From: Anabaena sp. PCC 7108
Lineage (GTDB): Bacteria > Cyanobacteriota > Cyanobacteriia > Cyanobacteriales > Nostocaceae
Length of the DNA stretch: 64,000 nt
Reading direction: 5' to 3'
NCBI RefSeq assembly: GCF_000332135.1
Contig: NZ_KB235896.1
Location: forward strand, 5,153,356 to 5,217,355
The position numbers and the translations under genes were made by a program. The notes below the pieces were generated by a model. The model ran no database searches. It was not told where the DNA came from and saw only the letters and a program-made list of their open reading frames with translations. Below are positions 1 through 64,000 of the stretch, in pieces (position 1 is the stretch's first letter; every line of letters begins with the position of its first letter).

Positions 1-877
1 CTTTTTCTGACTTAGCTTGTCGCATGAGTTGCCCAGAATTGCTTTGCAATTGTTCGGCAAGTTGTAATTCTTGGCATCCACCAATGACACAGGAGCGAGT
101 TAAAAAGAAAGTCCCACCACCAAAAATGACAGTCACCCCCAATACAACACCTAAAAGGATAGGTAAAGGTGGCAGTGATAAATTTTTGCTCTTTGATAAA
201 TTCTGCCCACCTGCAAAGGGGTCAAATTTCTCTTCTTCCTCAAAATCATTTTCACTCTGATCAATAATTGGAATGTTGGAAAATGAATTCTCAGAGATAT
301 AGTCGTCCTTAATTGAGGAAAATGAATTCTCGGAGATATGGTCGTCCTTAATTGAGGAAAATGAATTCTCAGAAATCTCTTCTTTTGTAATTGAGGAAAA
401 TGGATTCTCAGAAATCTCTTCTTTTGTAATTGAGGAAAATGGATTCTCAGAAATCTCTGCTTCTGTTGCCAGAGAAGGGGCATTAGGAAGATGAGGTGGT
501 GGAAAAATCAGGAGATTGGCTTCATCTGTGGGCTTGACAAAATTGGTTGTCTCTGTTATGTCTGACTGTATCTCCTTAGGCTTCACTATTAAGGATTGTT
601 TGGCATAGGGTAGCTTTTCTCCAGAAACTCTGACATAAAACTGTACTCTTTGACCGTGGTATTGGGATTGCCACTGGAATGCTTCTTCAAGTACCGCAAA
701 TATTTTCTGTGTATCAACTGTCACGCCTGGTGGCTGTTGGGTCAAAACCATCAGTTCATTATTTTGGACAGCACATCTAACCTGTAAAACTTTGCCTGAT
801 GGAACTTCCATCAGTAATTGTTCTTGCAAAGTACTGGCTAAAAGCTGTATATCTTCTTGTGGGAATGCTATTTTCAT
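1..877 (-). CDS. Membrane-anchored repeat protein, C-terminus cut by window
   Basis: Reading the minus strand from an ATG at 877 gives an open frame that runs off the left edge, so only the first 292 residues are seen. The start reads MKIAFPQEDIQLLASTLQEQ. Residues about 1-110 form a soluble N-terminal domain that I do not recognise. It is followed by an acidic, Ser-rich linker containing five 13-residue repeats (ISENPFSSITKEE type, 39 bp each), and then by one clear hydrophobic segment (ILLGVVLGVTVIFGGGTFF, about residues 245-263). The rest after the membrane segment lies outside. The likely topology is a cytoplasmic N-terminus with a single membrane anchor. Function unknown. Confidence 0.75.
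   Translation of the reverse strand, partial: MKIAFPQEDIQLLASTLQEQLLMEVPSGKVLQVRCAVQNNELMVLTQQPPGVTVDTQKIFAVLEEAFQWQSQYHGQRVQFYVRVSGEKLPYAKQSLIVKPKEIQSDITETTNFVKPTDEANLLIFPPPHLPNAPSLATEAEISENPFSSITKEEISENPFSSITKEEISENSFSSIKDDHISENSFSSIKDDYISENSFSNIPIIDQSENDFEEEEKFDPFAGGQNLSKSKNLSLPPLPILLGVVLGVTVIFGGGTFFLTRSCVIGGCQELQLAEQLQSNSGQLMRQAKSEK
285..465. repeat. Five 39-bp in-frame tandem repeats
   Basis: Units beginning (G/A)AATTCTCAG or GGATTCTCAG start at 285, 324, 363, 402 and 441, exactly 39 bp apart. They encode a 13-residue acidic/serine motif in the linker of the membrane-anchored protein. Units 1-2 (ending KDDYI/KDDHI) and 3-5 (ending TKEEI) form two subtypes, suggesting stepwise duplication. 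The length keeps the reading frame. Confidence 0.85.
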
Positions 878-1113
878 AGAGTGTTACTGCTAATTTTCTA
901 TATAGTTTTGTTATCGTAGTTGTCAGCTGCGCTCTCCGCTTAAAAACTCTTGACCTGGATTTCTCTTCTCACCCTGTTAAGAGCCGTTATGAGTAACTAT
1001 AGCTACGCCATCTCAGCTATTACCAATCAAACCGGATTTCTAGATTATCCTTTTATCATTTTACTTTTTTATACTACTAGATGATAAATTAGACAATTCA
1101 AATGCGAGTATAA

Positions 1114-1269
1114 GTGATCTCAGGAAAAATATACAAGAATAGTTCAGTAATTTTAGAGACTGGCAAGTTGACAGAAGGAGACAGATCAGGTCTAATCAAC
1201 CAAATAGCAGAGTTTGTTGCTACCAGAAATGAATTTACCACTTCTGTCGAATTCGATAAAATTGATTGA
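1114..1269 (+). CDS. Possible 51-aa small protein or gene remnant
   Basis: This ORF opens with GTG directly after an in-frame TAA and encodes a protein starting MISGKIYKNSSVILETGKLT, ending at TGA 1267-1269. The composition is protein-like (balanced charged and hydrophobic residues, a helical middle GLINQIAEFVAT) rather than random. No ribosome binding site is evident. An in-frame ATG lies 12 bp upstream but is cut off by the TAA, so this could be the decayed end of a longer gene. It is the only candidate in the 878-1389 intergenic stretch. Function unknown. Confidence 0.25.
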   Translation: MISGKIYKNSSVILETGKLTEGDRSGLINQIAEFVATRNEFTTSVEFDKID

Positions 1270-1389
1270 TTGGTGCTTAAAGAAGTTTTTCTAGTCAACC
1301 AAAGCGTATTTATGTAATCTAGGTGCTGTATAAACTATAAAACAGCACCAGATACCCGCTTTGGAATTGTTAATATAAGGTGTGTGTCA

Positions 1390-2613
1390 ATGGATTTATT
1401 GGAATACCAAGTTAAAGAATGGTTTGGAAAGATGGGCATTCCTGTATTACCATCCCAACGAATTGACCATCCTACAGATTTAAAACGCTTAAAAATTCGC
1501 TATCCGATTGTACTAAAATCTCAGGTACACGCAGACGAGAGGGTTAAAGCGGGTGGAGTAAGGATTGTGGAAACTACTATCGATGCGATCGCAGCCGCCC
1601 AACATATCTTTAATTTACCAATTTGGGGAGAATTACCAGAAGTTTTACTGGCAGAGTCAAAGTATGATGCCAAAGAAGAATTTTATCTTGCTGTTATTTT
1701 AGATACGTCCCTCTGTCGTCCAGTACTTTTAGGTTGCAAGGAACCGGATATAGATTGGGAATCCCCAGGGGAGAAAATGCAATATGTGGTGGTAGAGGAG
1801 GAATTCTCGCCATTTTATGCCCGTAGATTAGGGTTAAAAATGGGTTTGCAGGGGTCGCTAATGCAGTCAATTAGCGATGTTGTCGAAAAAATGTACCAGT
1901 TATTTGTGCAGAAAGACCTAGACTTAGTAGAGATCAATCCTCTAGCAGTTAGTCCAGCAGGACAGGTTATGGCGCTCAATGGTAAAGTCCGAGTCAACGA
2001 ACGGGCAATTAATCGTCATCCAGAAATAGCCCAAATGGCAGCAAAGATGGTGATCCGTAATAGTAAAATTAAAGGTAACAGTATTTTGAGTGACTGGGAT
2101 GGACTGGAGATGCACGGTAAAATCGGTATCTTAGGCAATGGTACTGGTTCGGTATTGACAACTTTAGATGCGGTTACTAATGCTGGTGGTAAGCCTGGTG
2201 TTTCTCTAAATTTAAGACATTCCTTTCTCACTGATACTTCACCAACGACTTTTGGCGATCGCTTGGAAACAGGGCTGAAACTTTTAGCTGCTGATAAAAG
2301 TATTCAAGTGATTTTAATTAACTTTCTGGGTACTATTCCTCAAGTGTCCCAAATGCCAGATATCATTGCCAGGTTTCTACAAATCGAGCCTAGGGAACTC
2401 TCATCTCAGGTGTTTAACTCCAATGGAACTAGCAGTAAGCGGTTACACTTACCACGCTTAGTTATCCGTCTTGCTGGTTATGATTTCAACAATGCCAGAA
2501 CATATCTAACTACACTCAAAACTCAAAGTGACAGTCTAGTATTAGTGGAAAATTTAGATGCAGCTGTGGCGGAAGCTGTCCGTTTAAGCAAGTTATCTGC
2601 TTACAGAAAATAA
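1390..2613 (+). CDS. Succinate-CoA ligase beta-like subunit, divergent ATP-grasp
   Basis: The 407-residue protein follows the SucC layout: an N-terminal ATP-grasp domain (MDLLEYQVKEWF, typical of the family) and a C-terminal CoA-ligase domain from about residue 240. In the canonical enzyme, this subunit binds ATP/GDP and works with SucD to interconvert succinyl-CoA and succinate. Here the usual glycine-rich stretch (family pattern GGRGKAGG) reads ADERVKAGG, and the usual DVGGGA motif of the C-terminal domain is replaced by residues around NLRHSF. I chose ATG 1390, which has TAAGG about 10 bp upstream; GTG 1384 in the same frame is the alternative. It lies 23 bp before the alpha-like gene, so an operon is likely. 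Activity as a succinyl-CoA synthetase is doubtful. Confidence 0.8.
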   Translation: MDLLEYQVKEWFGKMGIPVLPSQRIDHPTDLKRLKIRYPIVLKSQVHADERVKAGGVRIVETTIDAIAAAQHIFNLPIWGELPEVLLAESKYDAKEEFYLAVILDTSLCRPVLLGCKEPDIDWESPGEKMQYVVVEEEFSPFYARRLGLKMGLQGSLMQSISDVVEKMYQLFVQKDLDLVEINPLAVSPAGQVMALNGKVRVNERAINRHPEIAQMAAKMVIRNSKIKGNSILSDWDGLEMHGKIGILGNGTGSVLTTLDAVTNAGGKPGVSLNLRHSFLTDTSPTTFGDRLETGLKLLAADKSIQVILINFLGTIPQVSQMPDIIARFLQIEPRELSSQVFNSNGTSSKRLHLPRLVIRLAGYDFNNARTYLTTLKTQSDSLVLVENLDAAVAEAVRLSKLSAYRK

Positions 2614-2636
2614 TACCGCAAGAATGACCAAATTTT

Positions 2637-3518
2637 ATGAACTTAACGCCAGATAGTAAAGTTTTAATCCAAGGATTCTCTGAATTTATATCCGCAACTC
2701 ATATTGCTCAAATGAAAGCATATGGGACTAATTTAGTAGCTGCTGTCAATCCTGGATTTGGGGGACAGCAAATGTATGATCTCCCCGTCTTTGACTTAGT
2801 AGAAGAAGTGACCGCCAAATTTGGAAATATTGACACAACGATTATTTGTGTCCACCCTTACCAAGTTCTAGATGCAGCATTAGAAGCGATCGCTTCTAAT
2901 ATAAGGCAGATCATTATTATCTCTGCTGGTGTCCCACCTCTAGATATGGTGCAATTGCTCCGCAAAACAGAGACTGGTGAAATCTTAGTAGTCGGTCCCA
3001 ATAGTCCGGGAATTATCGTCCCCGGAAAAATTCTCTTGGGTACTCAACCTAGTGAATTTTATACCCCTGGACGAGTGGGGATTGTCAGTCGCAGCAGTAC
3101 TCTCACTTATGAAGTAGCTTGGGAATTAACCAAAGCTGGTTTAGGTCAATCAATTAGTGTCAGTATTGGTAGTGATGCCATAGTTGGTTCATCCTTCCTC
3201 CAATGGCTGCAAATTCTTGATGAAGATGAAACCACAGAAGCAATCGTTTTAGTTGGTCAACCAGGAGGTGGGAGTGAAGAAGCCGCAGCACGGTATATAA
3301 CTGAAGCTATTGATAAACCAGTCATTGCTTACATTGCTGGTAGATACGCACCACCAACCAAAAATTTGCGTCAGATGGGAACAGGAGCAACTGTTGTGAG
3401 AAATGACACTAATTTTGGTACAATCAAGAGTAAATTAGCAGCTTTTCAAGCAGCACAAGTTAAGGTTGCTGAAACTCCTGCTCAGATTCCTGAATTGTTG
3501 AAACAGTTAATTCATTAA
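2637..3518 (+). CDS. Succinate-CoA ligase alpha-like subunit lacking catalytic His
   Basis: The 293-residue protein aligns end to end with SucD: N-terminal CoA-binding Rossmann domain, GPNSPG (canonical GPNCPG), SRSSTLTYE and a C-terminal ligase domain. In E. coli SucD, His246 (motif MGHAG) is transiently phosphorylated and Glu208 (GEIGG) supports it. In this protein the same places read MGTGA (Thr249) and GQPGG (Gln208), so both residues are missing. The fold is intact and there is no frameshift. It follows the beta-like gene as a pair. It may bind CoA or a nucleotide in another role, or belong to a degenerate paralogue whose working copy is elsewhere. Confidence 0.8.
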   Translation: MNLTPDSKVLIQGFSEFISATHIAQMKAYGTNLVAAVNPGFGGQQMYDLPVFDLVEEVTAKFGNIDTTIICVHPYQVLDAALEAIASNIRQIIIISAGVPPLDMVQLLRKTETGEILVVGPNSPGIIVPGKILLGTQPSEFYTPGRVGIVSRSSTLTYEVAWELTKAGLGQSISVSIGSDAIVGSSFLQWLQILDEDETTEAIVLVGQPGGGSEEAAARYITEAIDKPVIAYIAGRYAPPTKNLRQMGTGATVVRNDTNFGTIKSKLAAFQAAQVKVAETPAQIPELLKQLIH

Positions 3519-3656
3519 AAATTTCTATGGGTTTAAGTCCCTCGCTTCTATCAGAAACAAGTTTTGTAGCATGATCTAAATCCATGTTGCAAAACTTAAT
3601 TACGAATTACGTATCCCTAGCAGGACTGGAGGCACTATTACGAATTATTTTAATGT

Positions 3657-5354
3657 TCAAATATTAGCAAAATCGTCTAAAGGTGCGATCGCATATTTTC
3701 CTTGTTCATCTTGACTGACTAAACCTAAAGCTAATAAATCTCTATCAAGAAACAACTTTATAGCTTTACCACCGATATCAATCTGGTGATTAATCAACTG
3801 TATAGCATAGCAAATTGTATCATAAACTCTTTGGGGAGTCATCGCAGTTGTAATAGGTTGATATTTGCTCACTGATTCACAAAGTCGGTAAACACCATGT
3901 TCTTGGAACTGAGGGTAGCCATAATGCTTGACGGCTCGTGCTAGAAAATATCCAGCAGTAATTGGTCTTTTCCCTGACGGACGTACACAGGAGTAGCTAC
4001 AATCGCCAATTGTATCAGCAGCTTTACTTCCAGGCATAAATCGCAGAATATTGAAATTTAAAAAATCTGGATTACACTTTTCAATACCAAAACGAATTGC
4101 TTCAATATCATCTGCAAAAGTTGTGGGTTCATAACCAACAATATCAGTTTTTTTATCATCTAATTTGGCTTTTGGTAATCCTAAAATTAGAAAATAACTA
4201 CTGGGTAATCCTGCTTTATTCATATCTTTAAAAACTTGCTCAATCTTGCTTGGATAATCAAATGATTGTTTGATTTGACTAGCAATAGAACCATTAAACT
4301 TATTACTGGCTAATGAAACTTCTGGTAATGTATGTTCAACCCCGAAAAACATATATACACAATTATTTTCTACTAAACAATGCATTTGTTCATAGGTGAT
4401 TTTATCAATTCTAGTATTTGACCCCCAAACAAATCCTTCTTCTTTAAGAATCTCTGCTTCTCGTCTAGCATTTTGATCATGAACTGTAAATGTATCCACA
4501 TCTAGATAAACTGCTTCATAATCACGTTGCTTTAATTGTTGTAATTGTCTACGAAAAGAGTCTGCACTTAATCTGACAACATTATTACTTTCGCTACTTT
4601 TATTACAGAAATGACATCCCCAGGGACATCCTCGCTGAGTAAAGATTTGGGCTGTTTTTAATTGTCTTCCATTTGAAGATTTAAAAATATCCATATCATG
4701 GACTTTCGGTATATGAATTAAATTAAAGTTTTGATCAATATCATCAAACTTACTAACTCTTGGTGCTGTAGCAAGATGAAAAATGGCATTTCTATTATCA
4801 TTAGTAGTCACGCGATAAAATTTACCATCTTGATTCATAAAACATAATCCTGGTAAATTTTTCATATCTTCATAGAAACTACCTCTAGCTACTGCATGAG
4901 CAATTTCTATAATTGATTCTTCCCCATCACCATCACAGAAAGCTGTAATCCAAGGTGTAATCCTGGCAATATCTTCAACACCTTTAGTTGCATAACCACC
5001 AACTAAAATTGGTACGGTTTCTCGGTTATGTTTCTGAAGTTCTGCAAAAATTTTTCGACTATGCTGATCAATTTCTGTCCATTGGTTGGTCAGACAACCA
5101 GCAAAGATAATTAAATCAGCATTTCTGACTTGATACAAAACATCATCAATAGTTAAATCAAGACGTTCTAAATCGAGTTGTACAACTTGACTAAATCCAG
5201 CATTAAATAAACTTGAAGCTAAAACAGGTAAGGCTTTATTAGCTCCATTAAAGCTTCTGTGTTTGATAAATTCGCCAATTAATACAATTTTAATGTAATT
5301 GGTCTGAAGAGATGTTTTTTTAACTAACTGAGCAGTATATTTTGCTATTAGCAT
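3657..5354 (-). CDS. B12-binding radical SAM protein
   Basis: About 565 residues. Residues about 20-170 look like a cobalamin-binding Rossmann domain (LIIFAGCLTNQW, PILVGGYATKG, FCDGDGEESI); residues about 225-470 are a radical SAM barrel with the cluster motif in RGCPWGCHFCNKSS (CxxxCxxC). A C-terminal helical region follows. Such enzymes use a 4Fe-4S cluster and SAM to start radical chemistry, often methylation with B12; the substrate cannot be read here. The longer frame begins at TTG 5366; I prefer ATG 5354. No strong ribosome binding site is visible. It stands alone, between the SCS-like pair and the WD40 gene (same strand as the latter, 120 bp downstream of its stop). Confidence 0.75.
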   Translation of the reverse strand: MLIAKYTAQLVKKTSLQTNYIKIVLIGEFIKHRSFNGANKALPVLASSLFNAGFSQVVQLDLERLDLTIDDVLYQVRNADLIIFAGCLTNQWTEIDQHSRKIFAELQKHNRETVPILVGGYATKGVEDIARITPWITAFCDGDGEESIIEIAHAVARGSFYEDMKNLPGLCFMNQDGKFYRVTTNDNRNAIFHLATAPRVSKFDDIDQNFNLIHIPKVHDMDIFKSSNGRQLKTAQIFTQRGCPWGCHFCNKSSESNNVVRLSADSFRRQLQQLKQRDYEAVYLDVDTFTVHDQNARREAEILKEEGFVWGSNTRIDKITYEQMHCLVENNCVYMFFGVEHTLPEVSLASNKFNGSIASQIKQSFDYPSKIEQVFKDMNKAGLPSSYFLILGLPKAKLDDKKTDIVGYEPTTFADDIEAIRFGIEKCNPDFLNFNILRFMPGSKAADTIGDCSYSCVRPSGKRPITAGYFLARAVKHYGYPQFQEHGVYRLCESVSKYQPITTAMTPQRVYDTICYAIQLINHQIDIGGKAIKLFLDRDLLALGLVSQDEQGKYAIAPLDDFANI

Positions 5355-5475
5355 TATAGTAAGCAACTAAAATTAGTATTTTTGATGGGTAATGAACAGA
5401 AAAACAAAATTATGTGTTTTTTTTATGTACCTTCAGAATGATTTTAGAGGCACAATTTCCGCAGCAATGTATTTA

Positions 5476-8400
5476 TTAATCAACAGCACCCAACATTTTT
5501 AAAGAAGCTCTTTCAGCATCGGTCAAACCTGTAGTCCCGCTAATATCCATGCGTTCATAGATGCGGTCAGATTTAAGTGACTCCAATCGACTACAAGTTT
5601 GCATATCCCACAGCTGAATATTTTCATCTTCGCTGCCACTAGCCAATAACTTGCCATCAGTGCTAAAAGCTAGACAACGAATTGCTGCTGTATGTCCCAG
5701 TGTGAGAACTTCCACACAATCACCTGTATTCACTTGCCATAGCATGACAGTGGTATCAGCGCCAGCACTGGCTAAAATATCCTGATTGGGACTAAATGCC
5801 ACTGAGTAAACTGGTTTATTATGCCCTGTGAAGGTTTGAACACATTCACCTGTGTGAAGATTCCACAACTTCACCGTTTGGTCTTCGCTTCCACTGGCTA
5901 ATTTTTGCCCATCAGCACTAAAAGCTACTGACCAAATCATGTCTTGATGGTCTGTAAAAGTTTGGATACACTCTCCAGTTGCGACATCCCAAAGTTTAAT
6001 TTGACCGTCAGCACCACCACTTGCCAGAGTATTACCATCAGGATGAAACGCAACTGTCCACACCCAATGGCTATGTGCTTTGATTTTTTTCAGACACTTA
6101 CCGCTAGAGGTGTCCCAGATGCGAATACTGCGGTCTTCGCTACTACTGACTAAGGTTTGTCCATCAGGACTAAAAGCAACTGTCCATACCCAGTTACCGT
6201 GTCCTGTGAGAGTTTTAATACATTTGCTATGACGAATATCTCTAATGTCCCAGAGTTTAATAGTATTGTCAGCACTACCACTAGCAAGTATTTGTCCATT
6301 GGGATGGAAAGCGACAGAGCGAATCCGTCCTTGATGTTCCATAAAAACGTGGCATTCTTTTGTTTGTAAATTCCACAGCCCAATGTTGTGGTCATCCCGA
6401 CCACTAGCCAATATCTTACTATCGGGACTAAATTTTACTGAATATACATCACGGGTATACCCTTGCAATACATTCAGCTGATTACCAGTTTTTACGTCCC
6501 ATAATCTGGCTGTTTGGTCATCACTGCAACTGATGAGAGTGCTACCATCAGGACTAAAAGCGATCGCCCACACTTGGCTATAATGACCTTGTAAGGTTTT
6601 GAGACATTCACCCCGTGGGATATCCCAAAGTTTAATGGTTCTGTCTTCACCGGAACTGGCTAAGATTTGCCCATTGGGACTAAATTTGACAGAATAGACT
6701 TTCCTACTATGTCCCTCTAATATTTGCCTACATTTACCTGTCGTTACATCCCATAGTCTCAGGTTTCGGTCGGCACTACCACTAGCTAGTGTTTGTCCAT
6801 CAGGACTAAAGGCTACAGAGTGAACATCACTACTATGACCATTTAAGGTTTTCAGACATTCTCCTGTGTTGATATCCCACAGCTTAATTTTGCTGTCAGC
6901 ACTACCACTGGCAAGTAAAGGAGTAATGTTAGTAGTTGTAGATGGTTGGAAGGTAATAGACAACACCCAACCATGATGATCAGCAAGTGTTTGCTGACAA
7001 AATCCTGTGAGCCTATTCCAGATTTTAATAGTTTCGTCTTCACTAGCACTGGCTAAGAGAGAACCATCGGGACTAAATGCTACTGAATAAACTTTATTGG
7101 TATGTTCTTTCAGGGTATGTAGACATTCACCTGTTTCTACATTCCAGAGTTTAATGGTATGGTCAGCACTACCACTAGCGAGGGTTTTATTATCTGGACT
7201 AAAGGCTAAACTCCAAACCCAGGTAGTATGACCTTTATAAATACGAAGTTGTTTAGTATCAGAAGTACGCCATAATCTGATTTCTCCGCTCATTAAACCT
7301 GTAGCAAATTTTTTACCATCAGGACTAAATCTGACGGAGACGATACTAGACATTGTTTCTCTAAAGACAGAACCAGTTAAATCAGCATTAGCAAAGCTGG
7401 TGTTTTTTAAGTTCACATCTTTGAGATAAGCTTGCCAGATGGTCAAACCTGAAAAATCGCGTCCACTTAAATCAATCTGGGAATTACTTTGGGATTTATC
7501 TATCTGAAGTTGTCGTAGTAGATTAATTAAGTTGCCAACTGCATAACCTTGAGTTGGCGGTGATTTCTGCTGTAAATTCCTGATCAATTGCCGTAAATGA
7601 GATTCTAGTTGTGTGGCTGTATCAGAAGCTTTGATAAGTCTTTTCTTAACAGGCTCTAGTATCAGTCGTTCTTGTATTTGCCGGATATAATCAAGGGATA
7701 TTGCTTGGATTAAAGGATGGGTATTAATAAACTCCAGTTTTTTTTCACTAATGTCATAATTTGCCTGTTCAATGTAGCGATCATTAATATATTCCATCAC
7801 CACAGACTGCTGCCCAAATTTACTAGTATTTGCTTCTTTTTCAATTAGCGATCGCCGTAACAATGATTCAATAACTTCCAATATTTTGGGGTCTGCTTCT
7901 GTGGTTTTTAAGTCATTTTTTAGCTGTGCCAGAGAAAGATATTCACGACGTAATGCCAGTCGATACATGACCTTTTTTTCTAATTCTGACAAGCGGTTAA
8001 ACTGAGTTTCTAAAAGCGTGCAAATATCTCCATAAGCAGCACTTGATTCTTCAATCTCTCCAAGAAATTCTGTAATGTTATTGCTGAATAAATCATAAAC
8101 TGTAGTGGCAACTATTTTTAAAGCTAAAGGGTTGCCAGAATATCTGTTAACTAATTTTTGTAATTGTTTATCATCACAAATGCATCCTTTATCTCGCAAA
8201 ATTTCCCTAGCAGCATCTAAATGAACGCTATTTAACTGTAAAACTTTCACTGGCAGGTTTTTACCTTCTAGGGCGGCAACTTCTTTTGGTTTTTCCCGAC
8301 TAGTGAGTAATAAACAACTGTTATGTGATGCTTCTGCCACTTTTTTAAATAAGTAGCCATAGTTTTCATATCCAGATTGATATTCACCAGCCCATACTTG

Positions 8401-9117
8401 AGGGTTTTCTCCCCCACTACGTAGCACTGATTCGACATTATCTAAAATGACTAGGCATCTATGTTTTCTTAAAATATCAATTAGTAAAAGTATTTTGTTG
8501 TTTTCACTAACTGCTGAGTAATTTTCAGCATGATTAGAAGATAAAAATCGTAAAAGTTGACTGAGAATTTCTGCTAATGGTGGTGCATTGCGGAGCGATC
8601 TCCAAATCAAATAATCAAACTTTGGCTGAATTTGTTTAGCAACTTTGGCAGCAATTACAGTCTTACCGATTCCTCCCATACCCAACACCGCTACTAATCG
8701 ACACCGCAAGGAATCATTACCAACTATCCATTCCTCTAGGTCTAAAATTTCTTCATATCGACCCCGAAAACCTTCTACATCAACAGCTTCACCCCAATCT
8801 TCTTTTGAGGAAATTATATTTTTATCAATACCTTGGTACTGAGCAAATAGTTTCTGTTTCAAGTTATAAATTTTTTTATTACCACTCCCTTCTATACCTA
8901 ATTTACGGTAGCTTTCCCCTAATCTTTTTCTCACCGCTGGTTGAGAAATATTCAGTCTTAATGCAATTTCGGCACCAGAGTGATTTTTTAATGCTAAAAG
9001 TAATGCCTCTAACTCGGTTTTGGTGACGTTGTGTCTGTTGGCCACTTCTATAATGAAATCATCAGGAAGCAGAGGCATATTATCTGCGCTCTTCATTTGA
9101 TCTAAGCTCCATATCAT
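5476..9117 (-). CDS. HTH/NB-ARC/14-WD40 STAND ATPase
   Basis: 1213 residues. Residues about 25-95 hold a helix-turn-helix-like region (EIALRLNISQPAVRKRLGES). An NB-ARC ATPase follows, with Walker A GMGGIGKT (about 146-153), Walker B CLVILDNVE (about 221-229) and LLLTSREKP as sensor motif. A helical linker and a short pentapeptide-like stretch (about 545-585) lead into 14 consecutive WD40 repeats of about 42 residues, each ending near GH/IKLWD, which fits two seven-bladed propellers. A conserved-looking 29-residue tail closes the protein. STAND ATPases of this type switch on oligomerisation when the repeat domain senses a ligand; in bacteria they act in regulation or antiphage defence. The input and effector are unknown. 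No partner gene is adjacent. Confidence 0.88.
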   Translation of the reverse strand: MIWSLDQMKSADNMPLLPDDFIIEVANRHNVTKTELEALLLALKNHSGAEIALRLNISQPAVRKRLGESYRKLGIEGSGNKKIYNLKQKLFAQYQGIDKNIISSKEDWGEAVDVEGFRGRYEEILDLEEWIVGNDSLRCRLVAVLGMGGIGKTVIAAKVAKQIQPKFDYLIWRSLRNAPPLAEILSQLLRFLSSNHAENYSAVSENNKILLLIDILRKHRCLVILDNVESVLRSGGENPQVWAGEYQSGYENYGYLFKKVAEASHNSCLLLTSREKPKEVAALEGKNLPVKVLQLNSVHLDAAREILRDKGCICDDKQLQKLVNRYSGNPLALKIVATTVYDLFSNNITEFLGEIEESSAAYGDICTLLETQFNRLSELEKKVMYRLALRREYLSLAQLKNDLKTTEADPKILEVIESLLRRSLIEKEANTSKFGQQSVVMEYINDRYIEQANYDISEKKLEFINTHPLIQAISLDYIRQIQERLILEPVKKRLIKASDTATQLESHLRQLIRNLQQKSPPTQGYAVGNLINLLRQLQIDKSQSNSQIDLSGRDFSGLTIWQAYLKDVNLKNTSFANADLTGSVFRETMSSIVSVRFSPDGKKFATGLMSGEIRLWRTSDTKQLRIYKGHTTWVWSLAFSPDNKTLASGSADHTIKLWNVETGECLHTLKEHTNKVYSVAFSPDGSLLASASEDETIKIWNRLTGFCQQTLADHHGWVLSITFQPSTTTNITPLLASGSADSKIKLWDINTGECLKTLNGHSSDVHSVAFSPDGQTLASGSADRNLRLWDVTTGKCRQILEGHSRKVYSVKFSPNGQILASSGEDRTIKLWDIPRGECLKTLQGHYSQVWAIAFSPDGSTLISCSDDQTARLWDVKTGNQLNVLQGYTRDVYSVKFSPDSKILASGRDDHNIGLWNLQTKECHVFMEHQGRIRSVAFHPNGQILASGSADNTIKLWDIRDIRHSKCIKTLTGHGNWVWTVAFSPDGQTLVSSSEDRSIRIWDTSSGKCLKKIKAHSHWVWTVAFHPDGNTLASGGADGQIKLWDVATGECIQTFTDHQDMIWSVAFSADGQKLASGSEDQTVKLWNLHTGECVQTFTGHNKPVYSVAFSPNQDILASAGADTTVMLWQVNTGDCVEVLTLGHTAAIRCLAFSTDGKLLASGSEDENIQLWDMQTCSRLESLKSDRIYERMDISGTTGLTDAERASLKMLGAVD

Positions 9118-9787
9118 ATATTTGAGTTATCTGTATGTGAGAATATTTTTTATAGCATGAATATCAAGTTTAAAAAGAGCTTTATTTAGCATTTTTCTAA
9201 ACTTTACAGTAACGACACAATTATTTTGCTCGTTGCTAAGACAAGCAGAAACCATTTGTGAGAAAATACACAGATGAAAATCCTTGCTTTGCAACTGTTC
9301 TAGGCTTTATTTATTTTAAAGTATCCTTTATAACTGATATAGCTTTGCTATTCCAGTTTCTAACAATGTCCTTCTCAAGCAATTCTTATTTTTAGGTTTC
9401 ATGACATTACAACCCTTGCACCAAAAAGGGTTGATAATTTTTTAACGACTCTAGGGATAGCTGAAATGACACAAGATCCTTACAGGATAGGAGTCGCTGA
9501 TTTTCATATATTTTTATCTCAACAATAAAAATATACTTTACTCCGCTCAAATCATCTGACTTAAAGATGTTTGTATAAAAACCCATCACAAGTATAACTT
9601 TTTATATCTATGTGAGACAAATTTTAGCGAAAAGTATACATAAGTTAACATAATCGGATTTTTTGAAAAAAATTTTCCTAATACCTTGCATTTTTACTGC
9701 TGGTGTGATTATCTTATATACATATACCTCTATGTGAGATATACAGATAAGTCTCAAGTCAACAGCTAATATTAGGGGGTAACTAAT
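9118..9787. other. 670-bp intergenic region without convincing gene
   Basis: This AT-rich stretch separates two gene groups and contains no ORF with protein-like composition. It holds a stem-loop (arms AACCCTT 9411-9417 and AAGGGTT 9426-9432) followed by a T-run, and three copies of TATGTGAGA near 9132, 9609 and 9730. The last copy is some 50 bp before the ATG of the small gene at 9788, so a regulatory role is possible but unproven. Confidence 0.5.
9411..9443 (+). terminator. Terminator-like stem-loop in intergenic region
   Basis: Seven-base arms AACCCTT/AAGGGTT with an 8-nt loop are followed after GATAA by six T residues. No plus-strand protein gene precedes it within this intergenic region, so if it is a terminator it would end a small RNA or antisense transcript. 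The stem is short and this is only a candidate. Confidence 0.35.
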
Positions 9788-10147
9788 ATGACCAGTTTTT
9801 TAGGACTGCCAGACTTTATCAGGAGTTCTAATACTATCAAAAGTGTCTTAAAGATAGGAGAACAATCCCCAGAAATTTTAGCCAAACCTAAACAATTGTA
9901 TGCAGTTGAGTTACCATCGGTCTTTTCGCACCTAATTATTCTATTGATTGAAACTTTGTCGGAAACTCAACACGGTCAGTTAACGATCTCTAGTAAAAAG
10001 GGGAAATACGAAACTATAATAGAGCTAAGTGGTCATATTAGCCACCGTTACACTTTGAGTCAACAAGAATTGGAAGAAATCCAACAACTACACGACCAAA
10101 TTCTCGAAACTTGGATAGCTTGTAGGCACTACCAAAATAAAAAATAA
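9788..10147 (+). CDS. Hypothetical protein, 119 aa
   Basis: It starts at ATG 9788 with a good purine-rich site (TTAGGGGGT) 9 bp upstream. The protein is soluble: a central hydrophobic helix (VFSHLIILLIETL), a beta-rich middle (GQLTISSKKGKYETIIELSG) and a charged helical end (QQELEEIQQLHDQILETW). I recognise no family. It is the first of three small plus-strand genes in a gene-poor zone; spacing of 230 bp and a stem-loop to the next gene suggest it is transcribed by itself. Confidence 0.65.
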   Translation: MTSFLGLPDFIRSSNTIKSVLKIGEQSPEILAKPKQLYAVELPSVFSHLIILLIETLSETQHGQLTISSKKGKYETIIELSGHISHRYTLSQQELEEIQQLHDQILETWIACRHYQNKK

Positions 10148-10269
10148 TGCTCCCCATTACCACAGCTATCTACAGGTTATGAAGACTGGTAGCTTAATGA
10201 AGTCATTCACACAATTCAATATCTAATTTTCTGAAGACATTTGGCTTTTGATAAATGAGAAGTTTACAA

Positions 10270-10301
10270 GCCGGTAGTGTATTTTTACACGCCGGGTTTT
10301 T
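10270..10301 (+). terminator. Rho-independent terminator
   Basis: A stem with outer arms GCCGG/CCGGG and inner arms GTGTA/TACAC around a T-rich loop (about 10270-10295) is followed by TTTTT. It lies about 120 bp after the 119-aa gene and before the next small gene, consistent with ending that transcript. Confidence 0.6.
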
Positions 10302-10395
10302 GCGTAGGTTTTTCTATTCCTTAGACAATTCTATGCACAGCAATAAACAGAATTAAAAATTTCTTGTTCAACTTTGATAAAGACAGGAGAAAAGT

Positions 10396-10635
10396 ATGAA
10401 AACTAATCGCAAAGATAACCAAAACCTGCTGTTGACTTTGACTGGAAGAGGATTGAAGTATTTTCTATTAACTATATTCGGTTTTGCGATGGCTTTTATT
10501 GTATTTCATGTTTGTGGTGCATCCACAATTGCTGAAACTTTGCTATCTTTCGGTGTTTTTGTCTCTTTTTCGCGGGTTGCTATCTTGCTATTCTGCTTGT
10601 TTTCAATCACTATGATTTGGGAATCTTGGAGTTAA
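10396..10635 (+). CDS. Small two-helix membrane protein, 79 aa
   Basis: The start at ATG 10396 is supported by GACAGGAGAAAAGT just upstream. After a short basic N-terminus (KTNRKDNQ) come two predicted membrane segments, roughly residues 24-45 (YFLLTIFGFAMAFIVFHV) and 52-75 (SFGVFVSFSRVAILLFCLFS). No catalytic motif or known family is recognised. Its neighbours are two other small orphan proteins, one also with a membrane segment. Confidence 0.6.
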   Translation: MKTNRKDNQNLLLTLTGRGLKYFLLTIFGFAMAFIVFHVCGASTIAETLLSFGVFVSFSRVAILLFCLFSITMIWESWS

Positions 10636-10715
10636 TCTAACTTACATATCTGCTTGAGATATTAACTGTGGTTTTTTTTCTGAGTTAAAGGCTTTAAATT
10701 ACAGGAGGTGATATC

Positions 10716-10901
10716 ATGTCAGATAATGGCAATGGCATCAAAGGTGAAATACTGTCACCAATTTTAGTCATGTTAGTTATGGGATCAATATCTTTAGCTA
10801 TTGTGAATGAAAATAATCATCTTGCTTATTTTGATCTTGTAAAAATAGCAATGGTCTACAGCTTTGGCTCTCACAAATCTAAAGATAAACCAAAAAAGTA
10901 A
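10716..10901 (+). CDS. Small membrane protein, 61 aa
   Basis: It has the strongest ribosome binding site of the neighbourhood (ACAGGAGGTGATATC before ATG 10716), which argues for a real gene despite its size. One hydrophobic segment (ILSPILVMLVMGSISLAIV, about residues 11-29) is followed by a polar region and a lysine-rich end (SHKSKDKPKK). Function unknown. It follows the 79-aa gene by 80 bp on the same strand and may be cotranscribed with it. Confidence 0.6.
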   Translation: MSDNGNGIKGEILSPILVMLVMGSISLAIVNENNHLAYFDLVKIAMVYSFGSHKSKDKPKK

Positions 10902-10960
10902 TCCAGAAATGAGATAGATAAGTTTTTTCAATTTCTAGTAATTATCTAAAAGGTTGAGTC

Positions 10961-11010
10961 GAGTGGGGATATTATTCCCCGCCCTTCTCAGTTTAAATCT
11001 GGGCGTACGA
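10961..11010. other. Clustered stem-loops downstream of small genes
   Basis: A perfect hairpin GGGGA/TCCCC (10965-10969 with 10976-10980) is directly followed by a second one, CGCCC/GGGCG (10980-10984 with 11001-11005). The first could serve as a terminator for the small membrane protein gene, but it has no T-run. A second similar set lies at 21505-21622. The arrangement could be a structured RNA or the worn end of an insertion element. Confidence 0.4.
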
Positions 11011-11161
11011 CTTTCACTTCGGTAGACTAAGATTGAGTGAACCCACAATAAAACTACAACCAGGAATTAACACCAGTTCTAGTTCAATCTATAACTATAC
11101 ACGTCCCTTAAATAATTACCTAAAAGCTTGAATCGCTTGGTTTTGGCTGATTTTATTAAAA

Positions 11162-11233
<72 letters not shown>

Positions 11234-11352
11234 ACACTCACAACTACCTACATTAGCAGAAATTAGCCGAAATTGCATCATCTAATCAAAAGTTTTTTGA
11301 AAATTTGCGCTAATCCATGATTGGATAGGACAGAAGCCTGTCCTATTTTGAT

Positions 11353-11955
11353 TCAAGCATCAGGAGTTAATTTGACTTCATCAGCAAAATTACCCCAGCG
11401 GACAAAGTAAAACGGTCCAGCAACAGAACCCCAAACTTGTTCATCTGTATCGGGATTTCGTCCTCTGTCGCGGCTGATAAATTTTTCACCATCAATTTCA
11501 AAATCACTATCCAAATAGGTTGTTTGCCCCTTGCGGACAACGATACAGCCCTTTCCTGGTTCGACTGTACCTTTGAAGTTGCTACCAGTCCACTCGACAA
11601 TCATGTTACAGCCAGAGAGCTTCTCTAAGCGATCGCTCGTCAACTTACTCAAACGTGGTAAATCACGGGATGCACCGTAAAAGTCTTTTTCGTTTTTGAC
11701 AGTGTAATTTTCAATCTGGATGTTTTCATTTGTTGCCGTCAACTTCAATACCCGTAATCTATAAGGGTCATTGAGCATATAATCATAAGCCTGTTCTACA
11801 AACAAACTTACCCCTGATAGAAGTGAGTAAGGAAGAGGACGCATACATACACGAATATGGGCAAAAAAAGCCGGATTCTCAAAAACTTGGGACTGGTTGC
11901 TAAAATCAGCTGCCATCCACCGCGCTAAAGAGGCAATATCTGTAGAATGAGTCAT
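11353..11955 (-). CDS. cpcT: CpeT/CpcT-family phycobiliprotein chromophore lyase
   Basis: About 200 residues from MTHSTDIASLARWMAADFSN, matching the CpeT/CpcT family over its whole length. CpcT attaches phycocyanobilin to the beta-subunit Cys near position 153-155 of phycocyanin and phycoerythrocyanin, in phycobilisome assembly. Visible family landmarks are the N-terminal helix LARWMAADFSNQ, the MRPLPYSLL strand and the GCNMIVEWTG segment. The frame opens further upstream to 11985, but the family begins at the methionine at 11955. The gene stands alone between tRNA-Cys and the pst operon. CpcT versus another CpeT-like lyase is judged from overall resemblance. Confidence 0.8.
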   Translation of the reverse strand: MTHSTDIASLARWMAADFSNQSQVFENPAFFAHIRVCMRPLPYSLLSGVSLFVEQAYDYMLNDPYRLRVLKLTATNENIQIENYTVKNEKDFYGASRDLPRLSKLTSDRLEKLSGCNMIVEWTGSNFKGTVEPGKGCIVVRKGQTTYLDSDFEIDGEKFISRDRGRNPDTDEQVWGSVAGPFYFVRWGNFADEVKLTPDA

Positions 11956-12082
11956 AGGAATTTTGGATTTTGGATTGTGGTACACAGGCTAAAAATCGCC
12001 CAAAACACATATTGGCTAATTTTAAACCTTTGTGTGTCACTGGAACAGTGCTGAGTAGTGAGTAACGAGTATCAACACCTTC

Positions 12083-12173
12083 AGGACTTACGCAAAATAT
12101 CTCTCAAAGCCTCTTTTCTCTGTGAACTCTGTGCCTCTGTGGTTCGTTTTTCCTTCAGGTGTGCGTAAGTCCT
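12083..12173. mobile_element. MITE-like element with AGGACTTACGCA ends
   Basis: A 91-bp element bounded by perfect 12-bp terminal inverted repeats AGGACTTACGCA (12083-12094) and TGCGTAAGTCCT (12162-12173). The inside holds a CTCTGTG-rich sequence of the type seen as dispersed repeats in cyanobacteria and related to the inside of the element at 25352. No ORF is present and I see no clear target duplication. It shares its ends with 21643-21789. Confidence 0.7.
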
Positions 12174-12210
12174 AACGTTATCCAACCAAAATCTCAAATC
12201 CAAAAAAGAA

Positions 12211-12990
12211 TTAACCGAAACGCCCAGCCACATAATCACGGGTACGGTTATCTAGAGGGTTACGAAAAATTTGACCTGTAGAGCCAAATTCTACCATCTG
12301 GCCAATACGACTTTCATCGGTGCTAAAGAAAGCTGTGAAATCAGAGACACGGGTTGCTTGTTGCATATTATGGGTAACAATTGCGATCGTTAACTCAGAC
12401 TTCAATCCGTGAATTAGTTCCTCAACTTTCAATGTAGCAATAGGGTCAAGGGCTGAACAAGGTTCATCCATTAACAAAACTTTTGGTTTTACAGCTAAAG
12501 CACGGGCTATACAAAGACGCTGCTGTTGTCCACCAGAAAGCCCTAGTGCAGATTTATCTAATTTATCTTTTACCTCATTCCAAAGCGCCGCACCTTTAAG
12601 AGCAGATTCAACAATTTCATCTAATTCTGCTTTCGGACACCTACCTGCTATTCTCACACCATAGGCGACATTTTCATAAATGCTAATTGGGAAAGGATTG
12701 GGTTTTTGAAACACCATGCCAATTTCTCGACGTAGGCTATTTATATTGATACGAGGATCATAAATATTTTGCCCAAAAAACTCTATACTTCCCTCAACTT
12801 TTACCTTACCTTCTAATTCACTAATGCGATTGAGGGTTTTAATAAAAGTAGATTTACCGCAACCACTAGGACCAATAATTGCAGTGACTTGGTTCTTACA
12901 GATATCTAGTGATATCCCTTCAATAGCTTTAGAATTTCCGTAGTAAAAACTGAGATTTTTGACTTTGATCGCTGGAACTAGGTTACTCAT
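12211..12990 (-). CDS. pstB: Phosphate ABC transporter ATP-binding protein PstB
   Basis: About 259 residues from [18 protein letters not shown]. It powers high-affinity phosphate uptake by the PstSCAB complex at the inner membrane. Walker [10 protein letters not shown], the PstB-typical [18 protein letters not shown], signature [15 protein letters not shown] and Walker B VLLMDEP are all present. The frame opens at TTG 13023, but ATG 12990 fits the family start better. It is the last gene of the minus-strand operon pstS-pstC-pstA-pstB, just after pstA. Confidence 0.95.
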
Positions 12991-13028
12991 ACTTGGTACA
13001 TGAATGCTTGGTCTGGAAAACAAATTTT

Positions 13029-13910
13029 TTACTTTAACCTGCTTTTGCTACTCAATAAGCGGGAAACAAGGCTGAAAAATAAAGATAAACTCAGTAAGAT
13101 TATAGAGGTAGTCCACACTAATTGGTTGATTTTTGGATCAGGGTTATTGTAGAGGTTAAAAATTAATACTGGTAGGGAAGCCGTAGGACTCAGTAATCCA
13201 TCTGACCAATTTTGACTAAATAAAGCAGTAAAAATTAGTGGTGCTGTTTCACCAGCAGCGCGAGCAATTGCTAAGGAAATACCTGTAGTAATACCCGGTA
13301 TAGCCGCAGCCAGAACAATCCGAAACGTAGTTTGGAAGCGAGTTCCCCCTAAAGCAGCAGAAGCCAGGCGTTGCTGAATGGGAATCAGTTTTAAAGCTTC
13401 CTCTGTTGTCAATACAATAACTGGGAGCATGATCACAGCTAAAGCAAAGCCTCCAGCAAAAGCGCTAAACTGTTTAGTAGCTAGAACAACCACTCCATAA
13501 GCAAACATACCTACAACGATTGAGGGAACACCTGTGAGGATAGAGTTAATGAAACGAACAAAATTAGTAATTTGATTAGTGCGTCCAAATTCTGCTAAAA
13601 AGATGCCTGTCATTATCCCTACAGGAATGCTCAACATTGCACCAATACCTACCATGAGTATAGTACCCAAGATGGCATTGGCAAACCCGTTTTCAATTAA
13701 TGGCTTGAAAAACATATCTGGTCTTAAACCAGATAGTCCCCGTTCCATAATTTCCCATAAAATTGATAACAAAGGAAAGAATGCTAATAAACTCAATCCA
13801 AAAGAAACTGCATTCATTACATAAGTAAATAAACGCCGTTGGTTTGTCAAAGGATCGAGTAATTTTTCGGCTAGAGAGTTATCTATTTCGGAATTTAGAT
13901 ATTCATTCAT
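13029..13910 (-). CDS. pstA: Phosphate ABC transporter permease PstA
   Basis: 293 residues with six expected membrane segments and the binding-protein-dependent permease signature around [20 protein letters not shown]. It forms the membrane channel with PstC and couples to PstB. The N-terminus ([16 protein letters not shown]) is polar, followed by a first helix [17 protein letters not shown]. It sits 47 bp after pstC and 38 bp before the ATG of pstB, in the pst operon. Confidence 0.93.
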
Positions 13911-13957
13911 ATCAAGTTTGTATTTGTGATTTTCAACAATGATAGAGTGTTTATTTC

Positions 13958-14950
13958 CTATTTATTTTTATTGCCTACCCATTGCACTAACAGCACAGCA
14001 CCAATATTAACTAATAGAGTTAAGGCAAACAAAATCAAGCCTAAATAGCTTAATGCTCCAATGTGTAATCCTGGTTCAGCTTCAGCAAATTCATTAGCTA
14101 AAACGGCGGGAATTGTATAAGCTGGATCAAGTAAAGATATGCTGATTTGAGGAGAATTCCCAATCACCATTGTTACTGCCATTGTCTCACCGAGTGCGCG
14201 TCCCAAAGCCAGCATTGCTGCACTCACCATACCCGAAAATCCTGCTGGTAGTAAAACGCGAAAAATTGTCTCCCAACGGGTGCTACCTAAAGCCATAGAT
14301 GCGCTACGTAATTCTTTAGGAATAACCATCAAGACATCACGAGAAATCGCTGCCATTGTTGGCAAAATCATGATGGAAAGAATTATTCCCGCAGTCAACA
14401 TATTATTTCCTGCTGGAGCTTGGGTATTAAATAGAGGTATAAACTTTAAAATTATACTTAACCATGTTTCTAGAGGTTCTAAAATGGGAATAAACACAAA
14501 AATTCCCCATAAGCCAATAATGACACTAGGGATAGCAGCAATTAATTCGACTACAAAAGCAATAATATTTTTGACCACATCTGGTAAAAAGTCTTCACTT
14601 GTTACCAAGGCTACTGATATACCTATAGGCACAGTTAAGAAAATAGCGATCGCACTGCTGACTATAGTTCCATATATATAAGGTAAGGCACCAAATATCT
14701 GATTACCTGTATCCCAATCTTGACCCCACAAAAAACCGAATCCAAACTTAGCAATTGCTGGTCGAGCTTCTTTAAAAATTACCCAAGTCATTACAAATAA
14801 TATTGCTACAGTGATGGTAGCAAACAAATAAACTAAAAACGTAAATCCTTGGTCAAATTGGAAACCAGCGCCGCCAGTAGCTGTTAAATTTACATTTTCA
14901 CTGCTTAAATTACGTGAATTGTTATCGCTTGGTTCAAATAAATTAGTCAT
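13958..14950 (-). CDS. pstC: Phosphate ABC transporter permease PstC
   Basis: 330 residues; the second permease of the Pst complex. About 20 polar N-terminal residues precede the first helix (FLVYLFATITVAILFVM). The family motif for coupling to the ATPase is visible in VPKELRSASMALGSTRWETI-like sequence (residues about 220-240) followed by ALGRALGETMAVTMVIG. The gene follows pstS by about 88 bp and precedes pstA by 47 bp. Confidence 0.94.
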   Translation of the reverse strand: MTNLFEPSDNNSRNLSSENVNLTATGGAGFQFDQGFTFLVYLFATITVAILFVMTWVIFKEARPAIAKFGFGFLWGQDWDTGNQIFGALPYIYGTIVSSAIAIFLTVPIGISVALVTSEDFLPDVVKNIIAFVVELIAAIPSVIIGLWGIFVFIPILEPLETWLSIILKFIPLFNTQAPAGNNMLTAGIILSIMILPTMAAISRDVLMVIPKELRSASMALGSTRWETIFRVLLPAGFSGMVSAAMLALGRALGETMAVTMVIGNSPQISISLLDPAYTIPAVLANEFAEAEPGLHIGALSYLGLILFALTLLVNIGAVLLVQWVGNKNK

Positions 14951-15038
14951 ATTTTACAAAAAAAATCATCATATTTTAATGCCAGTAGAGTGAGTAATCC
15001 TCACTCTACTCAAACGAAGTCAGCAGAGATATTACAAA

Positions 15039-16079
15039 TTACTTAACGGTGCTATTTACTGTCTGTAGCACACGGTTGACAACATCATTAGGAATTTTGG
15101 TGTAATTTAGGTCATCATTAAATTGTTGACCATCTTTGAGTACCCAATTAATCCATTTCTTAATAGCTTCAGCTTTAGCAGGAGTAGAATACTGATTGTA
15201 AACCATCATCCAAGTCAGACCAACAATAGGATAACCCTGTCCAGGATCTCCGACAAAAACGCGATAGTTACTGGGAAAAGTCACTGTAGATAACGCAGAG
15301 TTAGCAGCTTGCAAAGAAGGAGCCACAAATTCTCCTTTCTTGTTTTGTAATTCTGCTGATTTTAAGTTGTTTTTAGTAGCGTAGTCATATTCAACATAAC
15401 CAATAGATCCAGGAGTACGGGATACTAAAGCCGCTACACCAGGATTACCCTTACCTTTGAGAACGTTTTTTAAAGTCCATTTGGGAGCAGTATTAGCACC
15501 AATTCTTCCCTTGAAATAACCACTAATAGCACTCAAATGGTTAGTAAAAATGAAAGTTGTCCCACTTCCATCAGCACGAACTACAAATTTAATGGGTTGA
15601 TTTGGTAAATTTACACCGGGATTATCAGCTTTAATTTTTGCGTCGTCCCATTTGGTGATTTGTCCAGAAAAAATTTCTGGGAGGGTTTTGCGAGACAATC
15701 TCAGTTTGCTAACGCCGGGTAAATTGTAAACAACAGAAACAGCACCACCTGCTGTAGGTACTAAAATGACACCTTTTTTAACTTTGGCGATTTCATCATC
15801 TTTCATAGCCGCATCACTAGCACCAAAATCAACGGTTCCAGCAATGGTCTGACGAATTCCACCACCACTACCAATTGCTTGGTAGTTAATTTTTAATTCA
15901 GGATGTTTCTTTTTAACTTCACGAGCATAACGTTCGTAAAGAGGAGCCGGAAAAGTTGCTCCTGCACCATTGAGTGTTTCAGCTTGAGCAGTTGCTGTTA
16001 AAACAGGACTAAGTGCTACAGCCCCTGTTAGCACTGAAAAAGTCACTACACGGTTCAATATGGGGGTTAAAAAAGTCAT
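15039..16079 (-). CDS. pstS: Periplasmic phosphate-binding protein PstS
   Basis: 346 residues with a Sec signal peptide (about 1-33, cleavage near ATAQAE) and mature start ETLNGAGATFPAPLYERYA. It captures phosphate in the periplasm and delivers it to PstC/PstA. Phosphate-contact motifs GAGATFPAP, GSGGGIRQ and RADGSGTT are present. ATG 16079 has AGAGG five bases upstream. It is the first gene of the pst operon, and the Pho box-like array lies 70-120 bp upstream, so induction by phosphate starvation is expected. Confidence 0.95.
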   Translation of the reverse strand: MTFLTPILNRVVTFSVLTGAVALSPVLTATAQAETLNGAGATFPAPLYERYAREVKKKHPELKINYQAIGSGGGIRQTIAGTVDFGASDAAMKDDEIAKVKKGVILVPTAGGAVSVVYNLPGVSKLRLSRKTLPEIFSGQITKWDDAKIKADNPGVNLPNQPIKFVVRADGSGTTFIFTNHLSAISGYFKGRIGANTAPKWTLKNVLKGKGNPGVAALVSRTPGSIGYVEYDYATKNNLKSAELQNKKGEFVAPSLQAANSALSTVTFPSNYRVFVGDPGQGYPIVGLTWMMVYNQYSTPAKAEAIKKWINWVLKDGQQFNDDLNYTKIPNDVVNRVLQTVNSTVK

Positions 16080-16148
16080 ACTACCTCTGAATTTAAGGAA
16101 TACTTTCCTGATGGAATCACAGCCTTAAACAAAGTTGATACTTTATAG

Positions 16149-16196
16149 TTAAAATAAACTTAACAAAAGTTAAAGAAAGCATTAAACTATGTTTAA
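16149..16196 (-). promoter_or_regulatory. Candidate Pho box array upstream of pstS
   Basis: TTAA blocks occur at 16149, 16160, 16170, 16182 and 16193, spaced 11, 10, 12 and 11 bp, with flanks such as TTTAAC and GTTAAG on the minus strand. Cyanobacterial PhoB/SphR sites are tandem 8-bp repeats with TTAA cores at 11-bp intervals, so this is the expected arrangement in the expected place, 70-117 bp before the pstS start codon. Confidence 0.65.
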
Positions 16197-16454
16197 AATT
16201 ATGCCTTAAGGAGTAGGTACTGTTTGCCCCAAATTAGACCTCTTGCAGAATTAATTAATGTTATGGTGCGCTACTACCTTCATTTTAGATACAAGTCAGA
16301 GTTACAAGGATAGGGTATTATTTGCGATCATAAGGAATACCCAAAAATACATAAAAACTAAAGCTTTTTAACATATCACATAAACAATAATGTCAGAGGT
16401 TTATTATTGATTGACAGGTCTAATTTTGATTGGTAATGGCAAATAGCAGGAATA

Positions 16455-16946
16455 TTACAACTGAAACGAAGCCGTTAACGCCACCGCTAAAGCATCTGCC
16501 GCATCATCAGGCTTAGGAATCTCATCTAAATCCAACTCCCGCATCACAGCATCTTGGACTTCTGCCTTATCCGCTTTACCATAATTTGTTAAAGCTTGTT
16601 TAATTTGCGGAGGAGCAAATTCCACATAAGGAAGCTTACGTTGTCCCAAAACTAACATCAGCACACCCCTAGCCTGTGCAACAACAATAGTATTTGCCAT
16701 ACGATAGAAGAATAATTTTTCAATTGCCACCAAATCAGGTTGCAACTCCTCCATTAGCATATGTAAATCGTCAAATAAAATACATAAGCGCTGTACCATA
16801 TTATCATCTGCTGAAGTACGAATTACCCCAAAATCTACCATCTGTACTGTTGTGTCTTGTATTTTACCTTGACTTCGTTGCCAATTAATTGCCCCAAATC
16901 CGACAGTTGCTAGTCCTGGATCTATTCCTAAAATTCGCTTTTTCAT
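16455..16946 (-). CDS. ruvC: Crossover junction endodeoxyribonuclease RuvC
   Basis: 163 residues. RuvC resolves Holliday junctions after RuvAB branch migration in recombinational repair. The four acidic catalytic positions can be located: Asp in [14 protein letters not shown], Glu in [10 protein letters not shown], and two Asp in [13 protein letters not shown]. Length is normal. It stands alone, 268 bp from the divergent yvcK-like gene; a near-match to a cyanobacterial LexA box lies upstream. Confidence 0.95.
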
Positions 16947-17213
16947 AAAATCTACTTTCAGTCAACCGGGTGTTGTTTAATACGTAATCATCAGAAATGG
17001 TATTATTACTCATTGATGAAAAATTGCCACAATGAGTATTATCAAGCCAAAATCTCAAAAACCACACTAGTACAACTGTAAATACTGATATCTTTAATTA
17101 CTTGCTCCAAATATAAAGGAATTAAAAAATATCATGCTTCCAGGCTTGGTCTTCAAGGCAGGTGGTGTAGAGTTTCTGTTAAACATTGTTTGTCCCACTG
17201 TTCCCTATTAGGT

Positions 17214-18587
17214 ATGTCAATCGGTTTTCTTAGACAAGCCCTCAACGCCCTACAACTACAGTCGCATAGTCGCACCTCCCATCGAGTTAACCAGTGGTTT
17301 AAGTGGTTATCTCCCGGACTATCGGTGAAACGCTGGTTACTAATCAGTGTTGGGGGAGTTTTCTTGGCAAGTTTGGGGTTGGCTATTTGGATTAAGCTAA
17401 CCCCAATTTTTTGGGCGATAGAGTTGCTGAAGGGGTTTTTGGGATTCCTCGCTAACATTTTACCCAACTACATCAGCGGACCTTTTGTATTGCTGTGCGG
17501 CGTGTTATTAGTACTTTGGGGTCAATCCCGTACTGTAAGTTCAATTACTGAAGTATTGAGACCAGAAGGCGATGAGGAAGAACTGATAGATGTACTATTA
17601 GCCCATCGCCGTTTGTACCGGGGTCCAAAAATTGTAGTAATTGGTGGTGGTACTGGACTTTCGACTTTACTTAGAGGCTTAAAAACCTACAGTGCTAATA
17701 TTACCGCTATTGTTACCGTAGCTGATGACGGTGGTTCTTCTGGGCGTTTACGTCAAGAATTTGGCGTTTTACCTCCTGGAGATATTCGTAACTGTTTGGC
17801 TGCACTAGCAGATGAAGAAAAGTTATTAACAGAATTGTTTCAATATCGCTTTCGGGCAGGGGACGGATTAACTGGACACAGTTTTGGTAATTTGTTTTTA
17901 ACTGCCATGACTGATATTACTGGAGATTTAGAAAGGGCAGTTGCTGCTAGTTCCAAAGTGCTGGCTGTCAGAGGACAAGTTTTACCTGCCACTCTTAGCG
18001 ATGTACGCCTCTGGGCAGAATTGGCAGATGGCCGTCGCATTGAGGGTGAGTCTAGCATTCCCAAAGCAGGGGGAAAAATTGTAAAAATTGGCTGTATTCC
18101 TGAAAATCCGCCAGCTTTACCCTCAGCAATTAAGGCAATTAAAGAAGCTGATTACATTATTATTGGACCGGGTAGTCTTTACACGAGCTTAATACCTAAT
18201 ATGTTAGTTCCAGAAATTGCCGATGCGATCGCAGCTACAACTATTCCCCGCATCTATATCTGTAATATCATGACCCAACCGGGAGAAACAGATGGCTACA
18301 CAGTTGCTGAACATATTCAAGCTATTGATGCCGCTTGCGGTAACAGAAGGCTTTTTGATGCAGTACTAGTTCATAAAAAAACCCCTTCTGCCCAAGCCCT
18401 CATTCGCTATGCCCAACAAAATTCTCATCCCGTTTTTTTAGACAGGGAAGCAGTCACCAAGCTAGGACGACGAATTGTCCCCTCTAACATCTTGTATGAA
18501 GACGAAACCGGTTTTGTCCGCCACGACCCACAAAAACTAGCTAAGGTTTTATTGAAATGGTACAGTGGAGCGCAGCATGGGAAGTGA
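17214..18587 (+). CDS. YvcK/CofD-family protein with membrane anchor
   Basis: About 457 residues from [16 protein letters not shown]. Two hydrophobic segments (about residues 45-63 and 82-100) precede a cytoplasmic YvcK domain with [30 protein letters not shown] and [12 protein letters not shown] motifs. YvcK binds UDP-sugars in Gram-positive bacteria and influences cell-wall metabolism and growth on gluconeogenic sources; the cyanobacterial role is less clear. The frame opens at TTG 17190, but ATG 17214 (TTAGGT before it) is a better start. Directly downstream is an STRR array and then tsaE. Confidence 0.88.
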
Positions 18588-18733
18588 TGGAGAGATGGGG
18601 AGATGGGGAGATGGGGTGACGCGGAGAGACGCGGGGACACGGGTATTGGTTTTTCTCCAATGACCAATCACCAATCACCAATCACCAATCACCAATCACC
18701 AATGACCAATCACCAATCACCAATCACCAATGA
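18588..18733. repeat. Composite STRR array between yvcK-like gene and tsaE
   Basis: A GAGATGGG-type repeat (18588-18617) leads into a GACGCGGRGA-type repeat and a 20-bp core ending TTGGTTTTTCTCCAA, then eleven 7-bp units CCAATCA/CCAATGA (18657-18733). Short tandemly repeated heptamers (STRR) are known from heterocystous cyanobacteria. The last unit contains the ATG of tsaE, so the array takes the place of its ribosome binding site. The same composite occurs inverted at 28653-28892. Confidence 0.9.
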
Positions 18734-19185
18734 CTAAAATTTTTCTTGCTGATACAGAGGCCACACAGCAGTTAGGTATTAGCCTGGGGGAAACCTTAGC
18801 TGCTGGAAGTGTGATCTTACTAGAAGGTGATTTAGGTGCTGGTAAAACTACCTTAGTCCAAGGTATAGGTCAAGGATTGGGTATCACTGACTCGATTGTT
18901 AGTCCTACTTTTACCTTGATTAATGAATACACAGAAGGACGCATCCCCCTTTATCATCTGGATTTATATCGCCTAGAACCTCAAGAAGTGACAGGTTTGA
19001 ACTTGGAAAGCTACTGGGAAGGGATGGAAGTAACACCAGGAATTGTCGCTATTGAGTGGGCAGAACGAATGCCCTACAAGCCCGATAGTTATCTGATTGT
19101 GCGTTTAATTTATGGGCAAGAAGGCACTCGTCAAGCAGAAATTACTACAGTTAATTGTCAGATAAATTTCTTACGAGAAAGTTAA
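18730..19185 (+). CDS. tsaE: tRNA t6A biosynthesis ATPase TsaE
   Basis: 151 residues. TsaE is the ATPase partner of TsaB/TsaD in making threonylcarbamoyladenosine at position 37 of ANN-decoding tRNAs. It shows the family pattern: TQQLGISLGETL, P-loop GDLGAGKTTLVQGIGQGLG, SPTFTLINEY, LYHLDLYRLE and IEWAER near the end. The start ATG lies within the last STRR heptamer and has no Shine-Dalgarno-like sequence. The 3' end overlaps the convergent pyrC-like gene by 15 bp. Confidence 0.93.
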   Translation: MTKIFLADTEATQQLGISLGETLAAGSVILLEGDLGAGKTTLVQGIGQGLGITDSIVSPTFTLINEYTEGRIPLYHLDLYRLEPQEVTGLNLESYWEGMEVTPGIVAIEWAERMPYKPDSYLIVRLIYGQEGTRQAEITTVNCQINFLRES

Positions 19186-20490
19186 AGCCTGACCGCGAAT
19201 TTGCGTATTTACTTGGCCTTTGTCATAGACAATTTCACCACCGACAATGGTTGTGACAGGCCAACCGGTCAGGTTCCACCCCTCAAAAGGACTCCAACCA
19301 CACTTGCTTAAAAGTTCTTCTCGCTTAACTGGGCGATAATTGTTTAAATCTACCAGCACTAAATCAGCATCGTAACCAGGGGTAATTTCTCCCTTATTAG
19401 GAATACCATAAGCTACAGCTACAGCCTTAGACATCCAATTGACAACTTGGGCAACAGTACACCGTCCTGCCATGGCCTCAGTTAACATTAAAGGTAGGGA
19501 AGTTTCTACACCGGGCATTCCCGAAGGGGTGTTAGGGTAAGTTTGCGCCTTTTCTTCTAAGGTATGTGGTGCATGGTCAGTGGCAATAAAATCAATTACC
19601 CCATCTTTTAAAGCTTGCCAGAGTATTTCATTATCGTGGCGCGATCGCAATGGTGGATTCATCTGCGCCAAAGTCCCAATCTTTTCATAAGCACTGGTAT
19701 TCAACAACAAATGTTGTGGAGTTACTTCCGCTGTTACCCAAGTTGGTTTATCCTGACGCAATAACTCGGCTTCTTCTGCCGTTGACATATGCAGAATATG
19801 TAATCGACGTTGGTATTTTTTAGAAAGTTTTAAGGCCAATTGCGTTGCTAATAGTGCAGCCTGATTATCTTGAATTTGAGAATGCACCGCCGGATTATCA
19901 ATCCCAGCAAATTCTTGACGACGTTGCTTGATTCTCTGTTGATCTTCCGCATGAACAGCAATCAAGCGCTTACCTTGGGCAAAAATCGCCTCTAGTGCCT
20001 CCTCTTCGTCCAGCAGCAAGTCACCGTGCATCGACCCCATAAAAATTTTAATTCCCGGTGTCGGCTTTGCCAAAAGTAAATCAGGTAAATTCTCAGCCGT
20101 AGCGCCAATAAAAAAGCCATAATTAACCAAGCACTTATTTGAGGCGCGTTCTAGTTTGTCATCTAAAGCCTGCTGTGTAACAGTCAAAGGTCTTGTATTC
20201 GGCATTTCTAGAAAGGAAGTCACACCTCCTTTCGCGCAAGCACAACTAGCAGTAAACAAATCTTCCTTGTATTCCAGTCCGGGTTCCCGGAAATGCACCT
20301 GCGGATCAATCACTCCTGGCAACAAAGTTAACCCTTGTGCGTCAATCTCTTGGATGGGTGTCGTAGGAGCTATTTTTGCAGCTACCTCAACTATCTGCCC
20401 CCCACGAGTCAGCACATCCCCAATCATCAACTCACCATTGGGTAGAATCAAGCGTGCTTGGCGAATTAGTAAACTTTTTGGAGATGACAT
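19171..20490 (-). CDS. pyrC: Dihydroorotase-family amidohydrolase
   Basis: 439 residues, class I dihydroorotase length. The enzyme cyclises carbamoyl aspartate to dihydroorotate in pyrimidine synthesis. Metal-site motifs are DPQVHFREPG, IKIFMGSMHG, LIAVHAED, LHILHMST and IATDHAPHTLEEK. The first usually reads DxHxH, so one metal-binding His is Gln here; the rest of the site is kept. MSSPKSLLIRQARLILPNGE is a normal start. The gene is convergent with tsaE and overlaps it by 15 bp. A related hydantoinase-like function is the alternative. Confidence 0.82.
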   Translation of the reverse strand: MSSPKSLLIRQARLILPNGELMIGDVLTRGGQIVEVAAKIAPTTPIQEIDAQGLTLLPGVIDPQVHFREPGLEYKEDLFTASCACAKGGVTSFLEMPNTRPLTVTQQALDDKLERASNKCLVNYGFFIGATAENLPDLLLAKPTPGIKIFMGSMHGDLLLDEEEALEAIFAQGKRLIAVHAEDQQRIKQRRQEFAGIDNPAVHSQIQDNQAALLATQLALKLSKKYQRRLHILHMSTAEEAELLRQDKPTWVTAEVTPQHLLLNTSAYEKIGTLAQMNPPLRSRHDNEILWQALKDGVIDFIATDHAPHTLEEKAQTYPNTPSGMPGVETSLPLMLTEAMAGRCTVAQVVNWMSKAVAVAYGIPNKGEITPGYDADLVLVDLNNYRPVKREELLSKCGWSPFEGWNLTGWPVTTIVGGEIVYDKGQVNTQIRGQALTFS

Positions 20491-20834
20491 GGATTTACCA
20501 GCGTTAAGTAAAGAGCTTTATAGATGATAGATAACTTTCTTTTTAAGGTAAACACATTTGCCCTCGCAGTAGTCAATTTGCAATGCGTGTTAAAAAAAGT
20601 TTATTTTCATACAGCAGATTACAGGTTGCAGGACGTACAAACTTTCCACAAAAAATCAGGTATCAAGGGAATTTTACTTGTGACTCCTAACTCCTGAATT
20701 CTGCTGTATTTATAAATCTTTTTGTCTCCATGTCATCTTGTTAGGAAAACAAGCTTCTCTAGTTAAGATTAATAAATAAAGTCTCCCTCGATGAGTTAAG
20801 TAATTGACTGTTACCCTTAAAATTAAGTAATTTC
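20491..20834. other. 344-bp intergenic between divergent pyrC-like and lepB
   Basis: No ORF with protein-like composition is present. The region should hold the divergent promoters for the pyrC-like gene and lepB. It is AT-rich and shows no strong palindrome or repeat that I could identify. Confidence 0.5.
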
Positions 20835-21488
20835 ATGCAAAATCAAGTGTCTGATAACAACTCTAGCCAACAACCTGATAATTCCTGGATCGTAGAGCTA
20901 GGTAAAACGATTATCTTGAGTGTATTTCTCGCTTTGGGAATTCGTACCTTTGTGGCCGAAGCACGTTGGATTCCTTCTGGTTCAATGGAACCAACCCTGC
21001 ATGGTACACCAAACCAGTGGGAAGCAGACAAGATTATTGTCGATAAGGTGAAGTATAAATTTACTAAGCCAGAACGAGGAGATATAGTAGTATTTTCACC
21101 AACAGAGGAACTAAAAAAAGAACAATACCAGGATGCCTTCATTAAACGTATCATCGGCTTACCTGGAGAAAAAGTAGAAATCAAAGATGGCAAAGTCTAT
21201 ATTAACAACAAAGCTCTCCAGGAAAATAATTACCTATCCTCTTCTCAGGCTACAGTTACTGATGTTTGCACATCAGGTCAGCAACCGCCTTACTTAGCTA
21301 CACCTCAAACCATTCCTCCTGATTCATACTTGGTATTAGGTGATAATCGTGGTAGTAGTTATGATGGACGTTGTTGGGGTCTAGTTCCTCAGAAAAATAT
21401 TATTGGTCGTGCCATAGTTCGTTTCTGGCCTCTAAATCATATTGGAACTCTCGATAAGTCGCCCTTATACCCATCCGCAAAACCGTAA
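20835..21488 (+). CDS. lepB: Signal peptidase I
   Basis: 217 residues. It cleaves Sec/Tat signal peptides at the outer face of the cytoplasmic or thylakoid membrane. After a short polar N-terminus there is one membrane helix (TIILSVFLALGIRTFV), then box B with catalytic Ser in PSGSMEPTL, box C ERGDIVVF, box D KRIIGLPGE with catalytic Lys, and box E GDNRGSSYDGR. Length is typical for cyanobacterial type I peptidases. It is followed by a stem-loop. Confidence 0.95.
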   Translation: MQNQVSDNNSSQQPDNSWIVELGKTIILSVFLALGIRTFVAEARWIPSGSMEPTLHGTPNQWEADKIIVDKVKYKFTKPERGDIVVFSPTEELKKEQYQDAFIKRIIGLPGEKVEIKDGKVYINNKALQENNYLSSSQATVTDVCTSGQQPPYLATPQTIPPDSYLVLGDNRGSSYDGRCWGLVPQKNIIGRAIVRFWPLNHIGTLDKSPLYPSAKP

Positions 21489-21504
21489 ATATAGATAGAT
21501 ACTT

Positions 21505-21622
21505 CCGCCATAGCCTTTCACTATGGCGGTGAATGTGATAATTATAAAAACATCCGGTAAGCGTAAAACTCAGTGGCTTTAGTACTGAGATATGAGCGAC
21601 ACGAGGGATTTTAATCCCCGTG
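21505..21622. other. Three consecutive stem-loops after lepB
   Basis: Hairpin 1: CCGCCATAG/CTATGGCGG (21505-21529), which could end the lepB transcript though it lacks a T-run. Hairpin 2: CTCAGT/ACTGAG (21569-21589). Hairpin 3: CACG-A-GGGATT/AATCCC-CGTG (21600-21622). The regular spacing over 118 bp is unlike plain intergenic DNA and suggests a structured RNA or the relic of an IS200/IS605-type element end. Confidence 0.5.
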
Positions 21623-21642
21623 GCATTTGTGCTAAAATTGGC

Positions 21643-21789
21643 AGGACTTACGCAACTGGCACATTGGTAGGGTGTGGTTCGGCAAGCTCACCAACCACGT
21701 CAGATATCAACAATCTGTTTATTTGCAGGATTTATGCAGTAGTAAAGCACCCTACAACAGATTTTTAGTGTGACACTTGCGTAAGTCCT
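21643..21789. mobile_element. MITE-like element with AGGACTTACGCAA ends
   Basis: 147 bp bounded by perfect 13-bp inverted repeats AGGACTTACGCAA (21643-21655) and TTGCGTAAGTCCT (21777-21789). Inside is a further inverted pair, GTAGGGTG and CACCCTAC. It has no ORF. The ends match those of 12083-12173, but the insides differ, so both could be mobilised by the same transposase acting in trans. Confidence 0.72.
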
Positions 21790-21816
21790 ATTAATTACGA
21801 ATTACGAATTATTTTA

Positions 21817-22602
21817 ATGTCACACTTAGCAAAAATATTACTTTATCCAATTAAGTCATTGGATGGTGTGGAAGTAAAAACAGCGACGGTTTTACCTAGT
21901 GGCGCACTTCAGTATGATCGTGAGTTTGCCATCTTTGACGAACAAAACAGGTTTGTTAATGGCAAACGCCATGCTAAAATACATTCATTACGGGCAAAAT
22001 TTTCTCTAGAAAACAGAGTTGTTCACCTACAAATCCCCGGTAGCAATTCACCACAAGTTTTTCATCTTGATCAAGAACAGAAAAGGCTAGAAGCAACTTT
22101 AAGCGATTTTTTTGGGTTTGCTGTCACATTGAAGCAAAACACCAAGATGGGTTTTCCTGACGACACAGAGTCACCAGGTGCAACTGTGATAAGTACAGCA
22201 ACTTTGATAGAAGTAGCTTCTTGGTTCCCTGACTTGAGTGTAGATGAAATGCGTCGCCGGATGCGTGCCAATATAGAAATTGATGGTGTACCCGCGTTTT
22301 GGGAAGATAGGTTATTTGCTGCTGAGGGAGAAACAGTCTCTTTTCAAGTGGGAGATGTGCTTTTTTTTGGGGTGAACCCTTGTCAACGTTGTCTAGTCCC
22401 CACTCGCAATTCTTACTTAGGCGCAGTTTACCCGAACTTTCAAAAAATATTTGTGCAAAAACGTCAAGCAACTATGCCCTCGTGGATAGCTGCTTCCCGA
22501 TTTAATCATTTTTATCGGTTGAGTGTGAATACCAAAGTACCTACATCAGAAGCTGGCAAAAATTTGCAACTTGGGAGTAAAATCAAAATTTTGCCGCAGT
22601 AA
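21817..22602 (+). CDS. MOSC-domain protein (YcbX/mARC-like)
   Basis: 261 residues. An N-terminal MOSC beta-barrel domain (LLYPIKSLDGVEVKTATVLPSG) is followed by a MOSC domain with PAFWEDRLF, VGDVLFFGVNPCQRCLVPTRN and the expected conserved Cys. MOSC proteins bind molybdenum cofactor or transfer sulfur and include hydroxylamine-compound reductases (mARC, YcbX). There is no C-terminal ferredoxin domain as in YcbX, so an electron donor would be separate. The start at ATG 21817 follows just after the MITE-like element. Confidence 0.82.
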   Translation: MSHLAKILLYPIKSLDGVEVKTATVLPSGALQYDREFAIFDEQNRFVNGKRHAKIHSLRAKFSLENRVVHLQIPGSNSPQVFHLDQEQKRLEATLSDFFGFAVTLKQNTKMGFPDDTESPGATVISTATLIEVASWFPDLSVDEMRRRMRANIEIDGVPAFWEDRLFAAEGETVSFQVGDVLFFGVNPCQRCLVPTRNSYLGAVYPNFQKIFVQKRQATMPSWIAASRFNHFYRLSVNTKVPTSEAGKNLQLGSKIKILPQ

Positions 22603-22835
22603 TATAGAATTAAACACATTAATGTATCTATCTGTATCTATCTGTGGTAATTGTGCCGATGATTTTACTTTATGTAGCTACATCTTAATTGGGTTGTACC
22701 AATTTTATGTGAGGTTGCACATAATTCTTAAATCCATTGATTTATCTGTCTTTATCAGCGTTTATCTGCGTGAATCGGCGTACCCTTCGGGAAGCAAGCT
22801 ACAATTATTCTATGCAGCTTCATATTAATTTGGTA

Positions 22836-23237
22836 TTACTGCAATTTTATTGCGGCGCGTTGGAGAGGTAAAACTTCCTCCAAACTTAATTCATGGTCGG
22901 TAGTAAGATGACTACTACAGCAAATTGTACTAAAGAAAATTTTTTGACCAACAACTTCCGAAAAATGTTTTTCTAGGAGTAAGCGAGAAGTGATATCACC
23001 CAATAACTCACCCAAATCTTTTGTTAATTGGTCTTGATCATCACGGTGAACCATTCTAAACTTAAAATTGGTTTTACCAACTAGTGCTTTGACTGCGGAA
23101 TCAAAATTATGAGCTTTAGACTGAACATAAGCAAAAGCCTGTTCTTCTAAAAATTGCCAAGCTTCAGGAAAAATTTCCTTGATTTTTTCTAGATGATTTT
23201 CTGTTTGATAAACTAAAGTAGCAGTTTTACAATCCAT
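22836..23237 (-). CDS. Hypothetical protein, 133 aa
   Basis: A soluble, mainly helical protein beginning MDCKTATLVYQTENHLEKIK, with an acidic-basic mixed helix pattern and one Cys pair (STICCSSHL) near the C-terminus. No family is recognised. It stands alone on the minus strand between the MOSC gene and the gatD-like gene. The in-frame coding pattern and clean ATG favour a real gene. Confidence 0.55.
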   Translation of the reverse strand: MDCKTATLVYQTENHLEKIKEIFPEAWQFLEEQAFAYVQSKAHNFDSAVKALVGKTNFKFRMVHRDDQDQLTKDLGELLGDITSRLLLEKHFSEVVGQKIFFSTICCSSHLTTDHELSLEEVLPLQRAAIKLQ

Positions 23238-23445
23238 ATATTTATTAATGTATTTAGTTGTTGAATAAACTTGATTTATTCTGTAATCTTAACAGCACTA
23301 GTATTTTTTTGCCCAATCAACTATACATTATCAGAATAAAGTGACAAAAAAACTGTTGCTTATAATACAAAATAGTTAAAAAGCAGGGGAAATAGAAAAA
23401 ATAAGTTAACATTGAACCCACATTAATTTTATTAATTCTGCACAG

Positions 23446-24225
23446 ATGGAAATTATTATTGGTTGGCTATATCCCAAATTGATGAGTACCTATGGCGATC
23501 GCGGAAATGTTATAACTATAGAACGCCGCGCCCAATGGCGAGGATACAACGTTACCGTTTTACCCCTAGACCAAAACTCCACTGCCGAAGATATAAAATC
23601 GGTAGATGTGATCATCGGTGGAGGCGCACAAGACCGTCAGCAAGAAATTGTCATGCGCGACTTACAAGGCTCAAAAGCTGATGCAATGAGGGAAAAAATC
23701 GAAAATGGCACACCAGGAGTCTTTACCTGTGGTTCTCCCCAACTTCTAGGACATTATTATGAACCAGGATTTGGACAGAGAATAGAAGGTTTAGGAATAT
23801 TAGATTTAGTTTCTATTCATCCTGGAGAAAATACCAAACGTTGCATTGGTAACTTAGTCATAGAAGTTACCGCCTCACGTCTAGCACAAGAACTGGAAGC
23901 AATGACTGGAAGCAAACCCTATTTGGTCGGTTTTGAAAATCACGGTGGACGCACCAAACTAGGGAAAGTGGAAGCCTTGGGGCGTGTAGTCTACGGTTTA
24001 GGTAATAATGGTGAAGATGGAACAGAAGGGGCATTTTATCAAAATGCCATTGCTACCTATTCCCACGGGCCTTTGTTGCCCAAGAATCCCTTGGTTGCCG
24101 ACTGGTTAATTCAAACAGCCCTGCGGTTAAAATATCAACAAGAAATTCAACTTACACCTTTAGATGATACCTTGGCGATGCAAGGACGGTTAGCTATGTT
24201 CAAGCGGTTAAAGGTAAATTGCTAA
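23446..24225 (+). CDS. GatD-like type 1 glutamine amidotransferase
   Basis: 259 residues of the CobB/CobQ-like glutaminase family. GatD releases ammonia from glutamine for MurT, which amidates the D-Glu of lipid II. The nucleophile Cys is in GVFTCGSPQLLGHYY and the His in VGFENHGGRTKLG; the N-terminus LYPKLMSTYGDRGN is typical for GatD. A murT gene normally lies next to gatD in Gram-positive bacteria but none is seen here, so the partner is elsewhere or the substrate differs. Confidence 0.78.
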   Translation: MEIIIGWLYPKLMSTYGDRGNVITIERRAQWRGYNVTVLPLDQNSTAEDIKSVDVIIGGGAQDRQQEIVMRDLQGSKADAMREKIENGTPGVFTCGSPQLLGHYYEPGFGQRIEGLGILDLVSIHPGENTKRCIGNLVIEVTASRLAQELEAMTGSKPYLVGFENHGGRTKLGKVEALGRVVYGLGNNGEDGTEGAFYQNAIATYSHGPLLPKNPLVADWLIQTALRLKYQQEIQLTPLDDTLAMQGRLAMFKRLKVNC

Positions 24226-24344
24226 ATGCTTGTTCCAGTGCTTCCCAATTTGGAGTGTGATAAGATTGCGCCTGTAGAATTCAGATCAGCGTGTCAAATA
24301 CTTACGGCTCAAAGAATTCTCCCTCTGTCAAAAGAATAAAAATT

Positions 24345-25280
24345 ATGGCATCTAACAATCCTGAACCTAATGAGCCTACTCTTCCTGTTCCTCAACTTCA
24401 AGCCCCATCTGACCAGGAACCAGTCAATCTTGACACCGATACTGATCAACAGCAAGATATTGAAGATTCGGGAGCGATATTTCAAGCTATTGGGGTAATT
24501 GTTGGGGAAGTCAACTTAAATGCTGATGGCAAAAACACAATTACTATCGGTAGCTCTGAATACCAACTTTTCTATATTCCCCAAAAACGGAGAGTATTTG
24601 ATGCTCTGACCAAAGAAATAGAAAATACTGGCAACCATACTTATAGATTGGTTGTTTACCCTAAGGTAATTCATTTCCCCAGAAAGGAGCAACCCCACAG
24701 CATCGCTTTTCAATTAGTTGGCTTTGATACAGGTAAAGAAGAACACACAATTTCTGGCGAGTTGGAAGACCTAGAGTTCAAATTCTCAGGACTATGGCAG
24801 TTTATACCTGTCTGTCCTACTCCCTGTATATCTGTCTTCCGTAACTTTACTAGGGAAAGGCTGGAATATATCAAACAGGCAGAACCAGCCAAAAAGGTAA
24901 AATTTATGAAGTCCAGCCATTTACCTTTGTTGTGGAAAGATTCACCAGTTCGGCCGTTTAGATTCAATCCTAAAATAGATAAAAGTCAAGATCAAGGACG
25001 ACCCGCTTTTGTCTCCCTGAAGGCTAAATTTTTACCCCAAAGAAATGTCTTCGGTTTTGTGGCACTATTAGCTTTACCCCAAGAAACTGCACCAAAATTT
25101 CTGAAAGCATCCAAAAAGGATAAAGCTACAGCATTACAAGCATCCAGAAAGGATAAACCTACAGTAATGCCAGTATCTAAAAAGGATAATCGAGAGGAGC
25201 GTAAGAATCCTCCCAATCCTCCACAAAAACCAATTTTGAAAAAAACTTCCCCAGAAGTTGAAGGAGAAATAGACAAATAA
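24345..25280 (+). CDS. Hypothetical protein with Lys-rich repeated tail, 311 aa
   Basis: ATG 24345 (MASNNPEPNEPTLPVPQLQA) is preferred over the GTG at 24291. An acidic proline-rich N-terminus (about 1-45) leads to a beta-rich central domain (about 50-245) with IFQAIGVIVGEVNLNADGKN and FRFNPKI motifs. The C-terminus has three 11-residue repeats (KASKKDKATAL, QASRKDKPTVM, PVSKKDNREE) and a basic Pro-rich end. The family is not recognised. The basic tail could bind nucleic acid; this is a guess from charge alone. Confidence 0.6.
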   Translation: MASNNPEPNEPTLPVPQLQAPSDQEPVNLDTDTDQQQDIEDSGAIFQAIGVIVGEVNLNADGKNTITIGSSEYQLFYIPQKRRVFDALTKEIENTGNHTYRLVVYPKVIHFPRKEQPHSIAFQLVGFDTGKEEHTISGELEDLEFKFSGLWQFIPVCPTPCISVFRNFTRERLEYIKQAEPAKKVKFMKSSHLPLLWKDSPVRPFRFNPKIDKSQDQGRPAFVSLKAKFLPQRNVFGFVALLALPQETAPKFLKASKKDKATALQASRKDKPTVMPVSKKDNREERKNPPNPPQKPILKKTSPEVEGEIDK

Positions 25281-25351
25281 CTACATCGTCTTAGCGTATA
25301 CTGCAAACGGTTTATAGTTTAACCAAATATGGAAATCCTATCCATACTAGA

Positions 25352-25483
25352 CTAGTAGTCTGTCAAATAAATTTTGACGGATAAAGAAACGAACCGCAAA
25401 GACGCAAAGAGCGCGAAGGAAGAAGGAAGAAGAAAAATTAAAAGATTTATTTACCCGTCAATTAGCTCTTGACAGACTACTAG
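25352..25483. mobile_element. MITE-like element, GTAGTCTGTCAA ends with TA flanks
   Basis: 132 bp with 15-bp inverted ends CTAGTAGTCTGTCAA (25352-25366) and TTGACAGACTACTAG (25469-25483), and a nested second pair TTGACGG/CCGTCAA. Read as TA + GTAGTCTGTCAA...TTGACAGACTAC + TA, it fits insertion at a TA dinucleotide, as in IS630/Tc1-mariner-type MITEs. The inside carries a dispersed-repeat motif (AACGAACCGCAAAGACGCAA). No ORF. Confidence 0.72.
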
Positions 25484-25494
25484 ATATTGAAAGC

Positions 25495-25520
25495 AAAAGG
25501 GTAAAGGTTTACCCCTTACC
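25495..25520 (-). terminator. Probable terminator of clpC
   Basis: On the minus strand GGGGTAAA-CC-TTTACCC is followed by TTTTGCTTT, about 45-70 bp after the clpC stop codon. The stem of seven pairs with a very short loop is modest, but position and T-rich tail are right. Confidence 0.45.
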
Positions 25521-25565
25521 CTATTAACCAAGTAGTTTTGAGTTGGTATTTAGAATTAACTGGCG

Positions 25566-28010
25566 TTAGCTCACAGTCAATAATTCGCGTGTTTCTGTTT
25601 TTCTAACTACCACCTGACCATCATCATCAATATCAACAATAGCAGTGTCTCCCTCGCCAATTTGACCAGCGAGGAGTGCTTCAGCCAGAGAATCCTCCAA
25701 CAGGCGCATGATTGCTCGGCGTAACGGTCTAGCGCCATAACTGGGGTCGTAGCCTTCGGTTACTACCCTGTCTTTGAAGCTTTCGGTGACTTCGAGTTTA
25801 ATTCTTCTTTCTGTCAAGCGACTAGCAACATCAAGTAGCATGATTTCAGCAATTTCCTTGACTTCAGCTTTGTTCAGTTGAGTGAAGACGATAATATCAT
25901 CGAGGCGGTTGAGAAATTCTGGACGGAAGTAAGCTTTTAGTTCTTCGTTGACTAAGTTGCGGATACGATGATAACTAGCATCAGGTTGGTTATCGAACTC
26001 GAAACCTAAACTGCTACCACCTTTTTCAATTACCTTGGAACCAATATTAGAAGTCAAGATAATCAGGGTATTTTTGAAGTCCACTTTCCGACCTTTTGCG
26101 TCGGTGAGGTGTCCGTCATCCAAAAGCTGCAACAGCATATTAAATACATCAGGGTGTGCTTTTTCGATTTCGTCGAATAGAACCACTGTGTATGGTTTGC
26201 GTCGCACTGCTTCGGTCAGTTGTCCGCCTTCATCGTAGCCAACGTAACCAGGAGGTGAACCAATCAACTTAGAGACGTTGTGGCTTTCCATGTATTCGGA
26301 CATATCTAAGCGAATCATCGCCTCTTCAGCACCGAAGAAGTAAGCTGCTAATGATTTTGCTAATTCGGTTTTACCAACACCTGTTGGTCCAGAGAAGATA
26401 AAACTAGCTATGGGTCGGTTGGGATTCTTTAAGCCAACACGGGCGCGACGGATAGCGCGAGAAACAGAGGTGACGGCTTGTTCTTGACCGATGAGCCTTT
26501 TATGCAGGGTATCTTCTAGGTGCAACAGTAACTCTGATTCTGATTCTGTCAGTTTGTTAACTGGTACGCCAGTCCAAGAAGCAACGATTTGGGCGATGTC
26601 TTCTTCGTCAACAATGGGGGCTTTAGCGTTTTGCTGGGTTGCTTCGGTGTAGAGTCTACCTTGAATTTCGACTTCTTGGTCACGCAGTTTACCAGCCTTA
26701 TCAAAGTTCTGAAGTCTGACTGCTTCTTCTTTGGCTTTGGTGACACCAACTAATTCACGTTTAAGTTCCTTGTCAGTGGAGGTGCGTGAGTTACGCAAGC
26801 GCACGCGAGAACCTGCTTCATCAATTAAGTCTATGGCTTTATCTGGTAAGAAGCGATCGCTAATATAACGATCTGACAACTCAGCCGCAGCTACTATCGC
26901 AGCATCAGAAATATGTACTTTATGGTGCTGTTCATAAGCTCCACGCAAACCGTAGAGGATTTGGATAGTTTCTTCTATGGATGGTTCTCCGACTAAAATT
27001 GGTTGAAAACGACGCTCTAAAGCTGCATCTCGTTCGATGTGTTGACGGTATTCATCCAAAGTGGTTGCGCCGATACATTGGAGTTCACCTCTTGCTAAAG
27101 CTGGTTTGAGGATGTTTGCTGCATCTAAACCACCTTCTGTACCACCCGCACCAACTAAGGTGTGAATTTCGTCTATGACGAGGATAATATTGCCTTCTGT
27201 GCGAACTTCCTCCATGATTTTTTTGAGACGTTCCTCAAAATCTCCACGAAAGCGGGTTCCCGCAACTACAGAACCCATATCCAAACTGATAACTTGCTTA
27301 TTGAGCAAAACTTCAGGTACATCTTGGTTGATGATACGTTGAGCTAGACCTTCTGCGATCGCAGTTTTACCAACTCCTGGTTCCCCAATCAAGACTGGGT
27401 TATTTTTGGTTCGGCGACCAAGAATTTGGACAGTTCGTTCAATTTCTTTTTGACGACCTACTACAGGGTCAAGCTTGCCTTCCTGAGCCAGTTTGGTGAG
27501 ATTTCTGCCAAACTCTTCTATGGTTAAGTTTTGGGTACGCTTAGAACTACTTCCACCGCCCGCAAAAACAGTCACATCTTCACCTAAACGGCTAATTACA
27601 GCCGAGCGCACAGCTTGTAAATCAACTCCTAGATTTTGTAGTACTTTGGCAGCAACTCCTTCCCCAGCCTCAGTTAAACCTAACAATAAGTGTTCAGTGT
27701 TTATGTAGTTGTGTCCAAGACTATGAGCTTCTCTAAATGATTGCTCGAATAGGCTTTTTACCTTAGGTGTAAACGGAATTTCTGGTGGCACAAAACCAGA
27801 ACCCCGGCCAATTATTTTTTCTACTTCTCGACGTGCATCTTTGAGGTTAACGCCTAACTCAGCCAGCACTTTAGCAGCAACCCCAGTTCCTTCTCCCATC
27901 AAACCCAGGAGAATTTGCTCTGTTCCTACAAAGTTGTGTCCCAGACGGCGTGCTTCCTCCTGAGCTAACATAATTACCCTAATGGCTTCGGAAGTGAAGT
28001 GTTCAAACAT
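25566..28010 (-). CDS. clpC: ATP-dependent Clp protease ATPase subunit ClpC
   Basis: 814 residues, class I HSP100. It unfolds substrates for ClpP and in cyanobacteria is usually essential. Order: two Clp-N repeats (about 1-145), AAA1 with Walker A GEPGVGKT, a short M/UVR-like domain ([19 protein letters not shown]), AAA2 with GPTGVGKT and [11 protein letters not shown], and a C-terminal domain with [12 protein letters not shown]. The ATG start with a normal N-terminus ([20 protein letters not shown]) is clear. About 340 bp separate it from the divergent DUF3288 gene. Confidence 0.97.
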
Positions 28011-28352
28011 AGCGGGTTCTTGCTCCCTTGCTGCTTGTACTGTGGGTGATATAATTCACCCTCATGTAAAGTTTCTTGTATTTTCTTAAAGATAATGTAT
28101 CTTTATTTAAAATTGAATGGCAGTGGTGAGAGCCGTATGACCTAGGGTGTGGTTGCCGTCTTTAGGAGTACCGAGTACCGAGGCTAAGTGCTGAGTGGAG
28201 AGTTGATTAAAAGTTGTAAAGTAGACTTGTTGTTTTCCGTATTTGGATGATTTTTCTGGAACTGTTCTACTTTCAACTAAACTGAACTTTCAACTAAACT
28301 GAGAACTCAGGATGGCATTTAGGACTAAGCACTTACTACTCTCTCACTGAAT
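28011..28352. other. 342-bp divergent promoter region clpC / DUF3288
   Basis: No gene is visible. It should hold both promoters. A direct repeat of ACTTTCAACTAAACTGA occurs twice in a row near 28270-28303, and there are imperfect copies of a CTAAGTGCTGAGT-type sequence in opposite directions at both ends. No clear operator can be assigned. Confidence 0.45.
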
Positions 28353-28649
28353 ATGACAGAACCCTCACCAAGTAAAGACCAACAACATCCCCTATACAAT
28401 CGAGATCGCCCCTTTATTGATATTTTACTCTCTCAAGAGGCAACGGATTACAATTTGTCCGAATTAGCTAGGCTAAAAATTCGTTATCAAGGCTTTCCAG
28501 GCGCACGGGACATCCATAAAGACCTAGATAAAGTTTTGCAACGCTGGGGTTTAACGGAAGCTGAACTTCTGGAAAAAACTCGTCAGTTGCACGCAGTGGG
28601 CGGAATTTATCAAAGTCGTGGCAAAAAAGAAGAGCAAGACTGGAATTAG
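28353..28649 (+). CDS. DUF3288 family protein
   Basis: 98 residues starting MTEPSPSKDQQHPLYNRDRP. The HPLYNRDR and DYNLSELARLKIRYQGFPGA segments are those of the cyanobacterial DUF3288 family; function unknown. The protein is soluble and helical, probably cytoplasmic. Its stop codon is directly followed by the STRR array. Confidence 0.8.
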   Translation: MTEPSPSKDQQHPLYNRDRPFIDILLSQEATDYNLSELARLKIRYQGFPGARDIHKDLDKVLQRWGLTEAELLEKTRQLHAVGGIYQSRGKKEEQDWN

Positions 28650-28652
28650 TTC

Positions 28653-28892
28653 TTGGTGATTGGTGATTGGTGATTGGTGATTGGTGATTGGTGATTGGTG
28701 ATTGGTGATTGGTGATTGGTGATTGGTGATTGGTGATTGGAGAAAAACCAATACCCGATCCCCGTGTCCCCGCGTCTCCGCGTCTCCGTGTCTCCGTGTC
28801 TCCGTGTCCCCGCGTCTCCGCGTCCCCGTGTCCCCGCGTCTCCGCGTCCCCGTGTCCCCGCGTCTCCGCGTCCCCTATCTCCGCGTCTCTCC
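28653..28892. repeat. Composite STRR array, inverted copy
   Basis: Twelve TTGGTGA units plus TTGG (28653-28740), the core AGAAAAACCAATACCCG, then about fourteen 9-bp units of type CGYGTCYCC (about 28758-28892). Read on the minus strand, this is the same order of parts as 18588-18733. The right end runs into the 3' end of the MCE gene, whose last codons (EGETRR, stop) are made of repeat sequence. Confidence 0.9.
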
Positions 28893-30443
28893 TTCTTCCT
28901 GCTCCATTTCCTGGGAAGGTAGTGCAGGAATTATAACTTGAGGTGACTCTATAACTTCCTTCTGGGTTGGTGTGGGAGTGACCAATTCGGGTAACTCTGG
29001 TGTGGGAGTTAGGACTTTAGGTGACTCTATAATTTCCTTCTGGGTTGGTGTGGGACTGACCAATTTGGGTGACTCCATAATTACTTTCGGGGTTGGTGTG
29101 GGAGTGACCAATTTGGGTCGCTCTATAATTACTTTCGGGGTTGGAATGGGAGTTATAACTTGGGGTTTATCGACAAAGGCTTTCAGGGTTGGGGTTAAGG
29201 CTTCTGGTTGATTCAAAGACGTTTTGAGAGAGTTTAAGGTAACAGCTACTTTTGCTTGTTGCTGTATATCTTGTGTTGAAGAAACTAATTTACTTAAACC
29301 ATTGACAAGTTGCAAAAGATTTTGTCGGAATTTGGGATCTCCCGTTAATTCATCTAAATCAGATGTAATTTTTTGTGTATTTTCAAATGTCACCCTGGCT
29401 GAGTCTAGGGTTTGTTGTAAAAGAACGATATTTTTAGGATCATTTAAATTTTTGGAAGCATCTTTTAAATTAGCGGAAGCTTCGGCGGCGTTAGCAGATA
29501 AAAGTTCTAAATTTTTCAATAATTCCCCTTCGGTGAGACGATTAACCGCAGGAGATAAACTGCTAACTGTCTGACGTAATTGGTTGCTGGTTTGGGTAAT
29601 GCTGTTTAAAGCACCAACTAGGGAAGAACGGTTTGTTGTTAATAACTCATCTAAGTTATTTAGTAAACGACCTGCTTGTTTGGCCGTTACACTAAAGTCG
29701 TTAGCTGTTGTACCTAGTTGATTGGCTGTTTTCGTGCTAGTTTCTGTCAGTTGATTCGTTGCTTTTTGGACTGTTGCCGCAGTATCAGAAAATGTACTTA
29801 TTTGCCCTTTAAAGCTTTTGCTGACAGTTTGCAGTTCTCGACTTAAGTTAGCGACACTAGAAGCAGCATCAGCAGAAGTGACTAAAAGTCGATCAACGTT
29901 TTTATAAAATTTTTCATTACCGTATAGAGAAGCAAAGTCAGATGATTGGCGAATCAGTTCATCGACGCTGATACCAATTGTTCCTTTTAAATTACTAGCA
30001 CCATTGCAAATAATTAAGCTGGCATTACAATCTTTGTCTAAAGGTTTAGAAATATCTGTTTCAGTCGGTAATTTGGTTTTTGGTGTGATATCAATAATAC
30101 TTTCGCTAATTAACCCGCTTTGATTTGCCTCAATCGATGAGTTATATGGAATCAGCAAGTTAGGATCACCAATTTCAATTTCTACTTCGACGGAGTTTAC
30201 TAGGGTTTTAATGTTAGAAATACTACCCACTTTTACACCACGATAACGAACTGGTGCGCCCTTTTGCATTCCCCCAGCGTTAACAAATTCGACCATAGCT
30301 TTATAAGAACTGCGTCCAGGATTGATTCTATTCAACCACAGCAGAATTACCCCAAACGCTCCTAAACCAAGTAGGACTAGCAATCCCACTGAGCCTTCTC
30401 TTAATGTTCGTTTAGACGTGAAGCTGTTAATTAGATCCTGCAT
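28875..30443 (-). CDS. MlaD/MCE-domain lipid-transport protein
   Basis: About 522 residues from MQDLINSFTSKRTLREG, preceded by GAAGGA. One membrane helix (GSVGLLVLLGLGAFGVILLWL) and an MCE domain (about 45-130; VEFVNAGGMQKGAPVRYRGV) are followed by a long helical, coiled-coil-like region and a tail with repeated (T/S)PTPTxKxIIESPK units. MCE proteins bind lipids in the periplasm and work with an ABC ATPase and permease (Mla, plant TGD2). The ATPase gene lies immediately upstream in the same direction; no MlaE permease is in the window. The C-terminus has been changed by an STRR array. Confidence 0.85.
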   Translation of the reverse strand: MQDLINSFTSKRTLREGSVGLLVLLGLGAFGVILLWLNRINPGRSSYKAMVEFVNAGGMQKGAPVRYRGVKVGSISNIKTLVNSVEVEIEIGDPNLLIPYNSSIEANQSGLISESIIDITPKTKLPTETDISKPLDKDCNASLIICNGASNLKGTIGISVDELIRQSSDFASLYGNEKFYKNVDRLLVTSADAASSVANLSRELQTVSKSFKGQISTFSDTAATVQKATNQLTETSTKTANQLGTTANDFSVTAKQAGRLLNNLDELLTTNRSSLVGALNSITQTSNQLRQTVSSLSPAVNRLTEGELLKNLELLSANAAEASANLKDASKNLNDPKNIVLLQQTLDSARVTFENTQKITSDLDELTGDPKFRQNLLQLVNGLSKLVSSTQDIQQQAKVAVTLNSLKTSLNQPEALTPTLKAFVDKPQVITPIPTPKVIIERPKLVTPTPTPKVIMESPKLVSPTPTQKEIIESPKVLTPTPELPELVTPTPTQKEVIESPQVIIPALPSQEMEQEEGETRR

Positions 30444-30544
30444 TTTTCCTTCTACCCAAAAACTAATTCTGATTTGTAAAATATGAAACTCTGAAAAGAT
30501 AAGAGTAATCTTTGACAGTTCCAAATCTAAAATCCCAAGTGATA

Positions 30545-31348
30545 TTAACCGACCATTTGAATCGGTCCATCTATACTCCCACTCATAAACTGTCTGATTA
30601 AAGGATGCTCAGTATGATCTATTTCACTTACTTTACCTTGCCATTGCACTTTACCTTGATAGAGAAATACTAATTTGTCAGCTGTGCGCCGAATAGTACT
30701 TTCTTGGTGCGTAACAATAGCATAAGTGCTACAGACACCTTGTGTACGTTGTAAATTACGGATTAAATCCTCAATTACCGTTGAGGCGATGGGATCAAGT
30801 CCGGCTGTGGGTTCATCGTACAATAAAACTTCTGAACTTTCTGCGGGATGATCGGGATTAGACATAATTGCACGAGCAAAACTTACTCGTTTTCGCATCC
30901 CTCCAGAAAGTTCTGAGGGATAAAGATGACCAATTCCTGGTAAACCCACCATATCTAATTTATCGTTTACTAGTTGGTGAATACGCGATCGCTCTAATTT
31001 GGAATTTTGGTACAATGAAAATCCCACGTTTTCTTCTACTGTCAACGAATCAAATAATGCGGCTTGTTGAAATACCATCCCAATTCCCACAGCATCAGCA
31101 CCATCTTCAATTAACCCATCTCGCTGTACTCCTTGGATATAAATTTCTCCCTCATCGGGCTGTAATAAACCTGCTATTATTCTAAGAATCGTCGATTTTC
31201 CAGTTCCAGAAGGTCCAATAATTGCTAGTGCTTCCCCTCGTTCAATTGTCAAATCGACATTATCTAAAACCTTATTTGTCCCAAAAGATTTAGAAATACC
31301 TTTTAGTTGAATTAATGCTTTATTTATTAGTAATTTGTCATTGGTCAT
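30545..31348 (-). CDS. MlaF/TGD3-like ABC transporter ATP-binding protein
   Basis: About 267 residues. Walker A GPSGTGKST, signature LSGGMRKRVSFARAI (the GGMRKR form is typical for MlaF) and Walker B LLYDEPTAGLDP. It should energise lipid movement with the downstream MCE protein, about 100 bp away. The frame is open to 31402, but the extra N-terminal residues (LSITNHQSPMTN) are translated heptamer repeats; I chose ATG 31348, which itself sits at the edge of a short STRR. Confidence 0.88.
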   Translation of the reverse strand: MTNDKLLINKALIQLKGISKSFGTNKVLDNVDLTIERGEALAIIGPSGTGKSTILRIIAGLLQPDEGEIYIQGVQRDGLIEDGADAVGIGMVFQQAALFDSLTVEENVGFSLYQNSKLERSRIHQLVNDKLDMVGLPGIGHLYPSELSGGMRKRVSFARAIMSNPDHPAESSEVLLYDEPTAGLDPIASTVIEDLIRNLQRTQGVCSTYAIVTHQESTIRRTADKLVFLYQGKVQWQGKVSEIDHTEHPLIRQFMSGSIDGPIQMVG

Positions 31349-31380
31349 GGGTGATTGGTGATTGGTGATTGATAATTGGT
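31349..31380. repeat. Short STRR (TTGGTGA) upstream of mlaF-like gene
   Basis: Three to four GTGATTG heptamers, the last ones degenerate (TTGATAATTGG), lie at the start of the mlaF-like gene. They match the TTGGTGA units at 28653-28740 and, inverted, 18657-18733. As with tsaE, the presumed start codon abuts the repeat. Confidence 0.75.
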
Positions 31381-31412
31381 AATATTTTTTGACAACTGAC
31401 AACTGAGTAAAT

Positions 31413-32915
31413 ATGCAAAATATTGATATTTTAGTAATTGGTAGCGGTATCGGTGGCTTATGTGCGGCTGGATTATTGGCTCGTTATGGAAAACGGGTAA
31501 TTGTCTGTGAAAGTCACACGATTCCCGGAGGTGCAGCCCACAGCTTTAAAAGACGAGGTTTTGAGTTTGATTCTGGCCCCTCTTTTTATTGTGGTCTTAA
31601 CGAATCCCAGAGTTTAAATCCCCTTAAACAAGTTCTGGATGTTCTTGGTGAATCTCTCCAAGTTATACCTTATGATCCTTTAGGACATTATCACTTTCCT
31701 GAAGGCACTTTTGCAGTTTATAGCAATGAGGAACTTTACCGTCAAGAGTTGAAAAAAATCACGCCTCAAGGTGCTAAAGAATTTGAGCAGTTTGAACAAC
31801 GTCTGCTAGGGCTTTACGACGCAATGAAAGGTATTCCCACCCTAGCACTGAGGGCTGATTGGCAAGTTATACCACTATTGCTACAGCGTTATTTACCAGA
31901 TTTGGGGAAAATGTTGTTAAATTTGCCAATTGTGCAAACTTCTGTTGGTAATGTGATGGATACTACTATCAAAGACCCTTGGGTAAGGCGACTAATTGAC
32001 CTAGAATGCTTTCTTTTATCTGGTTTAAAGGCAGAAGGCACAATTGCCCCAGAGGTAGCTTTTATGTTAGGTGAACGTTCCCGTGCTGGGGTTGAGTATC
32101 CTTTAGGAGGCAGTAAAGCAATTGTCGATGCTTTGGTGCGAGGTTTGCAACGTTGGGGTGGTGAGTTGCGCTTGGGGTGTCATGTTGAGCAAATTTTGGT
32201 GGAAGAAGGAAAAGCGGTTGGTGTGAAGTTGCGAAGCGGTGAGATTTTGAAAGCACCAATAGTAATTTCTAATGCCACAGTTTGGGATACTTACAATCAC
32301 CTGTTACATCCCGAAGATTTACCCGCAAGTTATCGTCAAGCTGCTTTAGATACACCAGCCGTTGCAAGCTTTATGCATTTACACTTAGGTATCAAGGCGG
32401 AAAGGTTGGAGAATTTAACAGGACATCATGTGGTGGTTCATGATTCCCATCAAGATATTACTGTTGCTGGGAATACTTGCATGATTTCTATTCCCAGTGT
32501 GTGGGATGCTTCTTTAGCACCAGCAGGACATCATGTGGTTCATGCTTATACCTTGGAACCTTATGAGGGTTGGGAACGCAATGATGATTATGAAAACCAG
32601 AAACGAGAAAAAGCCCTATCTTTATACCGCGCCTTGGAGCGAATTATCCCGGATATTCGTGAGCGTGTGGTATTGGAATTGATTGGTACACCTTTAACTC
32701 ATGCTCATTATTTGCGACGCTATCAGGGAACCTATGGACTAGCTATTGCTGCGGGTAAGGGGATGTTTCCTGGAACACATACGCCAATCAAGGGTTTATA
32801 TCGGGTGGGTGATAGTACTTTACCAGGAATCGGTGTTCCTGCGGTGGCTGCGTCGGGGATTTTGTGTGCGAATACTTTGGTGAGTGTGTCGCAGATGTTG
32901 GAGTTACTTCTGTAA
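31413..32915 (+). CDS. CrtI/CrtH-like FAD-dependent oxidoreductase
   Basis: 500 residues with an N-terminal FAD-binding fold (ILVIGSGIGGLCAAGLLARYG, then an E at the strand end in IVCESHTIPGGAAHSFKRRG) and a C-terminal GLYRVGDSTLPGIGVPA flavin motif. It belongs to the phytoene desaturase/carotene isomerase superfamily, acting on hydrophobic polyenes or quinone-like substrates. The exact substrate is not readable; I did not assign CrtH. Divergent from the mlaF-like gene with 64 bp between. Confidence 0.78.
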   Translation: MQNIDILVIGSGIGGLCAAGLLARYGKRVIVCESHTIPGGAAHSFKRRGFEFDSGPSFYCGLNESQSLNPLKQVLDVLGESLQVIPYDPLGHYHFPEGTFAVYSNEELYRQELKKITPQGAKEFEQFEQRLLGLYDAMKGIPTLALRADWQVIPLLLQRYLPDLGKMLLNLPIVQTSVGNVMDTTIKDPWVRRLIDLECFLLSGLKAEGTIAPEVAFMLGERSRAGVEYPLGGSKAIVDALVRGLQRWGGELRLGCHVEQILVEEGKAVGVKLRSGEILKAPIVISNATVWDTYNHLLHPEDLPASYRQAALDTPAVASFMHLHLGIKAERLENLTGHHVVVHDSHQDITVAGNTCMISIPSVWDASLAPAGHHVVHAYTLEPYEGWERNDDYENQKREKALSLYRALERIIPDIRERVVLELIGTPLTHAHYLRRYQGTYGLAIAAGKGMFPGTHTPIKGLYRVGDSTLPGIGVPAVAASGILCANTLVSVSQMLELLL

Positions 32916-32963
32916 ACTTGTAATTTGCTAAAATAAAAAAGCCTGTCAGCAAAAATAAGAATT

Positions 32964-33113
32964 ATGCGCCCCATTACTTCTGAGGAGGAATTTCTAGCTA
33001 CACAAAAGGTTATCAATTTTTTGATTGATAAAGGTGAATTAACACTTGATGAAGAAGATTATTTAGATGTTTTAGGTACTCTAGTTAATGAGTACGATAA
33101 TTTTTATTTTTAA
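32964..33113 (+). pseudogene. HigA-like antitoxin N-terminal fragment, 49 aa
   Basis: A 49-codon ORF starting MRPITSEEEFLATQKVINFL and including LDEEDYLDVLGTLVNEYD. This matches the N-terminal helical module of HigA-type antitoxins (pattern PIxTEEDYxxAL...DELxxLxxLVExYE) but stops just where the HTH DNA-binding domain should begin. No toxin ORF is next to it. The sequence after the stop is a dispersed AACGCTGAGG-type repeat. Either a decayed toxin-antitoxin gene or a stand-alone short form. Confidence 0.5.
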
Positions 33114-33241
33114 ACGCAAAGGTACGCTGAGGTTCACGCGGAGGAACGCTGAGGTTTAATGAAAATTTTGGGTTTTGTGGAGGGGAGTTAGAACATACTT
33201 GTAATCAACTGAAGTTGTATATTCTTGAATGCAAATAATAA

Positions 33242-34246
33242 ATGCAGACAATTTTCCTAAAACATCGCCTATTTTGGGCAATTTTACTTCTAGTTAGCGC
33301 CTTGGTAATAACGTTATTAGTTTCCCTTTCTCAAGGTGCGGTTCCTTTGAATTTATCGGAATTTTACCAAGCAATTCTACGCCAAGGCGACCCCATTAAG
33401 CAAACTATTCTTTGGGATTTACGGCTACCTCGCATTGTGGCGGCGTTAATTGTGGGTGCAGCTTTAGGAATGTCTGGCGCACTTTTACAAGGAATGTTAC
33501 GTAATAGTTTGGCTGACCCTTTTATCTTGGGAATTTCTGCTGGTGCTGGGTTAATTGTCATTATTATGATTGTTTTGCAAGTTTTCCCCATAGCGATTCC
33601 TTTAGCAGCTTGGTTGGGGGCAATTTTGACCTCGGCTATAGTTATTTTCCTCGGTCGTGCAGGTGGGGGAATTTCGGTGGAAAGATTGATTTTAGGAGGG
33701 GTTGCTGTTAGTGCTTTGTTTGGTTCTGTACAAAGTACATTGTTATTAATGGCGGAAGATGGACAGGTGCAAATTGCGTTAAGTTGGTTGGTGGGAAGTT
33801 TAAATGGTCGGGGTTGGACAGAAATTTCTACAGCTAGTCCTTATATTATTGTGGCTTTATTGTGCGGATGTTTGTTGGCGCGATCGCTCAATGTCTTGGC
33901 TTTGGGTGATGATTTGACTGTAGGATTGGGGGTTTCGTTAATGCGATCGCGTTTATTAATTGGTGGTATTGCTACTTTATTAGCCGCAGGTGCTGTTAGT
34001 ATCGGTGGTTTAATCGGTTTTGTGGGGTTGGTTGTTCCTCACGGTGTACGTTTAATTGTGGGAACAGATAACCGTTTTGTTTTACCACTTTCAGCTTTAG
34101 CGGGTGCATGGTTATTGATGTTTGCAGATTTACTTTCTCGACTAGGTGCGGTAGAACTTCCTGTCGGTTCGGTGACGGCTTTGCTGGGTTCACCGTTGTT
34201 TATTTGGTTGCTTTATCGTCGTTCTGGTGATATTAACAAGTCTTAA
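33242..34246 (+). CDS. FecCD-family ABC permease (iron-siderophore/B12 type)
   Basis: 334 residues with about nine to ten membrane segments. Family motifs are LRLPRIVAALIVGAALGMSG, RNSLADPFILGISAGAGL and VGLVVPHGVRLIVG. It would form the inner-membrane channel for ferric siderophore, haem or cobalamin uptake. The matching ATPase gene is at 35702 on the same strand, but two minus-strand genes lie between. No binding-protein gene is seen. Start: ATG 33242. Confidence 0.88.
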   Translation: MQTIFLKHRLFWAILLLVSALVITLLVSLSQGAVPLNLSEFYQAILRQGDPIKQTILWDLRLPRIVAALIVGAALGMSGALLQGMLRNSLADPFILGISAGAGLIVIIMIVLQVFPIAIPLAAWLGAILTSAIVIFLGRAGGGISVERLILGGVAVSALFGSVQSTLLLMAEDGQVQIALSWLVGSLNGRGWTEISTASPYIIVALLCGCLLARSLNVLALGDDLTVGLGVSLMRSRLLIGGIATLLAAGAVSIGGLIGFVGLVVPHGVRLIVGTDNRFVLPLSALAGAWLLMFADLLSRLGAVELPVGSVTALLGSPLFIWLLYRRSGDINKS

Positions 34247-34380
34247 TATCCAGTTCCATTGAATACTGATGATCAGGATGGACGCAGAGATTCTTTCATC
34301 AGCAATTAAGTACAATAATTAAGTACGATGGAAATCAAAAATTAATCCCAGCTAATTACATGGTCAAGATGATGTAACTA

Positions 34381-34974
34381 TTAGTAGGATGAATTTTCTC
34401 TAGAAGACCTACGCCGTTGTTTTATCATTTCTCGCTGTTCTGTATTAAGAACTGCTTGAATCTGTTTCCGTTGATTACGTATAATTGCATTAACTTCCTG
34501 CTTTTGATCCGCTGACAGATTTAGCGATCGCAGTCTCCTCATTGACAATTTATCACGACTATTATTAGCAGATTCAAATTCTTCTTGCTGTTCAGGAGAT
34601 AAAAGGGCAACTAATTTCGCTTCATTTTGTGTTCTAATTCGTCTTATTTTTGCTTTTTGATTGTCAGTTAAGTTCAATTCTGACATTTGTTCTGGATATT
34701 GATTTATATCTCTTTGGGATGAGCGATAATTTGTATCATTTTCAGATGAGCGATAATTTGTGCCATTTTCAGATGAGCGATAATTTGTGCCATTTTCAGA
34801 TGAGTTATCATTTGTGTCATTTTCCGATAAGTTATCATTTATCCCATTTCCCGGAGAATTATTGGGAAAAGAAGCTCGATTGGGAGAAGATAATTGACAT
34901 CCTGTAGTCATAATAGCAATGGCTACAACCGCAGCAGGCATAGCAAAAATACTCAACATCCGTTTGTAGTTCAT
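34381..34974 (-). CDS. Spy/CpxP-like (LTXXQ) lipoprotein with 9-aa repeats
   Basis: About 197 residues from MNYKRMLSIFAMPAAVVAIA; GGAG lies 9 bp before this ATG. The N-terminus is a lipoprotein signal with lipobox IMTTGC. A low-complexity region of 9-residue repeats (ENGTNYRSS type, 27 bp units near 34725-34850) is followed by two LTxxQ-like motifs (LNLTDNQKAKIRRI, LNLSADQKQEVNAI) and a basic tail. Spy/CpxP-type proteins act as periplasmic chaperones or stress and metal sensors. The lipid anchor suggests the periplasmic face of a membrane. Confidence 0.72.
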   Translation of the reverse strand: MNYKRMLSIFAMPAAVVAIAIMTTGCQLSSPNRASFPNNSPGNGINDNLSENDTNDNSSENGTNYRSSENGTNYRSSENDTNYRSSQRDINQYPEQMSELNLTDNQKAKIRRIRTQNEAKLVALLSPEQQEEFESANNSRDKLSMRRLRSLNLSADQKQEVNAIIRNQRKQIQAVLNTEQREMIKQRRRSSRENSSY

Positions 34975-35168
34975 GAATTTACACTCCATAAATAGATCTC
35001 AATTTAATAGAGACATACTATTTATATATCAGTTATTTTGGGGTTAGCTCAAAAATTATAGTTACTGTTAACAACTTTAAAAAACTACCATCTCTATCTA
35101 TTTACATAAAGTTGATGTGAGATAGTAGCTACAATAATTAGCCAGAAAATTCGGAACTATAGGACACC

Positions 35169-35477
35169 TTAATATCGGCGTTCTCCACGATGATTGTCTT
35201 GTCTATGGTTATTGTCGTATCTGCGATGATTGTCTTGTCTATGGTTATTGTCGTCTCTACGATGATTGTCTTGTCTATGGTTATTGTCGTCTCTACGATG
35301 ATTGTCTTGTCTATGGTTATTGTCGTATCTGCGATGATTGTCTTGTCTATAGCTATTGTCTTGCCGCTGATTTCTATAATTGTTTGGATTGTCAGCTAAT
35401 GCTGGAGATATTCCTAGACTACCTAGTGTAACTAAACCAAGAGTACCAAGTAAAATGAGAGACTTGTGCAAATTCAT
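35169..35477 (-). CDS. Secreted His/Arg/Asp/Asn-rich repeat protein, 102 aa
   Basis: A Sec signal peptide (about 1-28, MNLHKSLILLGTLGLVTLG, cleavage near ALADN) is followed almost only by 12-residue repeats of type NHRQDNHRRYDN (36 bp). The mature part is extremely hydrophilic and contains about one His in five residues, so metal binding or polyanion binding is possible. No fold is expected. It lies between the two iron-transporter-type genes, on the other strand. Confidence 0.6.
   Translation of the reverse strand: MNLHKSLILLGTLGLVTLGSLGISPALADNPNNYRNQRQDNSYRQDNHRRYDNNHRQDNHRRDDNNHRQDNHRRDDNNHRQDNHRRYDNNHRQDNHRGERRY
35189..35368. repeat. Five 36-bp tandem repeats inside the His-rich gene
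   Basis: GATGATTGTCTTGTCTATGG starts at 35189, 35225, 35261, 35297 and, slightly changed, 35333. The period is exactly 36 bp (12 codons). The repeats are contiguous, with no spacers, so this is a coding minisatellite and not a CRISPR array. Confidence 0.9.
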
Positions 35478-35701
35478 AATAAGTATTCTTGAGAATGAAA
35501 TTAGTTTTTGGGTTGTTTTATTTCAACCTACTTAAATCATAAAATTAGAGTTGCATGATGATATAGGTAAAAGGTCACTAATCTGGTCATGACTTTAGTC
35601 ATGCTTATCTCATCTTATAAAGAAGTAATTATATTGCAAAAATTAATTTTTTCTGCTAAAAATATAATAGCATATCAATTGTTTTTTATATTTTCAAATA
35701 A

Positions 35702-36481
35702 ATGCCTCTCGAATTAAAAAATGTCACAGGTGGTTATACTGTTGCACCAATCATTCAAGATATTACTCTTTCTTTGCAAACTGGAGAATGGTTAAGTTTA
35801 GTTGGTGCTAATGGTTCTGGTAAATCTACTTTACTCAAACTAATTAGTCGAATTCTTTCACCACAGCAGGGAATAATATTATTAGATGGGCAAGAAATTC
35901 ACTCACAACCTCCCAATATAGTAGCTCAAAAATTGGCACTTTTACCCCAACAGCAAACAGTTCCTATCGGTTTAACAGTGCATCAATTAGTGAGTTTAGG
36001 AAGAACACCTCATCAACCTTGGTGGCAATGGGAATTAAGTTCTGAAGATAGACAAAAAGTTGAAGCAGCAATTCAAAAAACCCAATTGGAAAAATTTAGT
36101 AATCGCTTAATTGAAGAATTATCAGGTGGTGAGAGACAACGGGCTTTTCTAGCTTTAGCTTTAGCTCAAGAACCCAAAGTATTATTATTAGATGAACCAA
36201 CTACGTATCTAGATATAAATTATCAATTGCAGTTATTAGAATTATTAAAAAATCTCAATCATCAACATCAATTAACTATCGTTACAGTTTTACATGAATT
36301 AAATTTAGCCGCGCGGTATAGTTCCCGCATTGCTTTATTAAAACAAGGTCATATTTGGGAACTTGGTACGCCGGAAGTAGTACTAACACCAAATAATATT
36401 GCTCAAGTTTTTGGTGTAGAATCTATAATTATTAATACACCTGTTGGGTTACAGGTTTGCGCTATTTCTTCTGTAGTTTAG
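35702..36481 (+). CDS. FecE-type ABC transporter ATP-binding protein
   Basis: 259 residues. Walker A GANGSGKST, Q-loop LLPQQQ, signature ELSGGERQRAFLALALAQ and Walker B VLLLDEPTTYLD, the last form being typical of siderophore/haem/B12 importers. It most likely pairs with the FecCD-like permease at 33242. The start ATG 35702 is preceded by an AT-rich region without a clear ribosome binding site. Confidence 0.88.
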   Translation: MPLELKNVTGGYTVAPIIQDITLSLQTGEWLSLVGANGSGKSTLLKLISRILSPQQGIILLDGQEIHSQPPNIVAQKLALLPQQQTVPIGLTVHQLVSLGRTPHQPWWQWELSSEDRQKVEAAIQKTQLEKFSNRLIEELSGGERQRAFLALALAQEPKVLLLDEPTTYLDINYQLQLLELLKNLNHQHQLTIVTVLHELNLAARYSSRIALLKQGHIWELGTPEVVLTPNNIAQVFGVESIIINTPVGLQVCAISSVV

Positions 36482-36556
36482 AAGATGTTTTAAAAGTCGT
36501 TGGCGATTTATCATTGTCATTGTAAAATAAATATAACTATACTTGTTTAATCAAAT

Positions 36557-36811
36557 ATGAAATTACCAGAACTTGAACAAGCCACAATAGACAGAATTGT
36601 AGAAATGGCATGGGAAGACAGAACCCCTTTTGATGCTATTGAGATTCAATTTGGGCTACTCGAAAAACAAGTGATTGCTTTAATGCGTAGGGAAATGAAA
36701 GCATCTAGTTTTAGAATGTGGAGAGAGCGTGTAACTCAGCGGAAGACTAAGCATTTAAAAAAGCGAGATTTTATCGCTGGAACTTTTAAATCTGATAATC
36801 AAAAAACTTAA
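36557..36811 (+). CDS. DUF2805/TIGR03643 family protein
   Basis: 84 residues: MKLPELEQATIDRIVEMAWE, then DRTPFDAIEIQFGLLEKQVI and ALMRREMKASSFRMWRERV, a pattern I associate with the small TIGR03643/DUF2805 family. It looks like a helix-turn-helix-like three-helix protein with a basic tail. The function is not known. It is followed after 24 bp by the DUF362 gene, so they may share a transcript. Confidence 0.78.
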   Translation: MKLPELEQATIDRIVEMAWEDRTPFDAIEIQFGLLEKQVIALMRREMKASSFRMWRERVTQRKTKHLKKRDFIAGTFKSDNQKT

Positions 36812-36835
36812 TCTTAATCTTATCTGAGTCAATTG

Positions 36836-37621
36836 ATGAATACTAAATTAAACTTTTCTGTTCAAGTCACAGATACCAATGAATTTATATATCAACCACC
36901 GACTGCGGCTATTAATGCTAAACGAATTTTAGTCAAACCTAATTTGGGTTATCCCGTTGCACCTCCTGTAACTGTCAGCATGAAAGTCTTGGCTGCGGTA
37001 CTTCAAGGTTTACGTTCCTGTAATCCTCATGCAGAAATTTTAATTGTTGAAGGTGTATGTTCACCAGTTTCTTTAGCAGAAATAGCCAGTCGTAATGGTT
37101 TATATTCATTGCTAGATGCAGAAATGCAATTATTAGATGCAGATGAATTACCATTGAAAGAATATCCCAATCTTTCTCCTCAACCAGTTCGGTTTAAAAC
37201 AATGCTGGCTCCTGCAATTTTAGAGGAAGTAGATTGTAGAATTTCTGTGGGTGCTTTCAAACGTACATATATTAATGACAAGCCTTTAATTTCAGCTTCT
37301 TTAAAAAACTTGTATGGTTTGTTTCCTCGCAGTCATTATAAAGCGAGAAGTCCAAAATCACGAGGACAATTACACCGTCCTTCTGTTCCTTTAATTTTAC
37401 AGGATGTTTATTTCACTATTGGACATTTATTTAATGGTGCGGTTGTAGATGGTAATCTCAAGTTTATCAGTGCTGATTGGAAACCAGATAAAGGTCAATC
37501 TATAAAATTAGGTAAGGTATTTGCTGGTGAAGATATGCTGACAGTTGACCGTGTTGCTTGTCAAATTGGTGGAGAAGAAATAGCAGATTATTTGGATAAT
37601 ATTGAACGTTTTCGAGGTTAA
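36836..37621 (+). CDS. DUF362 domain protein
   Basis: About 261 residues from MNTKLNFSVQVTDTNEF; the frame opens one codon earlier at TTG 36833. It has the DUF362 features ILVKPNLGYPVAPPVTVS near the start and RISVGAFKRTYINDKPLISASLKNLYGLFP in two adjoining pieces. There is no ferredoxin domain. DUF362 proteins occur with iron-sulfur proteins in other bacteria, but the activity is unknown. Confidence 0.75.
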   Translation: MNTKLNFSVQVTDTNEFIYQPPTAAINAKRILVKPNLGYPVAPPVTVSMKVLAAVLQGLRSCNPHAEILIVEGVCSPVSLAEIASRNGLYSLLDAEMQLLDADELPLKEYPNLSPQPVRFKTMLAPAILEEVDCRISVGAFKRTYINDKPLISASLKNLYGLFPRSHYKARSPKSRGQLHRPSVPLILQDVYFTIGHLFNGAVVDGNLKFISADWKPDKGQSIKLGKVFAGEDMLTVDRVACQIGGEEIADYLDNIERFRG

Positions 37622-37639
37622 TTAATCACTTTTTGCTAT

Positions 37640-39448
37640 TTACTCCATCAACATCAACTGCAAGGGGTTTAAATATACATATAAAGGAAAAGATTTATCT
37701 TTAATTGTCATCCATTTTTCCTTATAAACTTCAGCTTGTAAGTCATAATCGTGAGAATTTTCAGCCGGTGAATGCAGCTTTAAAAATAAAGTCATCCGGT
37801 GTGGTGTTTCGCTGGTTCTGACTAGCCAACAGGGAAAAGTATTCTCCTTATCAGGATCATTAGTAAACCCTATTTGATGGGCGCGAATACCAATATGAGA
37901 TAATTGATTTGAAATTGATTCTACAACTTCCAGAGTACAACCCCAATCAATTGCTTCTACTTTTTGGGATGAGATAAAAACAGCACGAGAAAAGTTTTTA
38001 CATCCAGTTATTTTGGCAACATTCATAGTTGCAGGATGCTGGAAAATCTCATATTTAGAACCATGATGAGCTTCTTTACCATCTTCTAATACTAATAGAT
38101 TGGGACAAAGACGATAAGCTTCTTCCATGTTATGAGTAACAAATAAAGTCACACCAGAATAATCAGCTAAAGTCTCTGTCATTTGTTGTTCCAACTGACT
38201 GCGTAGGTGTGTATCCAGGGCAGAAAATGGCTCATCTAAAAGTAATGCTTCTGGTTGACTAGCTAAAGCCCTAGCTAAAGCTACCCGTTGTTGTTGTCCT
38301 CCTGAAAGTTGGTGAGGATAGCGATCGCCTAATCCCTGTAATTTCATTGCTATTAATTGCTTTTCTACCTCTAGTTTTATATTTCCAGGAGATAATTTTT
38401 TAGGTAAACCAAAAGCAATATTTTGCGTCACATTTAGATGGGGGAACAAGGCATAGTTCTGAAATAAAAACCCAATATGGCGATGACGAATAGGGATATT
38501 AATTCCTTTTTCAGAATCAAATAAAACTCTATCATTTAAAACAATTCTTCCTTTAGTTGGTGTTTCTATTCCCGCCAGACAACGGAGAATCATACTTTTA
38601 CCTGCCCCAGAACTTCCCAATAATCCTAAAGGTTGATTATCGATATTAAAGGCAACTTGCAGATGAAAACTTGCTAGGTGTTTTTCGATATCTATAAATA
38701 AATTGGATATAGAAGAATTAGCAGATAAAGAAAAGGTCTGATTTTTTGTTTCTATTTGTTTAGTTTCTCCCCTATCTGTACGTCTATTTTGCTGCTTGTG
38801 TTCTTGCCAAAAGTTAGTTAAAATAATTCCTGATAGAGAAACGGCGACAATAGCAATCGCCCAAAACCAAGCTTCATTCATATCACCAGCTTCCACAGCA
38901 AAATATATCGCCATTGGTATATTCTGCGTTTGTCCAGGGATATTACCAGCTAACATCAAAGTTGCACCAAACTCACCCAAAGCACGGGCAAAAGCTAGAG
39001 TCGCACCTGCTAAAATGCCAGGAAATGCTAAGGGTAAACTAACCCGCCAAAAAATTGTTGATTCTTCAGATCCTAAAGTTCTTGCTACTCGCAACAAATT
39101 AGCATCAATTTGTTCAAAAGCGCCAAGCGCAGTTTTATACATTAATGGGAAAGAAACCACGGTTGCCGCTATAGCCGCACCATACCAAGTAAATACTATT
39201 GTCAGGTTAAAAGGTTCCATCAGTTTACCAACCGGACCATTTTTACCAAAAAATAGCAGCAGCAAGAAACCAACCACTGTAGGTGGTAAAATCAACGGTG
39301 CAACAAAAATACCCTCGATTATCGATTTCCCCTTTCCTCTGTATCCCAACATCCAGTAAGCAGCACCGATACCTAAAAAGAAGGTGATGAAAGTCGCTAA
39401 TAGTGAGGTTTTCAGCGATATCCAGAGGGGTGATAAGTCCTGTGGCAT
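37640..39448 (-). CDS. modBC: Fused molybdate ABC permease-ATPase ModBC
   Basis: 602 residues. Residues about 1-215 are ModB (five to six helices; coupling motif in RVARTLGSEESTIFWRV and ARALGEFGATLMLAGN). Residues about 250-602 are ModC with Walker A GSSGAGKS, signature [16 protein letters not shown], Walker B LLLDEPFSALD and a C-terminal regulatory stretch. It imports molybdate for nitrogenase, nitrate reductase and other Mo enzymes. ModB-ModC fusions are known in Anabaena/Nostoc. The binding protein ModA is not in the window. Confidence 0.92.
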   Translation of the reverse strand: MPQDLSPLWISLKTSLLATFITFFLGIGAAYWMLGYRGKGKSIIEGIFVAPLILPPTVVGFLLLLFFGKNGPVGKLMEPFNLTIVFTWYGAAIAATVVSFPLMYKTALGAFEQIDANLLRVARTLGSEESTIFWRVSLPLAFPGILAGATLAFARALGEFGATLMLAGNIPGQTQNIPMAIYFAVEAGDMNEAWFWAIAIVAVSLSGIILTNFWQEHKQQNRRTDRGETKQIETKNQTFSLSANSSISNLFIDIEKHLASFHLQVAFNIDNQPLGLLGSSGAGKSMILRCLAGIETPTKGRIVLNDRVLFDSEKGINIPIRHRHIGFLFQNYALFPHLNVTQNIAFGLPKKLSPGNIKLEVEKQLIAMKLQGLGDRYPHQLSGGQQQRVALARALASQPEALLLDEPFSALDTHLRSQLEQQMTETLADYSGVTLFVTHNMEEAYRLCPNLLVLEDGKEAHHGSKYEIFQHPATMNVAKITGCKNFSRAVFISSQKVEAIDWGCTLEVVESISNQLSHIGIRAHQIGFTNDPDKENTFPCWLVRTSETPHRMTLFLKLHSPAENSHDYDLQAEVYKEKWMTIKDKSFPLYVYLNPLQLMLME

Positions 39449-39608
39449 AGTTTATATATTTCCAACTTAGTTGGTATTATACCCTAAATCAGATTTACAT
39501 ACCCGTCTGGGTTAAGAAGTTGGGTATCTATACTCTTGTGCCTTTTATCTTTAATTATATTCACTTACTTCATTAAGTAAATCAATAATTAACTAACCAA
39601 ATCGCAAA

Positions 39609-40313
39609 TTATCGCTTTCCTACAGTATTTTTAAATGCTGTTCTTGCTGTCATTCTATCAAGATAAGCAACAACGTTAGGATATTGATTATAATCAAGTG
39701 ATAAAAGTAATTTTGCCGCATACAAATAGTAGGCAACAGCAATATCTCCAGCCGTCAGTATTTCACCTAATAAAAATGGTTGTTTTTGCAAAATTTGATT
39801 AAGTGGCATTAGTAAAATTGGCATTTCTTTTTCGCGTTTACTTGCTGTAAATAAAGCTGGTGAGAGAGTAGAATTAGCAAAAATTACCCACTGTGCAATT
39901 TTGGCACGCTCTCCTAATAAATTAGGCATTTGTTGATCTTTTTCTGCTAAGTATAGTAAAATAGCCCCAGATTCCCATAGTTTCAAATCACCATCTACTA
40001 TTGCTGGAACTTTACCCATAGGATTAATAGCTAAAAATTCAGGTTGATGCTGTTCACCAGCTTTGATATCTAAGGAAATATAGTCATAAGAAATGCCTAA
40101 TTCTTCCAGATACCATTGAATCATGGGGGTTCGTGTTTTCAGACTTCCATAGAGTTGCAACTTAGTTGGTTTTGTAGGTTTTTGACTAGATTCAGAAAGT
40201 TGGATAAAATCGTTTTGTGGCAGTGGTAAAGCTAGAAGCGGTTTTATAGGCTGCAAAGTGAAGACAACGATACTAGTAGGCAGCAAAATTTTTCTCAACA
40301 AAGTTTGATACAT
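39609..40313 (-). CDS. Glutathione S-transferase family protein, apparently exported
   Basis: 234 residues. Residues about 52-130 are a thioredoxin-like GST N-domain (LQLYGSLKTRTPMIQWYLEE, NPMGKVPAIVDGDLKLWESG) and the rest a helical C-domain. It lacks a Cys at the usual active site; the site reads LKTRTPM. Unusually, the first 50 residues contain a hydrophobic signal-like segment (LLPTSIVVFTLQPIKPLLALPL) and a polar linker, suggesting export or membrane attachment. A short form starting downstream is not supported by any obvious ATG. Confidence 0.78.
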   Translation of the reverse strand: MYQTLLRKILLPTSIVVFTLQPIKPLLALPLPQNDFIQLSESSQKPTKPTKLQLYGSLKTRTPMIQWYLEELGISYDYISLDIKAGEQHQPEFLAINPMGKVPAIVDGDLKLWESGAILLYLAEKDQQMPNLLGERAKIAQWVIFANSTLSPALFTASKREKEMPILLMPLNQILQKQPFLLGEILTAGDIAVAYYLYAAKLLLSLDYNQYPNVVAYLDRMTARTAFKNTVGKR

Positions 40314-40494
40314 TTTTAATATCTCTTGACAATTGGGGAAGTTATTTTCGAGTATTGAATTACTCTAAGTTGTCAATATCTACATTCAGACTCTAATTAT
40401 AGGATTATCTATAATCTGCCGGAAATGTCATTATTGGTTTATACTGAGTAAAGTGAAAGTTTAAGAAATATTAAGTTCTAGTCCCAGTGTACTC

Positions 40495-41367
40495 ATGCAA
40501 TGTATTGTAAATCGCCGCGCTCAGTTTTCGGCAAGCCATCGGTATTGGTTGCCAGAACTGAGTGAAAACGAGAATGTTGAAAAATTTGGTCTTTGCACAA
40601 AATTTCCCGGACACGGACACAACTATGTTTTATTTATTTCCCTCGCTGGGGAATTAGATGAGTATGGGATGGTGCTGAACTTGTCTGATGTGAAACACGT
40701 CATCAAGCGGGAGATTACCAGTCAACTAGATTTTTCTTATCTCAATGATGTGTGGACAGAATTTCAACAAACTCTTCCCACCACAGAAAATATTGCGCGG
40801 GTGATTTGGGAACGTCTAGCACCCCATTTACCTTTAGTCCGCGTGCAGTTATTTGAACATCCTGAACTTTGGGCAGATTATATGGGCAATGGAATGGAAG
40901 CATATTTAAGTATTAGCACTCACTTTAGTGCCGCGCACAGATTAGCTCATCCTGACTTGAGTTTAGAAGAAAATACAGAGATTTATGGTAAGTGCGCTCG
41001 CGTAAATGGACATGGACATAACTACCATTTAGAAGTCACTGTGAAAGGAGAAATTGATCCTCGCACGGGTATGACTGTAGATTTAGGTGCGTTAAATCAA
41101 GTGATTGAAGATTATGTACTACAACCATTTGATCACACTTTTTTAAACAAAGATATTGCTTTCTTTGCCAAAGTTGTGCCTACTGCCGAGAATATCGCTC
41201 TTTATATTAGTAACGTATTGCGATCGCCTATTCAAGAGCTAGGAGCCAAGCTTTACAAGGTTAAACTCATCGAAAGCCCCAATAATTCCTGCGAAATTTA
41301 CGCTGCTGATACAGAATCAACATCTATTAGTACAGCTGTTAGTCAACCAATTTTAGCAAGAGTGTAA
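40495..41367 (+). CDS. Tandem-duplicated 6-carboxytetrahydropterin synthase (QueD-like)
   Basis: 290 residues made of two homologous PTPS domains (about 1-130 and 135-285). Each has a zinc-site set: RAQFSASHRY plus GLCTKFPGHGHNY in the first, and HFSAAHRL plus GKCARVNGHGHNY in the second, with the catalytic Cys in both. QueD turns dihydroneopterin triphosphate into carboxytetrahydropterin on the way to queuosine; related enzymes make other pterins. Normal QueD is 120-150 residues and multimeric, so the fusion would give pseudo-dimers. Confidence 0.85.
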   Translation: MQCIVNRRAQFSASHRYWLPELSENENVEKFGLCTKFPGHGHNYVLFISLAGELDEYGMVLNLSDVKHVIKREITSQLDFSYLNDVWTEFQQTLPTTENIARVIWERLAPHLPLVRVQLFEHPELWADYMGNGMEAYLSISTHFSAAHRLAHPDLSLEENTEIYGKCARVNGHGHNYHLEVTVKGEIDPRTGMTVDLGALNQVIEDYVLQPFDHTFLNKDIAFFAKVVPTAENIALYISNVLRSPIQELGAKLYKVKLIESPNNSCEIYAADTESTSISTAVSQPILARV

Positions 41368-41399
41368 AATACCCAGATCCCCGACTTATCAAAGAACCT

Positions 41400-41427
41400 G
41401 TAGGGGCGTATTGCAATACGCCCCTAC
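41400..41427. repeat. Perfect 28-bp palindrome after PTPS gene
   Basis: Arms GTAGGGGCGTATTG (41400-41413) and CAATACGCCCCTAC (41414-41427) match perfectly with no spacer. It lies 33 bp after the PTPS stop, so as RNA it would form a strong hairpin and may act as terminator or transcript-protecting element. Such GC-rich palindromes are dispersed in many cyanobacterial genomes. Confidence 0.85.
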
Positions 41428-41480
41428 TAAAAAATTTGACTCACTACACACTTGAATCTAGGTAATAAAAGACTAATCAA

Positions 41481-41588
41481 TTAATCTGCACTAAATAATT
41501 CTCCCTCAATAATCTCATAGCGATTTCTTTTATCTCCTGCGAATAACTCTAAATCAGGAGTAGTCCAACGGACAGGAGTCGCTTGCAT
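41481..41588 (-). pseudogene. Uma2-family endonuclease N-terminal fragment, 35 aa
   Basis: A 35-codon ORF starting MQATPVRWTTPDLELFAGDK and containing RYEIIEGELF, the conserved start of Uma2 (DUF820) family proteins, which are normally about 190 residues with a PD-(D/E)XK nuclease fold. Here it ends right after the first strand. A good ribosome binding site (AGGAG) lies upstream and overlaps the stop of the PrsW-like gene. Likely a remnant left by deletion. Confidence 0.6.
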
Positions 41589-41597
41589 AAAAATCTC

Positions 41598-42584
41598 CTA
41601 GTATTTTCCTAACTTTAAAAAATACCGATGACCGGCTAAATATCGTAAATAGCGATAAATTAACCAGGACGAAATTCCTAAAAAGAGATTTAGTACTATT
41701 TGTTTAAGTATAAACGATAAAATATCAGCCTCAAACAGTTGCTCCCACCGCAAAGGACTAAGTTTTCTAGCAAGAAGAAACAATCCAAAAATAGCATTTC
41801 CACCTAATAACAGAATAAACAATATTAAAGTTCTTTGCCAATAACGAGCTAAGGGTGTGTAACCAGAAATTAAAGTAATAACACGTCTGCCCTGTACTCT
41901 TCGCAATAGTTGTTCTAATCGCCAAAACATCCACAATAGCAAAGGAAATAAACCATAGCCCAGGAATTTTATTGGCTGTGGAAAACCCCAAGCCTTAGAT
42001 AAAACATTGACTAAACCATGAAAAAACACAGCATTTAGCCAAGCTTTTGTAATTAATTGGCTATCTCTATTTAATCGTCTTGTCGAAGAAATATATATTC
42101 CCAAGGCATACCCCCAAGGAGCAGAGAACATAGTATGAACTGGTGTCCCAATACTGCGTTCTAAAATTGATGATGTACCGTGAGATAGATAAATCCAATT
42201 TTCTTCAGCAGTGAACCCTAGAGTCACCGCTATGGTAAATATAAAAACAGTCGTAGCTCGTAAGTAATACCTGCGTTGCAGATAGCAGATAGCTAAAACA
42301 ACGGCTGCTAACTTACAACCTTCTTCAATAATTGCTATTTCCAATATCTGCCGCAGAGCAACACCCAATATGGAACGCTGTATTTGTTGCCAGTCTACAA
42401 CTGAGTTCAGCCCAATTTCTACAGTCCATTCTAGGCCGAGAGCCGCAAAACCAGATACAGCGCCAATAATAAACAAAAGTAGCAAATTTAACAGAGGTGG
42501 GGCAGCAGGAGTTCTGCGGTAATAAAACCACAACAACACCAGCGGTGGAATAACTGCCCACAGTAGTAGAGAAAAATTAGCCAC
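41598..42584 (-). CDS. PrsW-family intramembrane metalloprotease
   Basis: About 328 residues and eight or more membrane segments. PrsW motifs are present: IEEGCKLAAV (EExxK), GFTAEENWIYL, HTMFSAPWGYALG and FFHGLVNVL, giving the Glu and His residues for zinc. PrsW cleaves membrane anti-sigma factors or similar substrates. No ATG is available: the frame opens at TTG 42596, and GTG 42584 is my choice; both overlap the end of the methyltransferase gene by several bases, so translation is probably coupled. Confidence 0.8.
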   Translation of the reverse strand: MANFSLLLWAVIPPLVLLWFYYRRTPAAPPLLNLLLLFIIGAVSGFAALGLEWTVEIGLNSVVDWQQIQRSILGVALRQILEIAIIEEGCKLAAVVLAICYLQRRYYLRATTVFIFTIAVTLGFTAEENWIYLSHGTSSILERSIGTPVHTMFSAPWGYALGIYISSTRRLNRDSQLITKAWLNAVFFHGLVNVLSKAWGFPQPIKFLGYGLFPLLLWMFWRLEQLLRRVQGRRVITLISGYTPLARYWQRTLILFILLLGGNAIFGLFLLARKLSPLRWEQLFEADILSFILKQIVLNLFLGISSWLIYRYLRYLAGHRYFLKLGKY

Positions 42585-43497
42585 GCACCTGAGCAATTAC
42601 AGTCCGGTGACGGGGACTGTTGCTAGTAATATTTGGAGTTTGGAAACCTGCTTCTACTAAAGCTTTCTCAATATCTAGGCTGAAATATTCATCTAAATAA
42701 GGTTCGGTACTTTTGAGCAAAGTTAGGATATAGGTTGGCATTTTCTTGTAAATTTCCGATTTGGGGTTCATGTCCATAATTGCTAAATGACCACCTGGAC
42801 GCAAAACACGCTTTGCTTCTGCAAAAATCTTTTTAGTTGCTAACTGGGGTAATTCATGACACATCAGAAAAATGGAAACTAAATCAAATGATTGATCTGG
42901 TAATCCTGTCGATTCAGCCGCAGCATGAACCCAGTTAATTTGAGTTTGACGTTGTTTAGCGCGATAGTTAGCTACAGATAAGAAATAAGGAGATAAATCT
43001 AAACCAGTAATATTAGCTTGGGGATAAACTGCCTGTAAAGCAAAGGTACTCATTCCCACACTACATCCCAAATCTAAAATGTCTTTTGGGGCTTGAGAAA
43101 TGGAACTAGCGACGATGTTATGGTAGCTTTGGCGTAGTTTGGCATCACCTTGGACTTCAGTATCTTGCCAAATTTTAGCGTGGACTGCATGAGCCGCAGA
43201 TTCTACTTCAAATGCAGCTTGCCAACTGAGATTTCCGGTTTCGTAAGCGTGGAATGAGGTAACGTAGTAGTCTGGGTAGATTAGCTGAGGATTTTGGACT
43301 TGAGCTAAATCATTTGCCCAATCACGCCCTTGCAGTTTTTCTACTTCTTTTGTCCAATACACACCTATTTTCTCAGCGCGTTTAATCATCATTTGTCGGG
43401 CTTGGTGTTGGGCAAGATTAGCTAATGGCTTAATTGCCAGGATGCCATTTACCAAACGGGAAGCTAAGTCAGGGGTAGTTGTAACAGCAGCAGTCAT
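42577..43497 (-). CDS. Class I SAM-dependent methyltransferase
   Basis: 306 residues. The SAM-binding core is at about residues 140-250: motif I ILDLGCSVGMSTFALQ, the acidic end of strand 2 ITGLDLSPYFL, and motif LVSIFLMCHELP followed by RVLRPGGHLAIMDMNP. A helical N-terminal domain of 130 residues precedes it. The substrate is not known. The 3' end overlaps the start of the PrsW-like gene. Confidence 0.85.
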   Translation of the reverse strand: MTAAVTTTPDLASRLVNGILAIKPLANLAQHQARQMMIKRAEKIGVYWTKEVEKLQGRDWANDLAQVQNPQLIYPDYYVTSFHAYETGNLSWQAAFEVESAAHAVHAKIWQDTEVQGDAKLRQSYHNIVASSISQAPKDILDLGCSVGMSTFALQAVYPQANITGLDLSPYFLSVANYRAKQRQTQINWVHAAAESTGLPDQSFDLVSIFLMCHELPQLATKKIFAEAKRVLRPGGHLAIMDMNPKSEIYKKMPTYILTLLKSTEPYLDEYFSLDIEKALVEAGFQTPNITSNSPRHRTVIAQVRG

Positions 43498-43678
43498 AAA
43501 TTAACTTGTGTTTAATAGACTAGTCTTTTTAACTTATGACATATTTCTTGGACGTGAGTCTAGAAGTAGATTTACTTCTACAGTCAGAGTCTTTTTCACC
43601 TAATTGGCATAGGAAAACCAATTTTAAAGATTTATAGAATAGGATTCTACCCTTTCTCTGATCCTATCTACGGCCTTT

Positions 43679-44110
43679 ATGGCAAAAATAAATCGCAGAG
43701 CTAGAAGCTTTATCAACGATTTTCGAGAATTTGCCGTGAAAGGCAATGTCGTTGATTTAGCGATCGCATTTATTATTGGTGGAGCTTTTGGCAAGATCGT
43801 CACCTCTTTTGTACAGGATCTGATCATGCCATTAATGAACCCTCTGATCACTTTACCTGGTCAAGACTGGAGAACAATCAGCATTGGTCCAGGAATTGCC
43901 ATCGGCAGGTTTTTCGGCTCCATAGTTGACTTTCTCATTATTGCTTTTGTCTTATTTGTCACTATTCAAGCATTACAAAAATTCAAAAGGAAAGAACAAG
44001 TTGCGGCTGAACTGCCATCATCAGATTCTCACCTTGTAGCTCAAGAAAGACTGACTGAGGCGCTCAATCATCTGACGCAGACTTTAGAAACTCGAAATCC
44101 TCAAATTTAG
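43679..44110 (+). CDS. mscL: Large-conductance mechanosensitive channel MscL
   Basis: 143 residues. MscL opens under strong membrane tension to release osmolytes. The N-terminal helix and first membrane segment (FINDFREFAVKGNVVDLAIA, IIGGAFGKIVTSFVQDLIMP) and the second (FGSIVDFLIIAFVLFVTIQ) are those of the family, with a C-terminal helix at about 115-140. ATG 43679. The last 4 bp overlap the convergent DUF3352 gene. Confidence 0.94.
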   Translation: MAKINRRARSFINDFREFAVKGNVVDLAIAFIIGGAFGKIVTSFVQDLIMPLMNPLITLPGQDWRTISIGPGIAIGRFFGSIVDFLIIAFVLFVTIQALQKFKRKEQVAAELPSSDSHLVAQERLTEALNHLTQTLETRNPQI

Positions 44111-45777
44111 TTGGATTTAGAGCGCTTGAGAGATAACAACATCTCCATTTGACTGGTAGATTGATCGGGACTATTCACAGTCACACCCAGACCACGAATA
44201 GAAGATAAGATACCAGTAGCTTCCGGAGGAAGGGGTTGACCTTGCGCGGCAATACGAGTGATTAAGGTAGTGGTGCTGTCCATATCTAGATAGAAATAAC
44301 CACCATTGGGTTTCTGTAAAGAACCAGTTACGGTTTTAAATGTATCGCTATTATCAAGGGCTTGACCTTTTTTGTCTGCTATTGCTTCACCAACCGGACC
44401 ACCAATAGCGAAAAATACGGTGTCTTGATCTAGCCACCCATGTGCCACTAAAGCGCCTTGTTGGGGTATTTGCCACTCTGTGATATTTTTACCACCTATG
44501 CTTTTTTGGGCAACGTTGAGAGATTGCTTTTTGGCTAAATCATCTAGTTTGGTGAAAGTTGCTTCGGCTGTTTTGCGATCGCTTGTATCAAATACAAAAG
44601 CCCCTCCAAAACCAACATTTGCTAACCAACCTTGATTAGATTTCACAGCACCCAAGGCAAATTCTCCGTTCATCCAACTAAAAATATCTTTATCTAAATC
44701 AATATTGGCAGATTGTTTTAGTTGTCCGCGAGCTTGTTCGACTCCTTGCTTAAATTCAGGATAATCTTTGGACTGTTCTACAAAAGTTTGCCAACTACGA
44801 TTAATATTCTGTCCAGTGACTAAAGCAAAAGTATCACTAGGAAATTGTCCAACTATATTAGCAGGAGTGGTTTGATACTGAAATTTGTTCAGTTGTGGAT
44901 CTAAATTTACTACTGTTTTTAATCGCAGTCCCCCATCATCAACACCAATACCTGCTACTACAGATTTTACTTGCTTAAGTTGCATTAAAGTCTGTGGAGG
45001 TAATGCTCTAGCTGGGGAATTTAATGCTGTTAATTGCTGTATAGTATTAGCGTAATCAGGCAGATAAATCTGAGCAAGGCTGTTTTTAACATCTACACCC
45101 TTAGTTAAAATGCTACTTACACCTTCTTTACTAGCAAAAGAAGATTCACCTTTATAAGTATCAATAGCTTTTTCTACAGCTTGTCTTTCTGGTGCTAAGA
45201 GTATGTAGCTATTATTTAAAACCACTGTATATGTTGATTTACCCTTGTTTTGAGTGGCAATAATTTTTTCACCTTTGTACTCTGATTCCTGAATTTGAAT
45301 GTTTTTCTGCCCCTTTAACTTGTTAGCAAAATTTAAAGCATTGAGTTTGTCTTTTATACCTACTACCAAGAGAATATTTGGCTCCTGAGGTGGTTGGACA
45401 GGTGGATTGGATTGACTAGGTGTAGGGGGACTTGGTGGTAACACAGCAATCATCACACCCCCTATCCAAGGTTGTATGTCTGTTTCATAGGAAATGTTAC
45501 TATCATTAAGTAGTCCTTTATTGATAGATCCTAAACTTTTTGTCAGCAATTGTTGTGCTTGTGGAGTGCCAAACTGCTGTAACTTCTGCCAAGATGGGGG
45601 ATCAGTATTGATATAAGTTGCCATTAAGGCATTAGATGGTACAACTTTAGCGCTACCCAGAGGACTGGAGGTATCTCCAAAAGGAGCTTTTAAATACATA
45701 TACGCAGCTAGACCACCTACCACGACTATAGCAGTACCAATAGCAGGAACTAAAAATTTTGATTTACTTTCAGGCAT
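44107..45777 (-). CDS. DUF3352 domain protein
   Basis: 556 residues. One N-terminal membrane segment (FLVPAIGTAIVVVGGLAAYMYL) anchors a large extracytoplasmic region of DUF3352 type, starting with SAKVVPSNALMATYINTDPP and ending in GYFYLDMDSTTTLITRIA. A Pro-rich loop occurs near residues 118-135. DUF3352 proteins are common in cyanobacteria and of unknown function. The gene is convergent with mscL, overlapping by 4 bp. Confidence 0.85.
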   Translation of the reverse strand: MPESKSKFLVPAIGTAIVVVGGLAAYMYLKAPFGDTSSPLGSAKVVPSNALMATYINTDPPSWQKLQQFGTPQAQQLLTKSLGSINKGLLNDSNISYETDIQPWIGGVMIAVLPPSPPTPSQSNPPVQPPQEPNILLVVGIKDKLNALNFANKLKGQKNIQIQESEYKGEKIIATQNKGKSTYTVVLNNSYILLAPERQAVEKAIDTYKGESSFASKEGVSSILTKGVDVKNSLAQIYLPDYANTIQQLTALNSPARALPPQTLMQLKQVKSVVAGIGVDDGGLRLKTVVNLDPQLNKFQYQTTPANIVGQFPSDTFALVTGQNINRSWQTFVEQSKDYPEFKQGVEQARGQLKQSANIDLDKDIFSWMNGEFALGAVKSNQGWLANVGFGGAFVFDTSDRKTAEATFTKLDDLAKKQSLNVAQKSIGGKNITEWQIPQQGALVAHGWLDQDTVFFAIGGPVGEAIADKKGQALDNSDTFKTVTGSLQKPNGGYFYLDMDSTTTLITRIAAQGQPLPPEATGILSSIRGLGVTVNSPDQSTSQMEMLLSLKRSKSN

Positions 45778-46127
45778 TGTTATTATCCTCTTGTGATCAA
45801 ATTATGATCAGGTATTTACAACAGTAATCGGCAGGTTTTTGGATTTTTATCACTAATTTCCACTAATTTAGTGGGTATTTACTGATAAAATTGGTATTTA
45901 TACACAATACTAATTTTTAGTGACTCTAAAAAAGACTTCACCAAAGTGAGGAGTGAATCCGCAAATGGTATTTTAGTTGATCTCAAAAAAATAATCAGAC
46001 TCTGAGCCACAAGTTCTTCTCAGCTAGAAGAATAATAGTATTTTTACTCAATGAAAATAGATCACAGTGTGGTATAAGAGACTCTTCGATGATGTAAAAC
46101 TGAAAAATATTCAGATGACATCAAGAT

Positions 46128-46271
46128 ATGGAGACTTGGGAGCAAAATGAGAAGATTGATTTTTATCATCCCATCCCCAAGGAAAATCCTGATCAACTAA
46201 TCAAGTTGATTGGGGATATGTTACGTGCAATCGCTATTTTTCTGAAAGTTTCAGGATTACAAGGTCAGTAA
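46128..46271 (+). CDS. Possible 47-aa small protein upstream of pepN
   Basis: An ATG ORF encoding METWEQNEKIDFYHPIPKEN and then an amphipathic helix (LIKLIGDMLRAIAIFLKVS). It ends 6 bp before the ATG of the M1 aminopeptidase and is in the same direction, so it could be a leader or cotranslated small protein. The ribosome binding site is weak. No homologue is known to me. Confidence 0.4.
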   Translation: METWEQNEKIDFYHPIPKENPDQLIKLIGDMLRAIAIFLKVSGLQGQ

Positions 46272-46277
46272 TAATCA

Positions 46278-48860
46278 ATGTTGCAGTCTTATTTTGATAC
46301 CGAGAATAACGGACATAAATCTTTTGAGCTACCAGGGGCTAAACCACACTACAACCCCGATAGACCCGGACAAGTAGAACATATTTTTCTAGACCTAAAT
46401 TTGGATATACCGCACCAAAGTTACTACGGTAATTGTAGCATTCGTCTATTGCCAATCCGCAATAATATTGAGCGGTTGACCTTGGATGCCGTAAACCTGA
46501 ATATCCAATCTGTACAGGTAGACGAAGTCATACAGAAGTTTGAATATGATGGAGAAAAGCTTTCTATTCAACTTTCTCAACCAACTCAGATCGGAAATAG
46601 ATTATTAATTGCGATCGCTTACTCGGTAGAAAAACCCCAACGGGGAATTTACTTTATTCAACCAGACAAATACTATCCACATAAACCTACCCAAGTCTGG
46701 ACTCAGGGAGAAGACGAAGACTCTCGGTATTGGTTTCCCTGCTTTGACTATCCAGGACAGCTATCAACTTCAGAAATCCGTGTCCGTGTTCCCAAGCACC
46801 TGATGGCAATTTCCAACGGTGAACTGATTGATACAGCGGTTGATGGTGAGGATAAAATTTACCATTGGTCACAGCAGCAAGTTCACCCTACTTACTTAAT
46901 GACATTAGCAGTAGGTAACTTTGCAGAAATTCGAGATGAGTGGCAAGGTAAACCTGTTACCTACTACGTTGAAAAAGAACGGGCAGCAGATGCTAAACGT
47001 AGTATGGGTAAAACTCCCCGCATGATAGAATTTTTGAGCGAAAAGTATGGTTATCCCTATGCTTTCCCCAAATACGCCCAAGTTTGCGTAGAAGACTTCA
47101 TTTTTGGAGGAATGGAAAACACCTCGACTACCTTGTTAACTGACCGATGTTTACTAGATGAACGTGCAGTATTAGATAACCGCAACACAGAAAGTTTAGT
47201 TGTCCATGAATTAGCGCATCAATGGTTTGGGGATTTAGTCGTAATTAAACACTGGTCTCATGCTTGGATTAAAGAAGGAATGGCTTCTTATTCTGAAGTA
47301 ATGTGGACAGAACATGAATATGGCGAGCAGGATGCAGCATATTATCGTTTATTAGAAGCACGTAGTTATTTAAGCGAAGACAGCAGCCGCTACCGTCGGC
47401 CAATGGTCACTCATATTTACCGAGAAGCCATCGAACTTTATGATCGGCATATCTATGAAAAAGGATCTTGTGTTTATCACATGATTCGCACGGAATTGGG
47501 AGATGACTTGTTTTGGCAAGCTATTCAAGTATTTGTCCAAGATAATGCTCATAAAACTGTAGAAACCGTAGACTTACTCAGGTCGATTGAAAAAGCAACT
47601 GGACATAATCTCACTTTCCTTTTTGATCAATATGTTTATCGTGGTGGTCATCCCGACTTTAAAGTTGCTTACTCTTGGGATGGAGATGCTAATTTAGCTA
47701 AAGTAACAGTTACTCAAACCCAAGCTACTGTAGACGATAAAGAATTGTTTGACCTCAGAATACCTATCGGTTTTGGTTATATTCAGGCAAACTCAGCATT
47801 GAAAACTTTCACCGTACGCGTGAATGAACGAGAACAGAGTTTCTATTTTCCACTAACTGAAAAGCCAGATTTTATCAGCTTTGATGTGGGGAATAATTAC
47901 CTGAAAACTGTGGCTTTAGAATATCCAGTCCCAGAATTAAAAGCACAGTTAGAATTTGATCCTCATCCTGTTTCTCGCATCTATGCAGCAGCAGCTTTGG
48001 CTAAAAAAGGTGCATTAGAAGCGACTAAAGCACTATCAGCAGCTTTGCAAAATGATCCCTTTTGGGGTGTGCGTGTGGAAGTAGCTAAACAATTAGCAGA
48101 AATTAAATTAGATCAAGCATTTGATGGCTTAGTTGCTGGTTTACAAGATCAAAGTCCTTATGTACGACGTGCTGTGGTGCAGTCTTTATCTGATATTAAA
48201 ACCCATGCTAGTTATAAAGCTGTTAAAGGTTTTGTTCAGGATGGTGATCCCAGTTACTATGTAGAAGCTGCTGCTTGTCGGACAATAGGAGCAATAGCTG
48301 CTGCTAACTTGGAAGATAAACCTCATGAAGAAAAAATCATCAAGTTGCTGAAAACCGTTTTAGAAGAAAAAGCAGGTTGGAATGAAGTTGTCCGCAGTGG
48401 GGCAATTGCTGGTTTAGCAGAATTTAAAACTTCAGAAGCTGCTTTGAACTTATTGATTGAATATACTAAACTTGGTATTTCTCAACCGTTACGTTTAACG
48501 ACAATTCGCAATTTAGGCAAAATTTCTGTTGGTCAAACTCCTACTAATATAGAACGGATTTTAGATCGATTATCAGAAATAGCTAGAGAGACTTTCTTTT
48601 TAACCCAAATGGCAGTAGTATCTGCATTGGGACAAATGGAAACCCCGAAAGCAATGAGCATTTTACAGTCTTTAGCTAATCAAACGGCAGATGGAAGAGT
48701 GCGTCGTTATGCGGAAGAAGAAGTGACCAAAGTCCAAAAGAATATTGGCCCTGAAAAAAGCTTGCTTCAAATGCGCGAAGAACTCAACAAAATTCAACAA
48801 CAAAATCAGGAACTAAAAAGCCGCTTAGAAACTTTGGAAGCAAAATCAAAGCAGAGTTAA
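46278..48860 (+). CDS. pepN: M1 family aminopeptidase with HEAT-like C-terminus
   Basis: 860 residues. Zinc aminopeptidase that trims N-terminal residues from peptides, probably cytoplasmic. The exopeptidase motif GGMENTSTT and zinc motif HELAHQW (His310, Glu311, His314) with the distal Glu in KEGMASYSE are present. Residues about 560-820 are HEAT/armadillo-like helical repeats (for example LQDQSPYVRRAVVQSLSDI), and the end (about 830-855) is a predicted coiled coil. The gene symbol follows the M1 family in general. Confidence 0.9.
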   Translation: MLQSYFDTENNGHKSFELPGAKPHYNPDRPGQVEHIFLDLNLDIPHQSYYGNCSIRLLPIRNNIERLTLDAVNLNIQSVQVDEVIQKFEYDGEKLSIQLSQPTQIGNRLLIAIAYSVEKPQRGIYFIQPDKYYPHKPTQVWTQGEDEDSRYWFPCFDYPGQLSTSEIRVRVPKHLMAISNGELIDTAVDGEDKIYHWSQQQVHPTYLMTLAVGNFAEIRDEWQGKPVTYYVEKERAADAKRSMGKTPRMIEFLSEKYGYPYAFPKYAQVCVEDFIFGGMENTSTTLLTDRCLLDERAVLDNRNTESLVVHELAHQWFGDLVVIKHWSHAWIKEGMASYSEVMWTEHEYGEQDAAYYRLLEARSYLSEDSSRYRRPMVTHIYREAIELYDRHIYEKGSCVYHMIRTELGDDLFWQAIQVFVQDNAHKTVETVDLLRSIEKATGHNLTFLFDQYVYRGGHPDFKVAYSWDGDANLAKVTVTQTQATVDDKELFDLRIPIGFGYIQANSALKTFTVRVNEREQSFYFPLTEKPDFISFDVGNNYLKTVALEYPVPELKAQLEFDPHPVSRIYAAAALAKKGALEATKALSAALQNDPFWGVRVEVAKQLAEIKLDQAFDGLVAGLQDQSPYVRRAVVQSLSDIKTHASYKAVKGFVQDGDPSYYVEAAACRTIGAIAAANLEDKPHEEKIIKLLKTVLEEKAGWNEVVRSGAIAGLAEFKTSEAALNLLIEYTKLGISQPLRLTTIRNLGKISVGQTPTNIERILDRLSEIARETFFLTQMAVVSALGQMETPKAMSILQSLANQTADGRVRRYAEEEVTKVQKNIGPEKSLLQMREELNKIQQQNQELKSRLETLEAKSKQS

Positions 48861-48874
48861 TTAAAAGTGTTTAA

Positions 48875-48912
48875 ATTTTAGATTTTGGATTTAATTATTC
48901 AAAATCTAAAAT
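48875..48912 (+). terminator. Long stem-loop after pepN
   Basis: Arms ATTTTAGATTTTG (48875-48887) and CAAAATCTAAAAT (48900-48912) pair perfectly over 13 bp. Located 15 bp after the pepN stop codon. AT-rich and without a T-run, so a weak terminator or transcript stabiliser. The same TTAGATTTTGG motif recurs in an inverted pair before dnaB. Confidence 0.5.
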
Positions 48913-49555
48913 CTGAAAAGGTTTCATAATAATTAGTTCCTATATGGAAAGGCAAAGCCTAAAACTATTATTATTAATTAGCAATGAATACACACCGATG
49001 CTTACCTTGATGCTCATCATTCAGGTAAGCCAAACAAGTCTGTTTTGACTACGTATTATTTTATTAAGTTCAGTATTGATAGACACAATTTTTACGAAAT
49101 GTATATTTCTAACTGTAGAGTATAAAACTTTTATGATAGGCTTTTGCAATAATTTCCAGACAGTGTACTTACTGAATTTTAAGTAAAAATATTTACACAT
49201 ATAACTAGTTAGTATTTATTGTTTTATGAAGAATAATTAAAAAAATATAAAATGCTCCAAATATTAGATAAATGTTTGTACTTTTATAAAGTATAATTAA
49301 CGAAAAGATAAACAAATCTAGGCAGATGGGATATTTTTAGTCTGCCTCATAATAGTTCCTAGAAATAGGCCAAGCTTATATTCTTTCTTGTAACTAAAAC
49401 CGAAAGAAGCTCCACACTTTACCGGAAATGGTAGATGAGGGGATAAGTTTATAATGGGGCTGGATGCTATCTGCTGTAGAGGTAAAAAAGTTAACACTAT
49501 GCTACATAGCAATTAGTGTTAGCAGTAGTCAAATCAAAACCTACCACTATCCTTG
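48913..49555. other. 640-bp intergenic before UbiB-family gene
   Basis: Very AT-rich, with no ORF of protein-like composition that has a ribosome binding site. The minus-strand ORF near 49318-49512 has no such support. The stretch should contain the promoter of the UbiB-like gene; no clear regulatory motif was found. Confidence 0.45.
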
Positions 49556-51352
49556 ATGAGCAAGCAGCTTGTGATTCAGGAGACAAACAATAGTGTAAAT
49601 TTCCTAGTTGGAGAGGCAAATAAAGGCGTGGGTCAGTATCAACCTGCTCAACTAAAGCAGTATAATCAAGAAGCGATCGCTCGTTACTACAGTTACCGTC
49701 CCTGGTTAGCTTGGGGCAGACTCCTGAGAATCATCCTCTCTTTTTTAGGCTTTATACTCAGTCTTAAGTGGGATGAATGGCAAAATCAAGTTGAGCAGAA
49801 CAAGGGTAAACGAGCTACCCAGTTGCGAGAACTGCTCACCAACCTTGGACCCACTTTTATTAAAGTTGGTCAAGCCCTTTCCACCAGACCTGACTTAATC
49901 CGCAAAGATTTTTTAGCAGAACTGGTTAAGTTGCAAGATCAGTTACCACCTTTCGATAATGACTTGGCTTACCAAATTATTGAAAGTGAACTAGACCGAC
50001 CCATTCAAGAAGTATTCAGTGAACTCTCACCCCAACCTGTAGCAGCAGCTAGTTTAGGCCAAGTCTACAGAGGCCGTTTAATTAGTGGTGAAGAAGTAGC
50101 AGTGAAGGTACAACGCCCTAACTTACGTCCAATTATTACACGGGACTTGTACCTCATGCGCTGGGCTGCTGGCTGGTTGACACCTTGGCTACCTCTTAAT
50201 CTTGGTCACGACCTGACACTAATTGTAGACGAGTTCGGAACCAAGTTATTTGAAGAAGTCGATTACATCAATGAAGGTCGAAATGCAGAAAAATTTGCTA
50301 GTAATTTCCGCGATGACCCCCAAGTTAAAATTCCTTGTATTTATTGGCGTTACACTAATACTTGTGTTTTAACTCTGGAATGGATTAACGGCTTTAAACT
50401 AACAGATACCCAAAGCATTCGTGCAGTAGGTTTAGATCCAGAAACAATTATCCAAATCGGTGTTACCTCTGGATTACAGCAATTGTTAGAACATGGTTTT
50501 TTCCATGCAGATCCTCATCCAGGTAATTTGTTTGCTCTGCCCGATGGTAGGATGGCTTACGTTGACTTTGGCATGATGGATCAGTTGGAGGAAACTACCA
50601 AAGAAACACTGGTAGATGCCTTAGTACATCTTGTAAACAAAGATTACACCGACTTAGCTGAAGACTTTGTCAAACTGGGATTTCTGGCTCCAGATACAAA
50701 TATTTGCCCAATTGTTCCAGCATTAGAAGCTGTGCTGGGAAATGCTATTGGCAAAAATGTCAAGGATTTTAACTTCAAAACTATTACTGATGAATTCTCG
50801 GAATTGATGTATGAATATCCTTTCCGAGTACCTGCCAAATTTGCTTTAATTATTCGTTCCTTGGTGACACAGGAAGGTATAGCTCTCAGCCTCAATCCAA
50901 ATTTTAAAATTGTTGAAGTAGGTTATCCATACATAGCAAGACGGTTGCTAACTGGGGAATCTCCTGCATTGAGACGGCGGTTACTCAATGTATTGTTTAA
51001 AGATGGTAAATTTCAATGGCAGCGGTTAGAAAATTTAATTTCCATTGCTCGCACTGATGAAGAATTTGATGTCTTACCGACAGCAAAAATGGGGTTACAA
51101 TTTCTACTATCTGAAGAAGGTAGATTTCTCCGTCGTCAGTTAGTTCTTGCTCTCACTGAAGATGACCGTTTACACACAGAAGAAATACAAAGGCTGTGGA
51201 ATTTAGTCAAGGACGACTTACCTCCAAATCGTTTACTAGATGTGGCTATAGGTATTTTGACAGAGTTATCTAAAGAAGGCATTGCTGCTATTTTGCCAAA
51301 TTCTAAAACCTTTGCTGCCTTTACTATCCACCACTCACCAAGTAAAAATTAA
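49556..51352 (+). CDS. UbiB/ABC1-family atypical kinase
   Basis: About 598 residues. Family motifs: KVGQALSTRPDLIRKDFLAE (KxGQ), AAASLGQVYRG (Ala-rich nucleotide loop), EEVDYINEGRNAEKF, HADPHPGNLF and VDFGMMD. ABC1 kinases/ATPases support ubiquinone or plastoquinone and tocopherol metabolism at membranes; cyanobacteria have several. The C-terminal 100 residues are helical with no membrane segment that stands out. The frame opens one codon earlier at TTG 49553; I use ATG 49556. Confidence 0.9.
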   Translation: MSKQLVIQETNNSVNFLVGEANKGVGQYQPAQLKQYNQEAIARYYSYRPWLAWGRLLRIILSFLGFILSLKWDEWQNQVEQNKGKRATQLRELLTNLGPTFIKVGQALSTRPDLIRKDFLAELVKLQDQLPPFDNDLAYQIIESELDRPIQEVFSELSPQPVAAASLGQVYRGRLISGEEVAVKVQRPNLRPIITRDLYLMRWAAGWLTPWLPLNLGHDLTLIVDEFGTKLFEEVDYINEGRNAEKFASNFRDDPQVKIPCIYWRYTNTCVLTLEWINGFKLTDTQSIRAVGLDPETIIQIGVTSGLQQLLEHGFFHADPHPGNLFALPDGRMAYVDFGMMDQLEETTKETLVDALVHLVNKDYTDLAEDFVKLGFLAPDTNICPIVPALEAVLGNAIGKNVKDFNFKTITDEFSELMYEYPFRVPAKFALIIRSLVTQEGIALSLNPNFKIVEVGYPYIARRLLTGESPALRRRLLNVLFKDGKFQWQRLENLISIARTDEEFDVLPTAKMGLQFLLSEEGRFLRRQLVLALTEDDRLHTEEIQRLWNLVKDDLPPNRLLDVAIGILTELSKEGIAAILPNSKTFAAFTIHHSPSKN

Positions 51353-51375
51353 TTTAATAACAATTAGGAGTTTTC

Positions 51376-51750
51376 ATGTACTATTACCCTTTACAACCGC
51401 CATATTTTTTACTGTTGGTTGGATTTCTCACAGCATTAACTTCTGGTTTAGCATTATCGGGAACTTTAAAAGTAATTGTGCAGAAATGGCCAAGTGTTCC
51501 CCAAGAAAGTGTGAAATCTTCTTCTTCTTTAAAACAATTATTTATACCATTCATTGGCATCACTGGAGGCACTTGTTTATTTATGTCTTCTGGGTTAGAA
51601 ATCTTTGGCTTTCCATCTCCTTTGGCTTTAGGTGTGGGTTTACCTCTGAGTTTGCTAACTTGTTTGTTGGTTTGGTTCCAATTGGGAAGTTTACTAGATT
51701 TTGCTAAAAGTCGGGGAATGCAATCTCTAGATTTAGATTCTTGGTCTTAG
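51376..51750 (+). CDS. Small membrane protein, 124 aa
   Basis: ATG 51376 has a strong site (AATTAGGAGTTTTC) upstream and follows the UbiB-like gene by 23 bp, so a shared transcript is likely. Three hydrophobic segments are visible: YFLLLVGFLTALTSGLALSG, IPFIGITGGTCLFMSSGLEI and LALGVGLPLSLLTCLLVWF. Family not recognised. A function connected with the UbiB-like kinase is only suggested by position. Confidence 0.7.
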   Translation: MYYYPLQPPYFLLLVGFLTALTSGLALSGTLKVIVQKWPSVPQESVKSSSSLKQLFIPFIGITGGTCLFMSSGLEIFGFPSPLALGVGLPLSLLTCLLVWFQLGSLLDFAKSRGMQSLDLDSWS

Positions 51751-51861
51751 AGTCTTTAGAGTCTCAGCTACAAAAACAGAACCTATCTGCGCTGTTTTTA
51801 AATCCTTAGTTTTTCACTTACTTATACCAATTCTATGTAAAGCTGCGCCAAATTTATTTCC

Positions 51862-51887
51862 TAGAGACGTTCCATGGAATGTCTCTA
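51862..51887. repeat. 26-bp near-perfect palindrome
   Basis: TAGAGACG-TTCC-ATGGAAT-GTCTCTA is self-complementary apart from one pair. It is of the type of short palindromes scattered in cyanobacterial genomes and lies between convergent gene ends, close to another copy-like sequence (TACCAATTCTATGTAAAGCTGC) also found near 22694. Confidence 0.7.
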
Positions 51888-51955
51888 CAACAAAGGATAA
51901 ATTGCATCTTCATAAAAAAACGGTATTATTTCATTTTCTATTTTGAAAACGATTG

Positions 51956-52004
51956 ACCACATATGCACATAGCAAATCTATTTTAATTGCATATGTGGTT
52001 TTTT
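51956..52004 (+). terminator. Terminator with 12-bp perfect stem
   Basis: Arms ACCACATATGCA (51956-51967) and TGCATATGTGGT (51988-51999) are followed by five to six T residues. On the plus strand it would end transcripts from the UbiB/small membrane protein side. It lies at the 3' end of the converging glycosyltransferase operon and may act in both directions. Confidence 0.65.
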
Positions 52005-53032
52005 CATTGAGTAATTTTATCCTTGAAGTTACTATATTTTAGCTTCAATCTATTAAATTTTTTCTGTAAAAACTTTGAACCATTGCGCTGTAACTGGACA
52101 AAAGGACTGGGACGGTTAAAAGATTGAGGACGTTGTTCTGGTGATTTTAAATATCGATAGTGTAAAAATACATCACGGTAAGCAATATTGACATCTTCTC
52201 CAGTACATAGCTGAGTAAATGCTGAGGAAGATACACTCATATAATGAAGATATGTAATTGGTTGTCCTTGGTCATATAAGATATTATCTACAACATTAAA
52301 TTGAGAAGACCAATGACAGCCTGTTGCTTCATCATGACAGGCATAGTTATAGTAAGAAATACCACTACGTAAAACCAAATAGTTGATAACTGTTTGATCA
52401 GAATCACCCCAAGCTAGTACATCAGATTCTCCCGATTCCAATTTATCTAATAATTGGTTTAAAGTAACTTGATCAAAAATACTTTTCTTAGATGCAAACC
52501 AACCAGAACAAAAAATATCATTTCTGATACTCTGTCGTTGGAAAGTTTCTTGGAGTTTTTCTTCAGACCATTCAAAAATATAGGTCAATTTTGATTTATA
52601 TTGAAAGTCATTTGTAATCCAATCATACCTATCTAATTTCTCATACACATCATCTAATGGTTTCATCAACAGAGTATCTGCATCAAAGAAGATAAACTTG
52701 TCAAAAGCACCATCTAAACAACAAAGTTTGCGATGTCTTTCTATACGAAAATTATCTGACAAACCACGTTCTCTCCAGAGCTTTAAAGCTCTAGGATGTG
52801 ATTTCCAGATACGAGTCCCAATTCCTTCCCAACGAGCAAGGGAAGCAGAATCATCAAATAAGGTAACATTATCTCTAGTAGCAATCTCTGCTTTTACCTG
52901 ATCTAATCTATCATCATAGGGAATAACACAAACAGGAATTTCTCTGCCAGCATTAGCTTCAATACTGTTAAGTAAAGCCACTAATTGGTCATAAACCACA
53001 TCATTAGCTAAGGTGTAAATACCGTTAACCAT
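52004..53032 (-). CDS. GT-A-like glycosyltransferase, paralogue 1 of 3
   Basis: About 342 residues from MVNGIYTLANDVVYDQLVAL, with AGGAG 13 bp upstream; the frame runs on to TTG 53047. A GT-A-type nucleotide-sugar fold is suggested by the DxD motif in FIFFDADTLLMKPL and the pattern of strands. The C-terminus (about 310-340) is basic. It is the last gene of the glycan cluster and closely resembles the genes at 53050 and 53945. The sugar and acceptor are unknown. Confidence 0.75.
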   Translation of the reverse strand: MVNGIYTLANDVVYDQLVALLNSIEANAGREIPVCVIPYDDRLDQVKAEIATRDNVTLFDDSASLARWEGIGTRIWKSHPRALKLWRERGLSDNFRIERHRKLCCLDGAFDKFIFFDADTLLMKPLDDVYEKLDRYDWITNDFQYKSKLTYIFEWSEEKLQETFQRQSIRNDIFCSGWFASKKSIFDQVTLNQLLDKLESGESDVLAWGDSDQTVINYLVLRSGISYYNYACHDEATGCHWSSQFNVVDNILYDQGQPITYLHYMSVSSSAFTQLCTGEDVNIAYRDVFLHYRYLKSPEQRPQSFNRPSPFVQLQRNGSKFLQKKFNRLKLKYSNFKDKITQ

Positions 53033-53049
53033 ATAAATACTCCTCAATA

Positions 53050-53940
53050 TTAAATTCGGTTAGTAATAAAAGGAAATAAGCGACGAGTGAGTTTAGGGAT
53101 AAAAGCTAATTTACCCTCATGTAGATAACGATAATGTCGCCATAACTGCCAATAAGGACTACCAGGTTTCATTTTTATACCTGCCCAATGCAAATATTTT
53201 AATCGTTTCCCTTGATCATAAAGGATATAATCTTGTTCTTGAAAATTGCGAGAACCGCCCCAACTACCAGGTCCACCACCAGGAATTTTGACGAGATTAC
53301 CACGTTTGGCAATTAACTTAAGAATAAGATAATTTAAAACAGGTTGGTCTGTGACTCCTTCAGAAAAATCAAAGTATTCACGATGTGTAGCACATTCTCG
53401 CAAAGTTTCATCCATTTGTTCATAGCTAATAACACCTTTTTTTGAACCCCAGAAGCCACTATTGAAAACATCTTCTAGTTGAATGTCTGTAAAAATTTGC
53501 TGCTCTTTTACAAGAGGAGAAAAAATATTTCTAAGTTTGTCATTAGCATGATGATAATCACAACAGAAGAAATCTAACTCAGCAAGTTTGTCTAAGTCGT
53601 TGGATATTTTTTCAAAGACGACAATATCCGTATCAATATAAATAAATTCATCTAGGGGTCCAAACCATGCCACCAATTTCCGCATTTTATTGGGTAAAGC
53701 TAGGAAGTCTCGATCAAAAATTTCACCTATACGTTGTGTAAATTTGTCAATTAATTCTAAGTCAGGGAAAATTTTGACATTGTGTAACGTAGCCAATGTA
53801 TCAGCTACTTTATGGTATTTATCATTAAAAGGAATGAGATAAACTGTGACTTCCTGGTCATATTGACGAATACTATTGAGTAAGGCAATAGCATTTTCAA
53901 TTACGTGGTCGTTAGCAACAATATAAATTCCCCGACTCAT
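53050..53940 (-). CDS. GT-A-like glycosyltransferase, paralogue 2 of 3
   Basis: 296 residues starting MSRGIYIVANDHVIENAIAL. DxD-type motif in FIYIDTDIVVFEKI; later FNSGFWGSKKGV and YDQGKRLKYLHWAG match the other two paralogues at the same places. It is the most divergent of the three and slightly shorter. Spacing to the next gene is only 17 bp, so cotranscription is likely. Confidence 0.75.
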   Translation of the reverse strand: MSRGIYIVANDHVIENAIALLNSIRQYDQEVTVYLIPFNDKYHKVADTLATLHNVKIFPDLELIDKFTQRIGEIFDRDFLALPNKMRKLVAWFGPLDEFIYIDTDIVVFEKISNDLDKLAELDFFCCDYHHANDKLRNIFSPLVKEQQIFTDIQLEDVFNSGFWGSKKGVISYEQMDETLRECATHREYFDFSEGVTDQPVLNYLILKLIAKRGNLVKIPGGGPGSWGGSRNFQEQDYILYDQGKRLKYLHWAGIKMKPGSPYWQLWRHYRYLHEGKLAFIPKLTRRLFPFITNRI

Positions 53941-53944
53941 ATAG

Positions 53945-54913
53945 CTATCCTCTAAATAATTTTAATTTTTGTAATGCTTTAGTTAGTAAACCTGGTGGTG
54001 AGGCGTTATAAGAACGAGGAGGATTTTTGAAAAATGGGCGTTTATCTGGTTCATGCAGATAGCGATAGTAAAGAAATAAGTCTCGATAAGGAAATTCAAT
54101 ATTTTCGCCTGCACATACGGCTTGACTAATCTTCGGTGTGATGCCAATGTAATGTAAGTAGGTTAAGCGATTACCTTTGTCATATAAAATTTTCTCTTTC
54201 TCTTCAAAGTGTTTAGAGGTGACGGTGCAACCTGTAACTTCCTGGCTAGGTAAGTGATGAGCTAAATTACAAATTTTTAGACCAGACCTCATAAACATAT
54301 AGTTAATGACTGGTTGATCACCTGTAGGATACAGAATTTCTCTTTCACCTGCGCGTAAATAAGATAAGAGTTTCGCTATACTATTTTCATCAAATAGACC
54401 TTTTTTAGATGCGTAAAATCCAGAACAGAATATTTCTGTATCTAAACGTTTTTGATCAAAAACTTCAAATAACTTTGGGGAGCCAATATTATAAACTTTG
54501 TCTAGCTGTTTAAATTGAAAATCATAGACTATACAATCATATTCAGCTAATTTTTGAAATACTAAATCTAGTGAATCCATCACTAAAGTGTCAGCATCAA
54601 GATAAACAAATTCATCAAATGGTTCATCGAAAGCACAAAATCGTCGATGTCCACCATAAATTCTGTATTTGCGGGTCATACTAGCTGGACTAGCTTCTAG
54701 CATGAATTGATCCCAACGTTGAATTGATTGTTGATTATCGTAAATAAATACATTGGGACGTTTGGCTATTTCCTCAGTTATCCGCTGGATTTTTTCATCA
54801 AAGGGATAGATACAAACTGGAATTTCTGAACCCAAGAAAACATCTATACTGTTGAGCAGAGCCACAAGTTGATCGAAAACGTAATCATTGCCAAGGGTGC
54901 AAATACCTTTCAT
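53945..54913 (-). CDS. GT-A-like glycosyltransferase, paralogue 3 of 3
   Basis: About 322 residues from MKGICTLGNDYVFDQLVALL. The open frame extends to 55024, but the extra part overlaps the upstream gene and does not match the paralogues, so ATG 54913 is the likely start, 4 bp after the stop of the GT10-like gene. DxD motif in FVYLDADTLVMDSL; FCSGFYASKKGLF and YDKGNRLTYLHYIG correspond to the paralogues. Probably cytoplasmic. Confidence 0.77.
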   Translation of the reverse strand: MKGICTLGNDYVFDQLVALLNSIDVFLGSEIPVCIYPFDEKIQRITEEIAKRPNVFIYDNQQSIQRWDQFMLEASPASMTRKYRIYGGHRRFCAFDEPFDEFVYLDADTLVMDSLDLVFQKLAEYDCIVYDFQFKQLDKVYNIGSPKLFEVFDQKRLDTEIFCSGFYASKKGLFDENSIAKLLSYLRAGEREILYPTGDQPVINYMFMRSGLKICNLAHHLPSQEVTGCTVTSKHFEEKEKILYDKGNRLTYLHYIGITPKISQAVCAGENIEFPYRDLFLYYRYLHEPDKRPFFKNPPRSYNASPPGLLTKALQKLKLFRG

Positions 54914-54917
54914 ATAT

Positions 54918-55880
54918 TTATGAGTATTGAGCAACGAAGTTTGATAACCAGTTGAGCAAATTGAGTTTGTGTAAGATAATTTGTCTAGCTTCGGCAATTG
55001 CGTCTTTAGCAGCATACCACGCATCAGGGGTGGAAGTTACTTCTTGGATATAAGCAATACCTTTTTCATCTAAACTAGGCAATCTTAAAAAACTACCTGT
55101 GGGTAATAGTTTATCTGCCGCTGTTCCACCATAGTAAATAGGTAAACACCAAGCTAGTAGACTATCCCAAAGTTTCTCACTCACATACCAATCATTACTA
55201 GTATAGTTTTCAATTGCTAGATTGTAGTAATACGGTGCCATTCCATACCATTTATTACCAAGTTCTCCCGAAGTTTTTACCCATTTTTGTAAACCACGTC
55301 CATAAAAATCAACTTGTAGCCCTTGAGATTGTAAAGATTGCAAAAAATCTAAACGTTGACGATGGTTGGCTGTGCGATTAATTCCTGAAGTAATCCAACT
55401 ACAGTTTGAAACTTTTTCTGGGCATGGCATTTCATCCAAATCTTGAAATGAATTAGAATGATACCAAATTGCTGGCATATAATCGGGCGTAGGAGCAAAA
55501 TCATCAGGCCCAGAAACATAGCCACAATAATTCTGAGCTTTTTGATAATTACGCTGGTTTATTTCTACAATTTCCTCTAAAGGTGGTTCTCTTAACAAAT
55601 AAATAATCTGTTCTTTATTGACACCACGTAATAAATTATGAATATTTAACTCTGGTTTTTGCTGCTGTTTCCGTAAACGTTCTAATAACGATAGAGGAGG
55701 TGATGGTTTAGGAAAATCAAACTGATACATAAGCAGGAAATCTGGTTTTTCTGCCAGTGCTTGCATTTGTATATTTCCCCAAACACCAAAGGGATGGGGT
55801 GTTTGTTGCCACAGCCAATCTGCCCTTGATTCTAAGGCGCGATAGCTGCTAATCATACCTACAGTTTTCATATTAGTCAC
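54918..55880 (-). CDS. GT10-like (fucosyltransferase-type) glycosyltransferase
   Basis: 320 residues. The C-terminal half has the GT10 donor motif: VDFYGRGLQKWV, then NLAIENYTSNDWYVSEKLWD and LPIYYGGTAADKLLP, which correspond to the alpha-1,3-fucosyltransferase block (FxLAFENS...YVTEKxW). The N-terminal half is a divergent acceptor domain. It may transfer fucose or a related deoxysugar onto the exported glycan. The stop lies 4 bp before the start of paralogue 3. Confidence 0.8.
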   Translation of the reverse strand: MTNMKTVGMISSYRALESRADWLWQQTPHPFGVWGNIQMQALAEKPDFLLMYQFDFPKPSPPLSLLERLRKQQQKPELNIHNLLRGVNKEQIIYLLREPPLEEIVEINQRNYQKAQNYCGYVSGPDDFAPTPDYMPAIWYHSNSFQDLDEMPCPEKVSNCSWITSGINRTANHRQRLDFLQSLQSQGLQVDFYGRGLQKWVKTSGELGNKWYGMAPYYYNLAIENYTSNDWYVSEKLWDSLLAWCLPIYYGGTAADKLLPTGSFLRLPSLDEKGIAYIQEVTSTPDAWYAAKDAIAEARQIILHKLNLLNWLSNFVAQYS

Positions 55881-55894
55881 TAATCAAAATTAGT

Positions 55895-57106
55895 TCAGAG
55901 GATGAGTGGAGGAAGAAAAGATTCATTGACGTAGCTAAGGATTTTGGTGGCACGATTTTCCCAAGAGAACTGCTTAACAAAATTAATAATTTCTGGATAA
56001 CCATCTATTTTTTTTGGATGTGTTTCTAAGACTTGTTGCAAAGCAGCAGCAAATTTAGTTGGGTTATCTGGTTCACTCCAAGCAGCAATGGCTGGAGTAT
56101 TTTTAAACTCAGTTAAAGAAGGAATTTCGGTAGCAACAACTGGATTTCCAGAGGCGAGGTAATCAAATAATTTTAAAGGAGATGTGAAAGTTGCGGCTTT
56201 TCCTAAGCAATGGGGATGAGCTAAAATATCGGCTGCTTGTAGCAATGATACTAGCTCATCATGCAGTATATACCCTAAAAATGTCATATTTTCAACTTGC
56301 TTGTCTTTAGTGAGTTGCTGGTAATGCTCAACTTCTTCTGAGTTACCACCAGCACAAGCAAATTGCACATTTGGCATTTCCTTTGCTACATCAATAAGTA
56401 TGTCAATACCTTTGAATTGTTTTAATGCTCCTGCATAGACTACCAATTTATCACGTCCATCTGGCAATAATTTTTCACGCCATGTTGTTAATTTTTCTGG
56501 TTGTCTTCCCATAAATAGGCTATTAAAACCATTGTGAATGGTAATCACTTTCTCTGGAGGCATACCATTTTTAATCATGCTGTCTCGAATGGTATCTATG
56601 ACAGTAACAGCAATTTGAAATAGGGGATTTTTCACAATTTCTGGTTCAAATTTTTTGTCCTCATGATGGTGATGTTCATAAATTGCCGGAATGCCATTTC
56701 TAATTGCGGCTTTGATAAAATTCCAGTTACGACTGTGAACTATTTTTGTATGTGGTAATATGTGGAATGGAAAATAATATTTAGTAGTAATAGTATTAGA
56801 GTTGGTAAATTTATTATGCCAACTATCAATAGGCCAAGGCATAGGTAAATTAGCTATTTTTAATTTATCTTGTAAATTGTAGTACTTAACAAGTTCGACT
56901 GATGGTTTTCGTGGTTGAAAAGGATGAGCTAGAAGCCAGGGATTCATGGCTTCTCGTCCTTTTTGGTAATGTATTAAGACAGTGGAATAACCTAAGTTAG
57001 CAGCCCCGTTAGCAGCGTTAGTTGACTGAACTAGATGAGCTGCTGGCTTGGGCAACTGTTCATTGATAAAAAATATGTAATGTTTATTTGTAGGATTATT
57101 ATTCAT
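55895..57106 (-). CDS. GT-B glycosyltransferase, family 4-like
   Basis: 403 residues with two Rossmann-like domains. The donor-binding C-domain shows LVVYAGALKQFKGIDILIDV, VQFACAGGNSEEVEHY, ADILAHPHCLGKAATFTSPL and KLFDYLASGNPVVATEIPSL, the usual EX7E-like region of GT4 enzymes. Between two cluster genes with short gaps (14 bp each side), so part of the operon. Substrate unknown. Confidence 0.85.
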   Translation of the reverse strand: MNNNPTNKHYIFFINEQLPKPAAHLVQSTNAANGAANLGYSTVLIHYQKGREAMNPWLLAHPFQPRKPSVELVKYYNLQDKLKIANLPMPWPIDSWHNKFTNSNTITTKYYFPFHILPHTKIVHSRNWNFIKAAIRNGIPAIYEHHHHEDKKFEPEIVKNPLFQIAVTVIDTIRDSMIKNGMPPEKVITIHNGFNSLFMGRQPEKLTTWREKLLPDGRDKLVVYAGALKQFKGIDILIDVAKEMPNVQFACAGGNSEEVEHYQQLTKDKQVENMTFLGYILHDELVSLLQAADILAHPHCLGKAATFTSPLKLFDYLASGNPVVATEIPSLTEFKNTPAIAAWSEPDNPTKFAAALQQVLETHPKKIDGYPEIINFVKQFSWENRATKILSYVNESFLPPLIL

Positions 57107-57120
57107 AATTATTTGAGATT

Positions 57121-59367
57121 TTACTTAATGCTGTCTTCAAATTTTTCTAAGTTACCGAGAAGATAAATGGCAGATTCATGGGCTTCTATGAGCAGTTGAT
57201 GTTGTAATTGATTTTGTTCAGTGACATTATCTGCTAGTGTGCGGAGGCTTGCAAATATAGGATTTAGAGAAGAGCGAAATTCATCAAACATATAACTAAA
57301 ATTTTGATAATAAGTAGTGATATTACTATGATTTTGTTCGGCAATTGAAACTAATTCTCCCTTGATTTGTCGATTAATTACATCATCGAAAACATCAACG
57401 GTATTGAGAATTCTCCATGCTGATTTGTAAGATTGTTCAAGTAATTCGTGTCGCTCTTGAGCATCATCTACTAGATCATCAAGTAATAAACTTAGCAACC
57501 CAATCATTGAGTTTAGTTGTGTGCGAATTTCGTAAGATATGCGGAGCAAGCTTTGATTTCGTTTTTCGGGAGTGTCAGACTTATTTGCAAATTGCATAGA
57601 GTACAGACGTGAATAGTAACCCCCTCTTTTGACTAGTTCTTCATGAGTTCCTACTTCCACAACACAGCCTTGATCCAAGACGGCAATTTGATCAGCTTTG
57701 CGGACTGTTGAAAGTCGATGGGCAATTATTAAGGTAGTACGATTATGACTCAGTTCATCTAGAGCAGATTGTACTAACCGTTCTGAAACAGTATCTAAGG
57801 CACTAGTAGCTTCATCTAAAATTAGAATTTCTGGATCTTGAACTAATGCGCGTGCGATCGCTAATCTTTGCCTTTGTCCACCTGATAACATCACGCCTCT
57901 ATCGCCTATTAGGGTATCAAATTGCTGGGGTAATTTGCTAATAAATTCATAGGCATTAGCGCGCTTTGCTGCTGTGATAATTTCTGCTTCTGTTGCTTCT
58001 GGTTTAGCATAGGCAATGTTATTTCGCACCGAATCATTAAAGAGAAAGGTATCTTGACTGACAATTCCCATATGCTTTCGCACAGATGTTAAATCGAATT
58101 CTCGTAAATCTATGCCATCAAAAGTAATACAACCACTTGTCGGATCATAAAATCTTGGTAAAAGGTCTGCTAAGGTGGATTTACCCGCTCCAGAACCGCC
58201 TACTAATGCCAAAGTCGTACCACAAGGTAAATATAAATTTACATCTTTAAGTACCTGTTTTTCATTGCCATTATACGTAAAGTAGATAGATTTAAAATCA
58301 ACTCCTTTGGTTAATGTTTTATAAGTAAGTTTACCGTTACTCATAAACGGCTTATTTTCTAGCATTAAAAAGTCACTTACCATATTTACACTGGTAGAGA
58401 TGCTGGCAAAGTTGCTCCTCAGAGTATTTAATTGAGAAACCAATGGCAGCAATCGCAATAACACTAATAAATATGTCAGCAGTACGGTAGAAATTGCGTT
58501 AATTTGATTAGCAAATAAAGTCTTACTTAAAAAAACAATCATCATTAAGCAAGTCACTCCCATGAATTCACTCAAAGGAGCGATCGCTTGTGAATTAACT
58601 TGAGCGTGAAAATCTGCTTTTTCACGAGTTCTAATTAAAGTTGTAATCCGGTCATATTCTCTGGCTTCGTTACCTGTGGATTTAACTAGCCTAATTCCGC
58701 TCAGAGTTTCTAGTATGGCGACTGAGTATGCCTTGGACATCTCGCTAAGTTGTTTGCCAAACTGTTTAGAACGAGCAATAATATGTTGATTCAGCAACGT
58801 CACTACTGACATCAAAGCCGTGGCCGCAATTGTTAGTTGCCAGGAAATTGACAATAATAAACCAACGAAAACTAAAATTGTAATTGATAAGGTGATTAAC
58901 CTAATAGTATTACTTATTGCAGTAGATGCCCGACCCATCTCTCCGCCTAAGCGATTAATTAAATCGCCCACCTTCATTTTAGTGTAAAAATCTATATCAA
59001 CTTTTAATAATATACTGAGTCCGGCCTCTCGCATATCCGAAGTTATCATCCTGTTCAAAGAACTTGATGTTAATGAACTCGTGTAAGCAGCTAAGTTCTT
59101 TAAAGCAATTGTAACTATGATAGCCCCTGCCATGAATACAATTCGGTAATTTTCTGGTACATTATCGAACGGATTCATTATTGCTTTGAGAATACCAGGA
59201 GCGCCTTTAAAGTCTACTTCTTGTCCTACGATTTTTAAAATAACCGGCACAATTAGCGCCGTGCTAATGCCGTTAAATAAAGCTCCAGAAAATCCTAATA
59301 TTATTGTTAATAAAATTAAGTTTGGATAAGGTTTGGCAAATCTTAGTAGTAGTTTTCTGGTAGACAT
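57121..59367 (-). CDS. ABC exporter with degenerate HisKA-like C-terminal extension
   Basis: 748 residues. Residues about 1-330 are a six-helix exporter membrane domain; about 355-590 the ATPase with Walker A GGSGAGKST, signature MLSGGQRQRLAIARAL and Walker B ILILDEATSALD. This MsbA/HlyB-type protein would move a lipid-linked glycan or similar out of the cytoplasm. Residues 595-748 are extra: two similar hairpin units containing SYEIRTQLNSMIGLLS (about 611-626) and DEFRSSLNPIFASLRTL (about 695-711). They resemble HisKA dimerisation helices (SHEIRTPLN), but the His is Tyr612 in the first and Asp695 in the second, and there is no kinase ATP domain. Confidence 0.88.
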   Translation of the reverse strand: MSTRKLLLRFAKPYPNLILLTIILGFSGALFNGISTALIVPVILKIVGQEVDFKGAPGILKAIMNPFDNVPENYRIVFMAGAIIVTIALKNLAAYTSSLTSSSLNRMITSDMREAGLSILLKVDIDFYTKMKVGDLINRLGGEMGRASTAISNTIRLITLSITILVFVGLLLSISWQLTIAATALMSVVTLLNQHIIARSKQFGKQLSEMSKAYSVAILETLSGIRLVKSTGNEAREYDRITTLIRTREKADFHAQVNSQAIAPLSEFMGVTCLMMIVFLSKTLFANQINAISTVLLTYLLVLLRLLPLVSQLNTLRSNFASISTSVNMVSDFLMLENKPFMSNGKLTYKTLTKGVDFKSIYFTYNGNEKQVLKDVNLYLPCGTTLALVGGSGAGKSTLADLLPRFYDPTSGCITFDGIDLREFDLTSVRKHMGIVSQDTFLFNDSVRNNIAYAKPEATEAEIITAAKRANAYEFISKLPQQFDTLIGDRGVMLSGGQRQRLAIARALVQDPEILILDEATSALDTVSERLVQSALDELSHNRTTLIIAHRLSTVRKADQIAVLDQGCVVEVGTHEELVKRGGYYSRLYSMQFANKSDTPEKRNQSLLRISYEIRTQLNSMIGLLSLLLDDLVDDAQERHELLEQSYKSAWRILNTVDVFDDVINRQIKGELVSIAEQNHSNITTYYQNFSYMFDEFRSSLNPIFASLRTLADNVTEQNQLQHQLLIEAHESAIYLLGNLEKFEDSIK

Positions 59368-59448
59368 TGGGGGTGATTATATTGAAAATACAGTTGTTTT
59401 TAACACAAACAATCTAGATATCAATTCCTGTAAATTAATCATCTCTAT

Positions 59449-60621
59449 TTACAAGTTAGCGATGACAGATTCCAGGACAGAAGACATAGAATTAATGCTA
59501 TATTTAGCTACACATCTTTCTCTTGCTTTGAGCGCACGCTGGTTAGCTGCATCCAAATCATCAAATATCAATTTAATCTTTTCTGCAATTTGTTTAGGCG
59601 ATTCAGGATCAACTAAATAACCAGTTTCATCTAAAATATCGGGAATGTCTCCCACTCGTGTTGCTAATACTGGCTTGGCCATTGCCATTCCATCTGTTAA
59701 CTTCAGTGGGAATTGAGCTAAAGCTGCGGTTGTATTTCGTTGTGGAACAATGACTATGTGTGCAGCTGCAACAATTTTAGGCATTTCTGTAGCTGGATAT
59801 TTTGGTAGTTTGATAATCCAACGTCCCCATTTTTTTGAGAGTTGAGCATCATAGTCATCATAAGGGCTTCCACCTACAATTACTAGTTTTAAGTCTGCTT
59901 CATTAAGAAGTTCAAGTGCCATTAATACATCTTCAACACCTTTATATGGTCTAGGTGCGCCAGGAAACATTAAAATTCTATACCCCGATAGACCATAGTA
60001 GACTCTACTCGTTTCTGGATCATAGTGATTGGGATTAAACAGTTCAGTATCTTTTCCATTAGGTAAATATATGCCTCCAAATCGCTCTTGCAAAAATTTG
60101 GTATGAATTGTGATAGCATTTGCTTTACCAGTCATGCCTTCAATCATTTTTAAATAAAATGGATGATCTGGCTGTCTCAAGGCACCATCCGGTTTTATAA
60201 TATCCCTATAAAGCTGCTTTGGAGAAACTTTATATTGCCATTTTTCACCACCATACCAACTTAATTCCCAGTCGTCTATATCTAAAATTATTGGTTGATG
60301 AGTTTTTATTTTTCGCAGTAATGCTAAACCAAAAGTTGTAGGTTTTGGTCTCATAGCATAAATAATATCACCATCAAGTTTTTTTAAAAGTTGAGAAGCC
60401 GATATTAAAAATTTTGGGTAGTTATAGCCGTTCAATTGACTGACTATAATCTCTGACTGAGGAATTACTGCGGCTTCTTCCCCAAATACAAACCCTATAA
60501 TTTCAACTTGATGATTCAATTTTTGCAGCGCCTGAGCTAACAGAAAGGAACGAACAGAAGCACCACCCCATCTTCCCGCTCCGGCACTCGATAAATCACT
60601 CACTAAGATAGAAATTTTCAG
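59449..60621 (-). CDS. GT-B glycosyltransferase, family 4-like, possible CTG start
   Basis: About 390 residues. Donor domain motifs: RILMFPGAPRPYKGVEDVLM, LKLVIVGGSPYDDYD, AAHIVIVPQRNTTAALAQFP and DGMAMAKPVLATRVGDIP. Starting at GTG 60603 would drop the first strand of the Rossmann fold and leave no ribosome binding site. Extending to CTG 60621 restores KISILVSDLSSAGAGRWGG and places AAGGAG 7 bp upstream, so I prefer this start, although CTG is rare. It precedes the ABC exporter gene. Confidence 0.8.
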   Translation of the reverse strand: MKISILVSDLSSAGAGRWGGASVRSFLLAQALQKLNHQVEIIGFVFGEEAAVIPQSEIIVSQLNGYNYPKFLISASQLLKKLDGDIIYAMRPKPTTFGLALLRKIKTHQPIILDIDDWELSWYGGEKWQYKVSPKQLYRDIIKPDGALRQPDHPFYLKMIEGMTGKANAITIHTKFLQERFGGIYLPNGKDTELFNPNHYDPETSRVYYGLSGYRILMFPGAPRPYKGVEDVLMALELLNEADLKLVIVGGSPYDDYDAQLSKKWGRWIIKLPKYPATEMPKIVAAAHIVIVPQRNTTAALAQFPLKLTDGMAMAKPVLATRVGDIPDILDETGYLVDPESPKQIAEKIKLIFDDLDAANQRALKARERCVAKYSINSMSSVLESVIANL

Positions 60622-60733
60622 ATATTTTCTCCTTCAACTGTCAAGAAGTTTTTAGATATTTTTGGTTGTGCTAAACTTTATTTGCAAATATTTTCATTGC
60701 TTATTTTAGAGAATATTCATTATCATTAATAGT

Positions 60734-61573
60734 TTATTTCTTACGCCAGGGATTGGTCACTTGATTGGGTAAAAATACTTGAGCTAATCTGTCAAATAAT
60801 CTAGTATAAAGGCTCCGAGTGATATTCTTGGCATATTGAGGACGATAAGGATAGGTACAGTGTAAAACTTTTATTTGTGTATCAATTTGATAAGAACCCT
60901 GCCATTTACTCATATAGTTATAGGTAGGTGGCAAGGTTTTTATTTTTGGCTTGGTTGAGGCTATCGCTGAGGCAAAAGCACCTTGATCTTTGAGTAGCAG
61001 TTTATCTTGATTGTTTTTAATTATTTCAAAATACTGTTTGAATTCATCAAAAAATAGTTTGATTTTTTCGGTTTTACGAAAGGCTATAATACCACTATTA
61101 TACTGTATGCTTTCAGGTTGCAATGGTAAGCCTATAGATTGTAAAATTGATAGGACATGGGGTAATAGTTCTTGTTGATTACCTCGCAATAAATTTGTGG
61201 CTTTAGTAATATCAGGTTGTACATCTTCTGTTATTAAAAAGTCATACTCTTGCAAACTATCAAATACGTCATTGATGTCAGATAGTAGGCATATATCTGA
61301 ATCTAAATAGATTGTTTGCTCAAATTCTGATGCTTCGTATAGAGCAATCTTGGCGTGTCTTGAAGATAAAACTGTGTTTTCATGGGCAGGTGCAGGTTTT
61401 AAAATTACATTTTTAAAAGCTGTTAGTAAAGGATATAAAATTATAGGAACACGGTCAATTAAAATAATAATTGGTTCTTGATGAAATTTCCTGACTGATG
61501 CTAAAAAGTGTATACAATCTTGGAAAGAGTAAAGTCCAGTTAGTATTGTAATAAATCCTCTTGGTGATTTCAT
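60734..61573 (-). CDS. GT-A-like nucleotide-diphospho-sugar transferase
   Basis: 279 residues starting MKSPRGFITILTGLYSFQDC. A GT-A-type DxD motif is seen in TIYLDSDICLLSDI, and LLKDQGAFASAIA with the C-terminal TLPPTYNYMSKW fits enzymes related to GT8-type or putative sugar transferases. First gene of the minus-strand glycan cluster; 112 bp separate it from the next, so a promoter probably lies upstream of 61573 in the 284-bp gap to gloB. Confidence 0.75.
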   Translation of the reverse strand: MKSPRGFITILTGLYSFQDCIHFLASVRKFHQEPIIILIDRVPIILYPLLTAFKNVILKPAPAHENTVLSSRHAKIALYEASEFEQTIYLDSDICLLSDINDVFDSLQEYDFLITEDVQPDITKATNLLRGNQQELLPHVLSILQSIGLPLQPESIQYNSGIIAFRKTEKIKLFFDEFKQYFEIIKNNQDKLLLKDQGAFASAIASTKPKIKTLPPTYNYMSKWQGSYQIDTQIKVLHCTYPYRPQYAKNITRSLYTRLFDRLAQVFLPNQVTNPWRKK

Positions 61574-61857
61574 AATTTTCTGGCTATCAAAAGTTAGTTC
61601 AAAAGTTCCTGCACTTCAAGGGACAAATTATTTAAACTTAAGTTAAAAAATATATGTATATCTATATCTTGATCATACTGAAAATGTTAAAAAAAATCCT
61701 TGTCTCTAATAGCTGGTCTGAATAAAACATTTTTTTACTCCTTGAATTGAAAATTTGTAATCATAGAATCATCTTCAGATTTCCAGTCAAAGATATATAC
61801 TGAGAGTCTGATTAGTTCATAAACACTAAGTATTTACTGACAATAAAGGCATAAGTA

Positions 61858-62631
61858 ATGCACGTAATTAGTATAGCAGCACTTACAGACAACTACATAT
61901 TTTTGCTACATGATAGCAAACAAAATATTGCTGCGGTTGTTGATCCAGCAGAGGCGGAACCAGTATTACAGCAACTAGAGCAATTAAAAGCTGAGTTGGT
62001 AGCAATTTTTAACACACATCATCATCATGATCATGTAGGTGCTAATCAGCAGTTAATCCAAAAATTCCCTCAAGTAGTTGTTTATGGTGGAGTTGAGGAT
62101 CGAGGAAGAATTCCCGGACAGCAGGTATTTTTACAACAAGGCGATCGCGTACAATTTAGCGATCGCACTGCTGAGGTATTTTTTGTTCCTGGACATACCC
62201 GCGCTCACATCGCTTACTACTTCCCCCCAGTCACAGCATTGGAAGCAGGGGAGTTGTTCTGTGGTGATACTCTGTTTGCGGGGGGTTGCGGTCGCTTATT
62301 TGAAGGCACACCAGCACAAATGGTAGACTCCTTAAGTAAACTCCGAGCTTTACCGGATAATACGCGCGTTTGGTGCGCCCACGAATACACCTTAAGTAAC
62401 TTGCGATTTGCTCTTACCGTTGATCCTGATAACATCGACTTACAAAAACGTTACGATCAAGTTAAAGCTATGCGCGATCGCCACGAAGGAACAATTCCCT
62501 CACTTTTAGAAATAGAAAAGCGTACAAATCCTTTTTTGCGTTGGGATAAACCTTCGTTGCAATTAACAGCAAAACGTAATGAGCCTACTCAAGTATTTGC
62601 GCGAATTAGGGAAATGAAAGATAAATTTTAG
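61858..62631 (+). CDS. gloB: Hydroxyacylglutathione hydrolase (glyoxalase II)
   Basis: 257 residues of the metallo-beta-lactamase fold. It hydrolyses S-lactoylglutathione to lactate and glutathione in methylglyoxal detoxification. Metal motif [11 protein letters not shown], then [28 protein letters not shown] and CAHEYTLSN, with the C-terminal domain carrying the glutathione-site arginine and lysine (RTNPFLRW). ATG 61858. A single gene. Confidence 0.92.
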
Positions 62632-62872
62632 TAGTTTAATCAGCAGGGAAGAATAATTTGTTAACAAACCATTGCTATTTCCTGCTACAATATCTTGATG
62701 CCAATAGGTTTTTAATGTTTTTGGAGTTTTAGTATTGCGATCGCCCCCTGCATTTCGCTACGATCTGTAAGCTTTGGGGTTTTGGCAAAGTCGCTTGGGG
62801 TAAAGCTACACTGATGTGAGCTATCCTACTGACACCCAAATTAATCATATTTTACAGGAAAAACGGAAGAAG

Positions 62873-63331
62873 ATGGCGAAACGTGTGCAGTTAGTTTTAA
62901 ATCAAGATATCACCAAACTGGGAAAATCCGGCGACCTAGTGGACGTAGCGCCCGGCTATGCTCGTAATTATCTGATTCCCCAAAAATTGGCAACTCATGC
63001 CACTCCTGGTATTCTCAAACAAGTAGAACGCCGTCGTGAAAAACAGCGTCAGTTACAACTAGAACTGAAAGCGCAAGCTGAAGAGCAAAAAGCAGCTATA
63101 GAAAAAGCTGGTAGCTTGAAAATTGCCAAGCAAGTTGGCGAAAACGAAGCTATCTTCGGTACAGTTACAACTCAAGATATCGCCGAAGCAATTCAAGCAG
63201 CTACTGGTCAAGAACTAGATCGGCGCGGTATTACAATCCCCGATATTAACCATTTGGGTACTTACAAAGCCGAAATTAAGTTGCATTCTGAAGTAGCAGT
63301 ACAAATTGACATTGAAGTAGTTCCTAGCTAA
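62873..63331 (+). CDS. rplI: 50S ribosomal protein L9
   Basis: 152 residues from [21 protein letters not shown]-terminal domain with [21 protein letters not shown], a long central helix (about 45-75) and a C-terminal rRNA-binding domain. The reading frame is open further upstream (to 62816), but ATG 62873, preceded by GGAAGAAG, gives the family start. Followed by a strong terminator and then dnaB. Confidence 0.96.
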
Positions 63332-63349
63332 TCACTGCTTACTTTGTCA

Positions 63350-63383
63350 CCACAGATAACTGATCTGTGGTCATCCTTTTTTT
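63350..63383 (+). terminator. Rho-independent terminator of rplI
   Basis: CCACAGAT (63350-63357) and ATCTGTGG (63363-63370) form a perfect 8-bp stem with loop AACTG, followed by TCATCC and seven T residues. It lies about 20 bp after the rplI stop, so dnaB is likely to be transcribed from its own promoter. Confidence 0.85.
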
Positions 63384-63498
63384 GCGGTTGAGGCGAGGAA
63401 AAATTAGTGGTAATTAAAATAGCCTCAAAAGCCCCCAACCGTAGATTTTGGATTAACAAGGTGTGTGGTTAAACCCTGCCGAAAATCTAAAATCACTT

Positions 63499-64000
63499 AT
63501 GGCTGAAGAATTAAATTTTCAAAGTGATGCTAGTAATCGCCTACCACCCCAAAACATTGAAGCAGAAGAAGCTATTTTGGGGGGAATTCTATTAGATCCA
63601 GAAGCAATTGGTCGAGTTAGCGATCATCTCGTCCCTGAAGCCTTTTACATTAACGCCCATAGAGAAATATATCAAGCCGCCTTGCGTCTTCACGCTCAAA
63701 GTAAACCCACAGACTTACTTTCCCTTACCACTTGGCTAACTGATAACGATAAACTTACTCTCATTGGTGGTAGAAATAAATTAGCAACTTTAGTAGATCG
63801 CACAGTTTCAGCCGTTAACATAGATGCATTAGCAGGATTAGTAGTTGAAAAATACCTACGACGACAATTAATTAAAGCTGGTAATGAAATTGTCCATCTT
63901 GGTTTTGAAACAGAAACTGAGTTACCCATAGTTCTTGACCAAGCAGAACAGAAAGTTTTTGGTGTTACTCAAGAAAAACCTCAATCAGGTTTAGTTCACA
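63499..64000 (+). CDS. dnaB: Replicative DNA helicase DnaB, 5' part
   Basis: The frame opens at ATG 63499 (MAEELNFQSDASNRLPPQNI) and runs off the right edge after 167 codons. The N-terminal DnaB domain is visible: IEAEEAILGGILLDPEAIGR, EAFYINAHREIYQAALRLHA and VEKYLRRQLIKAGNEIVH. DnaB unwinds DNA at the replication fork as a hexamer. The helicase core, and any intein as found in some cyanobacterial dnaB genes, would lie outside. Confidence 0.95.
   Translation, partial: MAEELNFQSDASNRLPPQNIEAEEAILGGILLDPEAIGRVSDHLVPEAFYINAHREIYQAALRLHAQSKPTDLLSLTTWLTDNDKLTLIGGRNKLATLVDRTVSAVNIDALAGLVVEKYLRRQLIKAGNEIVHLGFETETELPIVLDQAEQKVFGVTQEKPQSGLVH

Follow-up and report, generated by a model that had tools for sequence, protein, structure and literature searches.

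The window, that is, the whole stretch of 64,000 nucleotides analysed here, belongs to the 5.89-Mb genome of Anabaena sp. PCC 7108, whose relatives are Nostocaceae, and carries an ABC exporter gene among genes for glycosyltransferases (Table 1). Indeed, this gene encodes a complete HepA/MsbA-like exporter of 748 aa that ends in a C-terminal tail of 154 residues: the domains ABC_membrane and ABC_tran are both matched by Pfam (79.4 and 122 bits), and the Walker A motif (GGSGAGKST), the LSGGQ signature and Walker B were recognised by eye in the translation. The best NCBIfam family of the exporter core is HepA (NF045513; residues 4-593), the heterocyst polysaccharide ABC exporter, with which it shares the core family, the cyanobacterial host and the polysaccharide setting. 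However, its 557.2 bits fall below the equivalog cut-off of 725 bits, and by this model the HepA of the genome is a separate, tailless gene (L167, G000:C2:234551-236314) that reaches 1044.4 bits to NF045513 and is 36% identical to the exporter.

Table 1. Position of the exporter gene, its parts and its neighbours in the window
Feature	Positions	Strand	Basis
ABC exporter with C-terminal double pseudo-DHp tail, 748 aa plus stop	57121..59367	-	ORF, translation, Pfam
Transmembrane domain, ABC_membrane match, residues 62-304	58456..59184	-	Pfam
Nucleotide-binding domain (NBD), ABC_tran match, residues 373-522	57802..58251	-	Pfam
Hairpin 1, residues 604-665, HisKA-like (SYEIRTQLN...)	57373..57558	-	PF00512; predicted helices 605-629, 636-679
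Tyr612 codon (TAC), phospho-acceptor position of hairpin 1	57532..57534	-	sequence, alignment
Hairpin 2, residues 682-748, diverged copy of hairpin 1	57124..57324	-	alignments; predicted helices 683-713, 719-747
Asp695 codon (GAT), acceptor position of hairpin 2	57283..57285	-	sequence
GT4-type glycosyltransferase, directly upstream of the exporter	59449..60603	-	Pfam Glyco_trans_1_4; cluster c1 in 32/34 loci
Second GT4-type glycosyltransferase, 14 nt downstream of the exporter	55895..57106	-	cluster c7 in 13/34 loci
GT10 (fucosyltransferase-like) glycosyltransferase	54918..55880	-	cluster c5 in 18/34 loci
Three NCBIfam NF045582 genes (Npun_R2821/Npun_R2822 family)	52004..55024	-	NF045582-type in 20/34 loci
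GloB-like hydroxyacylglutathione hydrolase flanking the locus	61858..62631	+	Pfam HAGH_C; cluster in 27/34 loci

Gene context was surveyed at 34 loci, including the window. The GT4 gene of cluster c1 lies nearly always directly upstream of the exporter, also beside distant forms whose tail has a single hairpin, and one of the three NF045582 genes matches GT8 at a score under the cut-off; no paper on Npun_R2821-type names was found in the openly licensed literature. Among ten further recurrent clusters that were scanned, four have no Pfam match and the other six correspond to glycosyltransferases, to sugar epimerases or to a pyruvyl transferase; no response regulator or kinase was detected by Pfam among the recurrent neighbour clusters scanned. 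The glycan setting assumed in the earlier note is corroborated by the GT4 glycosyltransferase present in 32 of the 34 loci. On the basis of the neighbouring genes and of the kinship with HepA and MsbA, the substrate of the exporter is probably a lipid-linked or similar glycan (or glycolipid) produced by the adjacent glycosyltransferases.

Other observations at these loci concern gene calling and signals. The ORFs 53945-55024 and 54918-55880, both coding for glycosyltransferases on the reverse strand, overlap by 107 nt, and translation of the downstream one probably begins inside the called ORF. At the edge of three loci (L001, L002, L003), ORFs of 880, 892 and 947 aa, which are putatively DnaB, are about twice the expected length of DnaB, and they possibly contain an intein. 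Scans for promoters (45 versus a shuffled mean of 41.0) and terminators (9 versus 5.8) are reported here with nothing claimed from them.

The C-terminal tail of the exporter

Pfam places the gathering cut-off of HisKA (PF00512) at 26.9 bits. Residues 605-658 score 26.2 bits, just under this value, when the whole protein is scanned, 28.8 bits in a scan of the whole genome and 29.2 bits in an 84-residue piece made of the NBD end and hairpin 1, and the 154-residue tail scored alone reaches 35.6 bits over two stretches. Furthermore, HisKA is matched by 27 of 30 diverse tails at E ≤ 0.01. For hairpin 2 scanned separately (81 aa), Pfam gives no PF00512 match. Its relationship to hairpin 1 (28% identity) is indicated by (i) a BLOSUM62 local score of 74, compared with a mean of 22.7 and a maximum of 48 among shuffled sequences, none of 5000 reaching 74, and (ii) profile-profile alignments with probabilities of 99.1 and 99.6% (E = 1.3e-18 and 1.2e-23). 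Judged by these sequence comparisons, the two hairpins are homologous to each other.

When the tail is predicted alone as a monomer, it forms four long helices (pLDDT 81.5, pTM 0.76), and the second helix of hairpin 1 extends beyond the HisKA match. A full-length AlphaFold model built from 14 sequences (pLDDT 49.2, pTM 0.28) was discarded. Foldseek and VIA-align retrieved generic four-helix bundles for the tail, many of them designed proteins; Foldseek returned 616 matches at E ≤ 10 and none at E ≤ 0.001, and the lack of kinase DHp domains among the best 50 of the 616 carries no weight. Structure searches were uninformative as a guide to the origin of the tail and were dropped. A sequence search of the PDB gave weak matches to kinase DHp domains (best 24.1 bits, E = 2.4e-4); entries of viral spike type, four in number (E = 0.016 to 0.89), were taken as coil noise.

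No HATPase_c match was detected by Pfam anywhere in the 748 aa, and the protein does not qualify as a histidine kinase. PAS and CA domains are likewise absent by Pfam scan, which sets the exporter apart from the DivL-like family in domain composition. It nevertheless has two sequence marks of a DivL-like mechanism, namely a residue other than His at the acceptor position of hairpin 1 (Tyr612) and an Arg at +3 (Arg615). The earlier note had described, from the sequence alone, a complete exporter followed by two HisKA-like units that align with each other, lack the acceptor His (Tyr612, Asp695), precede no HATPase domain and might form a four-helix unit. This description is upheld by the concordance of Pfam, shuffle test and profile-profile alignment, by the sequence and the Pfam scan for the missing His and HATPase, and, at the level of prediction, by the four helices of the isolated tail. 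Of the partners to which the note thought the tail might couple transport, a signalling protein is favoured by the conservation pattern described below, and a glycosyltransferase is made less likely by tailless orthologues beside the same neighbour.

Distribution and variation in Cyanobacteria

With a profile of 30 rows covering the NBD end together with hairpin 1, the fusion was found in at least 69 of the 386 genomes sampled from the phylum, counting matches at E ≤ 2.2e-26, a threshold at which weaker fusions may be missed. The counted frames are 669-884 residues long and match nearly the full profile, and these genomes span 16 family codes (hand count). The tier below the fusions starts at 9.6e-21; the rows just below begin at profile position 11 or later, and this tier consists of kinases where read, and also of second hairpins and long-linker exporters. 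The first search of the phylum supplied 40 loci for reading, of which 30 held tailed exporters and 10 held kinases, the latter confirmed by Pfam. In Nostocaceae, the tail query matches all 192 sampled genomes at E ≤ 0.001, where weak matches may be ordinary kinases, and 161 of them at E ≤ 2.5e-17 (hand count of the best-E column). Among named organisms, Anabaena catenula and A. lutea have the tails closest to this one (90%), a single tailed exporter is found by profile in the genome of PCC 7108 itself, and the plasmid collection gave no match by tblastn. Three further frames deserve mention: two second tailed exporters of f20-type genomes (L200 in G220; L201 in G308), with about 100 extra residues between NBD and hairpin, and a 746-aa frame (L202, G252:C56) with a weaker match to NBD end plus hairpin (5.8e-16), which is possibly a diverged fusion.

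The homologue set comprises 141 distinct exporters from 156 frames. Two hairpins are present in 116 of them by aligned length (115 by HMM, L100 failing), namely in the 111 rows labelled Nostocaceae, in L005, which clusters with these (112 rows of Nostocaceae type in all), and in four f20 rows; the 25 one-hairpin forms all lie outside Nostocaceae. In none of the 141 does the chain run more than 15 residues beyond its last hairpin, too little for a kinase ATPase domain.

At the acceptor position of hairpin 1, His is found in 77 of the 141 homologues, Tyr in 56 and another residue in eight (D, F, R, N, Q, G, G, V). The rows labelled Nostocaceae have His in 76, Tyr in 29 and another residue in six of 111, and the other 30 rows, L005 included, have Tyr in 27, His in one and another residue in two. 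The surrounding positions are far more constant, with S-1 kept in 134, E+1 in 135, R+3 in 140, T+4 in 119, L+6 in 136 and N+7 in 131 of the 141, counts that are biased upward because all rows were recruited by similarity to the tail. The core leucines (+6, +13, +15) are conserved as strongly as E+1 and R+3, and in 21 rows outside Nostocaceae R+3, L+6, L+15, E+26 and E+33 are invariant. A Pro is usual at +5 in HisKA; here this position is R in 87, Q in 44, another residue in ten and Pro in none. In hairpin 2, no acceptor His occurs among 116 sequences, E+1 is kept in 86, R+3 in 93 and N+7 in 88, and the mean identity within Nostocaceae is 42%, versus 65% for hairpin 1.

On the tree of all 141 rows, the H label needs 16 changes, at least 11 of them forced by starred branches, and a single loss of His was consequently rejected; the notion that Tyr is an oddity of Anabaena sp. 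PCC 7108 alone was rejected in view of the 56 homologues that carry it. An equal-rate model on a 69-row tree, crude and with six states assigned by eye, reconstructs Tyr (0.87) in the ancestor of the tailed clade and His (0.87) in that of Nostocaceae, so that His would have been regained and then repeatedly lost again. The term 'degenerate' used in the earlier note is thus apt for the protein of the window but not for the family, in which the acceptor position of hairpin 1 is occupied by His (77 of 141) as well as by Tyr (56 of 141) and the loss of His is not fixed. That note had also named, as a finding that would count against its proposal, homologues with a normal His and a kinase domain lost in this strain only: His-bearing homologues do exist, but the kinase domain is lacking in all 141 and not just in this strain.

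After the fusions themselves, the nearest relatives found for the tail are kinases. The ten that were read score 65-75 bits with the hairpin-1 HMM (best domain) and are all GAF-HisKA-HATPase proteins by Pfam; they were fetched because they matched tail profiles, and the comparison is a ranking of similarity and not a DHp tree. In the genome of PCC 7108, the same HMM gives 60 bits for the best non-self frame, also a GAF-HisKA-HATPase protein, followed by a 319-aa frame (47 bits) and by hairpin 2 itself (45 bits). The tail shares with the HisKA/DHp domain (PF00512) of GAF-type kinases the hairpin, the SxExRT-LN box and a similar helix 2, but it lacks HATPase and Pro+5, has an exchangeable acceptor, is attached to an exporter and is often doubled. 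We infer that the hairpin was captured from a GAF-type kinase and was later doubled in Nostocaceae. For hairpin 2 of two f20-type proteins, identity amounts to 40-41% with their own hairpin 1, on average to 29-33% with hairpin 2 of Nostocaceae (best single pairs 41-43%) and on average to 39-43% with single hairpins. A single origin of the two-hairpin state was considered and is doubtful, and such short units do not settle the matter.

Searching a sample of 373 genomes with the exporter core devoid of its tail yielded 74 orthologue-like matches at 533 bits or more (at least 46% identity), the next group having at most 452 bits (at most 40%). The tail is present in 68 of the 74, of which 65 were also found by the phylum profile and three are long-linker forms (two read). 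It is absent from five, located at the same syntenic locus (L194 in G020; L195 in G353; L196 in G449; L197 in G286; L198 in G240), and a single eroded hairpin (SYKFRSNLN...) in L199 (G339) is a possible intermediate of tail loss. All five tailless loci keep the same upstream GT4 and the GloB-like gene, and three also have GT10 and NF045582-type genes. In a tree with a paralogue outgroup, the six tailless or eroded rows require five changes, three forced by starred branches; two of these rows are long-branched, and the eroded one branches first with weak support. This pattern suits repeated loss of the tail, with an early absence as the alternative. Since tailless orthologues occupy the same locus, the tail is regarded as accessory, and these sequences suggest that the exporter core does not need it.

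Possible role of the tail

DHp hairpins are dimerisation elements. In the reading tentatively favoured here, a HepA/MsbA-type exporter carries the DHp hairpin of a kinase at its C-terminus without the kinase, and the tail would be a docking platform through which a response regulator controls a glycan exporter with no phosphotransfer. The hairpins would pair into a four-helix bundle beneath the two NBDs, across the exporter homodimer in one-hairpin forms and within each chain in two-hairpin forms; the conserved surface of the H-box would bind the regulator, and this binding would favour or hinder the closure of the NBDs and hence transport.

This platform is proposed by analogy with DivL, a Caulobacter pseudokinase in which, as described previously (PMC4211667), Tyr550 replaces the acceptor His, the substitutions R553A (+3) and T557N (+7) disrupt the binding of DivK, Y550H leaves the binding of DivK~P unaffected yet harms growth and cell shape, and the essential functions need no phosphorylated DHp. 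The tail resembles DivL in its acceptor Tyr and its Arg at +3, and the dispensability of kinase chemistry in DivL would suit it as well. However, DivL has PAS and ATPase domains, binds DivK~P, is not joined to an exporter and has a nearly fixed Tyr (PMC4211667), whereas His and Tyr exchange freely in the tail. Docking is favoured by the retention of E+1, R+3, L+6 and N+7 while the acceptor alternates, a strictness in E+1, R+3 and N+7 that would be unexpected for a mere coil; against it, the scanned recurrent neighbours include no gene for a response regulator or kinase, and E+1 and R+3 could be conserved for structural reasons or as a legacy of kinases. A narrower version, in which a regulator in one phosphorylation state docks on the kinase-dead DHp and opens or locks the pump without any change in transcription, His or Tyr tuning only its affinity, is considered speculative and rather unlikely.

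A close rival, nearly as likely as docking, is that the hairpins only pair and passively hold the two NBDs close, with no signalling partner. The pairing nature of DHp hairpins, the start of the tail right at the end of the NBD and the four helices predicted for the isolated tail would all suit such a clamp, for which the exchange of His and Tyr would be harmless and the strongly kept core leucines expected. A precedent exists in TmrAB, where a leucine-zipper-like C-terminal motif stabilises the NBD dimer (PMC7756269); both would be C-terminal extensions holding NBDs together, but the TmrAB motif is zipper-like, and kinase-derived hairpins are not mentioned in the part of that account available. 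A clamp explains less well why S-1, E+1, R+3 and N+7 are among the most conserved positions of the tail. In kinases, these residues form a docking or catalytic surface. The data on DivL likewise place H-box residues there (PMC4211667). Moreover, the two hairpins of one chain could pair with each other and would then not necessarily clamp the NBDs. Docking and clamping may also hold at once.

The remaining explanations are less probable. That the tail docks the cognate upstream GT4 and couples glycan synthesis to export is unlikely: cluster c1 accompanies the exporter in 32 of 34 loci, including distant one-hairpin forms, but the same GT4 adjoins the exporter in all five tailless loci, which weakens the idea, as the two genes stay paired even where the tail is missing. 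It is less probable still that a His-bearing hairpin 1 acts as a live step of a phosphorelay, phosphorylated in trans by another kinase or through back-transfer from a regulator. Such a step would be in keeping with the 77 His-bearing sequences, nearly all from Nostocaceae (76 of the 111 so labelled), with the His reconstructed for their ancestor by the simple model and with the retention of E+1 and T+4. It is opposed by the Tyr of the present protein and of 55 other homologues, by the eight further substitutions, by the repeated changes on the tree with a Tyr ancestor of the tailed clade, and by the absence of Pro+5 from all 141. Given the ready exchange of His and Tyr and the lack of a kinase domain, phosphotransfer is unlikely as a conserved function of the tail, and a docking surface fits better. 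Finally, a functionless relic of a kinase gene fused by chance seems highly improbable: the tail is missing in five and eroded in one of the 74 orthologue-like matches and hairpin 2 has diverged more than hairpin 1, but 68 of the 74 retain the tail, the fusion occurs in 16 family codes, and some of its residues are near-invariant.

Exporters with accessory NBD extensions are known, and so are pseudo-DHp proteins. No description of their fusion was found in the openly licensed literature, covered mostly as titles and listings, so that this absence is weak; the terms HisKA, histidine kinase, MsbA and HepA are all absent from the main text of PMC4594306, and 'ABC transporter' from the text of PMC8011034. 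The union of exporter and pseudo-DHp as a widespread cyanobacterial module appears to be new. One practical consequence is that counts of cyanobacterial histidine kinases based on HisKA only may wrongly include such exporters.

The tailless, one-hairpin, two-hairpin and His or Tyr forms provide ready-made natural comparisons. Together, the data suggest that signalling proteins hold the pump together or switch it. Were the tail indeed a docking platform, as tentatively preferred here, it would represent a signalling domain stripped of its chemistry and placed on a transporter, and it would offer Cyanobacteria a fast, post-translational control of the export of envelope glycans.
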